DNA from: Candidatus Epulonipiscium sp.
GTDB lineage: Bacteria; Bacillota; Clostridia; Lachnospirales; Defluviitaleaceae
Assembly (NCBI GenBank): GCA_012519205.1
Contig: JAAYQR010000021.1
Span: forward strand, 1-47,049
DNA length: 47,049 bases
Direction: 5' to 3'
Made by a program: the position numbers and the translations under genes. The notes beneath the pieces were generated by a model. That model did no database searches, was not told the DNA's origin, and saw only the letters and a program-made list of their open reading frames with translations. Below are positions 1 through 47,049 of this stretch, in pieces. How positions within the stretch are numbered: the stretch's first letter is position 1; each line of letters begins with the position of its first letter.

Positions 1-65
1 GCGAACCTTAGGATACCCCTATTATACCGATTAAATATATTTGCTCTTTCTGGTGATAATACTAT

Positions 66-101
66 ATAAAAAGAGTATGTCCTAGGACATACTCTTTTTA
101 T
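66..101 (-). terminator. Intrinsic terminator of the amylopullulanase gene
   Basis: A perfect 36-bp palindrome begins two bases beyond the stop codon of the amylopullulanase gene. Its arms begin and end with A5/T5 runs, so the hairpin can terminate transcription on either strand. The 65 bases to its left hold nothing I can recognise. Confidence 0.85.
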
Positions 102-103
102 TA

Positions 104-3100
104 TTAATTTGTTAATTCTACTAGCTTTACAATCATTTTTGCTACAGCTGCACGCGTTGCTTTACCTTTAGGATCAACTTTATTATCGCCAACCCCACCA
201 ACGATATCTAAAGCCCTTCCTGCCTTTATGCTTTCCCTAGCCCAGCTTGAGACCTTATCCATATCTGCAAAGTCCGCTTCTTCATAACCTGAAATATCAT
301 TTAAATTAATTTGTGTTAAATATTTATAAGCTGCCATAATCATGGTAAACATTTGCTCTCTATTTATTGCTTCATCAGGTCTGAAAGTTCCATCGGAATA
401 TCCTCCTACAATTTCTGCATCCCTAAGAGCTAGGGCATATCCATAATAGTATGCATCTTCCTTTAAATCACTAAATGGATTTTGATATTCCTTATTAGGA
501 TTAATTCCTAGGGCCCTACCTATGAAAGTTACCATTTGACCCCTTGTTACCAATTGGTCTGGAGCAAATAAGTTTTCTGTTATTCCACCGGTAATATGTC
601 TCGCCGCTAAAACTTCTATAACCTCTTTTGCCCAGTGGTTTTGGATATCGGTAAAGGTCTTATTATACTCCATCACCATGTAGGTGCTAAAGTGGTCCGT
701 TTCAAAGATTATAGCATTTTCTTCAAATTTACCACCCTTAAATTCTACATTAGCATTATCACCTATATAATAAACCCCTGCTTTACGTTTATCCTTAATA
801 CTATCTAAATCCTTTTTATCCATTGGAATTCGCACTTTAACTTTATAGTTAAATTGTTTGATTTTAGTTTTATTTCCATTGGTATCTATAGCTAATGCCT
901 CAAAATCAAATGGTATTCCATAGGATATTAATCCTTTATTTTTGCTTGCTAGTTTTTGCTTTAGTATATCAATATCCTTGGTGGGTTCTCTATTTATAAG
1001 AATATCCTTCGCATTAATTAGGATATTGCTACTAATAGCTCCTGCCGGTAAAACTATATCTCCACTAGGAGTTTTGATTTGAAGAGCAATGGCTTTTTCT
1101 TTTAGTTCTGCCATAATATCAGCCGGAATCATAACTTCTATAGTATCTTTTTTATCTATATTTTCTATATTAATAGTAATGGCTATATTCTCTTTTATGA
1201 GGGTTTCTATTTCTTTACTATTAATATCTTTGATACTATTTATAACTTTTTCCAAAGCTTTATTAGCATCTTCTATTGCCTTTTTCAAATCCTCTTTATC
1301 TGCTTTTACAACCTTTTTACCACCTTTTTCTTCTACCTTAGGTGTTAATTGTCCTACTTGATTTAAGATATTAGAAATATATTCTGCCTGCTTTTTATTT
1401 ACCTTAACTTCCTTATCTAATATCTTATCTAGTATCTTATTGGCTTGTTCAGAAGTAACCTTATCTAAATCCTTAAGATCCTCTAAGTCTTTAACTTTGT
1501 CTACTATCTTATCCTTAGGTTTAGAAGGAGAGCCTCCACTAGAACCACCGGAGCTTCCCGAACCCCCGTCTCCTGGTTCTTCTGGTTTGCTAGGTTCTTC
1601 TTTCTTAATTTTACCTAGTATAAAGGTTCCCCCATCTTCCATAGAAGGGAGAGTTATAACCACTGTACCTTCTTCACCCACTGTATACTTTTTACCACCG
1701 TATGTTTCTTCTATTTCTTCCCCTTTAGCAAATGGTACTGATAATTCTAACCCTTTGGCATCTCCTAGATTTAATCCAACTAAAACAGATTCATTCTTGT
1801 GTTTTCTTTCAAATACAAGATATCCATCAGCATTGGAGCCTGCCAATTTTGTGCGGTTCCCTTTCGCAAATATATCTAAATATTTTTGTCTTGCACTAAA
1901 TATCTTTCTGTAGTGAGATAGAACATCGTTGCCTTCTACTTCATCCCATGGCATATCATAACGGTTGTCATAATATGGATAGTTACTCTTCCCACCTAAA
2001 CCTAATTCTTCACCGTAGTAAATAACCGGTTGCCCCTTAGATGTAGCCTGAAGGGAAGCCGCTATCTTAAGCTTATTCTTGTCATTTCCTACGCGGGTTA
2101 AAAATCCATCTTCATCATGACTTCCAAGGAATTGGCCGAACATATAATCATTGCCTATTACTTGGTTTCGATTTTCTAAATAGCTTTCTACTCCATCAAT
2201 ATTTCCATTTACGAAGTCTGCAGCCTTATATTTAAAATCAAAATCAAGTAAAGAATCCATCTTTCCATTACTTAGATGTCCTAAATCATTTCCGGGTGTT
2301 GCACCGTATGATTCACCTATCATTTTAAAGTCCGGTTTAACTTTGGTTAAGGCATTCTTAAATGCTACCAACATTTCATTTTGAACATGCTTTACAGTAT
2401 CTACACGGAAATAATCTATGGTGTTTCCCTTAGAAGTTCTTGCGATTTCATCAACCCAAGCAACTTGCCAACTAATAACTTGATCCCTAACTTCTGGATC
2501 TTCTGTTATGAAGTCTGGAAGCCCTGATAATTCTCCTGTAATGTCATCTCCATCTACAGGGTTTTCTCTAAACATTCCCTTAAATCTATCCCTATCTTCA
2601 TCTGTTGGATATCCGATGACACTATCTGAGTCCTCTTCAACTACCCTTAAACCATATCCTGCATGGTTGATAACTACGTCTACCATAATCTTAATGCCTT
2701 TTTCATTAGCTGCATCGATTAGATTATGGAATTCTTCTACAGTTCCCAAATGAGGATTAAGCCTTTCAAAATTGCTTGCCCAATATCCATGGTATCCATA
2801 GAAAGGAGTAATATGCGGATCTTGATAAAATCTTACATCATGTTTAATATTTTCTACTATAGGAGTAATCCAAATGGTATTAACCCCTAATTGTTTTAAG
2901 TAGTCTAATTTTTGTGTAACTCCCTTAAAGTCTCCTCCGTGATATGCACCAGGAGCATCTAAATCATAATCCCCTATACCATATGGATCATTATTGGATT
3001 TATCTCCATCATTGAATCTATCAGTTAGCATGAAGTAGATTACAGCCTCATCCCAATCAAAGTCTGCCTTTTTAGTTTTAGCTCTTGTTTTTACTTCCAC

Positions 3101-6100
3101 ATTTGTAGAAGTTCTATGAACTATTCCATATTCGTCTAATATTTCTATTGGAAGTGTTTTAACTCCTGCTGCAACCTTCTGCGAAACTGCAATCGTAACA
3201 GCATTTAACTCCGTAGGTATTTCCACCTTATTGCTTCCACCAATAGTACTTAAATCAACATGGATTTCTTTTGCCTTTACATCTTCACCGGTTTTTGTGT
3301 TTTTTATATCAAGAGTAAGTACAGCATTTTGATTATAATCAATAACCTTTGGTTCTACAGCCACCTTGATATCTAAGTCCAGCTTAACAATCTCAATAAT
3401 TGACTTTCCAGTATCATCAGTGTTTTTAGGGTCACTTATTTCTATTGTTTCGCCATCTTTAATAATCCTAAATAGGTATTCATAAATACCTTCCTCGGCA
3501 TTTTTAATGGTATATTTGAAATACTCATTTTGCTTATCATAGATCATTTCGTAAGCAATACCATTTATAACTACCTCTACCTTTTCAATGGTGTCTAACT
3601 TATCTTCTTTATAGAGCTCTTCATCCCTATAATAGAAGGTAATATCTCCATCCCTTAAGACTGGTCCACTTACATAAGGCACAACAAGTAATTCTTTTAC
3701 CATGCTTCTAACTGTAACTTTTGTTATTACTTGCTCTGGATGAAGAGTAATATATCTATCGTCTTGGATATCTTGTTTAGCAGTATCCCAATCGGTTCCC
3801 TTTCTTACAATAAAACCTACACTAGTAACCCCTGGAGCTACTTTTATGGTTGTCTTAGCATAATCAGAATTTATTTCAGTGAAATCAACTTGATCTACAT
3901 CTTCTGTACCTGTGCCCCATACCCACAGATTCCAGTCTTCATATTTTCCATCTTCTCTTACATATTTTAATTCAATAGCTCTTTGCTCATATTTTTTAAC
4001 TACAATCTCTTTTTCTGCCTCTACATTTCCACTTTTTGCTGTGATGATTACTCTACCAGGTTTTACACCTAAAACCTTTCCTGTTGTATCTACTGTTGCA
4101 ATGTTTGCATCAGAAGATGTCCATGTAATAGTAGGGCTTAGGATTTTCTGATTATACTGGTCAAATACTTCAGCTTTTAGTTGAATACTTGTGGTTTCGT
4201 ATACTGCTTCTTGCCCTGTTAAAGTAATCTGCATCGGATTTAATTTTCCTACATTTACTTCTACAGTATCTTGAAGTTCTCCTGAAATTCCTGTAATAAT
4301 TGCTTTTCCTTCTGATATCGCTTGGATTCTTCCATTTGTTACAGTTGCTACTGACTCATCAGAAGAAATCCAAGTGATATTTTGATTTTGCATTATTCTT
4401 CCTTTTTGGTCTTTTACAACTGCTGTTATGGTCTTTGTACTTCCAGCCTCCAAGCCTATTGCATCTTCTTCTATTTCAATGGTAGTCGCTACAGGTTCAT
4501 AGTCATCAGCTATATCATATAGTACCATCATAGAAAGAGGTGCAACTTCAACTGCATTTCCATTAACGACTCCTATGGTTTCTACCCCTGCTGCTGTTTC
4601 ATCAACAACTATATTCCATACAGAAGAGTCATTGGGGAGATTTACCACTTGTTTAGTTTTATTTGCATTGTAAATAACAACAATATTCTTCCATGGATCT
4701 CCATTGGCAAAGTTCTTTAATTTAAATACAATCACATTACCATTAGCATGGATAATTTGTAGATTATTGTTTATTGCTTCTTTCGTTGTCATCTTAAAGG
4801 CAGGATGATTTTTTCTAAGTTCTATTAATCCTTGATAATAATCAAATACTTTTTCATACTCTGTCTTTAGTTCCCAACGAATTTTATTAATTTCATCAGA
4901 ACTTTTATAGCTGTTATGATCTCCATATTTACTTCTTAGCATTTCATCCCCTGCATGGATAAATGGAATCCCCTGGGATGTAAATACTATACCATTTGAC
5001 AATAAGCTTCTTCTTACTGCCTCGTTCTCTAAAGGATTAGATTCAGTAATTATAGCATGGGGATTTGTGGTAGTTTCAGGTTTTAGGGCCTTATTCATAT
5101 CCGCCATTACCTTATCCCAAATATTTAAGTTATCATGAGCTGCAACATAGTTAATGCTTTCTGTAGGAGCATTAGTAAAATCATCTATGGCACCTTTTAT
5201 ACCCTGTACCACCCTATCCTCTTGTCCAGTTGCCCCTGTTGCAAAACCTGGATCCTTGCCATTTCCATTCCCACTAGCTGAGCGAACGGCATTACGAAGA
5301 TTATCATTAAACACCGCAAAGTTTTTATCCTTTTGACTTCCTTTTAGGGTTTGGAGTTCTGCTGCTAAAGGGCTACCTCCTGCTGTCCATGGTTCTCCAT
5401 AAATTAAAAGGGTTGAATCTATCTCATTATGAAGTTCCGTTGTTATTTGTTCCATGGTATCTATATCGATAAGGCCCATAAGGTCAAATCTATATCCATC
5501 AACACCATATTCCTCCGACCAATATCTTACAGAGTCCTTGATAAACTTACGAACCATTGGCCTTTCGGAAGCAACTTCATTCCCACAACCGGAACCATTG
5601 GTAAATTTACCATAGTTATCTGTACGATAATAATAACCTGGGACTATCTTATCAAATGGACCTTCTTCGATTTCAAAGGTATGGTTGTATACTACGTCCA
5701 TGATTACACGTATTCCATTATCATGAAGTGTTTGAACCATTTCTTTAAACTCTTTTACTCTAGCTTCTGGATTAGTTGGGTCTGTAGAATATGATCCTTC
5801 TGGTACATTGTAGTTTTGCGGATCGTATCCCCAGTTAAACTTTGGATTTTTAGAACTTTCATCATCAACTGTTAATTCATTAACTGTTTTAAAGTCATAA
5901 GCAGGAAGCAAATGAACATGGGTAACTCCTAGTTCTTTTAGATGGTCAACGCCTGTTTTTACCCCATTATATTTTGTTCCCGTTTCTGTAAATGCCTTAA
6001 ACTTACCCTTATTAACCATTCCTGAATTTTCGCCAATGGAGAAGTCTCTTACATGAAGCTCATAAAGAACAGCATCGGTTGAATTAATCATGAATGGCTT

Positions 6101-8584
6101 ATCCATTGGATCAAAACCACTAGGATTAGTTTTGTTTAAATCAATTACTGCTCCTCTTTGACCATTCGCTGAAACTGCCTTTGCATATGGATCTATCGCA
6201 TAGTTAACAGTTCCATCTGCAAATTCAACTTTATACATGTAATATTTTGATTCTAAATCCTGAGGTATAGTAATCTCCCATACTCCAGCGGATACTTTTG
6301 TCATTTCTGTCTCGTCGCCATCGGTATGGTCCGTTACTATTCCTGCATTATTATAGGTACCCGCTTCATTATATAAAGCTACACTTACTTGTTTAGCTGT
6401 TGGTGCCCATACCTTAAAGGTAGATGTATTTCGATTATAAGATAATCCTAAATCATTTCCTTTATATACAAACTCGGAATCATTTAAAACATCTCTCATA
6501 GTAACCTTAGAAGAATTAAATCCTTCTATGAATATTTCATAAGCTTCAGTTACATCTATATCTTTTTTTGTTGTTACTTCAAATAATTTATCAGTTAATT
6601 TTTTCGTTGTTACGGGTATAGTATTTCCTTGGGAATCTTCTAGAGTAGCATTTATAGTATTTCCTTCGATTGCATGAGTGGTAGAACATACTATTTTTGT
6701 TTTAGAGTCTGCTAGGGCACTCATAACTCTCTTAGAAGTATCAGGTCGACTAGTATATACTGTTTTATCTCCCTGAACAATCCATACTTCTGTAGAATCC
6801 TCCCCTTTTGGTATTTCTATTTCCCTTTCTTCTTCTTGTGCCGTCCAATTTTCTCCTAATCTTGTGATTATGCTGATTTTAGGTTCTGTATATTTAACAA
6901 TACCAACGGCAAAACCTTCTTCATCTAGTTCATTTTTAAATTTATATGCTTCCCCATTCTTACCTTCTGACCAAATCCACATATCCCAATCTAATGATTT
7001 ATCATCATATCTAAAGTAGTGGATAGTATATGTATACATGTTTTCTAAAATAGTTATAGCTCTTTCAATCTTATATCCTTCATAGGTTCCAACAATGGTA
7101 ATTTTTGTGTTTGGAGTTGCGTCTGTTCCAATTTTTAGCACATCACCTTCTATGGATACATTATTTATTGCTTCTTTTAATGTCCATACGGGAGATACCT
7201 TTTGTTTGTTTCCATCTTCATTTAGGAATTCTGCCTCTAAGGTAATTGTATCTCCTAAAGGTGCCTCGGAAGGAATAGAACTTGTAAGCCCTGGAACCAC
7301 TAACATACTGTTACCATTTGACATGTTTGGATTTAAAGGATCAATGAAGTCATTTTTCCATTCTCCTGATACAGTATTAAACTTATATTCATAGATTCCC
7401 GGTGCAAGGGGAATAGTTTTTTCAAACATTCCTTCACCGTTCTTAGCCATAGGGATTCCTGTATTGTCCCATCCATTTAATGAGCCGACAATATACAACT
7501 CATCTCCATCATATTTTGCTTTAAAGGTTACAGTTCCATCTCCATTAACTTTCGGAGTTTCAATAAGTTCATCTGCTGTTGTAAAACTTAATTTTTCTTC
7601 ATCATTAACATTACCTATTTCATCTTTAATGCTACCTTCTCCTACAGTAATTGTGTAAGAGGTCTTAACCTTAAGGAATTCTTTTAAAGAAATTCTAAGC
7701 GTATTATTGTTTACCATAGAAGTAGTAAATGGTACTTCTGGTGAAATAACAATTTTACCATCGTCCTCTACGGAAACATTTTTATTAAATTTAAAGTCTA
7801 TTTGTTTTGTAGTTGGTAAAACATTAGTTTCTCCATCCTGTGGTGTTGAACTATTTAATTTAGGCTTTTCTGTTGGAAGTGGCTTTTGTGGGAGTGTATC
7901 AGTAACACTATCCTTACCATATCCTTTAGAAGCATCAAAATAAATACTGATATCCTTTGCTTCATCTGATGAATTTGTAAACTTTAGATTATTTAATCCA
8001 TCACTAATTTTATAATCCCAATCACTGGCATTTTGAGGATTTAAAATAATTGCAAATTCAAGAGTTTCTCCTGGTCTTAGAACATCATATACATATTTAA
8101 AAACAGTTCCTTCGACGCATTCCATCTTTGCATTTGAACTTTCTGGATTCCAATTTCCAAAAGCCTCAGCGGCTCCTACTATGGTAGGTACTAATCCATT
8201 TGGATAGTTTATATCATCTAAAACGACATTAATACCTTCATAAAATGTAAACTTTACATTTTGATTTTCTGTGGTTGTATCAAAGGTGCTATTACCTCCA
8301 GCATCCACAATTTTAAACCCATGCCAATCCTTTCCATCTACAACCCCTTTATATCCATACGTTTTAGCTTCGGGTATTTCAATAGTTCCCTCCCATACCC
8401 CTTCTGATACCGTTGTTAAGAGGTTGGCATCTGGATTCCATCCATTAAAATCTCCTGCAATGGAAACGGAACTTGCCGAAGCTTTTGCTTCTTTGTTAGG
8501 TATAATCCCAACGAATAAGCCTACCATCATACTTAAGGTTAGTATCCACGAAATAACTTTTTGTGATTTACCTTTCACTTTCAT
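104..8584 (-). CDS. Surface-anchored bifunctional amylopullulanase (two GH13 domains, SLH anchor)
   Basis: This enzyme cuts alpha-1,6 and alpha-1,4 bonds of starch or pullulan outside the cell. It has 2826 residues and starts with a signal peptide (about 1-36). Domain order, with rough residues: starch-binding-like module (37-130), SbsA-type Ig-like domain (245-340), CBM48-like module (348-440), CBM41/PUD (517-615), and a type I pullulanase with its own CBM48 (705-1360). The pullulanase has the NWGYDP signature near 918, the nucleophile in YRFDLMGLID near 1033, the acid/base in GEPW near 1064 and AAHDN near 1150. Next come two Big_2 Ig domains (1361-1530), a second CBM41 (1535-1640), and a second GH13 amylase (1836-2290) with YFRVDTVKHV near 2061, GESYGA near 2089 and GSHDEDGF near 2156. 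A Gly/Ser linker lies near 2341 and three SLH repeats (2642-2826) bind the secondary cell-wall polymer. The start has the ribosome binding site AGAAGGGAG. The gene follows the cytoplasmic pullulanase by 38 bp and is probably cotranscribed with it. Confidence 0.93.
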   Translation of the reverse strand: MKVKGKSQKVISWILTLSMMVGLFVGIIPNKEAKASASSVSIAGDFNGWNPDANLLTTVSEGVWEGTIEIPEAKTYGYKGVVDGKDWHGFKIVDAGGNSTFDTTTENQNVKFTFYEGINVVLDDINYPNGLVPTIVGAAEAFGNWNPESSNAKMECVEGTVFKYVYDVLRPGETLEFAIILNPQNASDWDYKISDGLNNLKFTNSSDEAKDISIYFDASKGYGKDSVTDTLPQKPLPTEKPKLNSSTPQDGETNVLPTTKQIDFKFNKNVSVEDDGKIVISPEVPFTTSMVNNNTLRISLKEFLKVKTSYTITVGEGSIKDEIGNVNDEEKLSFTTADELIETPKVNGDGTVTFKAKYDGDELYIVGSLNGWDNTGIPMAKNGEGMFEKTIPLAPGIYEYKFNTVSGEWKNDFIDPLNPNMSNGNSMLVVPGLTSSIPSEAPLGDTITLEAEFLNEDGNKQKVSPVWTLKEAINNVSIEGDVLKIGTDATPNTKITIVGTYEGYKIERAITILENMYTYTIHYFRYDDKSLDWDMWIWSEGKNGEAYKFKNELDEEGFAVGIVKYTEPKISIITRLGENWTAQEEEREIEIPKGEDSTEVWIVQGDKTVYTSRPDTSKRVMSALADSKTKIVCSTTHAIEGNTINATLEDSQGNTIPVTTKKLTDKLFEVTTKKDIDVTEAYEIFIEGFNSSKVTMRDVLNDSEFVYKGNDLGLSYNRNTSTFKVWAPTAKQVSVALYNEAGTYNNAGIVTDHTDGDETEMTKVSAGVWEITIPQDLESKYYMYKVEFADGTVNYAIDPYAKAVSANGQRGAVIDLNKTNPSGFDPMDKPFMINSTDAVLYELHVRDFSIGENSGMVNKGKFKAFTETGTKYNGVKTGVDHLKELGVTHVHLLPAYDFKTVNELTVDDESSKNPKFNWGYDPQNYNVPEGSYSTDPTNPEARVKEFKEMVQTLHDNGIRVIMDVVYNHTFEIEEGPFDKIVPGYYYRTDNYGKFTNGSGCGNEVASERPMVRKFIKDSVRYWSEEYGVDGYRFDLMGLIDIDTMEQITTELHNEIDSTLLIYGEPWTAGGSPLAAELQTLKGSQKDKNFAVFNDNLRNAVRSASGNGNGKDPGFATGATGQEDRVVQGIKGAIDDFTNAPTESINYVAAHDNLNIWDKVMADMNKALKPETTTNPHAIITESNPLENEAVRRSLLSNGIVFTSQGIPFIHAGDEMLRSKYGDHNSYKSSDEINKIRWELKTEYEKVFDYYQGLIELRKNHPAFKMTTKEAINNNLQIIHANGNVIVFKLKNFANGDPWKNIVVIYNANKTKQVVNLPNDSSVWNIVVDETAAGVETIGVVNGNAVEVAPLSMMVLYDIADDYEPVATTIEIEEDAIGLEAGSTKTITAVVKDQKGRIMQNQNITWISSDESVATVTNGRIQAISEGKAIITGISGELQDTVEVNVGKLNPMQITLTGQEAVYETTSIQLKAEVFDQYNQKILSPTITWTSSDANIATVDTTGKVLGVKPGRVIITAKSGNVEAEKEIVVKKYEQRAIELKYVREDGKYEDWNLWVWGTGTEDVDQVDFTEINSDYAKTTIKVAPGVTSVGFIVRKGTDWDTAKQDIQDDRYITLHPEQVITKVTVRSMVKELLVVPYVSGPVLRDGDITFYYRDEELYKEDKLDTIEKVEVVINGIAYEMIYDKQNEYFKYTIKNAEEGIYEYLFRIIKDGETIEISDPKNTDDTGKSIIEIVKLDLDIKVAVEPKVIDYNQNAVLTLDIKNTKTGEDVKAKEIHVDLSTIGGSNKVEIPTELNAVTIAVSQKVAAGVKTLPIEILDEYGIVHRTSTNVEVKTRAKTKKADFDWDEAVIYFMLTDRFNDGDKSNNDPYGIGDYDLDAPGAYHGGDFKGVTQKLDYLKQLGVNTIWITPIVENIKHDVRFYQDPHITPFYGYHGYWASNFERLNPHLGTVEEFHNLIDAANEKGIKIMVDVVINHAGYGLRVVEEDSDSVIGYPTDEDRDRFKGMFRENPVDGDDITGELSGLPDFITEDPEVRDQVISWQVAWVDEIARTSKGNTIDYFRVDTVKHVQNEMLVAFKNALTKVKPDFKMIGESYGATPGNDLGHLSNGKMDSLLDFDFKYKAADFVNGNIDGVESYLENRNQVIGNDYMFGQFLGSHDEDGFLTRVGNDKNKLKIAASLQATSKGQPVIYYGEELGLGGKSNYPYYDNRYDMPWDEVEGNDVLSHYRKIFSARQKYLDIFAKGNRTKLAGSNADGYLVFERKHKNESVLVGLNLGDAKGLELSVPFAKGEEIEETYGGKKYTVGEEGTVVITLPSMEDGGTFILGKIKKEEPSKPEEPGDGGSGSSGGSSGGSPSKPKDKIVDKVKDLEDLKDLDKVTSEQANKILDKILDKEVKVNKKQAEYISNILNQVGQLTPKVEEKGGKKVVKADKEDLKKAIEDANKALEKVINSIKDINSKEIETLIKENIAITINIENIDKKDTIEVMIPADIMAELKEKAIALQIKTPSGDIVLPAGAISSNILINAKDILINREPTKDIDILKQKLASKNKGLISYGIPFDFEALAIDTNGNKTKIKQFNYKVKVRIPMDKKDLDSIKDKRKAGVYYIGDNANVEFKGGKFEENAIIFETDHFSTYMVMEYNKTFTDIQNHWAKEVIEVLAARHITGGITENLFAPDQLVTRGQMVTFIGRALGINPNKEYQNPFSDLKEDAYYYGYALALRDAEIVGGYSDGTFRPDEAINREQMFTMIMAAYKYLTQINLNDISGYEEADFADMDKVSSWARESIKAGRALDIVGGVGDNKVDPKGKATRAAVAKMIVKLVELTN

Positions 8585-8622
8585 TTCTCCCTTCTAGATT
8601 TAAAATCATGTTACCTTTATAT

Positions 8623-10614
8623 TTAGAAACATCCCTCCCCATTAGATACTTCTTCATCATAAAGAACCATCATAGAAATAGGAGCAATCTCCATATTTTT
8701 AGAATTGATTGTTCTTAATGCTTTTGTACCTGCCTTTTTTTCATCAACTACTACGTTCCAACTATCTGTGTTTTCTGGAAGGTTTATTATCCTTTTTTCC
8801 TTATTAGCATTGTAAATAACTATAATATTTTTCCATATGTCTTTATTAGAAAAATTTCTAAGTTTAAAGGCGATTATATTATCCTTTGCTTCTATTATCT
8901 CAAGGTTTTCTTTAATATGTTTTTTTGTTGTCATTCTAAATGCTGGATGAGCCTTTCTTAAGGCTATTAATCCTTTATGATAGTCAAATACCTTCTTATA
9001 TTTTGATTTTAACTCCCAACGTATCTTATTGATATCATCGGAACTTTTAAAGCTATTATGATTTCCAAACTTACTTCTTAAAAATTCATCCCCTGCATGG
9101 ATAAAAGGTATTCCTTGAGAGGTCAAAACTATGCCATGAGCTAGAAGAACTCTTCTTACCCCTTCATTATCTAGCAGCTCTTCTTCTTTAATAAATTCAT
9201 GGGGTTTTTTATCTTTCTTAGGATCTAACTCCCTATATATATCCGCCACCACTTTATCCCAGATATTAAGGTTGTCATGGGCTGCTACATAATTAATACA
9301 TTCTGTAGGAGAATTAGCAAAATCATCTATAGCTCCCTTTATTCCTTCTATAACATCCTTTTCCTGATTAACTCCCCCTGTTGCAAATCCTTGATCACGA
9401 CCGTTTCCATTACCTTTTGGAGAACGAATTGCATTACGAACATTATCATTGAACACAGCAAAACTTTTATCTTTTTGTGTGCCCTTTAGGGTTTGAAGTT
9501 CTTTAGGTAGAGGCGTAGGGGCTGCTATCCAAGGTTCACCATAGATTAAGATAGTTGGATCAATTTTATGAAGTTCCTGCGTCAACTGCTCCATGGTGTC
9601 TATATCAATAAGTCCCATAAGGTCAAATCTAAATCCATCAATTCCATATTCCTTTACCCAATACTTAACAGAATCTATAATATACTTTCTTACCATAGGT
9701 TTTTCTGAGGCTACTTCATTACCACAGAATGAACCGTCAGTGAAATTACCTTCATCATCCATACGATAATAATATTTGGGAACAATCTTATTAAATGGTC
9801 CATCCTGTATTTCAAAAGTATGATTATATACCACATCCATAATTACACGAATTCCATTATCATGAAGGGATTGAACCATTTGTTTAAACTCTTTAATGCG
9901 AGCTATTGGATCGGTAGGATCAGTAGCATAAGAACCTTCTGGCACATTATAATTTTGAGGGTCATACCCCCAATTGAATTTGGGCTCAGTAGAATTTTTA
10001 TCATCTACTGCTAATTCATTTACTGTTTTAAAATCATAGGCAGGCAGTAAATGAACATGGGTAATCCCCAATTCTTTTAGATGTTCAATTCCAGTAGATA
10101 TATCCTTATATCTTGTACCTACCTCTGTAAAGGCCAAAAACTTACCCTTATTTTTCATCCCTGAATTTTCACCTATGGAGAAATCTCTTATGTGAAGTTC
10201 ATAAATAATTGCATCTGTTGGATTTAGCATAGGAGGCCTTTTATTTGGATTAAAATTTTTTGGATTGGTCTTGTCTAAATCAATAACCACTCCCCGTTGA
10301 CCATTGGCTGATACTGCCCTAGCATAGGGATCCACGGAATAGTCTATTCTTCCATCTTCATGTTCTACTTTATACATATAGTACCTTTTCTCCAAGTCTT
10401 TATTTACAGTAACTACCCATACTCCATCCACATCTTGTTTCATATCTATTTGATTGTCACTGGTATGGTCTTCTATAAGTCCTAGATTGTTGTATTTTCC
10501 CGGACCATCATATAGGCATAAAGTTACCTTTTTAGCAGTAGGTGCCCATACTTTAAAAGTAGAATACTTTAAGTTATAGATTACTCCTAGATCTTCTCCG
10601 GCATAATAATTCAT
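8623..10614 (-). CDS. pulA: Type I pullulanase, cytoplasmic
   Basis: This debranching enzyme hydrolyses alpha-1,6 links in imported branched dextrins. The 663-residue protein has no signal peptide. It opens with an N-terminal CBM48-like region (FKVWAPTAKKVTLCLYDG, about 20-120), followed by the GH13_14 barrel with the NWGYDP signature, VIMDVVYNHT, the nucleophile in FRFDLMGLID, the acid/base in GEPW and VAAHDN. It aligns without large gaps to residues about 705-1390 of the downstream amylopullulanase, so the two look like products of a duplication or domain capture. I chose the ATG at 10612-10614 because a GGGGGG ribosome binding site lies just upstream; an upstream in-frame start would add 19 unconserved residues. 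A LacI-type operator at 10667-10680 suggests repression linked to sugar supply. Confidence 0.93.
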   Translation of the reverse strand: MNYYAGEDLGVIYNLKYSTFKVWAPTAKKVTLCLYDGPGKYNNLGLIEDHTSDNQIDMKQDVDGVWVVTVNKDLEKRYYMYKVEHEDGRIDYSVDPYARAVSANGQRGVVIDLDKTNPKNFNPNKRPPMLNPTDAIIYELHIRDFSIGENSGMKNKGKFLAFTEVGTRYKDISTGIEHLKELGITHVHLLPAYDFKTVNELAVDDKNSTEPKFNWGYDPQNYNVPEGSYATDPTDPIARIKEFKQMVQSLHDNGIRVIMDVVYNHTFEIQDGPFNKIVPKYYYRMDDEGNFTDGSFCGNEVASEKPMVRKYIIDSVKYWVKEYGIDGFRFDLMGLIDIDTMEQLTQELHKIDPTILIYGEPWIAAPTPLPKELQTLKGTQKDKSFAVFNDNVRNAIRSPKGNGNGRDQGFATGGVNQEKDVIEGIKGAIDDFANSPTECINYVAAHDNLNIWDKVVADIYRELDPKKDKKPHEFIKEEELLDNEGVRRVLLAHGIVLTSQGIPFIHAGDEFLRSKFGNHNSFKSSDDINKIRWELKSKYKKVFDYHKGLIALRKAHPAFRMTTKKHIKENLEIIEAKDNIIAFKLRNFSNKDIWKNIIVIYNANKEKRIINLPENTDSWNVVVDEKKAGTKALRTINSKNMEIAPISMMVLYDEEVSNGEGCF

Positions 10615-10666
10615 CTTATCCCCCCCAAGGAAGTCTATTTTTAAAATATGTAGAATATAATACAAA

Positions 10667-10680
10667 TGCAACCGATTGCA
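10667..10680. promoter_or_regulatory. LacI/CcpA-family operator upstream of pulA
   Basis: The sequence TGCAACCGATTGCA is a 14-bp dyad with one mismatched pair around a central CG, the form bound by LacI-family regulators such as CcpA, MalR or GalR. It lies 53 bp upstream of the pullulanase start. It overlaps a possible -35 (TTGCAT on the minus strand), which is 17 bp from a weak -10 (TATTTT, 10643-10648), so binding would block polymerase. The rest of the 320-bp gap (10615-10934) holds only the amylase terminator. Confidence 0.55.
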
Positions 10681-10884
10681 CTAATTATTAATATGTTACC
10701 ATATAATTTATACCTATGCAATATTTTCTTATATAAAATAACCAATGGCTTAGGACTAAAATCCTAATATTTATGTATATTTAAAGTACATTTCTTAATA
10801 CCTATATGTTTTTCTATAATTTTACTATTTTATAGCTTTTTTATATCCCGTCAATTAAACCGTTTGTCCTATAAAAAGAATTTC

Positions 10885-10923
10885 AAAAGACTGCTAATAT
10901 ATCCTAAGTATTAACAGTCCTTT
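10885..10923 (-). terminator. Terminator-like hairpin after the alpha-amylase gene
   Basis: Two 15-base arms (10885-10899 and 10909-10923) pair on the minus-strand RNA with two G-U wobbles, 11 bases beyond the amylase stop. The following tract is T-rich but interrupted, so termination may be partial. Confidence 0.55.
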
Positions 10924-10934
10924 GTTATAACATT

Positions 10935-13265
10935 TTATCTTATTTGTATAGCCCAATCCCGATTATTATTATTATCCCATCTACTGCCGTCATTAAATAC
11001 TATGTCTATTTTATTTCGTGCCTGGGCCGGTATCTGCAAGGTTACTTCCCAAATATTATTGCCTTTAGATATCATATTAGTTTCACTAATACCGTTCCAA
11101 TTATCATACCCCCAGTATGCTTTAACTACGGATGTACCATGTAGTGGACGATCCTTTGCATAATATGTAATCTTAATGGTATTTCCTTCTGTTTTATAGC
11201 CAAAGGTTTCCGTCGGAATTATAGGCCCTTCACCATTATCTTTCTCAGTTTTAATACTCCAGTCCTTATTATTATTATTATCCCACTTACTACCATCGGT
11301 AAATACAATGTCTATTTTATTTTGGGCTTGGCTAGGGATATTTAAAATTACTTCCCAAATATTTTCACCTTTGGATGTCATACTGGTTTGGGTTATTCCC
11401 TTCCAGCCATCATATCCCCAATGGGCTTTAACTATAGATGCACCATGAAGTGGACGGTCTTTTGCATAATATATAACTTTAATAGTATTTCCTTCTACAT
11501 TATAGCTAAGAGTCTTTGTTGGAATTACTATTGGATCCTCAACTTCGCCCCCGCCTTCGTCCTCTTTAACGCCAATACTCCAATCCTTACTATCATTATT
11601 ATCCCATCTGCTACCATCGGTAAATACAATATCTATTTTGTTTTGGGCTTGGGTAGGGACATTTAGGGTTACTTCCCAAATATTATTGCCTTTTGATATC
11701 ATATTAGTTTGGGTTACACCCTTCCAGCCATCATATCCCCAATGAGCCTTAACTATAGATGCACCATGAAGCGGGCGATTTTTTGCATTGTATGTTAAGG
11801 TAAAGCTTTGCCCGATGATAGGAGTTGCTGGATTTATTGCAACTGTATCTCCTAGAATAGTAGGTTCCTTATCGTCTCCACTGTTATCTCCATCATTACC
11901 ACTACCATTTTCATTATATAGTACTATTATACTGCCTCCTGGTATATCCCCTCTAACTTTTCCGTTAGTTACCTGTAATGTGGCATTACCTGTAGCTTTA
12001 TTTGTATAAACTCCATCCTTTAGTCTAGTTGGAGAATCGATATATGCATTTCCCCCAACATTAACGATAACCATCCCCGCATTACCACGTTCAATAATCA
12101 TGGTTTCATTTCTTGTCCATCTTAAATATTCATCTTTTCCTACCATAGCATTACGGAATTTATTTACAGCTACAACATCCGCGTCTTTCCATAGTGCTTC
12201 TAAAGGTCTAGCTAAAAATCTTGGGGTCACTTCTGCCCTAGCTGCCGCAACAGCAAAAGCCATTTTTCTTTCCCATTGCCCTAGGCTTCTTGAAACATTA
12301 TGTTCATAGTCATCATGGTTTTCTACATATACAAAAGATTTATTCGCTGGTAGAGTATGATTTCCATGATTGATAGTGCCAAGTCCTGTCAAGTTCTTTG
12401 ATGTTACAGCATTTCTTAGGGATCCACCGTATCCATGGGCCGTAATATCAAAATACGTTAAGTATGCCTGATAATTATCTCCACTATCTGGTAAAACCTC
12501 TCCGACAAGATATAAACTATCTTTGTTTCTAATACTACCTAGGACTCTGTCCCAATAATTACCTTGCCAAGGCTTTCCTGCATCTTCATACTTATTGGTT
12601 TCTATATGTTTTGCTGCGTCAAATCTAAAGCCCCCTGCCCCGGCGTCAATACATTCATTTAAAAAAGCTATATGCATATCCTGAACGTCTTGCCTTTGGG
12701 TTGCTAAATCTGGCAGCCCCCCAAGGTTTTGTTGTGTCACCTGTTCCCTATCTTTATAGTTACCAATAGCACCTCGGTTATGATAAAGTTCATGGCGCTT
12801 TAACTCAGCTGCTACAGCATCTGACCATTGTCCCGGGCTATTACCTTCAGCCACATGGTTTAAGACAACATCTACAATAATATCAATGCCATATTTTTTT
12901 GCTTCATTACATAAATCTTTAAAATCGTTATAACTGCCTAATTGAGCATTCCCGATGTGAAAATTCGTAGGTTGATATAAAAGCCACCATTGTCCTGTAC
13001 CTTTTGTGCCTTGAACCGGGGATACCTGAATAGAGTTATATCCCGCCTGTGCAATTTCTGGCAGCATATTTTTTATATCTTTAAATCTCCACATATAAGC
13101 ATGTAACATAACCCCATCTTCAGTTTTTAAGGGTAAATTATACTGTCCAGCTGCATAGGCTATAGGAGCATCATTAAATCCATAATCTATGGCTGGCAGA
13201 GTAAAGAAAATGCTAAAAGCAATTAAAGTATATGCAATAAATCTTTTTAAAACTTTGTTTTTCAT
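10935..13265 (-). CDS. Secreted alpha-amylase with three CBM25 modules
   Basis: This is an extracellular endo-acting alpha-1,4-glucanase of 776 residues. A signal peptide (about 1-38, ending near AYAAG) precedes a GH13 barrel of the Bacillus subtilis AmyE type (GH13_28): IVDVVLNHV, the nucleophile Asp near 216 in GFRFDAAKHIE, the acid/base Glu near 255 in VGEVLPD, and the third acid near 318 in VENHDDYEHN. A Gly/Asp/Asn-rich linker near 455-470 leads to three tandem starch-binding domains of about 90 residues (roughly 471-566, 582-673, 683-775). Each has the CBM25 signatures HWGYDGW (YWGYDNW in the third) and IDIVFTDGS.WDNN. The start has ribosome binding site AGGAG. There is no SLH or sortase anchor, so the enzyme is probably released. 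It has its own upstream region with a cre-like operator. Confidence 0.93.
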   Translation of the reverse strand: MKNKVLKRFIAYTLIAFSIFFTLPAIDYGFNDAPIAYAAGQYNLPLKTEDGVMLHAYMWRFKDIKNMLPEIAQAGYNSIQVSPVQGTKGTGQWWLLYQPTNFHIGNAQLGSYNDFKDLCNEAKKYGIDIIVDVVLNHVAEGNSPGQWSDAVAAELKRHELYHNRGAIGNYKDREQVTQQNLGGLPDLATQRQDVQDMHIAFLNECIDAGAGGFRFDAAKHIETNKYEDAGKPWQGNYWDRVLGSIRNKDSLYLVGEVLPDSGDNYQAYLTYFDITAHGYGGSLRNAVTSKNLTGLGTINHGNHTLPANKSFVYVENHDDYEHNVSRSLGQWERKMAFAVAAARAEVTPRFLARPLEALWKDADVVAVNKFRNAMVGKDEYLRWTRNETMIIERGNAGMVIVNVGGNAYIDSPTRLKDGVYTNKATGNATLQVTNGKVRGDIPGGSIIVLYNENGSGNDGDNSGDDKEPTILGDTVAINPATPIIGQSFTLTYNAKNRPLHGASIVKAHWGYDGWKGVTQTNMISKGNNIWEVTLNVPTQAQNKIDIVFTDGSRWDNNDSKDWSIGVKEDEGGGEVEDPIVIPTKTLSYNVEGNTIKVIYYAKDRPLHGASIVKAHWGYDGWKGITQTSMTSKGENIWEVILNIPSQAQNKIDIVFTDGSKWDNNNNKDWSIKTEKDNGEGPIIPTETFGYKTEGNTIKITYYAKDRPLHGTSVVKAYWGYDNWNGISETNMISKGNNIWEVTLQIPAQARNKIDIVFNDGSRWDNNNNRDWAIQIR
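10938..11850 (-). repeat. Three tandem CBM25-coding repeats
   Basis: Three in-frame units of roughly 280 bp (about 10938-11215, 11245-11520, 11565-11850) encode near-identical starch-binding modules. DNA identity is highest over the segment coding for RPLHGASIVKAHWGYDGW, pointing to recent internal duplication or ongoing homogenisation. The middle and N-terminal copies are the most alike; the C-terminal copy has drifted (HGTSVVKAYWGYDNW). Confidence 0.8.
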
Positions 13266-13405
13266 TCTTTTTGCTCCTTATAAGTTTCCTATTTAAAATC
13301 CTTATTACTTCCAAGCACGCTTCTAAAAAACCCTTGTATAAAATCCGCCCTCCTTTATTAAAATCTCATATTTTGCATTGGAAGATAAATAAGAAGTTTA
13401 TTTTA

Positions 13406-13468
13406 ATTATAAGTTGTGATAAAAGGAATTGAGTGTAGGATTTCACGTGTTTTGTGAAATCGCTTGCA
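13406..13468 (-). promoter_or_regulatory. Promoter and cre-like operator of the alpha-amylase gene
   Basis: A -10 TATAAT (complement of 13406-13411) lies about 140 bp before the amylase start; the -35 is weak. Just upstream, TGAAATCGCTTGCA (13455-13468) matches the CcpA cre consensus at 13 of 14 positions. It overlaps a second dyad, GATTTCAC and GTGAAATC with a 7-bp spacer (13439-13461). A half-site CGATTGCA, shared with the pulA operator, occurs at 13629-13636. The rest of the 408-bp gap (13266-13673) is AT-rich with nothing else visible apart from the metY terminator. Confidence 0.5.
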
Positions 13469-13646
13469 TTAAGAATATCATATTACAGAATTTATTTCAA
13501 TATTTTTTAGATATTTTTACTATATTATTTGGACCTCTTATTATATATTTGTTTATATTTTGAAACATAGCTAGTTAATTAAACATATTTTAGAAATTCC
13601 TTACTATTCTTTTCTTTTTTTAGTAAAACGATTGCACAAAATCAAT

Positions 13647-13668
13647 AAAAAACGCCTGCACAGCAGGC
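13647..13668 (-). terminator. Intrinsic terminator of metY
   Basis: GCCTGC and GCAGGC arms with a 3-base loop, followed on the minus strand by six T residues, lie directly after the metY stop codon. Confidence 0.85.
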
Positions 13669-13673
13669 ATCTT

Positions 13674-14975
<1,302 letters not shown>

Positions 14976-14983
14976 CTATGTAT

Positions 14984-15015
14984 AAAAAACTCCCCTAGGA
15001 AGATAATAGGAGAGT
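14984..15015 (-). terminator. Attenuator terminator of the SAM-I riboswitch
   Basis: Arms AACTCTCCTA and TAGGGGAGTT (one G-U pair) are followed by six T residues on the minus strand, about 30 bases before metY. This is the expression platform of the riboswitch: SAM binding should favour this hairpin. Confidence 0.85.
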
Positions 15016-15027
15016 TATATTTCTTCT

Positions 15028-15127
15028 CCCTTATCTTTCAGCATAAAACATGCTGCAGGATTTAGCACCTCGTTTATTCAGGTTGCCGGGTTTCATCGGG
15101 CCAGTCCCTCCACCACTCTTGATAAGA
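15028..15127 (-). promoter_or_regulatory. SAM-I (S-box) riboswitch aptamer
   Basis: The minus strand carries the conserved S-box parts in order: CTTATCAAGAG, GGTGGAGGGACTGGCCC, GATGAAACCCGGCAACC, GGTGCTAAATCCTGC and GAAAGATAAG. The first and last pair as P1 (CTTATC with GATAAG). This is the standard SAM-I aptamer found upstream of methionine genes in Bacillota. It sits between a consensus promoter and the attenuator hairpin before metY. Confidence 0.95.
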
Positions 15128-15155
15128 GTTTTTTATTCATAGTATTTTTATATGA

Positions 15156-15184
15156 ATTATAAGAATTAAAGTTTCATTTGTCAA
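15156..15184 (-). promoter_or_regulatory. Consensus promoter of metY leader
   Basis: On the minus strand TTGACA (15179-15184) and TATAAT (15156-15161) are separated by exactly 17 bp, a perfect sigma-A promoter about 30 bp before the S-box aptamer. It begins just beyond the trpF stop; I see no terminator between trpF and this promoter. Confidence 0.9.
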
Positions 15185-15202
15185 TACCCTTTTGGATTAT
15201 TT

Positions 15203-15805
15203 TTAAATTTTAATTTTCATAATAAATTCTCTAATTTTTTCTCCGTCTTTTTTACCATCTGTTTCTACCCCTGAGCTTACATCTACAACTTGGGGTTGTA
15301 CTTCATCCATAGCGGCTCTTATGTTTTTGCTGTTTAATCCCCCCGCCAGGATTATAAAATGGTTTTTTGATACGCCTTTTATCAAATCCCACGAAAAGGT
15401 TTTTCCAGAGCCTCCGCTGCTGCTATCAAATACAAACCCATCTACAGCCTTATAGTCTTCTAATAAAGTAGGTTCTAGCTTTTCTTTGATTGAAAATGCT
15501 TTCCATACTGGGACTATGGATTTTGAGCACTCCTTTGGCCTTTCACTTCCGTGAAGCTGTACTATATCTAAATTACAATATTTTATCAATTGGTTCACCT
15601 CTTCTATGGGAGTATCTACAAATACTCCCACAGCTTTTATATCATGTCTTAAAAGAACTTTCATTTCTTTTGCAATATCTGGGGATATCCTTCTTTTACT
15701 TTTTGCAAATACAAGGCCTATATAATTTACATCATATTTATTTATCATTTTTATCTGTTGTGGACTTTTAAGTCCGCAAATTTTTATTTTAGGTATTGTA
15801 AGCAT
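15203..15805 (-). CDS. trpF: Phosphoribosylanthranilate isomerase
   Basis: Isomerises N-(5'-phosphoribosyl)anthranilate to CdRP, the third step of tryptophan synthesis. The 200-residue TIM barrel shows KICGLKS with the catalytic Cys at the end of strand 1, the GVFVDTP segment, VQLHG, and the phosphate-binding ILAGGLNSKN and VDVSSGVE. The ATG overlaps the end of trpC by 17 bp and has AAAGGAG inside trpC, so translation is probably coupled. It is the last gene of the trp operon; trpB and trpA do not follow. Confidence 0.95.
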   Translation of the reverse strand: MLTIPKIKICGLKSPQQIKMINKYDVNYIGLVFAKSKRRISPDIAKEMKVLLRHDIKAVGVFVDTPIEEVNQLIKYCNLDIVQLHGSERPKECSKSIVPVWKAFSIKEKLEPTLLEDYKAVDGFVFDSSSGGSGKTFSWDLIKGVSKNHFIILAGGLNSKNIRAAMDEVQPQVVDVSSGVETDGKKDGEKIREFIMKIKI

Positions 15806-16568
15806 CCCTAAACTCCTTTGTTTTTTTATCGATATCTTCTGACTTCATAAAGCTTTCCCCTACTAAAACTCCATTGATATTGGCTTTTTTGAGTTTAATT
15901 ATGTCTTCTTTGTATAAAATGCCACTTTCGCTTATTATTAGCTTATCTTTAGGTATTTTCCTACTTAGGTTTATGGTAGTGTTTATATCTACTTTAAAGT
16001 CTTTTAGATTTCTATTGTTAATTCCTATTATAACTCCATTGGTATTAAGGACCCTTTCTAGTTCCAGTTCATCATGAACTTCTATCAAAGCATCCATATA
16101 AAGAGAATGAGTAAGATTTATATACTCTTTAAGTTTACTATCATCTAATATAGAAGCTATGAGTAGTACGGCACTAGCCCCTAAAACCCTTGCCTCGTAG
16201 ATTTGAATGGGGTCTATTATAAAATCCTTTCTAAGCAAAGGTAGATTTGTTTTTTCATGGATTTCCTTGAGATAGCTAGAAGAACCTAAAAAGAATTCTT
16301 CTTCTGTTAAAACAGAAATAGCATCCACACAGGTTTCATATTGTTTTGCTATTTCTATGGGGTTAAAGTTTTCCTTAATAATACCTTTGGAAGGAGAGGC
16401 CTTTTTAACCTCTCCTATAATAGACAGATTTGGTTTTGCCATAGCCTTATAAAAAGATGGTGGGGCTTTTTTAAGTTTTGCTTTTTCTTCTAAAAAAGAA
16501 ATAGTCACGCTTTTTTTGAATTTTTCTACCCTTTCTTTTTTCCTTTTTACTATTTTATCTAATATCAT
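15789..16568 (-). CDS. trpC: Indole-3-glycerol-phosphate synthase
   Basis: Closes the indole ring from CdRP, releasing CO2 and water. The 259-residue protein has the usual IGPS motifs: GEVKKASPSKG with the catalytic lysine, VLTEEEFF, LPLLRKDFI with the second lysine, ALIEVHDELEL, GINNRNL, and SESGI near the phosphate site. All expected catalytic residues seem present. Its ATG overlaps the trpD stop by 4 bp, indicating coupled translation. Confidence 0.96.
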   Translation of the reverse strand: MILDKIVKRKKERVEKFKKSVTISFLEEKAKLKKAPPSFYKAMAKPNLSIIGEVKKASPSKGIIKENFNPIEIAKQYETCVDAISVLTEEEFFLGSSSYLKEIHEKTNLPLLRKDFIIDPIQIYEARVLGASAVLLIASILDDSKLKEYINLTHSLYMDALIEVHDELELERVLNTNGVIIGINNRNLKDFKVDINTTINLSRKIPKDKLIISESGILYKEDIIKLKKANINGVLVGESFMKSEDIDKKTKEFRDAYNT

Positions 16569-17581
16569 AACAATCTCCTTGTATATTCTCTAAATTCATT
16601 TAGCTTTCTAAGAACATATCCTTCTTCTATAAGTTCCTTGGCTAAGTCTATTCCTTCTTCGATGTTTTTTGCCTTTTTTCCTACGTAGAGAGCAGCTCCT
16701 GCATTTAAAAGAACGATGTCTCTTTTGGGCCCTTCTCTCCCTTCTAAAATTTCCCTTATTATTTCTGCATTTTCTAAGGAATCCCCCCCACTAATCTCTT
16801 CTTTTTTACAAATTTTTATTCCATATGCCTCGGGGGATATATAGTAAGTTTTTATTTCCTTGTTTTTAAGTTCTGTTACTTTAGTTTTATCCATTATAGT
16901 AATTTCATCAAGACCATCCATTCCATGAACCACCATAGCGTGGTCTACCCCTAGATTAAGAAGAGCCTGTGCCATGGGTTCCGTTAAATTTTCATCAAAT
17001 ACCCCTAATACTTGTGATTTGGCATTAGCTGGATTTGTAAGGGGGCCTAGGATATTAAATATGGTTCTAAAACCTAATTCTTTTCTTGGAGCTATGGCAT
17101 ATTTCATTGCTTTATGGAAAGTTGGAGCAAATAAAAAACCTATATTATGAGCTCTAATACATTCTTCTACCTGACTTGGAGTAAGGGCAATATTTACCCC
17201 TAGGGCCTCTAAGACATCAGCGCTACCACTTTTACTAGATACGGAACGGTTGCCATGCTTAACCACATATATTCCTGCTGCCGCTGCTATAAAAGCTACA
17301 GCTGTAGATATATTAAAAGTTCCTGCACAGTCCCCTCCAGTTCCACAAGTATCTAGGGTATAGTAATTATCTAATTTAATTCTCTCAGCTTTGTTTCTCA
17401 TCACTATGGCACCACCAGTAATTTCATCTGGGGTCTCTCCCTTCATCTTAAGGGCTGTTAGAAAACTTCCAATTAAAATGGGGGATACTTCTCCTCCCAT
17501 AATACTTTCCATGGCATTAATCATTTCTGATTCTGTTAAATGTTTTCCTTCTAAAACCCTTTCAACTGCATCTTTTAACAT
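16565..17581 (-). CDS. trpD: Anthranilate phosphoribosyltransferase
   Basis: Transfers the phosphoribosyl group of PRPP to anthranilate. The 338-residue length is typical. The PRPP-binding glycine loop is seen as DTCGTGGDCAGTFNIST, followed by KHGNRSVSSKSGSADVLEALG-type signature positions, and HNIGFLFAP and VVHGMDGLDE further on. It is a stand-alone TrpD, not fused to TrpG. Its start overlaps the trpG end by 7 bp. Confidence 0.96.
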   Translation of the reverse strand: MLKDAVERVLEGKHLTESEMINAMESIMGGEVSPILIGSFLTALKMKGETPDEITGGAIVMRNKAERIKLDNYYTLDTCGTGGDCAGTFNISTAVAFIAAAAGIYVVKHGNRSVSSKSGSADVLEALGVNIALTPSQVEECIRAHNIGFLFAPTFHKAMKYAIAPRKELGFRTIFNILGPLTNPANAKSQVLGVFDENLTEPMAQALLNLGVDHAMVVHGMDGLDEITIMDKTKVTELKNKEIKTYYISPEAYGIKICKKEEISGGDSLENAEIIREILEGREGPKRDIVLLNAGAALYVGKKAKNIEEGIDLAKELIEEGYVLRKLNEFREYTRRLL

Positions 17582-18153
17582 ATAAGACTCTCCTTTCTTA
17601 AGAAATTTTCTACTATTTTAATTCCATCGGGGGTATATATGGATTCTGGGTGAAATTGCAATCCCACTAGGTGATATTCCCTATGTGAAATTGCCATCAC
17701 TTCTCTATCCTCCGAAACTGCCCCTATTTCAAAATAATCCGGAATAGTATCTGTTCTAATTGCTAGAGAATGATATCTTACAACCTTCATGGGGTTTTTT
17801 ATCCCTTCAAAAATCCCTCTTCCTTTATGCATTATGATGGATGTCTTCCCATGAAAAAAGTCCCTTGCATAATCAATTTTAGCCCCGAAAGCTGCTCCTA
17901 TACACTGATGCCCAAGCCCTATACCAAGAATAGGGGTTTCCTTGTAAAGATTCCTTATTACCTCTAGGCATATACCTGCTTGTTTTGGAGTCTTAGGTCC
18001 TGAAGATATCACAATATGATTAGGATTTAACTTTTTGATTTCTTCTATGGATATTTCATCATTTCTGACCACTTTTATGTTTTTTTCATACCTACCTAAA
18101 TATTGGTATAAGTTATATGTGAAAGAATCATAGTTATCGATTAATAAAATCAT
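17575..18153 (-). CDS. trpG: Anthranilate synthase component II (TrpG-like), nucleophile Cys replaced by Gly
   Basis: By position and fold this is the class I glutamine amidotransferase subunit that should feed ammonia to TrpE. The 192 residues start LLIDNYDSFTYNL as usual, and the triad His168 and Glu170 are in place (LQFHPESI). However, the nucleophile elbow, normally G-V-C-L-G-H-Q, reads GIGLGHQ: residue 79, the site of the catalytic Cys in TrpG/PabA, is Gly (codon GGG at 17917-17919). The oxyanion loop, normally SPGPGxP, reads SSGPKTP at 50-56. With family knowledge I infer loss of glutaminase activity, leaving either a structural partner for an ammonia-dependent TrpE or dependence on another amidotransferase. 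The reading frame is intact and the gene sits tightly between trpE and trpD. Confidence 0.9.
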   Translation of the reverse strand: MILLIDNYDSFTYNLYQYLGRYEKNIKVVRNDEISIEEIKKLNPNHIVISSGPKTPKQAGICLEVIRNLYKETPILGIGLGHQCIGAAFGAKIDYARDFFHGKTSIIMHKGRGIFEGIKNPMKVVRYHSLAIRTDTIPDYFEIGAVSEDREVMAISHREYHLVGLQFHPESIYTPDGIKIVENFLRKESLIC

Positions 18154-18162
18154 AACATCCTC

Positions 18163-19548
18163 CTATCTTATAGCCTTAAATAAGGCTTTAACTTTGTTTT
18201 CACTTTCCTCATTTTCTTTTTCTGGATCTGAATCTACTACAATACCAGCTCCTGCCTGCATATATACTTTTCCATCCTTTATAACCATGGTACGGATTGC
18301 AATACACATATCCATATCTCCATCAAATCCAAAATACCCAATGGCACCCCCATAAAGTCCCCTTTTTTCTTCTTCCAACTCATCAATAATTTCCATAGCT
18401 CGAACCTTTGGGGCCCCTGATAGAGTTCCTGCGGGGAGAAATGAGTGAAGTATGGAAAATACATCCTTGTCTTCTTTTTTCTTTCCTTCTACTTGGGATA
18501 CCAGGTGCATAACATGGGAATAATAATGAACATTCATAAACTCTGTGATCTTTACGGAGTCAATACGGGCTATCCTTCCCATATCATTTCTAGCCAAATC
18601 CACCAACATCACATGTTCTGCCTTTTCTTTTTTATCTTCTAGTAAATCCTTAGCTAATGTTTCATCTTCTTTTTCGTCTTTGCCCCTCTTTCTAGTTCCT
18701 GCTATCGGACAGGTATAGACTTTATCTTTTCTAACTTCTACTAACATTTCCGGAGAGCTGCCTGCCACTTGATATTCTCCAAAGTTTAAGTAAAAAAGAT
18801 AGGGTGAGGGGTTAAGTCTTCTAAGTTTCCTATAAAGAGAAAAGGCATCCTCTTGGGTTTCTAGGGTCCATCTTTTTGATATTACTACTTGGGATATATC
18901 TCCTTCATGGATATATCTTTTGGCCTTTTTGACTTTTTCCATATATTCTTCCTTGGACATGTTGCTTTTTATGCTTTTAAATGATGAGCTAACCTTTGCC
19001 ATCTCCTTTGTTCCTACTTCATTTTTAAGCTCTTTTTCCATTAATGAAATTATCTTTCTTGCCTTTTCTTCGCCTTCTTTGGTATCTTCATCTAAAACTA
19101 TAAGATATATTTGCTGATGAAAATGGTCATAAGCTATTATCTCTTTGGCAAACACCAAATGTATATCGGGAGTTCCTATAGTATCTTTATTGGGCTCTTT
19201 CAACTTTTCGTATTGTCGTACCACATCATATCCTATAAATCCTACTGCTCCCCCTATAAAGGGGATGGAACTGGGATTTTGGATTTGAAAATGCGACATA
19301 TATTCCCTTAGAATCTCCATTGTTTTTCCTTGTTTCTTTCTTATCTTATTTCCTTCTTTTATGACGGTTTCATTTTTAATACTTTTTAGTTCCCCAAATG
19401 TGTTTTTTCCTATAAAGGAATACTGACCCTTTGTTCCATCCCTACTTTCTAGTAAAAATCCTTTTTCTTTACCCACATACTTTTGAAATATAGTTATGGG
19501 AGTGTTTGTATCTCCTACTATGGATTTTGAATATAACTTAAGTTCCAT
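18163..19548 (-). CDS. trpE: Anthranilate synthase component I
   Basis: Converts chorismate and ammonia to anthranilate and pyruvate, the committed step of tryptophan synthesis. The 461-residue protein has an N-terminal regulatory region with the LLES motif (in GFLLESRDG) that binds feedback-inhibiting tryptophan in this family. The chorismate-binding domain follows, with SPYLFYLNFG, GSSPEMLV, CPIAGTRKRG, PAGTLSGAPKVRAMEIID and the C-terminal QAGAGIVVDSDPEKE. It is the first gene of the trp operon, has ribosome binding site AAGGAGG, and lies behind a Trp T-box leader. The stop is 9 bp before trpG. Confidence 0.96.
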   Translation of the reverse strand: MELKLYSKSIVGDTNTPITIFQKYVGKEKGFLLESRDGTKGQYSFIGKNTFGELKSIKNETVIKEGNKIRKKQGKTMEILREYMSHFQIQNPSSIPFIGGAVGFIGYDVVRQYEKLKEPNKDTIGTPDIHLVFAKEIIAYDHFHQQIYLIVLDEDTKEGEEKARKIISLMEKELKNEVGTKEMAKVSSSFKSIKSNMSKEEYMEKVKKAKRYIHEGDISQVVISKRWTLETQEDAFSLYRKLRRLNPSPYLFYLNFGEYQVAGSSPEMLVEVRKDKVYTCPIAGTRKRGKDEKEDETLAKDLLEDKKEKAEHVMLVDLARNDMGRIARIDSVKITEFMNVHYYSHVMHLVSQVEGKKKEDKDVFSILHSFLPAGTLSGAPKVRAMEIIDELEEEKRGLYGGAIGYFGFDGDMDMCIAIRTMVIKDGKVYMQAGAGIVVDSDPEKENEESENKVKALFKAIR

Positions 19549-19579
19549 ACCCTTTCCTCCTTAAAATTTATTTAAACGC

Positions 19580-19616
19580 AAAAAAGCCCTTCATCCCAAA
19601 AATTGGGACGAAGAGC
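19580..19616 (-). terminator. Second trp leader terminator
   Basis: The arms run from AGCTCTTCGTCCC to GGGATGAAGGGCT on the minus strand, with a T-rich loop, followed by T6. It lies directly before trpE and follows the second T-box core (19629-19638). It is an attenuator with its own antiterminator partner. Confidence 0.85.
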
Positions 19617-19628
19617 TATCTTCGCTAT

Positions 19629-19910
19629 GCCACCCAATGAGCTTTAAGGTACTAAGTTGAACAAAAAAAGACATTCATCCTTTGGGATAAATGTCTTTAG
19701 CCACCCAATACATTAAGTATCATTTAATCCGATACGGAGTTTCCTCGATATCTTACCTCTATAACGGGAGGACCCGGCATCGGATACTTTTTACATTTCA
19801 CCTAGCATCTCATAGAACCATTCCTTAAAGTCTTTTGTATCGGACCTTACACCAACCGCCGACTCGCTTTAACAAAATCCTAAAAGTACTCTTCCTAATC
19901 ATGGATTTTA
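19629..19910 (-). promoter_or_regulatory. Tryptophan T-box leader with two T-box cores
   Basis: Reading the minus strand: an AGTA-type loop near 19886, the Stem I distal motif AAAGCGAGTCGGCGGTTGG (about 19852-19870), the specifier UGG (19818-19820, in GGAATGGTTC) for tRNA-Trp, and then the T-box core ATTGGGTGGC (19700-19709). The UGGC bulge is complementary to the GCCA end of tRNA-Trp. After the first terminator an identical ATTGGGTGGC core recurs at 19629-19638, 71 bp on, with only about 25 bases between terminator 1's T-tract and that core. That is too little for a second Stem I. One specifier domain therefore appears to control two antiterminator/terminator units. Confidence 0.88.
19663..19698 (-). 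terminator. First trp leader terminator
   Basis: The 14-bp stem AAAGACATTTATCC with GGATGAATGTCTTT (one G-U pair, loop CAAA) is followed by seven T residues on the minus strand. It immediately follows the first T-box core and is the attenuator of the canonical T-box unit. Confidence 0.88.
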
Positions 19911-19921
19911 GCCTTTTTAAT

Positions 19922-19950
19922 ATTATATTCGAATATTTGGAATTTGTAAA
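19922..19950 (-). promoter_or_regulatory. trp operon promoter
   Basis: On the minus strand TTTACA (19945-19950) and TATAAT (19922-19927) are 17 bp apart, just upstream of T-box Stem I. Between this and the cwlD end (about 19951-20066) I see no further feature. Confidence 0.85.
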
Positions 19951-20066
19951 GAAGATTTTTTAAAGTCTATAGAAAACATCCAAGACCAGTAAAAATCTAA
20001 AAATAATTCATATTAGTTTATTCAGCATAATACAATTAATACCTATTATCCTGGTGGATTTGTCCT

Positions 20067-20764
20067 TTAAGATTCCTTAAAGTAATCAACAATACCTACA
20101 TATATTGCCCAGGCAATTTTTTCTTGGTAGGTTTCATTGTTTAAATTGGATTCTTCTTCAGGATTTGTTAAAAACCCACATTCTACTATGACCGCTGGAA
20201 CCTCTGTGGTCTTTAGAACATAGTAATCCGTATTGGCTTTTGCTTCTCTTTTATTAGTGGGATCTACGAATTCCTTTAACTGATTTTGTATTATCTTTGC
20301 CAGTCTTTCGCCCTCTATGGAATGACCATGATAAAAACCTGGGCCCCCTTATATTTTGACTGAGAAAAGCTATTTTGGTGAATACTAACCAATATATCTC
20401 CCTCACTACTATTAATTAGCTCCTTTCTTCTTCTCATATCAGAACTCTTTTTTTTGGTATCTCCCTTTTCATTTAGCCCTTCATCCGTATTCCTTGTAAT
20501 AACCACATAAGCACCGCTTTGTTCAAGGTATGCTTGAAGCTTTAGTGCAATTGAAAGGTTAATATCCTTTTCATCTTTACCATTAATCCCCACCTTACCA
20601 GGATCAAATCCTCCATGCCCAGGGTCTATAACAATCACGTGTCTAGCTGTGGGAAGGGCGAAAGTGGTAACTGCTTTGGAAGAATACATATTATATCCTA
20701 AAAACAATACCAAAATAATCCCGACTCCTACATAAATTTTGGGGCTTTGGTTCCAAAAATTCAT
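20067..20764 (-). pseudogene. cwlD: CwlD-type N-acetylmuramoyl-L-alanine amidase, one-base frameshift
   Basis: In spore formers CwlD removes peptides from cortex peptidoglycan so that muramic lactam can form. The first frame (from 20764) encodes an N-terminal membrane anchor, VIVIDPGHGGFDPG with the first zinc His, the zinc Glu in DEKDINL, and VSIHQNS with the second zinc His, then breaks at about 20330-20334 and stops at 20315. The neighbouring frame continues perfectly with YHGHSIEGERLAKII, through AVIVECGFLTNPEEE with the catalytic Glu, to a stop at 20067. One extra T in the run of five T (minus strand) would restore about 232 residues, the normal CwlD length. This is a real mutation or a homopolymer sequencing error; conservation on both sides favours error or very recent loss. 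Confidence 0.85.
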
Positions 20765-20822
20765 GGATTCACCTCTATAAATATTTACTAGTATATTTTA
20801 TTCATAGGAGGTATATATATGA

Positions 20823-22517
20823 CTATTTTTTTAGATACTCACGCAGCACACCCCAGATTTCATCTTTTTCTAGACCCCGCTTCCAGCCTGCAACTCCTGC
20901 CAAATCATATTTTCTCACAAGCCTTAACCTTTCCTCTATGGAACGCTCTTCCTCAAGCCAGATTTTGTAGGTAATATTATCTTGTATATATTCTCCGTAA
21001 TATTGACCTACCTCTGGAAGCCATTTAGGTTCTACCTGAGCCTCTTGTAGTATTCCTCTGCCTTTATTCATGCCATATGCCTTGGATGAAACCTTGATTT
21101 CCCCTTCAACTTCCTCTTCAGCCCAAAGCCTAGTATAATATGGAAGGCCCAGTATTACTTTTTCAGCTGGAACCTCCTTAAGAGTATTTTTTATTCCTTC
21201 TTCTACCCATCCTATGGAGGCTACCGAACCGCTTTTAGGTGATGTGCTCCAATGTTCATCGTATGCCATAACCATTATATAATCTACTACTTTCCCTACT
21301 TCTGCCCGATTGTAATGTCTAGTCCAACCGGATGGTACATACATATCAACAGATACAACTAAGCCCTGTTCTTGTAAAAGTGGGGTTAATTCCCTTATAA
21401 ATTGCACAAAATATTCTCCTGTATCTTGTTTTAAGCTTTCAAAATCAATATTAATCCCATCTAAGTTATATAGAGACGCAAAAGCTAATAACTGTTTTAT
21501 AATATTTTCCCTACTATCCGTATTACTTAATACCCTATGGGTTAAATCTGGCTCAGTAAAAGGGTTTGTCATCATAGCCCATACCTGATATCCCTGGGCA
21601 TGGGCCCATTTCACATATTTTTCACTGGCTATATTTTTCAAATTTCCTTTTTCGCTTTCGATTTCAAACCAGCTTGGAGATAGAATATCCAAACCTTCTA
21701 TAGACTCAAATTTTGAAGGTAGTTCACTGCTTTCAACTTCAAAAACTTGATCCCAGACTAAGTTAATCTTTCCCTCTAACGGTTTCCAAATAGACTTTTC
21801 TTCTTCTTTTTCTATAGGCTTTCCTTTTATTTCTTCTATATTACCTATGTTCTTTTTATGAATATAGCCTATAATACCCTCTTTGCTTCTTACATGTATC
21901 CATTGATCTTTTTCTTCGAAAATTCTAAGATTATCCCCTAACTCTACTTTTTTAAGAATTGGGCTTTTTATATTAGGTTCATATCTAATTGGAGGGTTTT
22001 TTGTTATAACCTCTCCTATCTTTTTATCTTTTGTTGTATTATCCATAACAATCATATTATTTTCCCCATGATAAGCTGCCTCTATATTAAACCATTCCTT
22101 TAAAAATGAAAAAGGAATATAAGCCATATCCCCAAATTTTCTAAGAGGCATTTGAAGTGTTAAGGGTTTTTGGTTTACATAATAAGTCAAATCATCAGTT
22201 CGCATGCGAATTACTTTATTTTGGGTTGTAATAGTTAGTTTCTGGGTTTCTTCGTCCCAAAACAGATAGGAATCTATATACTGCTTTGCAAAATCAAAGG
22301 GCAAAAAAAGTTCCTCCTCTATTACTTGAGGCCCGTGTTCCATAATTATTATATCTTCACCAAGAACTATACCAATATCATCCTGTCCGAAGCCCGCAAA
22401 GAGTTTATAGGCTGGAATCACTTTAAAATTAGGCAAATATCTTTCTACAGTAAATATAGACATTGCAAATCCCGAAATAAGTAATAAAAATATATAAAAC
22501 CTTTTTAGTTTTTTCAT
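20823..22517 (-). CDS. GH18 family cell-wall hydrolase with stalk and SH3 domains
   Basis: The protein of 564 residues is membrane-anchored or exported. It has an N-terminal hydrophobic segment (about 5-22), a copper-amine-oxidase-N-like stalk domain (about 50-160), a bacterial SH3 domain (about 175-235; GDNLRIF, WIHVRS, GYIHKK), and a GH18 barrel (about 250-564). The acid/base Glu is at 360 in DGINIDFES, the variant used by the YaaH/SleL-type peptidoglycan N-acetylglucosaminidases rather than by most chitinases. VMAYDEHW and a C-terminal GVAGWKRG are also family features. It lies 58 bp upstream of cwlD, so a role in spore cortex or cell-wall turnover is a reasonable inference; the substrate is not shown by sequence. 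Confidence 0.85.
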   Translation of the reverse strand: MKKLKRFYIFLLLISGFAMSIFTVERYLPNFKVIPAYKLFAGFGQDDIGIVLGEDIIIMEHGPQVIEEELFLPFDFAKQYIDSYLFWDEETQKLTITTQNKVIRMRTDDLTYYVNQKPLTLQMPLRKFGDMAYIPFSFLKEWFNIEAAYHGENNMIVMDNTTKDKKIGEVITKNPPIRYEPNIKSPILKKVELGDNLRIFEEKDQWIHVRSKEGIIGYIHKKNIGNIEEIKGKPIEKEEEKSIWKPLEGKINLVWDQVFEVESSELPSKFESIEGLDILSPSWFEIESEKGNLKNIASEKYVKWAHAQGYQVWAMMTNPFTEPDLTHRVLSNTDSRENIIKQLLAFASLYNLDGINIDFESLKQDTGEYFVQFIRELTPLLQEQGLVVSVDMYVPSGWTRHYNRAEVGKVVDYIMVMAYDEHWSTSPKSGSVASIGWVEEGIKNTLKEVPAEKVILGLPYYTRLWAEEEVEGEIKVSSKAYGMNKGRGILQEAQVEPKWLPEVGQYYGEYIQDNITYKIWLEEERSIEERLRLVRKYDLAGVAGWKRGLEKDEIWGVLREYLKK

Positions 22518-22623
22518 TTCTTCCCCCTTGACTACAGTTTAATAAATATAAGCTCTTTTGTTTTTTATTTATCTCTAATTGTAACATAAAAATTAACATA
22601 ATTTTTATAAAGAAATGTGGTAA

Positions 22624-22650
22624 AAAATACCCTATTTTTTAGGGTATTTT
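22624..22650 (-). terminator. Terminator of trxB
   Basis: Arms AAAATACCCTA and TAGGGTATTTT flank a short A/T loop directly at the trxB stop codon, followed by further T residues on the minus strand. Confidence 0.8.
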
Positions 22651-23560
22651 AAGGATTTTCTATTATATATTTTTCTGCTGCAGAAACAGCTATAGCTCCA
22701 TCCGCAGTGGCGGTAATAATTTGTCTTAACTTTTTTTCTCTGATATCCCCTATGGCATAAACCCCCGGGACATTGGTCTCACAGTTTTCATTTGCCTGAA
22801 TATATCCCCAATCGTTAATTTTTACCTTTTCCTTTGCTATATCAGAATTTGGTATCATTCCAACGGCAACAAAAATCCCTTCCACATCTAATACCCTTTC
22901 TTTTCCTGTTTCTTTATTTTTTATTTTAAGACCTGATACCTTATTATCTCCTAAGACTTCTATAACTTGGTGATTGGTTAAGATCTCTACGTTTTCTAGG
23001 GACCGAAGATTATCCTGTAAGATTTTTTGGGCCGTTAACTCAGGTAAATCTTGAACCAAATAAACCTTAGGAGAAAATTTAGCAAGAAGGGTGGCATCTT
23101 CTACCCCCGTATTGCCTCCCCCAACAACTACAGTATTTTTCCCGTTAAAAAATGCTCCGTCACAAGTGGCACAATAAGATACCCCTTTTGCCTTTAGTTC
23201 CTTTTCACCAGGTACCCCAAGCTCTCTCCAGGTTGCTCCCATTCCTAAAAGAAGGGTTTTAGCTTCATATATATTGCTTTTTGTCTTAACCCTTTTAATC
23301 TTTCCTTCTGCTTGTATTTCTATTACCTCTTCAACAATCGGTTCTATACCATACTCCTTAGCATGGTCTTGCATCTTAAGAGCTAGTTCCGGACCGATTA
23401 CATCGGCAATACCGGGATAGTTGGCTACTTCATAGGTCTTACTAACCTGTCCTCCCACGAATTCCTTTTCGAACATAATTACATTAAGCTTTGCCCTTCC
23501 TGCATAAATGGCTGCTGCCATACCTGCAGGACCAGCACCTATAATAATCATATCATACAT
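22649..23560 (-). CDS. trxB: Thioredoxin reductase (NADPH)
   Basis: This flavoenzyme reduces thioredoxin with NADPH. The 303-residue protein has the FAD-binding IIGAGPAGMAAAIYAGRA at the N-terminus, the redox-active disulfide Cys130/Cys133 in YCATCDGAF, the NADPH-binding VVGGGNTGVEDA, and a second FAD motif in VYAIGDIREK. All active residues are present and the length is normal. No thioredoxin gene is adjacent. It is divergent from mecA across a 276-bp gap. Confidence 0.95.
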   Translation of the reverse strand: MYDMIIIGAGPAGMAAAIYAGRAKLNVIMFEKEFVGGQVSKTYEVANYPGIADVIGPELALKMQDHAKEYGIEPIVEEVIEIQAEGKIKRVKTKSNIYEAKTLLLGMGATWRELGVPGEKELKAKGVSYCATCDGAFFNGKNTVVVGGGNTGVEDATLLAKFSPKVYLVQDLPELTAQKILQDNLRSLENVEILTNHQVIEVLGDNKVSGLKIKNKETGKERVLDVEGIFVAVGMIPNSDIAKEKVKINDWGYIQANENCETNVPGVYAIGDIREKKLRQIITATADGAIAVSAAEKYIIENP

Positions 23561-23764
23561 AAAATCACCTCATTATAATATATATTGTTTATATTTTATA
23601 AGATATTATTTCACAAAGCCTAGATTCTTGCTACACACAAGATGATAAATTTAATCAGTGTCCCTAACGGTCTACTATTAAAACTATCTCTACACAGTAT
23701 CGTTATTTTTAAAATTAAATAAAAGAGTCAATAACGTCGAGTTTTATGTGACATAATTCCCCTC

Positions 23765-23794
23765 TTTACATTTTACCACAATATAGATTATACT
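23765..23794 (+). promoter_or_regulatory. Probable mecA promoter
   Basis: TTTACA (23765-23770) and TATACT (23789-23794), 18 bp apart, lie about 40 bp before the mecA start. The rest of the gap 23561-23836 should also hold the divergent trxB promoter, which I cannot place with confidence. Confidence 0.6.
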
Positions 23795-23836
23795 ATACAT
23801 ATAATTTATGACCATATGAGATTGGAAGTGATGCTT

Positions 23837-24481
23837 GTGAAAATAGTAAAGATTAGTGACACTCAAATTAAGATTATTTTGAATCAAGCAGATCTAAAGC
23901 ATAGAGACATAAAAATCAGTGAATTAGCTTACGGTTCTAAAAAAGCACAGGAACTATTTCGTGATATGATGGAGACAGCCTTTGAGGAACATGGATTTGA
24001 TGCCAGTAATGTACCCTTAATGATTGAGGCTGTACCTCTTTCCATTGATAGCATTATGATTATTGTAACAAAGGTAGATAATCCCGAAGAAATTGATGAA
24101 AGGATAAGTGCTCTTCGTCCTAAGATAAATTCTCGTACCTTTAAGAAGAAATCAACTATTGCAGAAGAAGAAAAGGTATCCCCTACCTTAATGGTTTATT
24201 CTTTTGGTAGGTTAGATGATGTTATTGATGCTTCTATCCGTCTATATCCTTTATATTGCGGTGCAAATTCCCTTTATAAAGATATAGATAATAAAAGATA
24301 TTTTCTTGTGCTTCATAAAAACTACTTTGTAAATTCTAGTGCTTCTCAAATAGAATCTATTCTAAGCGAGTACGGAAACAAACATGTCTCTTCTCCTTTA
24401 AGCGAGGGATTTTTAGCCGAACATGGAGAATTAATGATTCAAAATAAGGCCATAGAAATGCTTAAAAAACATTTAGCATAA
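23837..24481 (+). CDS. mecA: MecA-type adaptor protein
   Basis: MecA delivers substrates to the ClpC-ClpP protease. The 214-residue protein has the N-terminal substrate-recognition domain (KIVKISDTQIKIIL, with the DLKHRDIKISELAYGS segment), a charged linker near 105-115 (AEEEK), and a C-terminal ClpC-binding domain (MVYSFGRLDDVI, SLYKDIDNKRYFLVL). The length matches clostridial MecA. I prefer the GTG at 23837 because GGAAGTGAT sits at good spacing; in-frame ATGs at 23816 and 23831 are alternatives with poor signals. The gene stands alone with its own promoter and terminator. What it targets here is not visible. Confidence 0.88.
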   Translation: MKIVKISDTQIKIILNQADLKHRDIKISELAYGSKKAQELFRDMMETAFEEHGFDASNVPLMIEAVPLSIDSIMIIVTKVDNPEEIDERISALRPKINSRTFKKKSTIAEEEKVSPTLMVYSFGRLDDVIDASIRLYPLYCGANSLYKDIDNKRYFLVLHKNYFVNSSASQIESILSEYGNKHVSSPLSEGFLAEHGELMIQNKAIEMLKKHLA

Positions 24482-24512
24482 AAAACTGACGGATTATAAT
24501 CCGTCAGTTTTT
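24481..24512. terminator. Bidirectional terminator between mecA and the DUF1858 gene
   Basis: A perfect 32-bp palindrome with A5 and T6 ends lies between the convergent stops of mecA and the DUF1858 gene and can serve both. Confidence 0.9.
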
Positions 24513-24718
24513 TATTTGTTTTCTAGATATGCATTCATTTTTTCTATTATTTCATTAACATCGAGTCCATGAACCATTCCTGCTTCTTCTAAGGTTTCTC
24601 CTTGGGAAGAAGGACACCCTATACAATGCATCCCTGCTTCCATTAAAATAGGAATAAGACCTTGATCTATGGAAATAATATCAGCTATAATCATATCTTT
24701 TGTTACTTTAATCGCCAT
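24512..24718 (-). CDS. DUF1858 small redox-disulfide protein
   Basis: A 68-residue single-domain protein of the DUF1858 family, found alone or fused to hybrid-cluster and related redox proteins. The family mark is a short helical domain with a CxxC pair, here Cys32 and Cys35 in HCIGCPSSQGETLEEA. A thiol or metal/cluster-binding role is generally assumed but not established. The ATG at 24716-24718 is chosen over an adjacent GTG because GGAGG is 7 bases upstream. It could be cotranscribed with the pyrophosphatase gene 79 bp upstream. Confidence 0.8.
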   Translation of the reverse strand: MAIKVTKDMIIADIISIDQGLIPILMEAGMHCIGCPSSQGETLEEAGMVHGLDVNEIIEKMNAYLENK

Positions 24719-24797
24719 CACGCTTCCTCCTTTATAAAATAATTATGCGCTTTTTTATTATATCCTAATTATATAATATAATGCAATAACCAAAATC

Positions 24798-26426
24798 TTA
24801 TTGAACTGTATTCATTAATTTTGGTACTACTTGCATCTTCCTTGATAATACTCCTGGTAAGAATATGCTTTCCTCCCTAGCATCCAATCCAAAGGCCTTA
24901 ACTGCCAACTCTTTTCCTGTACCTACAGCGATTAATTCCGTCCCCCCCAAAATAATATCTGTTACCATTAAAAGGGCTAAATTATATTTTTCAACCTCAC
25001 AAAGTCTATACATTATTTCTTTTAATTCACCAATTAAATTGAATACACTTCCAAAATCTGCTGTATTTATCTGTGAAATGATCACATTATATTCTCCCAA
25101 TACAAATTTTTTCATATCAGTATAGTACACTTCCTCTGCTGTTTTACCCTCTAGAGAGGTTCCAGCAATAATAAGATTCATCCCATAGGTTTTTATATCT
25201 ACACCTGCAATTTGCGCAAGGTATTTTGCCTCATTTTCATCTTCACTGGTACAGGTTGGAGATTTAAATATGAGAGTATCTGATAAAATAGCACTTAACA
25301 TAAGTCCTGCCATATCTGGGCTGGGGGTTATATTGTTTTCCTTATACATTTTAGAAATGATAGTAGCCGTACACCCAACAGGCTCTGCCCTAAAATATAG
25401 GGGGGACATGGTATAAATATCTGCTATTCTATGGTGGTCTATAACTTCTAATATATTGGCCTTTTCTAAAGCTTTTATAGATTGTCCCTTTTCATTGTGG
25501 TCCACTAATATGACATTTTTCCTATTTATATCTACTAAATGCCTTCTAGATATCATTCCCCTCACTTTTCCATCGGAATCGACTACGGGAAAACTTCTAT
25601 AAGTAGAACCCTGCATGATTTCTTTAACTTCATCAATATAATCATCCATTTGGAAGTAGACCAAATTTTTATTTTTCATAATAGCAGATATAGGTATGCT
25701 TTGATTTATCAATTTTATTGTCTTGAAAAAGCTATGCGGAACTCTTACAATAGAACAATCTATATCCTCCCCCATTTTATATAGTTTACCCGTCACTTTC
25801 CCTTCAGCCACAATAATACAACCGGCACCGGTGTGGGCAGCCCTCTTTTGTAGCTTTTTGATATGACCCGTTATTACTATATCCCCTTTTGATAACTTTC
25901 TGCCTTCTTCTAAAGTCGAATCTGTATAAATATTTCCTTCCACATATTCATATGGATAATTTCCTTCTACGATTTCCCCATCTAACACTTCTATTAAGCT
26001 CATAAATCTGGTCTTATGAGATTTTATTGCCATTTCATCGGATAACTCCATATATGTTCCGGCTACATCCGTAATTGAAACCAAACCATTTAATCTATTT
26101 TCTTTATCAACAACAGGAAGTGTATGCTTTCCCTCTTGTTTTATAAGTTCCCATACCTTTTTTATAGGGTCTTTTTTATGTACTATATTAGGAGCATACA
26201 GATTCAAATCGGAAACCTGGGGCTCTACATTTTCTATTATTGGCGGTGATTTTACACCAAAATATCTAAGGGCATATTTGGTTTCTCTATTCACTTCACC
26301 TAATCTAACTGCAATGACGTCCTTGTAACCCAATTTGTTCTTAAGATTAGCATAGGCAAGGGCTGAACATATCGAATCCGTATCAGGATTCAAATGCCCA
26401 AAAACAAAAGTTTTCTTTTCCATCAT
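24798..26426 (-). CDS. CBS-domain-regulated manganese-dependent inorganic pyrophosphatase (family II)
   Basis: Hydrolyses pyrophosphate to phosphate in the cytoplasm. The 542-residue protein has the DHH motif GHLNPDTDS at 10-18. A regulatory insert follows: CBS1 (about 72-130), a DRTGG-type domain (about 140-245) and CBS2 (about 250-305). The catalytic part then resumes with ILVDHNE near 309 and EVIDHHRI near 330, and ends in a DHHA2 domain (about 415-540). In this subfamily the CBS domains bind AMP/ADP (inhibitory) or ATP and Ap4A (activating), so activity probably follows energy state. The ribosome binding site GGAGGTG precedes the first ATG. Confidence 0.92.
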   Translation of the reverse strand: MMEKKTFVFGHLNPDTDSICSALAYANLKNKLGYKDVIAVRLGEVNRETKYALRYFGVKSPPIIENVEPQVSDLNLYAPNIVHKKDPIKKVWELIKQEGKHTLPVVDKENRLNGLVSITDVAGTYMELSDEMAIKSHKTRFMSLIEVLDGEIVEGNYPYEYVEGNIYTDSTLEEGRKLSKGDIVITGHIKKLQKRAAHTGAGCIIVAEGKVTGKLYKMGEDIDCSIVRVPHSFFKTIKLINQSIPISAIMKNKNLVYFQMDDYIDEVKEIMQGSTYRSFPVVDSDGKVRGMISRRHLVDINRKNVILVDHNEKGQSIKALEKANILEVIDHHRIADIYTMSPLYFRAEPVGCTATIISKMYKENNITPSPDMAGLMLSAILSDTLIFKSPTCTSEDENEAKYLAQIAGVDIKTYGMNLIIAGTSLEGKTAEEVYYTDMKKFVLGEYNVIISQINTADFGSVFNLIGELKEIMYRLCEVEKYNLALLMVTDIILGGTELIAVGTGKELAVKAFGLDAREESIFLPGVLSRKMQVVPKLMNTVQ

Positions 26427-26534
26427 TGTTCACCTCCATTTTCGTTATTTTATCACCCTTTATAATAAGATTCAAATTAGACTTTAGGGCTATTATCTTT
26501 ATAATGAATTGCTCGTCTTGCTTAAAATTATATA

Positions 26535-27227
26535 CTATGATTGTGTCTGAACCAAATAGTGAAATATTTCCCTACAAACATCTTCTTTATCATTTCCCTC
26601 AAATATAAAATGACCGGAATTTCTATAGTAAATTTTCTTCTTTCTTGTGGAAGAAGAATGGGCAAATAGATAATCAGCGCTTTTCCACCTAACTGCCTCG
26701 TCTTTTAAACCTTGAATAATCAACATAGGTGCTTTTATGCTTCCTATAAGGGGTATGCATTCCTTAAGTCCCCTTGTAAAATAATAAATGGCCTTAAAGG
26801 GAGTTTCGTTTATTATTTTATAATAATTTCTTATGGATTCATAATTTCTTTTTCGCATGTCACTCCTAATATTCTCTAAAATCTTTTTTCCATCTCCACA
26901 ATATATAGGAGTATTAACCATAGTAAGAAAATCAGCACCATACTCATGGGCTAGGTGAATTGCAACCAATCCACCCATGGAAAAACCAATAGTTGCCACC
27001 TTCTTAAATTGCTTTTTTAATTCTAGAAATTCTCTCTCAGCATTTCCTATCCAATCTTTCCAGGTTGTCCTATTCCACTCTTTTTTGCTACCCTCCATCC
27101 CTGCTAAAGGAGGTGATATAGTGTAAATTCCCCTTTTATTTAAATATTCATATAGAATTCCCATATCCCTAGGAGAATTGTTAAATCCATGAAGTATAAT
27201 CGTTGCCATATCATTTTTCCTAATCAT
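26535..27227 (-). CDS. Alpha/beta hydrolase (carboxylesterase/lipase-like)
   Basis: A 230-residue serine hydrolase of the small bacterial esterase type. It shows the oxyanion segment ILHGFNNSP, the nucleophile elbow GFSMGG, the acid in GLKDEAV and the triad His in NSGHFIF near the C-terminus. There is no signal peptide. The substrate cannot be told; Est30-like carboxylesterases and monoacylglycerol lipases share this pattern. The ATG at 27225-27227 has GGAGG at proper spacing; the ATG two codons upstream touches the GGAGG. It is followed by the pyrophosphatase gene after 108 bp. Confidence 0.82.
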   Translation of the reverse strand: MIRKNDMATIILHGFNNSPRDMGILYEYLNKRGIYTISPPLAGMEGSKKEWNRTTWKDWIGNAEREFLELKKQFKKVATIGFSMGGLVAIHLAHEYGADFLTMVNTPIYCGDGKKILENIRSDMRKRNYESIRNYYKIINETPFKAIYYFTRGLKECIPLIGSIKAPMLIIQGLKDEAVRWKSADYLFAHSSSTRKKKIYYRNSGHFIFEGNDKEDVCREIFHYLVQTQS

Positions 27228-27317
27228 TATCATACCTCCAAGATGCCTCTTTAAATTTACCCATTGCTGGAATGCATATATATTGTTTCCTTGTTTATAC
27301 TCTTAATTACAACCAGC

Positions 27318-27356
27318 TTTTAACATAAGGTTAGATAATCTAAACCGTATGTTAAA
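27318..27356. promoter_or_regulatory. Long imperfect dyad upstream of pflB
   Basis: TTTAACATA and TATGTTAAA flank inner arms GGTTAGAT and ATCTAAACC, making a nearly perfect 39-bp inverted repeat with a one-base indel. It lies about 160 bp upstream of the pflB promoter and about 90 bp before the esterase start, inside the 390-bp divergent gap 27228-27617. There is no T-tract, so a regulator-binding site is more likely than a terminator. The protein is unknown. Confidence 0.4.
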
Positions 27357-27512
27357 TACTTGTCAATATAATATAAGTTGATTTCTGCACACATTGATAT
27401 TAACAATCGATTTCAATTATGATTCTTTTTTTCACAAATCCTTTAAACTAAATAATGTTGATACTTAAATCATTTTTATATATTTGAATAATCATTATTA
27501 CTTAAAAACCTA

Positions 27513-27541
27513 TTGACGTGTATACAGTATTCATATATACT
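27513..27541 (+). promoter_or_regulatory. pflB promoter
   Basis: TTGACG (27513-27518) and TATACT (27536-27541) are 17 bp apart, about 75 bp before the pflB ATG. The rest of the gap is AT-rich; I could not find a full Rex or Fnr site. Confidence 0.75.
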
Positions 27542-27617
27542 ATAGATAAATAATAAATTAATATGTTTTTACTGTTAATAAAATAACAATCATACAAATT
27601 CGATAGGAGGGTATCTT

Positions 27618-29846
27618 ATGTTTGAACAATGGAATGATTTCAATAAAGGCGCTTGGATAAAAGACATCAATGTAAGGGACTTCATTCAAAAAAATTATAC
27701 TCCTTATTCAGGGGATGACTCTTTCCTTGTAGGGGCTACCGAAAAAACAAAGAAACTTTGGGATGAAGTTATGGACCTAACGAGGGAGGAAAGGATAAAA
27801 GGCATCATTGATGCAGAAACAAAAATTCCTTCTAGTATCATTTCCCATGGCCCTGGATACCTAGATAAGGATTTAGAACAAATCGTAGGTTTCCAAACAG
27901 ATAAACCCTTAAAAAGAGGCATTATGCCTTTTGGTGGAATCCGTGTGGTAGAAAAAGCTTTGGATTCTTATGGATATCAACTGGATCCTGTCACAAAAGA
28001 AATTTTTAAGAAAAATAGGAAAACTCATAATGATGGAGTATTTGATGCCTATACCGAAGACATGAGGAAAGCAAGGCATACAGGTATTATAACCGGACTT
28101 CCTGATGCATATGGAAGAGGACGTATAATAGGTGACTATAGGAGAGTTGCCCTTTATGGGGTGGATAGATTAATAAAGGCAAAAGAAGGAGAAAGAAAAC
28201 AGCTTGAAATGGAATACATGGAAAGCCCGGTTATTCGCCTTCGCGAAGAGGTTTCTGAACAAATAAAAGCCTTAAAAGATTTGAAAACCATGGCAGAAAG
28301 CTACGGCTATGACATTAGCAAACCTGCATCCAATGCAAGGGAAGCTATCCAATGGACTTACTTTGCATACCTCGGTGCCATAAAAGAACAAGATGGTGCA
28401 GCTATGTCCCTAGGTCGCGTATCTACTTTCTTTGATATTTATATTGAAAAAGATTTAAAGAAAGGTATTCTGACTGAGGAACAAGCCCAAGAACTAATGG
28501 ATCATTTTGTTATGAAACTAAGGATGGTAAGATTCCTTAGAACTCCATCCTACAATGACTTATTCTCTGGAGACCCTACTTGGGTGACCGAATCCATCGG
28601 CGGTATGGGGGAAGATGGAAGAACTCTTGTAACAAAATCTAGTTTCCGTATTCTTCATACTCTAAATAATTTAGGCCCTGCTCCTGAGCCAAACTTAACA
28701 GTTCTCTGGTCTGTAAGACTGCCAGAAAACTTTAAGAAATTCTGTGCAAAAGCATCCATCAACACCAGTTCCATCCAGTATGAAAATGATGATTTGATGA
28801 GAAGATGGTACGGTGATGATTATGGCATTGCTTGCTGTGTATCTGCCATGAGAATAGGTAAACAAATGCAATTCTTTGGAGCCCGTGCTAACTTAGCAAA
28901 AGCCCTTTTATATGCTATTAATGGTGGTAAAGATGAAAAAAATGGAGAACAAATTTCCCCTGCCTTTGCTCCGATTACTTCTGAATATCTAAATTATGAT
29001 GAAGTAATGGAAAAGTTCGATCAAATCATGGATTGGCTTTCACAGCTTTATATCAATACCTTAAATATCATTCATTATATGCATGATAAATATGCCTACG
29101 AAAAATTACAAATGGCACTTCACGATAAGGATGTCCTTCGTACTTCCGCCTGTGGTATCGCAGGATTATCCGTTGTTGCCGATTCTCTTTCTGCTATCAA
29201 GTATAGCAAGGTAAAGGTAATAAGAAATGCGGAAGGCTTAGCTGTTGATTATAATGTGGAAGGTGAATACCCTGCCTTCGGAAATAATGATGATAGGGTT
29301 GATAGCATTGCCTATGAAATTGTAGAAAGATTTATGAACAAACTAAGAAAGCATAAGACTTACCGTGAATCTATTCCAACATTATCTGTTTTAACGATTA
29401 CTTCTAATGTTGTATACGGTAAAAAGACAGGAAGTACCCCTGATGGTAGAAAAGCTGGAGATCCATTCGCTCCCGGAGCTAACCCAATGCATGGTAGGGA
29501 TAAAAAAGGAGCTATTGCTTCTATGGCATCCGTTGCTAAACTTCCTTACCAACATGCAGAAGATGGTATATCTTACACCTTCTCTATCGTTCCTAAGGCC
29601 TTAGGTAAAACAGAAGATGAAAGAGCTATTAATTTAGTAGGTATGCTTGATGGATATTTCCATGATGAGGGACATCACATCAATGTTAATGTTTTTGATA
29701 AAGAAACTTTACTTGATGCCATGGATCACCCAGAAAAATATCCCCAACTTACCATCCGCGTTTCTGGATATGCGGTAAACTTCATTAAACTTACAAGAGA
29801 ACAACAATTAGATGTTATTCATAGAACTTTCCATGATAGATTCTAA
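27618..29846 (+). CDS. pflB: Formate C-acetyltransferase (pyruvate formate-lyase)
   Basis: Converts pyruvate and CoA to acetyl-CoA and formate in anaerobic metabolism. The 742-residue glycyl-radical enzyme has the vicinal catalytic cysteines Cys406-Cys407 in [10 protein letters not shown] and the radical glycine Gly717 in [11 protein letters not shown] near the C-terminus. [18 protein letters not shown] is the usual PflB signature, which separates it from glycerol or choline lyases. The length is typical. Ribosome binding site AGGAGG. The activase pflA follows after 76 bp on the same strand. Confidence 0.97.
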
Positions 29847-29922
29847 AAGGATATGATATAATACAATAAGGGGAAGGGACTTTAGTTCCTTCTCTTTCAT
29901 TCCTATAGAAAGGGGTCATATT

Positions 29923-30651
29923 ATGAGTGTAACCGGTAGAATTCATTCAATCGAGACCTGTGGAACCGTAGATGGACCCGGAATTCGTTATGTAGTATTC
30001 ACCCAAGGTTGTCCCCTTAGATGTCAATACTGTCATAATCCCGATACCTGGGATACGACCCACGGAAAAAAAGTCGATGTAGATGAATTAATAAAAGATA
30101 TAGAAAAGTATAGATCTTATATGAAGTTTTCTGGAGGGGGCGTTACCCTAACCGGTGGTGAGCCGCTTATGCAGCCTAAATTTGCAAGGGAGCTCTTCTT
30201 AAGGTGTAAGGAAAAGGACATACACACTGCCCTAGATACCTCAGGCTATATCCCCTTGCAACATATAAAGGATGTATTAGAATATACAGATTTGGTTTTA
30301 TTAGATATTAAATCTTTTAACTCTAAAGTATATAAGGACCTAACAGGGGTTTCCAATGAGCCTACCCTAGAGCTTGCCAAGTACCTTTCAGATATAAATA
30401 AACCCATGTGGATTCGCTATGTTCTAGTTCCGAACCTAACTGATAATCCCCTTCATATTGAAGAATTAGCATCCTTCTTATCCACCTTAAATAGTATAGA
30501 AAAAATAGAAATTCTCCCTTTTCATAAGATGGGAGAATACAAGTGGGAAGAACTAGGTTATCCCTATCATCTAAAAGACACCCCTACTCCTTCCAAAAAA
30601 ATAATAGATAGAGCAAAAAAAATATTTAGGAATCATGGCTTAAAAATATAA
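29923..30651 (+). CDS. pflA: Pyruvate formate-lyase activating enzyme
   Basis: A radical SAM enzyme that abstracts hydrogen from the radical glycine of PflB. The 242 residues begin GRIHSIETCGTVDGPGIR and carry the cluster motif C-x3-C-x2-C as Cys30, Cys34 and Cys37 (CPLRCQYCHN). The SAM-binding GGE motif is in LTGGEPLMQ. The length is that of genuine PflA, without the extra ferredoxin insert of other glycyl-radical activases. Directly downstream of pflB with ribosome binding site AAAGGGG. Confidence 0.96.
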   Translation: MSVTGRIHSIETCGTVDGPGIRYVVFTQGCPLRCQYCHNPDTWDTTHGKKVDVDELIKDIEKYRSYMKFSGGGVTLTGGEPLMQPKFARELFLRCKEKDIHTALDTSGYIPLQHIKDVLEYTDLVLLDIKSFNSKVYKDLTGVSNEPTLELAKYLSDINKPMWIRYVLVPNLTDNPLHIEELASFLSTLNSIEKIEILPFHKMGEYKWEELGYPYHLKDTPTPSKKIIDRAKKIFRNHGLKI

Positions 30652-30675
30652 AAAATCGACCTCGGTCGATTTTTT
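30651..30675. terminator. Bidirectional terminator between pflA and a convergent gene
   Basis: Arms AAAAATCGAC and GTCGATTTTT with loop CTCG lie between the pflA stop and the stop of the convergent membrane-protein gene. Confidence 0.88.
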
Positions 30676-30676
30676 A

Positions 30677-31159
30677 TTACATATTAACTATGTTTTCACT
30701 CACTTCCACATTTGGCTCTAGAGCTCTAAGGCTAAATAAAAAGAATGGGATTGTAAAAGGAAATATTGCGCTAAGAACTGTCATTACTGTAGCATTATCC
30801 TTTTTGTACATTTTATAAATGGTATTTAAAGATATTATTAATAAAATATAATTTATTACGCCCAAAAGTAAACCTATTATTTTTACACCACTTAAAACGG
30901 AAGCAACAATATTTACTATAGGAAGTACCAATTCCATGCTGGGAATCTTTTGGTCAAATATTTCAAGTGTACCTATGAGTTTTCCAATTATGTACATATT
31001 TAAAAAAGGAATCCATGCAAACCAAGCATTATCAATCCCTGCCTTTTGAGCCATACCATAGAGTCCGAGTGACATTAAAACATAAAATAAAATACCAACT
31101 ACTATCCCTATCAAACCGATAATAATACCCATGCCTAATAATATTCCTAGTTCATTCAT
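30677..31159 (-). CDS. Uncharacterised multi-span membrane protein
   Basis: A 160-residue protein with about four hydrophobic segments (near 5-32, 75-100, 101-115 and 125-145), and the motif AGIDNAWFAWIPFLNMYIIG between the first two. This motif recurs in many unannotated clostridial membrane proteins; I know no function. The ATG at 31157-31159 is chosen because GGGGGG lies 7 bases upstream; an in-frame ATG five codons earlier overlaps that site. It sits alone between pflA and nrdG, convergent with the first and divergent from the second. Confidence 0.7.
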   Translation of the reverse strand: MNELGILLGMGIIIGLIGIVVGILFYVLMSLGLYGMAQKAGIDNAWFAWIPFLNMYIIGKLIGTLEIFDQKIPSMELVLPIVNIVASVLSGVKIIGLLLGVINYILLIISLNTIYKMYKKDNATVMTVLSAIFPFTIPFFLFSLRALEPNVEVSENIVNM

Positions 31160-31342
31160 TCCATTTCCCCCCATAATTAAATTTTTAATACATAATTTAT
31201 TATATCAGAACTATGTATTAAATCAACAACCTTTAAACTATATTCTACTTTTACTTTTTATAAAATATCTTTATAACCTCCTAATAATATATTATGCTAT
31301 TATAGTATAGGATTATTAATATTAATTTTAAGGAGAGTTAAA

Positions 31343-31843
31343 ATGAAAATACAGCTATCTTCTCCCCTAACTAAGGATAGTATTGTAGATGGCCCCGGCC
31401 TTAGGACAGTACTCTGGACCCAGGGCTGCATCCATCATTGTAAGGGTTGCCATAATCCCAAAACTCATCCCCTAAATGGGGGATTTGAAACAACCACCGA
31501 AGAAATTATTAAAGAAATCAAGACGATTAAACTGCAAAGAGGTATATCCTTTTCCGGTGGGGATCCTTTTATCCAGTCGGAAGCCTGTTATGAAATTGCT
31601 AAATTTTGTCACTTTATTGGATGGGATGTATGGGCTTATACAGGATATACCTATGAGGAAATTTTACAAGCAAATAATCCCCTTTGGAATAAATTCTTAG
31701 GACAAATCAATGTACTTATAGACGGGAGATTTATTTTAAAAAAGAAGGATTTAACCCTTTTATACCGTGGTTCTTCCAATCAAAGATTGATTGATGTCTA
31801 TTTGTCAAAAAAGCTAAATAAGGCTGTATTTTGGAAGGGCTAA
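31343..31843 (+). CDS. nrdG: Anaerobic ribonucleotide reductase activating protein (NrdG-like)
   Basis: A radical SAM activase that installs the glycyl radical on the class III ribonucleotide reductase NrdD. The 166-residue length matches NrdG, not PflA. SIVDGPGLRTVLWTQGC leads into the cluster cysteines Cys29, Cys33 and Cys36 (CIHHCKGC), followed by the SAM-binding GGD motif in SFSGGDPF and VLIDGRF. NrdD is not encoded in this window, so the partner must be elsewhere. Ribosome binding site AAGGAGAG. Confidence 0.9.
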   Translation: MKIQLSSPLTKDSIVDGPGLRTVLWTQGCIHHCKGCHNPKTHPLNGGFETTTEEIIKEIKTIKLQRGISFSGGDPFIQSEACYEIAKFCHFIGWDVWAYTGYTYEEILQANNPLWNKFLGQINVLIDGRFILKKKDLTLLYRGSSNQRLIDVYLSKKLNKAVFWKG

Positions 31844-31920
31844 AATTGTTTTTTCTCTTGTAAGTTTAAAGCATTTAGTATACAATATGCTTGTATTTAA
31901 TATTCTGAGGAGGTGGAATG

Positions 31921-32094
31921 ATGGCTTATAGAATAAATGATGATTGTATCAGTTGTGGTGCTTGCGAACCAGAATGTCCTGTTTCTTGTATTTCTGAAGG
32001 AGATGGCAAATACGTAATCAATGAAGAAGAATGTATTGAGTGTGGTGCTTGTGCGGATGTATGTCCTGTGGATGCTCCAAATCCTGTAGACTAA
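31921..32094 (+). CDS. Small 2[4Fe-4S] ferredoxin
   Basis: A 57-residue clostridial-type ferredoxin, a low-potential electron carrier. Two cluster motifs are visible: C-I-S-C-G-A-C-E-P-E-C-P and C-I-E-C-G-A-C-A-D-V-C-P, each C-x2-C-x2-C-x3-C-P. AGGAGG lies 7 bases before the ATG at 31921; an adjacent in-frame ATG at 31918 is a less well spaced alternative. It follows nrdG by 77 bp and may supply electrons for radical SAM chemistry, though ferredoxins of this type serve many enzymes. Confidence 0.93.
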   Translation: MAYRINDDCISCGACEPECPVSCISEGDGKYVINEEECIECGACADVCPVDAPNPVD

Positions 32095-32110
32095 ATACAT
32101 AAACAGTAAT

Positions 32111-32130
32111 GCCCCTATTTATATAGGGGC
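32111..32130. terminator. Bidirectional terminator after the ferredoxin gene
   Basis: Arms GCCCCTAT and ATAGGGGC, with T-rich sequence on both sides, lie between the convergent stops of the ferredoxin gene and the MerR-family gene. Confidence 0.85.
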
Positions 32131-32135
32131 TATTT

Positions 32136-32720
32136 TTATCTTTTAAAGACCTGTCTATACCAGGGCTTTGATTTCTTAGATATTGTGGTGGTAGCAGTTT
32201 CTTTTCTCATGGTTTGGATTTCCCTTATAGCCTCATCAAGTCTTTTATATCTTTCCTTTTCTTTTGTCTCTTCTACTAGCTCTAGAGTTTTCATTTGAAC
32301 GGATATTTCTTCCCTTAAATCCTGGCTTAAATCTTCTTTTAATTCCTCTTTAAAATTCTTATTGTATTCTATTAGGGCATCTTTGAATAAATCTTTTATC
32401 ATGAGTTTAAACTGTCTTACTCTATCATTATTGGGATCTGCTATATTTATCTGGTTGTTATTGATTAAATCAAGACTATGGCTCTCCCTTTTTTCACCCG
32501 TATTTGAAAGGGACATCTTAATGGCTCTAAGTTGAAGTCCTTTATCCTTTAAGGCTTTAATCCTTTCAAATGTCTTAATTTCTTTCTCCGTATAATATCT
32601 ATGTCCCATTTCATTTCTCGGGATATCTAGGTTTAGTTCTTCTTCCCAGTAACGAAGTACATGGGTTTCTAATTCTAATATTTCTGCTGCTTCCGATATG
32701 GTATATCTTTTTACTTCCAT
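32136..32720 (-). CDS. MerR-family helix-turn-helix protein with coiled-coil tail
   Basis: A 194-residue DNA-binding protein. Residues 1-70 form a MerR-type winged helix (YTISEAAEILELETHVLRYW, split by family as HTH and wing; GHRYYTEKEIKTFERI). The middle and C-terminal parts (about 95-185) are highly charged, helical and probably coiled coil, ending in basic residues. There is no metal- or drug-binding cysteine set. The architecture resembles RacA-like chromosome-anchoring proteins as well as simple regulators; I cannot decide between them. It follows dnaB on the same strand but is separated by a terminator. Confidence 0.8.
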   Translation of the reverse strand: MEVKRYTISEAAEILELETHVLRYWEEELNLDIPRNEMGHRYYTEKEIKTFERIKALKDKGLQLRAIKMSLSNTGEKRESHSLDLINNNQINIADPNNDRVRQFKLMIKDLFKDALIEYNKNFKEELKEDLSQDLREEISVQMKTLELVEETKEKERYKRLDEAIREIQTMRKETATTTISKKSKPWYRQVFKR

Positions 32721-32789
32721 TACCTCACCTCATTATCAATAATTTCCAGTTATATTCATAGTATACCATAAATTTACAATTAAGCAATA

Positions 32790-32826
32790 AAAAAGAGTTA
32801 TTTTAATAAGAAATAACCCTTTTTAA
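32790..32826 (-). terminator. Terminator downstream of dnaB
   Basis: Arms AAAAGGGTTATTT and AAATAACTCTTTT pair on the minus-strand RNA with one G-U and are followed by T residues. It closes the pheA-to-dnaB gene run. Confidence 0.75.
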
Positions 32827-32900
32827 AAACACTATATTTTTACGGCTTTTTGTAAAAATTGCACAATATAATGCTAATTTCTCGATGTAGGTAATAAAAC

Positions 32901-32927
32901 GGGCTGCCGTGGAAGGCAGCCCCTACA
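32901..32927. repeat. GC-rich REP-like palindrome
   Basis: GGGCTGCC and GGCAGCCC arms with a 6-base loop, followed by CTACA, lie 14 bases after the dnaB stop. This hairpin is strikingly GC-rich for its surroundings and has the CGGGC...GCCCCTACA form of palindromic elements scattered through many anaerobe genomes. It could also act as a transcript end or mRNA stabiliser for dnaB. Only one copy is seen in this window. Confidence 0.5.
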
Positions 32928-32939
32928 ATAAAATTGTAA

Positions 32940-34271
32940 TTAGGATTTTTGCATGTTTACAAACTTTGTATATTGTCCAAGCCAAATTAAATCTACGGTT
33001 CCTGTTGGACCGTTTCTCTGTTTTGCTATGATGACTTCTGCTTGATTCTTTTTTTCCGTATCGGGGTGGTAATATTCATCCCTATATAAGAACATTACAA
33101 CGTCTGCGTCCTGCTCTATGGCTCCGGATTCTCTTAGATCTGAGAGCATTGGCCTATGGTCTGCTCTAGCTTCACAGGCACGGCTTAGCTGAGATAAAGC
33201 AACAACTGGTGCTTCCATTTCTCTTGCTAGAGCCTTCAATGACCTAGATATTTCCGATATTTCTTGTTGCCTTGAATCCGATTTGGTATTGCCACTCATA
33301 AGCTGCAGATAGTCAACCAGTATAAGCCCCAGTCCTTTTTCTAATTTAAGTCTTCTACATTTTGCTCTCATTTCCATGACTGAAATCCCAGGGGTATCAT
33401 CTATATATATCGGAGCCTCGGAAAGGGGACCCATAGTCCTTGCAATCTTAATCCAATCATCCTGTTCTAGAGAGCCTGTCCTTAGCTTTTGGGCATCTAC
33501 CATGGCTTCTGCACATAGCATACGGTTAACTAGCTGTTCTTTTGACATTTCAAGGCTAAATACGGCCACAGGAACCTTTTGCCTTACTGCAGCATATTGT
33601 GCCACATTAAGAGCAAATGCAGTTTTACCCATGGAGGGTCTTGCAGCAACCAATACTAAATCCGAAGGTTGAAGTCCAGCAGTTTTATAATCTAGATCTA
33701 AAAATCCTGTGGAGATTCCTGTTACTTTTCCCTGATTTCTATATATATCTTCTATTTTATCGAAAGCCGATAAAAGCACTTCCCTCATGGGTGCAAAATC
33801 TTCTGTATGTTTATTTTGCAATATATGAAAAATACTTTGTTCCGCTAGATTTAGAATATTATTTACATCTTCCTTAGCTTCATAACTAAGACCCATAATA
33901 TCTTGACTGGCTTTAATTAATCTTCTAAGAATTGACCTGCTTTCAACTATCTTAGTATACTGCCTTATATGGGCCGATGTAGGAACACTAGAAGCTAGTT
34001 GTGTAAGATAAGAGATGCCTCCTATTTGCTCTAGTAATCCCTTTTCTTCGATACGGCTTTTTAAGGTAACTAAATCAACAGGAGCACTTTCATTAAATAA
34101 TTCAATACAGGCATCAAAAATTATCTTATGATCCGGTCTATAAAAATCATCTCCCCTTAATATTTCCGCTGCAGAAGCAATGGCTTCTCTATCAATTATC
34201 ATAGAGCCTATTACAGATTGTTCTGCCTCTATATTATGGGGGGGGATTCTTTGCAGCTTTGATTCCTCCAT
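32940..34271 (-). CDS. dnaB: Replicative DNA helicase
   Basis: The hexameric helicase of the replication fork. The 443 residues show an N-terminal domain (about 1-120, starting RIPPHNIEAEQSVIGSM), a linker, and the RecA-like motor with Walker A ARPSMGKTAF near 210, Walker B LILVDYLQLM, and ALSQLSR and RESGAIEQDADV motifs. No intein is present. It follows rplI by 19 bp, the usual rplI-dnaB order of Bacillota. Confidence 0.97.
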   Translation of the reverse strand: MEESKLQRIPPHNIEAEQSVIGSMIIDREAIASAAEILRGDDFYRPDHKIIFDACIELFNESAPVDLVTLKSRIEEKGLLEQIGGISYLTQLASSVPTSAHIRQYTKIVESRSILRRLIKASQDIMGLSYEAKEDVNNILNLAEQSIFHILQNKHTEDFAPMREVLLSAFDKIEDIYRNQGKVTGISTGFLDLDYKTAGLQPSDLVLVAARPSMGKTAFALNVAQYAAVRQKVPVAVFSLEMSKEQLVNRMLCAEAMVDAQKLRTGSLEQDDWIKIARTMGPLSEAPIYIDDTPGISVMEMRAKCRRLKLEKGLGLILVDYLQLMSGNTKSDSRQQEISEISRSLKALAREMEAPVVALSQLSRACEARADHRPMLSDLRESGAIEQDADVVMFLYRDEYYHPDTEKKNQAEVIIAKQRNGPTGTVDLIWLGQYTKFVNMQKS

Positions 34272-34290
34272 AATCGTACCCCTTACTATT

Positions 34291-34737
34291 TTATTGTTCT
34301 GTTACTTTTACAGTTAATTGTGCGGTTACTTTTGGATGAAGCTTAATTGGTACCATATGATTTCCTAGGGTCCTTATGGGTTCATCGAGTTGTATCTTTT
34401 TCTTATCCAATTTAAATTTTAGTTGTTCCTTAGTTGCTAATGCTATCTCCTTTGAATTTACAGAACCAAAAAGCTTACCCCCTTCCCCCGCCTTTACGGG
34501 GATTATAACAACCTTATTTGTTAATTCATCCTTTAGTTTGGAAGCCATATTTAACTCTTCTTCCTTTTTCTTGTTTTCTGCCTGATTTTTTAAATTTAGG
34601 TCATTTATTGAGGCTTTTGTCGCCTCTATTCCTAGACCCTGAGGAATCAAATAGTTTTTTGCATATCCATCACTAACATTTATAACATCACCTTTTTTAC
34701 CATGTTTTTTAACATCTTGAATTAGTATAATCTTCAT
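34291..34737 (-). CDS. rplI: 50S ribosomal protein L9
   Basis: Structural protein of the large subunit, 148 residues. The N-terminal rRNA-binding domain (MKIILIQDVKKHGKKGDVI, YAKNYLIPQGL) is joined by a long charged helix to the C-terminal domain (KLFGSVNSKEIA). The start codon lies 2 bp after the gdpP stop, so the two are translated in close sequence. Confidence 0.97.
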   Translation of the reverse strand: MKIILIQDVKKHGKKGDVINVSDGYAKNYLIPQGLGIEATKASINDLNLKNQAENKKKEEELNMASKLKDELTNKVVIIPVKAGEGGKLFGSVNSKEIALATKEQLKFKLDKKKIQLDEPIRTLGNHMVPIKLHPKVTAQLTVKVTEQ

Positions 34738-34739
34738 AT

Positions 34740-36740
34740 TTAATCTCCTTCCTCTAAATACTCATCAATAGCTCTTTTTAGTCTTTCCCGTGCTTCTTCT
34801 ATGGAGGTTTCATTAAGCTGGGCCCCTGCTACTGTTTGATGGCCTCCGCCTCCTAATTTCTCCATGATTAATTGAACATTTATATCCCCTAGGGCTCTAG
34901 CACTAATCATTATTTTGTCTTCCTCAGCGCACATTACAAAGGATGCAATAATTCCTGATATGTTTAATAATTCATCAGCTGCTTGGGCTGCAATTACTGC
35001 CCCGTTATCGATATTTGATGGGGCTATAGATATTGCCATATTTTCCTTATAAATTTGTGCATCCCTTACAGCTGTCGCTCTTGCTTTATAAGATTCCATA
35101 TCATTTTGAAAAAGCATCCTAACCCTTGTGCTATCAGCGCCATTCCTCCTAAGAAAGGCGGCAGCTTCAAAGGTTCTGACTCCTGTCTTAAACACAAAGT
35201 TTTTTGTATCAATGGTAATCCCCGCTAAAAGTATATCTGCCTCTATAGGCTTTAGTTTTACCTTATCAACAATATATTGAAGTATTTCTGCTATCATTTC
35301 ACAGGTAGAAGAAATAAAAGGTTCTAAATAGGTTAATACTGCGTTTTCTATAAACTCTGCACTTCTTCTATGATGGTCAAACACTACTGTTTTTTTGCTG
35401 AGTTCTAGGAGTTCTGGACATTCTGTATAGCTTGGTCGATGGACATCCACAACTACCAAAAGTGTTTTTTCTCCTATACGACCTATGGCCTCTACATTAT
35501 TTAAAAACAATCCCTTTCTGTATTCTTCAAATTTCATTAACCTATCATATACCGTTTTTATCGCTGCTGTAGGCTCATTTAGCACAATATATGCCTTTTT
35601 ACCTAATAGTTTAGCCCCCCTGTAAACTCCTATAGCTGCTCCTAATGAGTCTATATCTGGATTTTCGTGTCCCATTATAATAACTTCATCAACTTCCTCC
35701 ATCAGTTCCCTAAAAGCATATGCTTTCATTCTTGCCTTCACTCGGGTACTTTTTTCTACCTCTTTTGTCTTTCCACCGTAGAAGGAATACTTATCTATAT
35801 CTTTGATAACCGCCTGATCTCCTCCCCGACCTAGGGCTAAATCAATTGCAGCTTTAGCATATTCCATAGACTGAAGTAGACTATTTCCATTGACTCCAAT
35901 ACCTATGCTTAAAGTAACCGGAAGTTCATTTCCTATATTAATTTCCCTGACTTGATCTAATATTTCAAACCTTTTCTTTTTAAATTCATCTAAGTACTTA
36001 CTATAAAAAAATATAAGATATTGGTCTCTTTCAACTTTCTTGACGATACCTTCTATATTTTGTGCCCATGTGTTTAACTTTCTATCAATTAGCGCAATTA
36101 AGAGAGGTTTCCTTATTTCCTCTAGGCTTTGCATTACTTCTTCATAATTATCAATAAAGATTAACCCTATAGATACCCTCTTCCTTTGATTTTCCTGCTT
36201 CAAAAAACACATTTCGGTATTGTCTACAAAGTATATCCCATATAAATTCCTATGTTCTACATTCTCCGTATATATTTGATAAATATATGCCTTATAATGC
36301 TGGTTATCCATTGAAATACCTTTTATCACTTCTTCCTCTTCTCTTGGAAAAATTTCAGAATTTATATCCATAAAAATACTATTTATATTTTTATTAATTA
36401 AGTTCTTATCTTCTATGATACTTTCAAATTTATCATTGTACCATTGAATCCATCCATGAGTATCAACAATAGTAAAAGGCAGAGGAAGATAATCTTGGGA
36501 ATTTTTTTGAGCCAGCTTAATGCCCGCTTCTAATCTTTCTTTATGTTCTATTTCTTTTTTTGACTTTTTATCATAAATATTATAAAACACACCCAGAACA
36601 ACACAAAATCCGATGAAAGTAAATCCCATGGTAGGATTATAAAAAGATAGAATTATTGTAAGTATCAGAGTAAATGCCATATATAATTGAGGCTTCAAAA
36701 AAATCTTCTCAAGAAATAAGCTTATGTTAATTTTTTTCAT
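34740..36740 (-). CDS. gdpP: Cyclic-di-AMP phosphodiesterase (GdpP/YybT family)
   Basis: Degrades the second messenger c-di-AMP. The 666-residue membrane protein has two N-terminal transmembrane segments (about 15-50), a PAS-like domain (about 75-165), a degenerate GGDEF domain (about 175-315, without the GGDEF motif), and the DHH/DHHA1 phosphodiesterase part. MGHENPDIDSLGAAIG lies near 355, VFDHHRRS near 450 and GGGGHQTVAGAQ near the C-terminus. All DHH metal ligands seem present. Ribosome binding site GTGGAGG. It is part of the conserved yybS-gdpP-rplI-dnaB set. Confidence 0.96.
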   Translation of the reverse strand: MKKINISLFLEKIFLKPQLYMAFTLILTIILSFYNPTMGFTFIGFCVVLGVFYNIYDKKSKKEIEHKERLEAGIKLAQKNSQDYLPLPFTIVDTHGWIQWYNDKFESIIEDKNLINKNINSIFMDINSEIFPREEEEVIKGISMDNQHYKAYIYQIYTENVEHRNLYGIYFVDNTEMCFLKQENQRKRVSIGLIFIDNYEEVMQSLEEIRKPLLIALIDRKLNTWAQNIEGIVKKVERDQYLIFFYSKYLDEFKKKRFEILDQVREINIGNELPVTLSIGIGVNGNSLLQSMEYAKAAIDLALGRGGDQAVIKDIDKYSFYGGKTKEVEKSTRVKARMKAYAFRELMEEVDEVIIMGHENPDIDSLGAAIGVYRGAKLLGKKAYIVLNEPTAAIKTVYDRLMKFEEYRKGLFLNNVEAIGRIGEKTLLVVVDVHRPSYTECPELLELSKKTVVFDHHRRSAEFIENAVLTYLEPFISSTCEMIAEILQYIVDKVKLKPIEADILLAGITIDTKNFVFKTGVRTFEAAAFLRRNGADSTRVRMLFQNDMESYKARATAVRDAQIYKENMAISIAPSNIDNGAVIAAQAADELLNISGIIASFVMCAEEDKIMISARALGDINVQLIMEKLGGGGHQTVAGAQLNETSIEEARERLKRAIDEYLEEGD

Positions 36741-36795
36741 ATATTAGCCTCCACTAAATTCATAAAAAATCAATTTATACTAATATTATCTTAAC

Positions 36796-37047
36796 CTATA
36801 AAAATCTTTCTTTTTTCCTAAAATTAAATATTGCTTCTAAAAATCCCAGTGTTACAAATAAAAACGGGCTAAAAATCACACTTAAAAGGCTTAATATACT
36901 TACTAATGCCTTCCACCACAGTCCTGTCCTTGAATTTTTAATGACATGGATGGTAAACAAAATTCCCATGATAAACATGAATATGGAAAATATAACTAGT
37001 AAGTTGTCCGTTGCCATGGTTATTTCGGGATATATGCTGCTATCCAT
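36796..37047 (-). CDS. Small two-span membrane protein of unknown function
   Basis: An 83-residue protein with two predicted transmembrane helices (about 15-36 and 45-72) and a basic C-terminus (FNFRKKERF). I recognise no family. Its ATG overlaps the end of the yybS-like gene by 8 bp, and GGGGGG directly abuts the ATG, so translation is probably coupled to the upstream gene rather than independent. It sits between yybS and gdpP, which are normally adjacent, and may be a partner of the membrane-bound GdpP. That role is inference only. Confidence 0.65.
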   Translation of the reverse strand: MDSSIYPEITMATDNLLVIFSIFMFIMGILFTIHVIKNSRTGLWWKALVSILSLLSVIFSPFLFVTLGFLEAIFNFRKKERFL

Positions 37048-37816
37048 CCCCCCTAATTAACCAAGTTAATCCCAGTACTCCTACTGTTGCAGGGGTAAAT
37101 CCGATATTAAGTATTTGTTTTAAACTAGGTGCCTTCCAATCTAGGGATTTTAATATCAGCTTTGTAAAGAGAATTTGTATCAAAGAAGCAAATAATCCAA
37201 AAACAAAAATTATCACGGGAAACAAGTATTGAATCAAATAAATAAACTGTTTGAAAGCCAGCCTGTAAAGAGGATACATTTCCATGATTTTTTTGGGGTT
37301 TTGTCCTAAGGCCGTATTTTGTATATCCCCTGCTTCCTTTATACTTTTTAATATTAAACTATATTGATTGGATAATTCTTTCAAATAATAAGTTTCAACT
37401 GCATTTGTAAAAGAGTAAAACCTATCAATTACTCCTATCTTATATATAAAATTCCACGCAATAAGCATTCCAGTCCATCCAAATAAATAAGCCACAGAAG
37501 AAAGGATTATATTTTTCGAAAGATTTATTTGCTTATTGTAGCAAATACCACATATAAAAGAAGGTATAAAAAGAAGAAGGGTAATCATCATAGCCGCTTT
37601 ACCCATTCCAATGGCCGTTAAAACAACTAAAACCACTATGGGCATTGAAAATGATAAGATATTCGTTCCCCTTTTGTAAACATATAAACTAAAAGGTACT
37701 CCCAAAATCCATGTAAATAAATATATAGGAGAAAACCAAAAACTCAAGACACCTATACCAATATAAAACAATCCCATTGCTATGAGCCATAGGATTTCCT
37801 TTGAATTCAACCTCAT
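37040..37816 (-). CDS. YybS family (DUF2232) membrane protein
   Basis: A 258-residue integral membrane protein with seven or so hydrophobic helices, ending GFTPATVGVLGLTWLIRG. YybS/DUF2232 proteins are found next to gdpP in most Bacillota; their function is not settled, though a link to S-component transport proteins has been suggested. The ATG at 37814-37816 has AGGAGG at 7 bases; upstream in-frame starts overlap the preceding gene. It begins 5 bp after the mazG-like stop. Confidence 0.82.
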   Translation of the reverse strand: MRLNSKEILWLIAMGLFYIGIGVLSFWFSPIYLFTWILGVPFSLYVYKRGTNILSFSMPIVVLVVLTAIGMGKAAMMITLLLFIPSFICGICYNKQINLSKNIILSSVAYLFGWTGMLIAWNFIYKIGVIDRFYSFTNAVETYYLKELSNQYSLILKSIKEAGDIQNTALGQNPKKIMEMYPLYRLAFKQFIYLIQYLFPVIIFVFGLFASLIQILFTKLILKSLDWKAPSLKQILNIGFTPATVGVLGLTWLIRGDG

Positions 37817-37820
37817 CATT

Positions 37821-38159
37821 TTACCTCCTGAAATTATCTTGTGTTGCATCTAAATGTCGAAGTAAACTTGATAAATCAGCGAACCACTCTTGCTCATTAC
37901 TACTTTCTAATATGCCTAATTTTAACTTGTTGCGGATTTTCATATCTAGAGTATTATAAGGAATACCTAGTTTTTTTGAGAGTAGGTAAGTGAGAATCAC
38001 CATATTAGCTAGCAAATCCCCTCTATCCTCATAAAACTCTTTATTGTATTCAGCCATACCTGCAAAAAGATGAGCTATATCACAAAGTAACTGGCTCTTT
38101 AATTTTTCAACTATCTTAAGAGAACGCGTTATATCAAATTCTTTATCCTGTATTGCCAT
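37821..38159 (-). CDS. MazG-like protein
   Basis: A 112-residue all-helical protein of the MazG-like family often placed before yybS in clostridia. Regions such as QLLCDIAHLFAGMAEYNKEF, DRGDLLANMVILTYLLSKKLG and the C-terminal HLDATQDNFRR give the helical pattern. The acidic metal-binding EExxE...ExxD set of active MazG pyrophosphohydrolases is incomplete, so catalysis is doubtful. The ATG at 38157-38159 has GGGGTGA upstream; a longer reading upstream overlaps pheA and lacks conservation. Confidence 0.72.
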   Translation of the reverse strand: MAIQDKEFDITRSLKIVEKLKSQLLCDIAHLFAGMAEYNKEFYEDRGDLLANMVILTYLLSKKLGIPYNTLDMKIRNKLKLGILESSNEQEWFADLSSLLRHLDATQDNFRR

Positions 38160-38226
38160 TATTTCACCCCATTTTCCATTTGGAACCGTCTTTTTATTAT
38201 AACATTCTTTTCTTTGCCTGGAAAGG

Positions 38227-39054
38227 TTATTCAAAAACCTCATAAGAGCCCAAAAGCTTAAAAAATGATGTTTTCTTTCGTATCATTATAAGTGCATCCT
38301 TTAAATCCTCTTCCTCAACATGGCCCTCCACCTCTATAAAAAATACATATTCACCTAATTTATTTTTGGAAGGTCTAGATAAAATTTTGGTCATATTTAT
38401 ATCCCATAGTGAAAATATGTTTAATACCCTATAAAGCTCCCCCGGCTTATTTCCTGTAGAAAATACAAGGGTTGTCTTACAGCTTTTTCCCCTTTGCATA
38501 CTTTCTTTTCCTATAATTACAAATCTGGTTTCATTTTGCTTTTGGTCTTGAATATCAGAATCCAAAATATCAAGCCCATAATTATTAGCAGCTAGCACAG
38601 TTCCTATTGCCACCCTAGGTCCGACAGTGCTTGATACTTCTCTTACAGCTTCTGCGGTAGATGAAGTAAATACAACATTAGCTCCCGGAATCTTACCATG
38701 AAGATAATTTCTACATTGTGCAATAGCCTGTGGATGAGATAAAACTTCTTTTATATCCTCTAATTTAAAACTTTTATGCCCGATAAGATTGTGTCCTATG
38801 GGAATTATCATCTCTGCTTGGATTTTAAGATCCACTTCAAAAGTAAGCATATCAACAGTTGTATTGACGGCTCCCTCGATAGAGTTTTCAATAGGAACAA
38901 CCCCTCGGGTTATATCCTGCTTATCTGCTGCCAGAAGTAAATCCTGTATAGTTGGAAAAGGTATGAACTTGTAGTCTTTTTTATCTTTGAAATAGGAAAG
39001 GGCAACTTGTTCGGTAAACGTTCCCTTAGGTCCTAAATAACCAATATATATCAT
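38227..39054 (-). CDS. pheA: Prephenate dehydratase
   Basis: Converts prephenate to phenylpyruvate in phenylalanine synthesis. The 275-residue monofunctional enzyme (no chorismate mutase domain) starts IYIGYLGPKGTFTEQVA. It has VVPIENSIEGAVN, LSHPQAIAQCRNYL, the catalytic-site NETRFVIIG, and a C-terminal ACT domain (GELYRVLNIFSLWDINMTKI) with the LSRPSKNKLGEYVFFIE segment for phenylalanine feedback. The start at 39054 fits the family N-terminus; an ATG seven codons upstream is possible. It begins the minus-strand run toward dnaB. Confidence 0.93.
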   Translation of the reverse strand: MIYIGYLGPKGTFTEQVALSYFKDKKDYKFIPFPTIQDLLLAADKQDITRGVVPIENSIEGAVNTTVDMLTFEVDLKIQAEMIIPIGHNLIGHKSFKLEDIKEVLSHPQAIAQCRNYLHGKIPGANVVFTSSTAEAVREVSSTVGPRVAIGTVLAANNYGLDILDSDIQDQKQNETRFVIIGKESMQRGKSCKTTLVFSTGNKPGELYRVLNIFSLWDINMTKILSRPSKNKLGEYVFFIEVEGHVEEEDLKDALIMIRKKTSFFKLLGSYEVFE

Positions 39055-39164
39055 ATTTTTCTCACTTTCTTTCATATAATTTAAACATCGGCTAGGTTCC
39101 TATATAATTGTTATTCTATCATATAGATTTTTTTAAATCTATGGTATTAATGGTTAATCTGTGC

Positions 39165-39170
39165 TATAAT
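39165..39170 (+). promoter_or_regulatory. Extended -10 promoter of the partner-switching genes
   Basis: TATAAT preceded by TG at the extended -10 position lies about 35 bp before the STAS gene, with no good -35. A small dyad (ATAGATTT/AAATCTAT, 39123-39142) lies just upstream. Confidence 0.55.
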
Positions 39171-39205
39171 ATTCACAAATATTTCTAAATAAAGGGGGTA
39201 TTGGG

Positions 39206-39535
39206 ATGGACTTTGGATTTATTCATTCACTTGACACTTCTAGAAAACTTTGGAACATTAAAATCCAAGGAGAAATAGACATCTATAATTCTGCACAATT
39301 TAAAGAAAAGTTATATGAATTACTTGAAAAAGAAAAACTAGACCTACATATTGATTGTGAAGACTTAGAGTATATTGATAGCACGGGTCTGGGTTCTTTA
39401 GTTTCTGTTCTTAAAAAAGTAAAACAATTCGACGGCAATATTCATTTATCCCATCTTAAACCTAGCGTAGCTAAAATATTCAAAATCACAGACTTAAATA
39501 AGGTTTTTATGATAGAGGGTGTTATTTATGAGTAA
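39206..39535 (+). CDS. STAS-domain anti-sigma factor antagonist
   Basis: A 109-residue single STAS domain of the RsbV/SpoIIAA type, the phospho-switched partner that frees a target from an anti-sigma factor when unphosphorylated. The key phosphorylatable Ser59 is present in EYIDSTGLGSL. KPSVAKIFKITDLNKVF is the typical C-terminal helix region. It is the first gene of a four-gene plus-strand group and overlaps the next gene by 8 bp. No sigma factor gene is nearby, so the regulated target is unknown. Confidence 0.92.
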   Translation: MDFGFIHSLDTSRKLWNIKIQGEIDIYNSAQFKEKLYELLEKEKLDLHIDCEDLEYIDSTGLGSLVSVLKKVKQFDGNIHLSHLKPSVAKIFKITDLNKVFMIEGVIYE

Positions 39536-39938
39536 GCATGTACACCCATCTATCGACCAAGATGTAATTGAATTAGCCCTTCCGTTAAATCCCGCTTATG
39601 TATCTGCTGCAAGATTAACCGCTTCCTCCATCGCCAATCGCATGGGTTTTGATATAGAAGCTATAGAAGATATCAAGGCTGCTGTTTCGGAAGCTTGTAC
39701 ATACCTTATTAAACAAAACCAGTTAGATAAAAAAAGACATAATACTTTTAAAATACAATTTATGTTAAAAGATGAAAGCCTAGAGATAGAATTAACTGCC
39801 AAAAAAGACGAAGATAGCATAGGATATGAAGAGGATGGATTAGGGATTTTGATGATAGAAGCCTTGATGGACTATATTTCCTTATCTAATAAAACTGACC
39901 CTAATGTACATATATTGATGATAAAAAGACTTAAGTAG
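39528..39938 (+). CDS. RsbW-like ATP-binding protein with degenerate N-box
   Basis: A 136-residue GHKL-fold protein of the anti-sigma kinase family. EDIKAAVSEACTYLI matches the RsbW N-box region (AVSEAxTNAV), but the invariant Asn that coordinates Mg-ATP is Tyr59 (codon TAC at 39702-39704). The glycine-rich G2 box (DGLGILMIEALMDYI) is kept; the G1 D-x-G-x-G box is not evident. It may bind its STAS partner without phosphorylating it. The start at 39528 has GAGGGTG upstream and overlaps the STAS stop, so the two are translationally coupled. Confidence 0.85.
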   Translation: MSKHVHPSIDQDVIELALPLNPAYVSAARLTASSIANRMGFDIEAIEDIKAAVSEACTYLIKQNQLDKKRHNTFKIQFMLKDESLEIELTAKKDEDSIGYEEDGLGILMIEALMDYISLSNKTDPNVHILMIKRLK

Positions 39939-39948
39939 TTTTCAAATG

Positions 39949-39976
39949 AAAGTGGTATTAATAATGCCACTTTTTT
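39949..39976 (+). terminator. Terminator after the RsbW-like gene
   Basis: AAAGTGGTATTA pairs with TAATGCCACTTT (one G-U) followed by T6, 10 bases after the stop. It separates the STAS/RsbW pair from the following two genes, which must have a promoter in 39978-40060 or rely on readthrough. Confidence 0.8.
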
Positions 39977-40070
39977 AATCTCAGATAAAACTTGCATTAA
40001 TAGCAATAATAGTACACCGGGATATAAGATTAATTAGTCTTTTGAATAAAAAATAGGTGAAGGTGATTTA

Positions 40071-40517
40071 ATGAAGATAAAGCTATACGAAAAAACTTTT
40101 TCAAGCCAATTGGACCTAGTTAAACCACTTTTAAGAGAAATTATGAACTATCTTTCCCGCTCTTTTCCTTCCTTATCACCAGAGGATTTCTTTGATTGTA
40201 AGTTAATCTACAATGAATTGTTAGTTAATGCTGTAATCCACGGGAATGAAAATGATAAGAATAAGCATGTATCGGTTGTGATTGAAATACTTAATAAAGA
40301 TAGCTTTTCTTCCATCATTACCGACGAGGGAAATGGGGTTGATTATGAAAGCCTTATTAATGAGATATCTTCTTCCGATAGACTCTTCCTTGAAAGAGGA
40401 AGAGGCATCCAGTTAGTAAAATCTCTGACTAATGAACTATACTACGATTCCTCTAGAAACCAAATTTATTTTTTAAAAAGGATGAATCAAATTGGATACA
40501 ATACTAGTTGTAGATGA
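40071..40517 (+). CDS. ATP-binding anti-sigma-type kinase (HATPase_c_2)
   Basis: A 148-residue GHKL ATPase. Unlike its upstream neighbour it has the intact N-box (YNELLVNAVIHGN), the G1 box (DEGNGVD) and the G2 box (GRGIQLVKSL), so ATP binding and kinase activity toward a STAS partner are likely. The stop lies within the next gene (26-bp overlap), indicating coupled synthesis with the receiver-PP2C phosphatase. Ribosome binding site AGGTGAAGGTG. Confidence 0.85.
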   Translation: MKIKLYEKTFSSQLDLVKPLLREIMNYLSRSFPSLSPEDFFDCKLIYNELLVNAVIHGNENDKNKHVSVVIEILNKDSFSSIITDEGNGVDYESLINEISSSDRLFLERGRGIQLVKSLTNELYYDSSRNQIYFLKRMNQIGYNTSCR

Positions 40518-41649
40518 TATAGAGCAAAATGTTGAATTAATAAGCCGTTATCTTATTAATTCGGGTTACAATGTGATTACTGCAAATAATGGAGCATCCG
40601 CAATAAAAAAAGCGCAGATGCTTCATCCTGATTTAATTATCTTAGATATCATGATGCCTGGAATAAGTGGGTATGATGTTTGTAAGACTCTTAAAAATGA
40701 TGAGGATACTAAATATATATCTATCTTGGTTGTAACAGCCTTAGATTCAAAAGAGACTAGGGTAAGGGCTCTTGGGGTAGGGGCCGATGATTTTATAACC
40801 AAATCCTTTGATAAGTTAACCCTACTTTCTAAAGTTAAGTCCCTCTTAAGGATTAAACACTTAAGCGATCAACTAAAAAAGCAGTATTCAGAACTTCAAG
40901 AAAAAAATAATATTACGGATTATCAACTTAAAATGGCCCGTCAAATCCAAAGAGCCCTAATCCAAGAGGCGAATTTCTCAGTGAATGATGTAAAATTCAC
41001 TAGTAAATATATGCCTGCTCTAGATATAGGGGGAGATTTATATGACATTATAAAACTAGATGAGGATTCCGTAGGAGTTTTTATTGCCGATGTTTCTGGC
41101 CATGGGATTTCAGCTGCCCTTCTTACTTCTATGATTAAAATGCTCTTTAGAAGTTTGATACCTTCCTACCCAGAACCTAATAATCTTTTATCTCAGATGA
41201 ATAATGAATTTAGCAATGTATTTATTAATAAAATCAATGATGTATATGCTTCTGCGTTTTATGCAAAAATCGATACCAAAGCTAAAAAAATATATTATTC
41301 TAATGCAGGGCAGTCTCTTCCTTTATTTGTCAAATCATCTACCCATACCGTAGAGGAGCTGGCAATTAATGGGCTTCCCATTGGCCTTATGGATGATGCT
41401 TCCTATGGCTTAAAGTCCGCTTCCTTTGAAGAGGGAGATTTCATTTTATTTTATACCGATGGACTTTCCGATTGCCTTTATAAGAATTCTCCTGAAGAAT
41501 TCACACAGAAACTAAAAGAACTTCTCCTAGAATACAAAGAACAGCCATCGGAAGAAATCATCGATTCCATATTAGGTCAATTTTATAATTCCAATAAATC
41601 CTCTAAGTACGAAAATGATGATGTAAGTATAATAATATGTAAAATATAA
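40492..41649 (+). CDS. Response-regulator receiver fused to PP2C (SpoIIE/RsbU-type) phosphatase
   Basis: A 385-residue protein that would dephosphorylate a STAS protein under control of phosphorelay input. The receiver (about 1-120) has the acidic pocket VVDD at the start, the phospho-acceptor Asp52 in ILDIMMPG, and the switch Lys in FITKSF. A helical linker (about 125-155) leads to the PPM/SpoIIE domain (160-385) with all metal Asps visible: GGDLYD, IADVSGHG, FYTDGLSD and ENDDVSI. No histidine kinase is encoded nearby. A terminator follows directly. Confidence 0.93.
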   Translation: MDTILVVDDIEQNVELISRYLINSGYNVITANNGASAIKKAQMLHPDLIILDIMMPGISGYDVCKTLKNDEDTKYISILVVTALDSKETRVRALGVGADDFITKSFDKLTLLSKVKSLLRIKHLSDQLKKQYSELQEKNNITDYQLKMARQIQRALIQEANFSVNDVKFTSKYMPALDIGGDLYDIIKLDEDSVGVFIADVSGHGISAALLTSMIKMLFRSLIPSYPEPNNLLSQMNNEFSNVFINKINDVYASAFYAKIDTKAKKIYYSNAGQSLPLFVKSSTHTVEELAINGLPIGLMDDASYGLKSASFEEGDFILFYTDGLSDCLYKNSPEEFTQKLKELLLEYKEQPSEEIIDSILGQFYNSNKSSKYENDDVSIIICKI

Positions 41650-41669
41650 AGGACCTTTTCGGGTCCTTT
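41648..41669. terminator. Bidirectional terminator between convergent signalling genes
   Basis: AAAGGACC and GGTCCTTT arms with a 6-base loop lie at the convergent stops of the receiver-PP2C and GAF-PAS genes. Confidence 0.8.
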
Positions 41670-42798
41670 ATATTTCAGGCTTAATGTATAACAGTATTTC
41701 TTTGACCTTTCCTTTTATATCAGTTACCATATTAGCTTTGACCATAACATGATGGTATTTATTTTCTTTATCTTTTATACTGAGTTTACCTTCCCTATAG
41801 TCGCCCCTTCTTATTATCTCTTTTAATTCTTCCTTTATTATTTCCGGATTTTCGAGATATTCAGGGAAATATCTTCCTTTCATTTCGTCCTTAGTAAATC
41901 CCAAAAGATTAGAGGTCTGTTCATTAATTAATGTGATAAATCCTCTGTTATCCATAGACACAATAGCATAATCCTCAATATTATTTACGATGGTATTTAA
42001 AAGCTCTGATGCTTCTTTTATCTTTTCCTCCAATTCATTGTTCATATTTTGTATAAGCTGGTTTTGAAATTGTAATTCCTTTAAGGTTTTTTCGATTCTC
42101 CCATAAGTCATTGTGTTATGAATTGCCATTCCAAGATAGTATCCTACCGATCTTATAACTTCTATTTGTTCCTCCCCGTAATCATAAACACTGGCCAATA
42201 CTAATGTTCCTACTAATTCATGTTGGGCACAAATAGGAACAATCATTATAGCTTTTGGCTTAATCGTACCCATAAAAGTTTTACCTATATATATGGTATC
42301 ATCAGGGATATCCCTGATGATTTGTATCTTTTTATCTTTAGCTGCCTGCCCCATAAATCCTTCACCTATTGATATATCGAATTCTTTATATACATTTTTT
42401 GTAAATCCTAGAGATGACTTTATTTCTAATTTATTTGTGGCAGAATTAACTACATAAAAAGCGCCCCAATTACTTCTCGTACCTTCTATAATTCTGGGTA
42501 TAAGATCCTCTAATAATCCTTCCAATTGGATATTCACCGATAGAGTTTTTACAATCTTAAATATGCTCTCTTTTATTCTAATTTGATCCTTGTGATGGAT
42601 ACCTAGAGATTCAAGGGCATCATAGATAGGCTTTAAGGTTTTAGAAGGGACATCATCTAGTTCTTCCCCCTTAGAGACTTTTTCGATGCTTTCTATTAAT
42701 TTCTCCACCTGTTTTCTCGTATTGGTTTTATATATCCACCAAATAACTGTAAAAAATACAATAATAATGACACTTCTACAAATTAATTCAATAAGCAC
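41668..42798 (-). CDS. Membrane-anchored GAF-PAS sensory protein without output domain
   Basis: A 376-residue protein with one N-terminal transmembrane helix (about 5-24), a short coiled segment, a GAF domain (about 75-225; GTRSNWGAFYVV, GEGFMGQAAKDKKIQI, GTLVLASVYDYGEE), a coiled coil (about 225-265) and a C-terminal PAS domain (about 265-376; LNTIVNNIEDYAIVSMDNRG, LGFTKDEMKGRYFPEYL). It ends with the PAS fold and has no kinase, cyclase or methyl-acceptor output. The start is GTG, 19 bp after the DUF58 gene. It may signal by protein contact with a neighbour; that is inference. Confidence 0.85.
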   Translation of the reverse strand: MLIELICRSVIIIVFFTVIWWIYKTNTRKQVEKLIESIEKVSKGEELDDVPSKTLKPIYDALESLGIHHKDQIRIKESIFKIVKTLSVNIQLEGLLEDLIPRIIEGTRSNWGAFYVVNSATNKLEIKSSLGFTKNVYKEFDISIGEGFMGQAAKDKKIQIIRDIPDDTIYIGKTFMGTIKPKAIMIVPICAQHELVGTLVLASVYDYGEEQIEVIRSVGYYLGMAIHNTMTYGRIEKTLKELQFQNQLIQNMNNELEEKIKEASELLNTIVNNIEDYAIVSMDNRGFITLINEQTSNLLGFTKDEMKGRYFPEYLENPEIIKEELKEIIRRGDYREGKLSIKDKENKYHHVMVKANMVTDIKGKVKEILLYIKPEI

Positions 42799-42817
42799 GC
42801 TCTCACGCTTCTTCCAT

Positions 42818-43690
42818 TTATTCTTCTAAACAATCTTTTAACCCCCTGAGAATAGGCATGTCTGTTGAAAGAAAGACATATCCTACTCCCCTTTGAGTGG
42901 CAAAGGATTGTATTTTATTCTTAAAATCTTCTAATACCCTTTTGTAATGCTTGATTTTATCCTCTGTTATCTCAACACTTTTAGAACTCCTATTTTCTTT
43001 ATCAATAAGTCTGAAGTTTCCCCTAAGATTTGGATTTATCTCTTCTGGAGATAAAATATGAACCAAAACCACCTGTTGCCTCTTATATTGTAGGATTTTA
43101 ACTGCTTCCTCATACCCATCTTCTGAGAAAAAATCAGAAATAATAAAGGAAATTCCCTTGGTTATAGGCCTATTTTTAATATTCATTATAGAAGTTACTA
43201 ACTTTGTGCCATTATCTACGGGAAGCTCATCTAAAAATGTTACTAAATCCAAATATATGTTTTTTGTTTGTATGTTCCTTTTTTCCTTATTGATAATCTT
43301 CCCGCAACTAAATAGGTTGACGATATCAGTATTTTTTAAAGCAATATATGATAAGGCAGCAGCCAACTGCTTTGCGTAGAAAAGTTTATTTACTTTTCCG
43401 CTATCCATAGAAGTACTGCTGTCTAGAAAAATATTAATAGTCCCTTGTTTTTCTTCCATAAAAAGCTTTAGAAACAATTTATCAAAACGCCCATAACTAT
43501 TCCAATCAATCCTTCTTATATCATCCCCTAAGGTATAGGGTCGAAAATCCGAAAACTCTAATGACATTCCCCGAGCTTTAGAGCTCCTAACTCCACTATA
43601 GCCGTTTAAAAGAAGAGTTTCCATCCTAATAGAAAAGGTTTCCAATTGTCTTAAAAACTCTTTATCTAAGACGTCTACTAATTTTGGCAT
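42818..43690 (-). CDS. DUF58 / von Willebrand A-like protein
   Basis: A 290-residue protein of the DUF58 family that forms operons with MoxR ATPases. It shows the signature GMSLEFSDFRPYTLGDDIRRIDW (split here as GMSLEFSDFRPY and GDDIRRIDWN) and a vWA-like core with a MIDAS-type FLDSSTSMDSG. There is no membrane helix. MoxR-DUF58 pairs are thought to act in assembly or maturation of protein complexes and in envelope stress; the client is unknown. It begins 2 bp after moxR. The TgpA-type transglutaminase gene often next in such operons is missing. Confidence 0.88.
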   Translation of the reverse strand: MPKLVDVLDKEFLRQLETFSIRMETLLLNGYSGVRSSKARGMSLEFSDFRPYTLGDDIRRIDWNSYGRFDKLFLKLFMEEKQGTINIFLDSSTSMDSGKVNKLFYAKQLAAALSYIALKNTDIVNLFSCGKIINKEKRNIQTKNIYLDLVTFLDELPVDNGTKLVTSIMNIKNRPITKGISFIISDFFSEDGYEEAVKILQYKRQQVVLVHILSPEEINPNLRGNFRLIDKENRSSKSVEITEDKIKHYKRVLEDFKNKIQSFATQRGVGYVFLSTDMPILRGLKDCLEE

Positions 43691-43692
43691 GT

Positions 43693-44673
43693 TTATTTTC
43701 CTTCCCTTAACACTTCTAATATCAAGTCATCTGCAGTAATTCTATCTGCCAAGGCTTCGAAGTTAAGAAAAATACGGTGCCTTAAAGCGGGAGATAAAAC
43801 AGCCTTAATATCATCAAAGGAGACATTAAACCTTCTATTAACCAAAGCATAAATTCTTGCGGCTGTAATGATTGCTTGAGCACCCCTTGGACTAGGCCCA
43901 TAGTGAACATATTTCTTGATCATATTAGGGGCATCTCCTGATTCAGGGTGGAGCTTTAACAATACTGTCATAGCATAATCCCTAACTGCCTTAGCAATAG
44001 GTACCTCCCTTGCTATTTCCCCCATTTCCGTTAAATCTTCCTTGTTGCAAACTTTTACTGTCTCCAATACCTTTGAACCTGTAGTTAAATCTACGATTTG
44101 AGATAATTCCTCTTTATTTGGAAACTTCACATCTAGCTTAAAAATAAATCTATCCATCTGGGCTTCTGGAAGCGGATATGTGCCCTCCATCTCCAGAGGG
44201 TTTTGTGTTGCCAAAACAAAAAAGGGATTAGGTAGATTGTATGTATTATTGCCCACGGTAACGGTTTTTTCCTGCATGGCTTCTAACATAGCACTTTGTG
44301 TTTTAGGTGTGGCACGATTAATCTCATCTGCTAAGACGATGTTAGAGAAGATAGGTCCCTGCTGAAATTGAAATCCACTGCTTCCATCAGGGTTTTTGAC
44401 GATAATATTAGTTCCTATGACATCTGCCGGCATCAAATCCGGGGTAAACTGAATCCGAGAAAATCTAAGGTCTAAAACATTTCCTATGGTCTTTACTAAT
44501 TGGGTTTTGCCTAAGCCGGGAAGCCCTTCAAGGAGTACATTCCCTCCTGAAATGATTGCGACAAGAACGTTTCGTATTATATCATCTTGCCCTATTATGC
44601 TCTCCCCTATGACCCTTTCTATCTCCATAAATTTATTTGAAAAGCCTTTTATCTTACTTTCATTTATATCCAT
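43693..44673 (-). CDS. MoxR-family AAA+ ATPase
   Basis: A 326-residue AAA+ chaperone-like ATPase. Walker A is GLPGLGKTQLVKT, Walker B is IVLADEINRATPKTQSAML, sensor 1 lies in FVLATQNPLEMEGTYPLPEAQ, and the arginine finger region is QMDRFIFK. The C-terminal lid has HYGPSPRGAQ and SPALRHRI. The ATG at 44671-44673 has GGTGG at 5 bases; an ATG four codons upstream is less well placed. It heads the MoxR-DUF58-GAF/PAS run. Confidence 0.92.
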   Translation of the reverse strand: MDINESKIKGFSNKFMEIERVIGESIIGQDDIIRNVLVAIISGGNVLLEGLPGLGKTQLVKTIGNVLDLRFSRIQFTPDLMPADVIGTNIIVKNPDGSSGFQFQQGPIFSNIVLADEINRATPKTQSAMLEAMQEKTVTVGNNTYNLPNPFFVLATQNPLEMEGTYPLPEAQMDRFIFKLDVKFPNKEELSQIVDLTTGSKVLETVKVCNKEDLTEMGEIAREVPIAKAVRDYAMTVLLKLHPESGDAPNMIKKYVHYGPSPRGAQAIITAARIYALVNRRFNVSFDDIKAVLSPALRHRIFLNFEALADRITADDLILEVLREGK

Positions 44674-44739
44674 GTCAACCACCATTATTTATTAGTATAG
44701 TCTAATATCATTGTATCTAACTAAAAAACATTAGTCAAT

Positions 44740-44775
44740 AAAAAGCCCTATTTATTATAATAAATAGGGCTTTTT
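44740..44775. terminator. Terminator of the rpsF-ssb-rpsR operon
   Basis: Arms AAAAAGCCCTATTTA and TAAATAGGGCTTTTT with a short loop lie just after the rpsR stop on the minus strand. Confidence 0.9.
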
Positions 44776-44779
44776 ATCA

Positions 44780-45013
44780 TTAATCTTGTGTAAATGGTAA
44801 AAGAGCTATATGCCTTGCTCTTTTTATAGCAATCGTCAGAGCACGTTGGTGCTTTGCACAATTTCCTGTAATTCTTCTTGGAAGAATTTTACCTCTTTCA
44901 GAGATATACTTTTTTACTTTGTTTACTTCTTTATAATCAATTGTATTTATCTTATCAACACAAAAATTACAAACTTTTTTCCTTTTACGGATACGTCTTC
45001 TCTGCATTGTCAT
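44780..45013 (-). CDS. rpsR: 30S ribosomal protein S18, cysteine-containing form
   Basis: A 77-residue small-subunit protein. The core [21 protein letters not shown] is typical. Cys15 and Cys18 (KVCNFCVD) with Cys52 and His55 (GNCAKH) make the zinc-binding, so-called C-plus form, unlike the zinc-free Bacillus subtilis main copy. Last gene of rpsF-ssb-rpsR. Ribosome binding site AGGAGG. Confidence 0.96.
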
Positions 45014-45037
45014 CCTAAACCCTCCTTTATGAATTAC

Positions 45038-45478
45038 CTAGAATGGTAAATCCTCATCTTCTAAACTTTCATTGATTGGATAGAAACCTTCCGGTTCATC
45101 TTTAAAAGGGGCTGAATTATTTTGTTGGGATTGTCGACTTTGATGAGATTCAAAAGAAGCTTTGCTTTCTGCAAAATATTGTTCCTCTACTACCACTTCG
45201 GTTGTCCATCTTTTTTTGCCCTCTTGGTCATCCCATGAGCGAACTTGAATACGCCCTACAATCGCTACCATCTGTCCTTTTTTAAAGTACTTTTCAGCGA
45301 ATTCTCCTGTTTTACCAAAAGCAACAACATTAATAAAATCTGCATCCGGTTCTCCATCACGTTTAAACCTTTTATTAACTGCTAAAGAATATCTAGCTAT
45401 TGCCAACGGTTCTGCACTTTGCGAGTATCTTACCTCTGGATCTCTGGTCAGTCGTCCCATTAAAATAACCTTATTCAT
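45038..45478 (-). CDS. ssb: Single-stranded DNA-binding protein
   Basis: A 146-residue SSB that coats single-stranded DNA in replication and repair. The OB fold starts NKVILMGRLTRDPEVRYS, followed by DFINVVAFGKTGEFAEKYF. A Gln/Ser-rich linker leads to the acidic tip EDEDLPF that binds partner proteins. The ATG at 45476-45478 has AGGGGG upstream; a longer reading by 25 codons is unconserved. Confidence 0.96.
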   Translation of the reverse strand: MNKVILMGRLTRDPEVRYSQSAEPLAIARYSLAVNKRFKRDGEPDADFINVVAFGKTGEFAEKYFKKGQMVAIVGRIQVRSWDDQEGKKRWTTEVVVEEQYFAESKASFESHQSRQSQQNNSAPFKDEPEGFYPINESLEDEDLPF

Positions 45479-45573
45479 ACAATACCCCCTTAACTTTGGG
45501 AATCTGAAATGTTTACACTTCCAATTATAACCACTAAATAGATGTTTAATCATTAAATATTATTTTAATGCAA

Positions 45574-45861
45574 TTAATCTTCTTGTTTTATGAACATGTA
45601 TCTAAGTACAGAATCCATAATACGAATGCGACTTTCAATTTCTTCTGGAGCATTTGCATCAGCCGTGAAGTAAATAAAGTAATAAAAACCTTCATTAATT
45701 TTATCGATTTCATAGGCTAATTTTCTTTTACCCCAATCATCAATATTATCCATAGTTCCACCAAATCTTGTTATATACTTTTGAATTCTTTCTAATTCAG
45801 AGGCTTTTGATTCCTCGTCAAGAGTTGGAACTAGAACAACTGATAATTCGTATTTGTTCAT
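45574..45861 (-). CDS. rpsF: 30S ribosomal protein S6
   Basis: A 95-residue S6 that pairs with S18 in the platform of the small subunit. KYELSVVLVPTLDEE and WGKRKLAYEIDKINEGFYY are family features. Two adjacent ATGs (45862-45864 and 45859-45861) follow GGAGG; I give the second, which fits the family N-terminus. First gene of rpsF-ssb-rpsR. Confidence 0.96.
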   Translation of the reverse strand: MNKYELSVVLVPTLDEESKASELERIQKYITRFGGTMDNIDDWGKRKLAYEIDKINEGFYYFIYFTADANAPEEIESRIRIMDSVLRYMFIKQED

Positions 45862-45881
45862 CATGAACACCTCCTTTTGGA

Positions 45882-45909
45882 CTTTGGCCCTGTTTGTTTA
45901 CAGAGCAAG
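45882..45909 (-). promoter_or_regulatory. Candidate S6:S18 leader hairpin
   Basis: In the 5' leader of rpsF, GCTCTGT pairs with ACAGGGC around a 6-base loop. An outer CTT/AAG pair leaves a CA bulge after GGGC. S6:S18 autoregulatory leaders carry a bulged CC-type trinucleotide in such a hairpin; the match here is partial. Confidence 0.35.
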
Positions 45910-45932
45910 GATATTTATACTTACAATCTAAT

Positions 45933-45961
45933 ATATTACCATAAAACCTGAGAAGATACAA
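45933..45961 (-). promoter_or_regulatory. Probable rpsF operon promoter
   Basis: On the minus strand TTGTAT (45956-45961) and TAATAT (45933-45938) are 17 bp apart, about 75 bp before rpsF. A weak hairpin AAAACCT/AGGTTTT following the DUF951 stop overlaps the -35. Confidence 0.55.
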
Positions 45962-45968
45962 GGTTTTT

Positions 45969-46178
45969 TTATAGATTGTCTTTTTCTTCTATATTTTTTT
46001 TTCTATCTAGAATCTTTTTTACGCTTTTTTCGAATTTGGCTCTTGGTAGCATTACCAAATGGCTGCATTTCATACAGCGGATCCTAAAATCTATTCCTAC
46101 CCTAAGAACTTCCCATTTGTTTTCACCGCAGGGGTGGGGCTTTTTCATTTGAACAATATCACCTATATAAAATTTCAT
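45969..46178 (-). CDS. DUF951 small zinc-binding-type protein
   Basis: A 69-residue protein of the DUF951 family, common in Bacillota near rpsF. KFYIGDIVQMKKPHPCGENKW is split as the conserved start (YIGDIVQMKKPHPCG) and WEVLRVGIDFRIRC; Cys17, Cys35 and Cys38 (CMKCSH) look like metal ligands. An RNA- or DNA-contacting small SH3-like fold is possible; no function is established. The ATG at 46176-46178 has GGAGG at good spacing. Confidence 0.85.
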   Translation of the reverse strand: MKFYIGDIVQMKKPHPCGENKWEVLRVGIDFRIRCMKCSHLVMLPRAKFEKSVKKILDRKKNIEEKDNL

Positions 46179-46242
46179 ATTTACCTCCATCCTTCATCTA
46201 AACATGCCCTCTAAATTATGATTCTTAGTATCAACTTATATC

Positions 46243-46356
46243 TATAATAAATGTAACCGCGAATAATTTCAACAAATAAATAGATTTCATATCCTATACT
46301 ATCTGTGGTTATATTTTCTAAAAAGAATATCTATATATATATAGATATCCTTTTTA
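46243..46356 (+). promoter_or_regulatory. Leader of the GDT1-type gene with a long AT hairpin
   Basis: A TATAAT (46243-46248) would start a leader of about 130 bases. It contains TAACCGC (46254-46260), able to pair with GTGGTTA (46305-46311), and then AAAAAG-ATATCTATA arms facing TATAGATAT-CTTTTT (46320-46355) ending in T5. The second hairpin looks like an intrinsic terminator inside the leader, 28 bp before the ATG, so attenuation is possible. I see no yybP-ykoY manganese motif. Confidence 0.4.
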
Positions 46357-46383
46357 AATCATCCAGAAATACGGGGGGCTACA

Positions 46384-46671
46384 ATGAATTGGAAACTTTT
46401 CTTCTCTGCTTTTATTACCTTATTTATTGCTGAATTAGGAGACAAAACACAATTAGCTGTATTTTGTATGAGTGCTGATAAAAAACAGCCGATTCCCATA
46501 TTTTTAGGTGCTTCTTTGGGATTAATACTTGTTACATTCATAGGGGCATTTTTCGGCGAATATTTATCCAAATTAATTCCACAGCATATTATAAAGCTTG
46601 TTGCTGGTTGTCTATTTATTGGAATTGGAATATTTGTTTTGAAGGAGGTCTTTTTTGAAATGTCGAAATAA
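46384..46671 (+). CDS. Half-size GDT1/TMEM165 (UPF0016) family transporter
   Basis: A 95-residue membrane protein with three hydrophobic helices (about 5-25, 38-60, 70-90). It has one copy of the family motif ELGDKTQ (about 17-23), which lines the cation path. Full GDT1 proteins have two such repeats and export manganese or calcium; a single-repeat protein must pair with itself or with a second half-size protein. No second half is encoded beside it in this window. Ribosome binding site GGGGGG. Confidence 0.88.
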   Translation: MNWKLFFSAFITLFIAELGDKTQLAVFCMSADKKQPIPIFLGASLGLILVTFIGAFFGEYLSKLIPQHIIKLVAGCLFIGIGIFVLKEVFFEMSK

Positions 46672-46674
46672 AAG

Positions 46675-46706
46675 AACCGTAGAAATAATACATTCTACGG
46701 TTTTTA
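46675..46706. terminator. Bidirectional terminator between the GDT1-type gene and tRNA-Cys
   Basis: AACCGTAGAA and TTCTACGGTT arms followed by T residues on the plus strand (and a T-rich tract on the minus strand) end both the transporter gene and the tRNA/5S transcript. Confidence 0.85.
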
Positions 46707-46778
<72 letters not shown>

Positions 46779-46797
46779 ATATTTTATTTTATTAAAT

Positions 46798-46914
46798 TCT
46801 GGCAGCCACCTACTCTCCCAGGTAGTCTCCCACCAAGTACCATCGGCCGTCTATGGCTTAACCGTCATGTTCGGTATGGGTATGGGTGTTTCCCATAGAC
46901 GCATCGCCACCAGA
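46798..46914 (-). rRNA. rrf: 5S ribosomal RNA
   Basis: The minus strand begins CTGGTGGCGATGCG and ends GTGGCTGCCAG, which pair as helix I, with the conserved CCCATACCGAACATG and GGTGGGAGACTACC segments. About 115-117 bases. It lies between tRNA-Glu and tRNA-Cys. Confidence 0.94.
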
Positions 46915-46924
46915 AATATATGAA

Positions 46925-46996
46925 TGACCCATAGGGGACTCGAACCCCTGTTACCGCCGTGAAAGGGCGGTGTCTTAACCGCTTGACCAATGGGCC
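46925..46996 (-). tRNA. tRNA-Glu (TTC)
   Basis: A complete cloverleaf on the minus strand: acceptor GGCCCAT/ATGGGTC, anticodon stem-loop CCGCC-CTTTCAC-GGCGG with TTC, T-loop GGTTCGAGTCC. CCA is not encoded. Confidence 0.95.
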
Positions 46997-47006
46997 CTAT
47001 GTATGA

Positions 47007-47049
47007 CTCCCCGAGTAGGATTCGAACCTACGACCCTCCGGTTAACAGC
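47007..47049 (-). tRNA. tRNA-Asn (GTT), 3' part only
   Basis: The window edge cuts the gene in the anticodon stem. Visible on the minus strand are CTGTTAACC with anticodon GTT, the T-arm GTAGGTTCGAATCCTAC and the 3' acceptor strand TCGGGGA with discriminator G. Confidence 0.9.

Follow-up and report, generated by a model that had tools for sequence, protein, structure and literature searches.

The leader of the trpEGDCF operon of Candidatus Epulonipiscium sp., located in the 47,049-nt window analysed here (the whole of the stretch read from contig JAAYQR010000021.1), is on balance probably a tRNA-Trp-responsive T-box in which a single tRNA-docking module is followed by two serial expression platforms, the spacer between them resets unit 1, and the same tRNA is retested at unit 2. 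This reading of the sequence draws on a spacer of about 25 nt which, in 12 leaders, is complementary to the first T-box core and to the stretch preceding it. The complementarity favours one tRNA being tested twice in series; of the two mechanisms offered by the first-pass annotation, it thus lends weight to the first, a single tRNA used successively at the two sites, and not to the second, in which core 2 would sense only the free acceptor end.

Leader organisation and the trp operon

The minus strand encodes the Trp T-box leader, which is flanked by a promoter-like site and by trpE; the latter is preceded by the ribosome-binding site AAGGAGG near position 19560 (Table 1). Stem I with its specifier loop, the IIA/B region and the UGGN core fit the Rfam covariance model RF00230, a comparison that the first-pass annotation had proposed; the model matches positions 19911-19601 with an E-value of 1.6e-19. 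The score of 86.9 bits falls just below the gathering score (93), since core 2 is the one that the model takes and unit 1 is counted as an insertion, and the same reading of unit 1 explains the sub-threshold Rfam scores of double-unit leaders. The one Stem I with a UGG specifier that the annotation had recognised is present. The tRNA-Trp of the genome (locus L101) has the anticodon CCA, its 3' end ...CCCCU-G-CCA is encoded in the gene, and it fits both the UGG specifier and, via GCCA, the UGGC of the two cores.

The trp operon (15203-19548, minus strand) stops at trpF and is not followed by trpB or trpA; beyond trpF lie a SAM riboswitch (15128-15028) and then an O-acetylhomoserine sulfhydrylase-like gene. 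Upstream of the leader, a gene for a CwlD-type amidase is split (20068-20764, minus strand): the open reading frame 20764-20315 accounts for positions 2-107 of the 189-position model, and the C-terminal remainder is found in a different frame at 20318-20068, the result of either a frameshift in the gene or a fault in the assembly.

Table 1. Features of the trp leader and operon (positions in the window)
Feature	Position	Strand	Remarks
Promoter-like site, TTTACA-17-TATAAT	19922..19950	-	11/12 consensus positions; consensus match only, shuffles of the region average 1.7 such sites
Stem I, single copy, with AG bulge and GGUUGGUG distal loop	19811..19905	-	Rfam RF00230 alignment
Specifier codon UGG (Trp), within GAA-UGG-UUC	19818..19820	-	RF00230 alignment; tRNA-Trp anticodon of the genome is CCA
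Stem II, IIA/B region (CCGUUA) and Stem III region	19720..19810	-	RF00230 alignment; Stem III placed by eye
Bridge (reset) helix, predicted 5' arm: linker, A1 5' strand and UGGC of core 1	19700..19716	-	
Unit 1 antiterminator, AUUGGG-UGGC-...-CCCAA	19682..19709	-	A1 strong, A2 weak; -4.0 kcal/mol
Terminator 1: hairpin 19698-19667 (14 bp), T-tract 19669-19663	19663..19698	-	-16.6 kcal/mol
Spacer, predicted 3' arm of the bridge (reset) helix	19644..19662	-	Complementary to core 1 and to the linker before it
Unit 2 antiterminator: AUUGGG, 7-nt bulge UGGCAUA, A2 GCGAAG/CUUCGU, CCCAAU	19602..19638	-	-12.5 kcal/mol; compensatory change in relatives
Terminator 2: hairpin 19617-19585 (15 bp), T-tract 19585-19580	19580..19617	-	-22.9 kcal/mol
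trpE, first gene of the regulated operon	18163..19548	-	TIGR00564, 561.7 bits, over cut-off
trpG, trpD, trpC, trpF	15203..18153	-	trpG, trpD and trpC over curated cut-off; trpF from best matches below cut-off

Two serial expression platforms

Downstream of one Stem I and one Stem II/IIAB region, the leader contains two UUGGGUGGC cores (ATTGGGTGGC) that begin at 19709 and 19638 on the minus strand and are, as the first-pass annotation had noted, identical and 71 nt apart. Separate antiterminators and terminators accompany the two cores, and the folding energies of both terminator hairpins agree with the strong terminators that the annotation had reported. In 20,000 dinucleotide shuffles of the leader, two occurrences of TTGGGTGGC were never obtained, and three terminator-like sites were observed against 0.3 expected from shuffles. 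In both units CCCAA is common to A1 and the terminator, making the antiterminator and the terminator mutually exclusive, with trpE downstream, as in members of RF00230.

The distance from T-tract 1 to core 2, put at about 25 bases by the annotation, measured 25 nt, and unit 2 lacks a Stem I of its own, as had been claimed; a hidden second Stem I between the units is ruled out, the gap being too small to hold it. The leader therefore has the organisation of a duplicated terminator-antiterminator T-box, having a single Stem I ahead of two core/terminator units, and not that of a complete tandem T-box, in which a second Stem I would stand ahead of core 2. The A2 helix of antiterminator 1 is weak, and most leaders lack the ACC/GCG consensus in this unit, whose response to tRNA could therefore be poor.

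Conservation of the double unit

The conservation in relatives that the first-pass annotation suggested looking for was found: the double unit precedes trpE in all eight genomes of the family examined (Defluviitalea relatives), including Defluviitalea phaphyphila and 'Candidatus Epulonipiscium' MAGs, and it precedes trp genes in at least five other clostridial lineages (L020, L054, L078 with trpB, L070/L091, and L090). A duplication confined to the source genome is ruled out by this distribution. In L078, which belongs to another clostridial family, the double-core Trp-type T-box is located immediately ahead of a trpB-like gene and has two N in Stem I. Most generic double-GGGTGG matches across the order and class turned out, on inspection of the sequences, to be repeats, chance matches or single T-boxes with a GGGTGG in another place, and these were discarded. 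Among the 17 T-boxes detected by Rfam in the genome, only the trp locus showed two tandem GGGTGG cores on the leader strand, a count that covers loci with a GGGTGG-type core and could miss divergent duplicates among the 17.

In four genomes of the family (G001-G004), core 2 reads UUGAGUGGC and its partner CUCAA, so that A1 of unit 2 has changed from UUGGG/CCCAA to UUGAG/CUCAA; this compensatory replacement of G-C by A-U argues for a working second antiterminator. In unit 1, all 12 leaders, which come from several families, retain UUGGGUGG, the A1 complement and terminator 1 together with the T-tract. Conservation supports both units. Outside the home family (L020, L054, L078, L070, L091 and L090) core 2 carries UGGU, with core 1 mostly UGGC; a G discriminator base, as read in the window's own genome only, would then pair as a G-U wobble at gate 2 and as a Watson-Crick pair at gate 1.

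Predicted pairing between the spacer and core 1

The pairing of the spacer with core 1 first appeared on folding of the unit and was absent from the first-pass annotation. In comparison with shuffled spacers, pairing with the 24-nt linker and the 5' strand of core 1 gave a mean z of -2.9 and a Fisher p of 4e-13 over 12 distinct trp leaders, a value to which leaders of the same family contribute non-independently and which comes from the same 12 leaders that gave rise to the idea of the helix; with one leader per lineage, Fisher p was 2e-8 to 8e-7. The signal derives mainly from the A1 strand of core 1 (p 0.01 without this strand versus about 2e-8 with it), and no pairing signal of this type was found for an upstream control segment, for the 5' arm of terminator 1, or in eight single T-boxes of the same genome. 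Shuffling only the spacer within the whole segment gave Fisher p values of 6e-9 for bridge pairs and 2e-8 for energy. The isolated spacer is nearly unstructured in the 12 leaders (0 to -0.8 kcal/mol), and on this ground a second Stem III hairpin was rejected.

The read-through segment folds into a single long hairpin in all 12 leaders, with much of UUGGGUGGC buried in most of them, and the mean advantage of this hairpin over antiterminator 1 is about 15 kcal/mol after the spacer has been made and 10 before. In each of the 12 leaders the bridge helix stops 0-6 nt short of core 2. At 14 of 30 helix positions both sides have changed without loss of pairing, as counted on pairs taken from individual predicted folds, which favours pairing (a MAFFT alignment of the read-through segment misplaced the spacer); the shuffle tests therefore carry the weight. 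The bridge of the window is individually modest, with p 0.11 in the spacer pairing test and, in spacer-only shuffles, 0.03 (bridge pairs) and 0.21 (folding energy), so the claim of a bridge rests on the set of leaders. The fold of the window's segment has a z of -5.3 against dinucleotide shuffles, much of which is supplied by terminator 1 itself. Taken with these data, the spacer is predicted to be something other than a passive linker: it would fold unit 1 into a long hairpin and bring core 2 beside the shared upstream domain.

In one leader (L097, from G001) the spacer is 46 nt long, compared with about 25-30 nt, with the pairing with core 1 kept, and extra sequence is present between unit 2 and trpE. 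Four further leaders of double or triple type, which are non-trp and come from another clostridial family, were also analysed, and the pairing was significant in two of the four, these two being nearly identical. The four (L069, on the minus strand, L105, L106 and L107) are T-box leaders situated before a sodium-solute-symporter-like gene, named by eye; L105-L107 have one Stem I and two cores, L069 has one Stem I and three cores, and the specifier looks like AUA or UAC.

Proposed mechanism and alternative explanations

In the mechanism proposed here, uncharged tRNA-Trp would dock on Stem I via the UGG specifier, and its GCCA end would pair with the UGGC of core 1, stabilising antiterminator 1 and allowing RNA polymerase to pass terminator 1. 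The newly transcribed spacer, complementary to the linker and core 1, could then invade antiterminator 1; terminator 1 would refold harmlessly, and unit 1 would become locked as one long hairpin with its core buried. This would release the acceptor end of the tRNA and set core 2 beside the upstream domain, where the same Stem I-held tRNA may be tested again. Since the 3' arm of the bridge is made only after terminator 1 has been passed, it cannot affect the decision at terminator 1. Two serial tests separated by irreversible elongation would lower basal read-through and sharpen the decision between charged and uncharged tRNA. It is suggested, tentatively, that the spacer acts as a conserved reset strand that erases gate 1 once passed and thereby lets a single tRNA held on Stem I be tested a second time after irreversible elongation, as in a proofreading-like RNA switch.

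The two units may instead work as serial gates without any hand-over, with unit 2 as a fail-safe that lowers leakage, the tRNA re-binding or a second tRNA from solution engaging core 2, and the helix merely keeping core 1 off the CCCAA of unit 2. Both terminators are strong, the bridge helix would provide insulation besides resetting unit 1, and the cores are identical, so that core 1 could cross-pair with unit 2. However, unit 2 has no docking element of its own, so any new tRNA would still need the one Stem I, and the helix end adjoins core 2 in every leader, as if for positioning; this explanation is considered rather unlikely. A different account, in which core 2 reads the acceptor end of a free tRNA without Stem I, could draw on the more complete second antiterminator, which is also the more stable of the two when folded alone (Table 1). 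The binding of tRNA by T-boxes depends on the docking modules Stem I and Stem II, specificity without Stem I would be reduced to the discriminator base, and a bridge helix bringing core 2 near Stem I/II would serve no purpose; such free sensing is therefore highly improbable.

The weak A2 of unit 1 and the loss of its ACC/GCG consensus in most leaders would be expected if unit 1 were a decaying duplicate and regulation were exerted by unit 2 only. Against this stands the retention of the unit 1 elements in every leader, and a dead antiterminator ahead of a working terminator would switch the operon off, which makes decay of unit 1 quite improbable. The complementarity between the spacer and core 1 could also be a by-product of the duplication, the spacer being a copied Stem III hairpin and self-complementary as hairpins are, and the spacer of L105/L107 does resemble a second Stem III 3' arm. 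In the 12 trp leaders, however, the spacer alone has hardly any structure, and most of the signal comes from the A1 strand of core 1, with which a copy of Stem III would not pair, so that this origin appears improbable. The reset of unit 1 by the spacer, with one tRNA tested at both gates, is retained as the preferred reading; the undoing of gate 1 and repositioning of gate 2 by a conserved helix would offer a specific, testable route by which one tRNA could act at both gates and, if true, would represent a natural example of an RNA switch that checks one ligand serially.

Comparison with known T-box systems

The first-pass annotation left open whether this exact layout had been described. Vitreschak et al. 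(2008, RNA 14:717) reportedly recognised a T-box class with duplicated terminator-antiterminator elements in which, as in the leader analysed here, a single specifier (Stem I) domain precedes two terminator/antiterminator units. A review of 2020 names 'partially tandem T-boxes', which express the same idea, and calls their modes of action still unknown; the available part of that review gives neither an example nor a mechanism (PMC7583486). Partially tandem T-boxes have thus been known for years without a mechanism and, as the duplicated class has already been reported, the layout itself is not new. Neither a further account of the exact layout nor an earlier description of the bridge helix was found in the literature searched, the 2008 and 2009 accounts lying outside its reach.

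Tandem T-boxes in which every unit is complete occur commonly on trp operons (PMC12452182), in agreement with the statement of the first-pass annotation. They share with the present leader two serial terminators, responsive to tRNA-Trp there and predicted to be so here, an arrangement thought to give a more switch-like response, but each of their units has its own Stem I and needs its own tRNA, whereas here Stem I is shared. With the canonical transcriptional T-box (RF00230) the leader has in common Stem I, Stem II, the IIA/B region, the core, and the alternative between antiterminator and terminator; unlike the canonical form, which has one expression platform and no bridge helix, it has two platforms and a predicted bridge between them.
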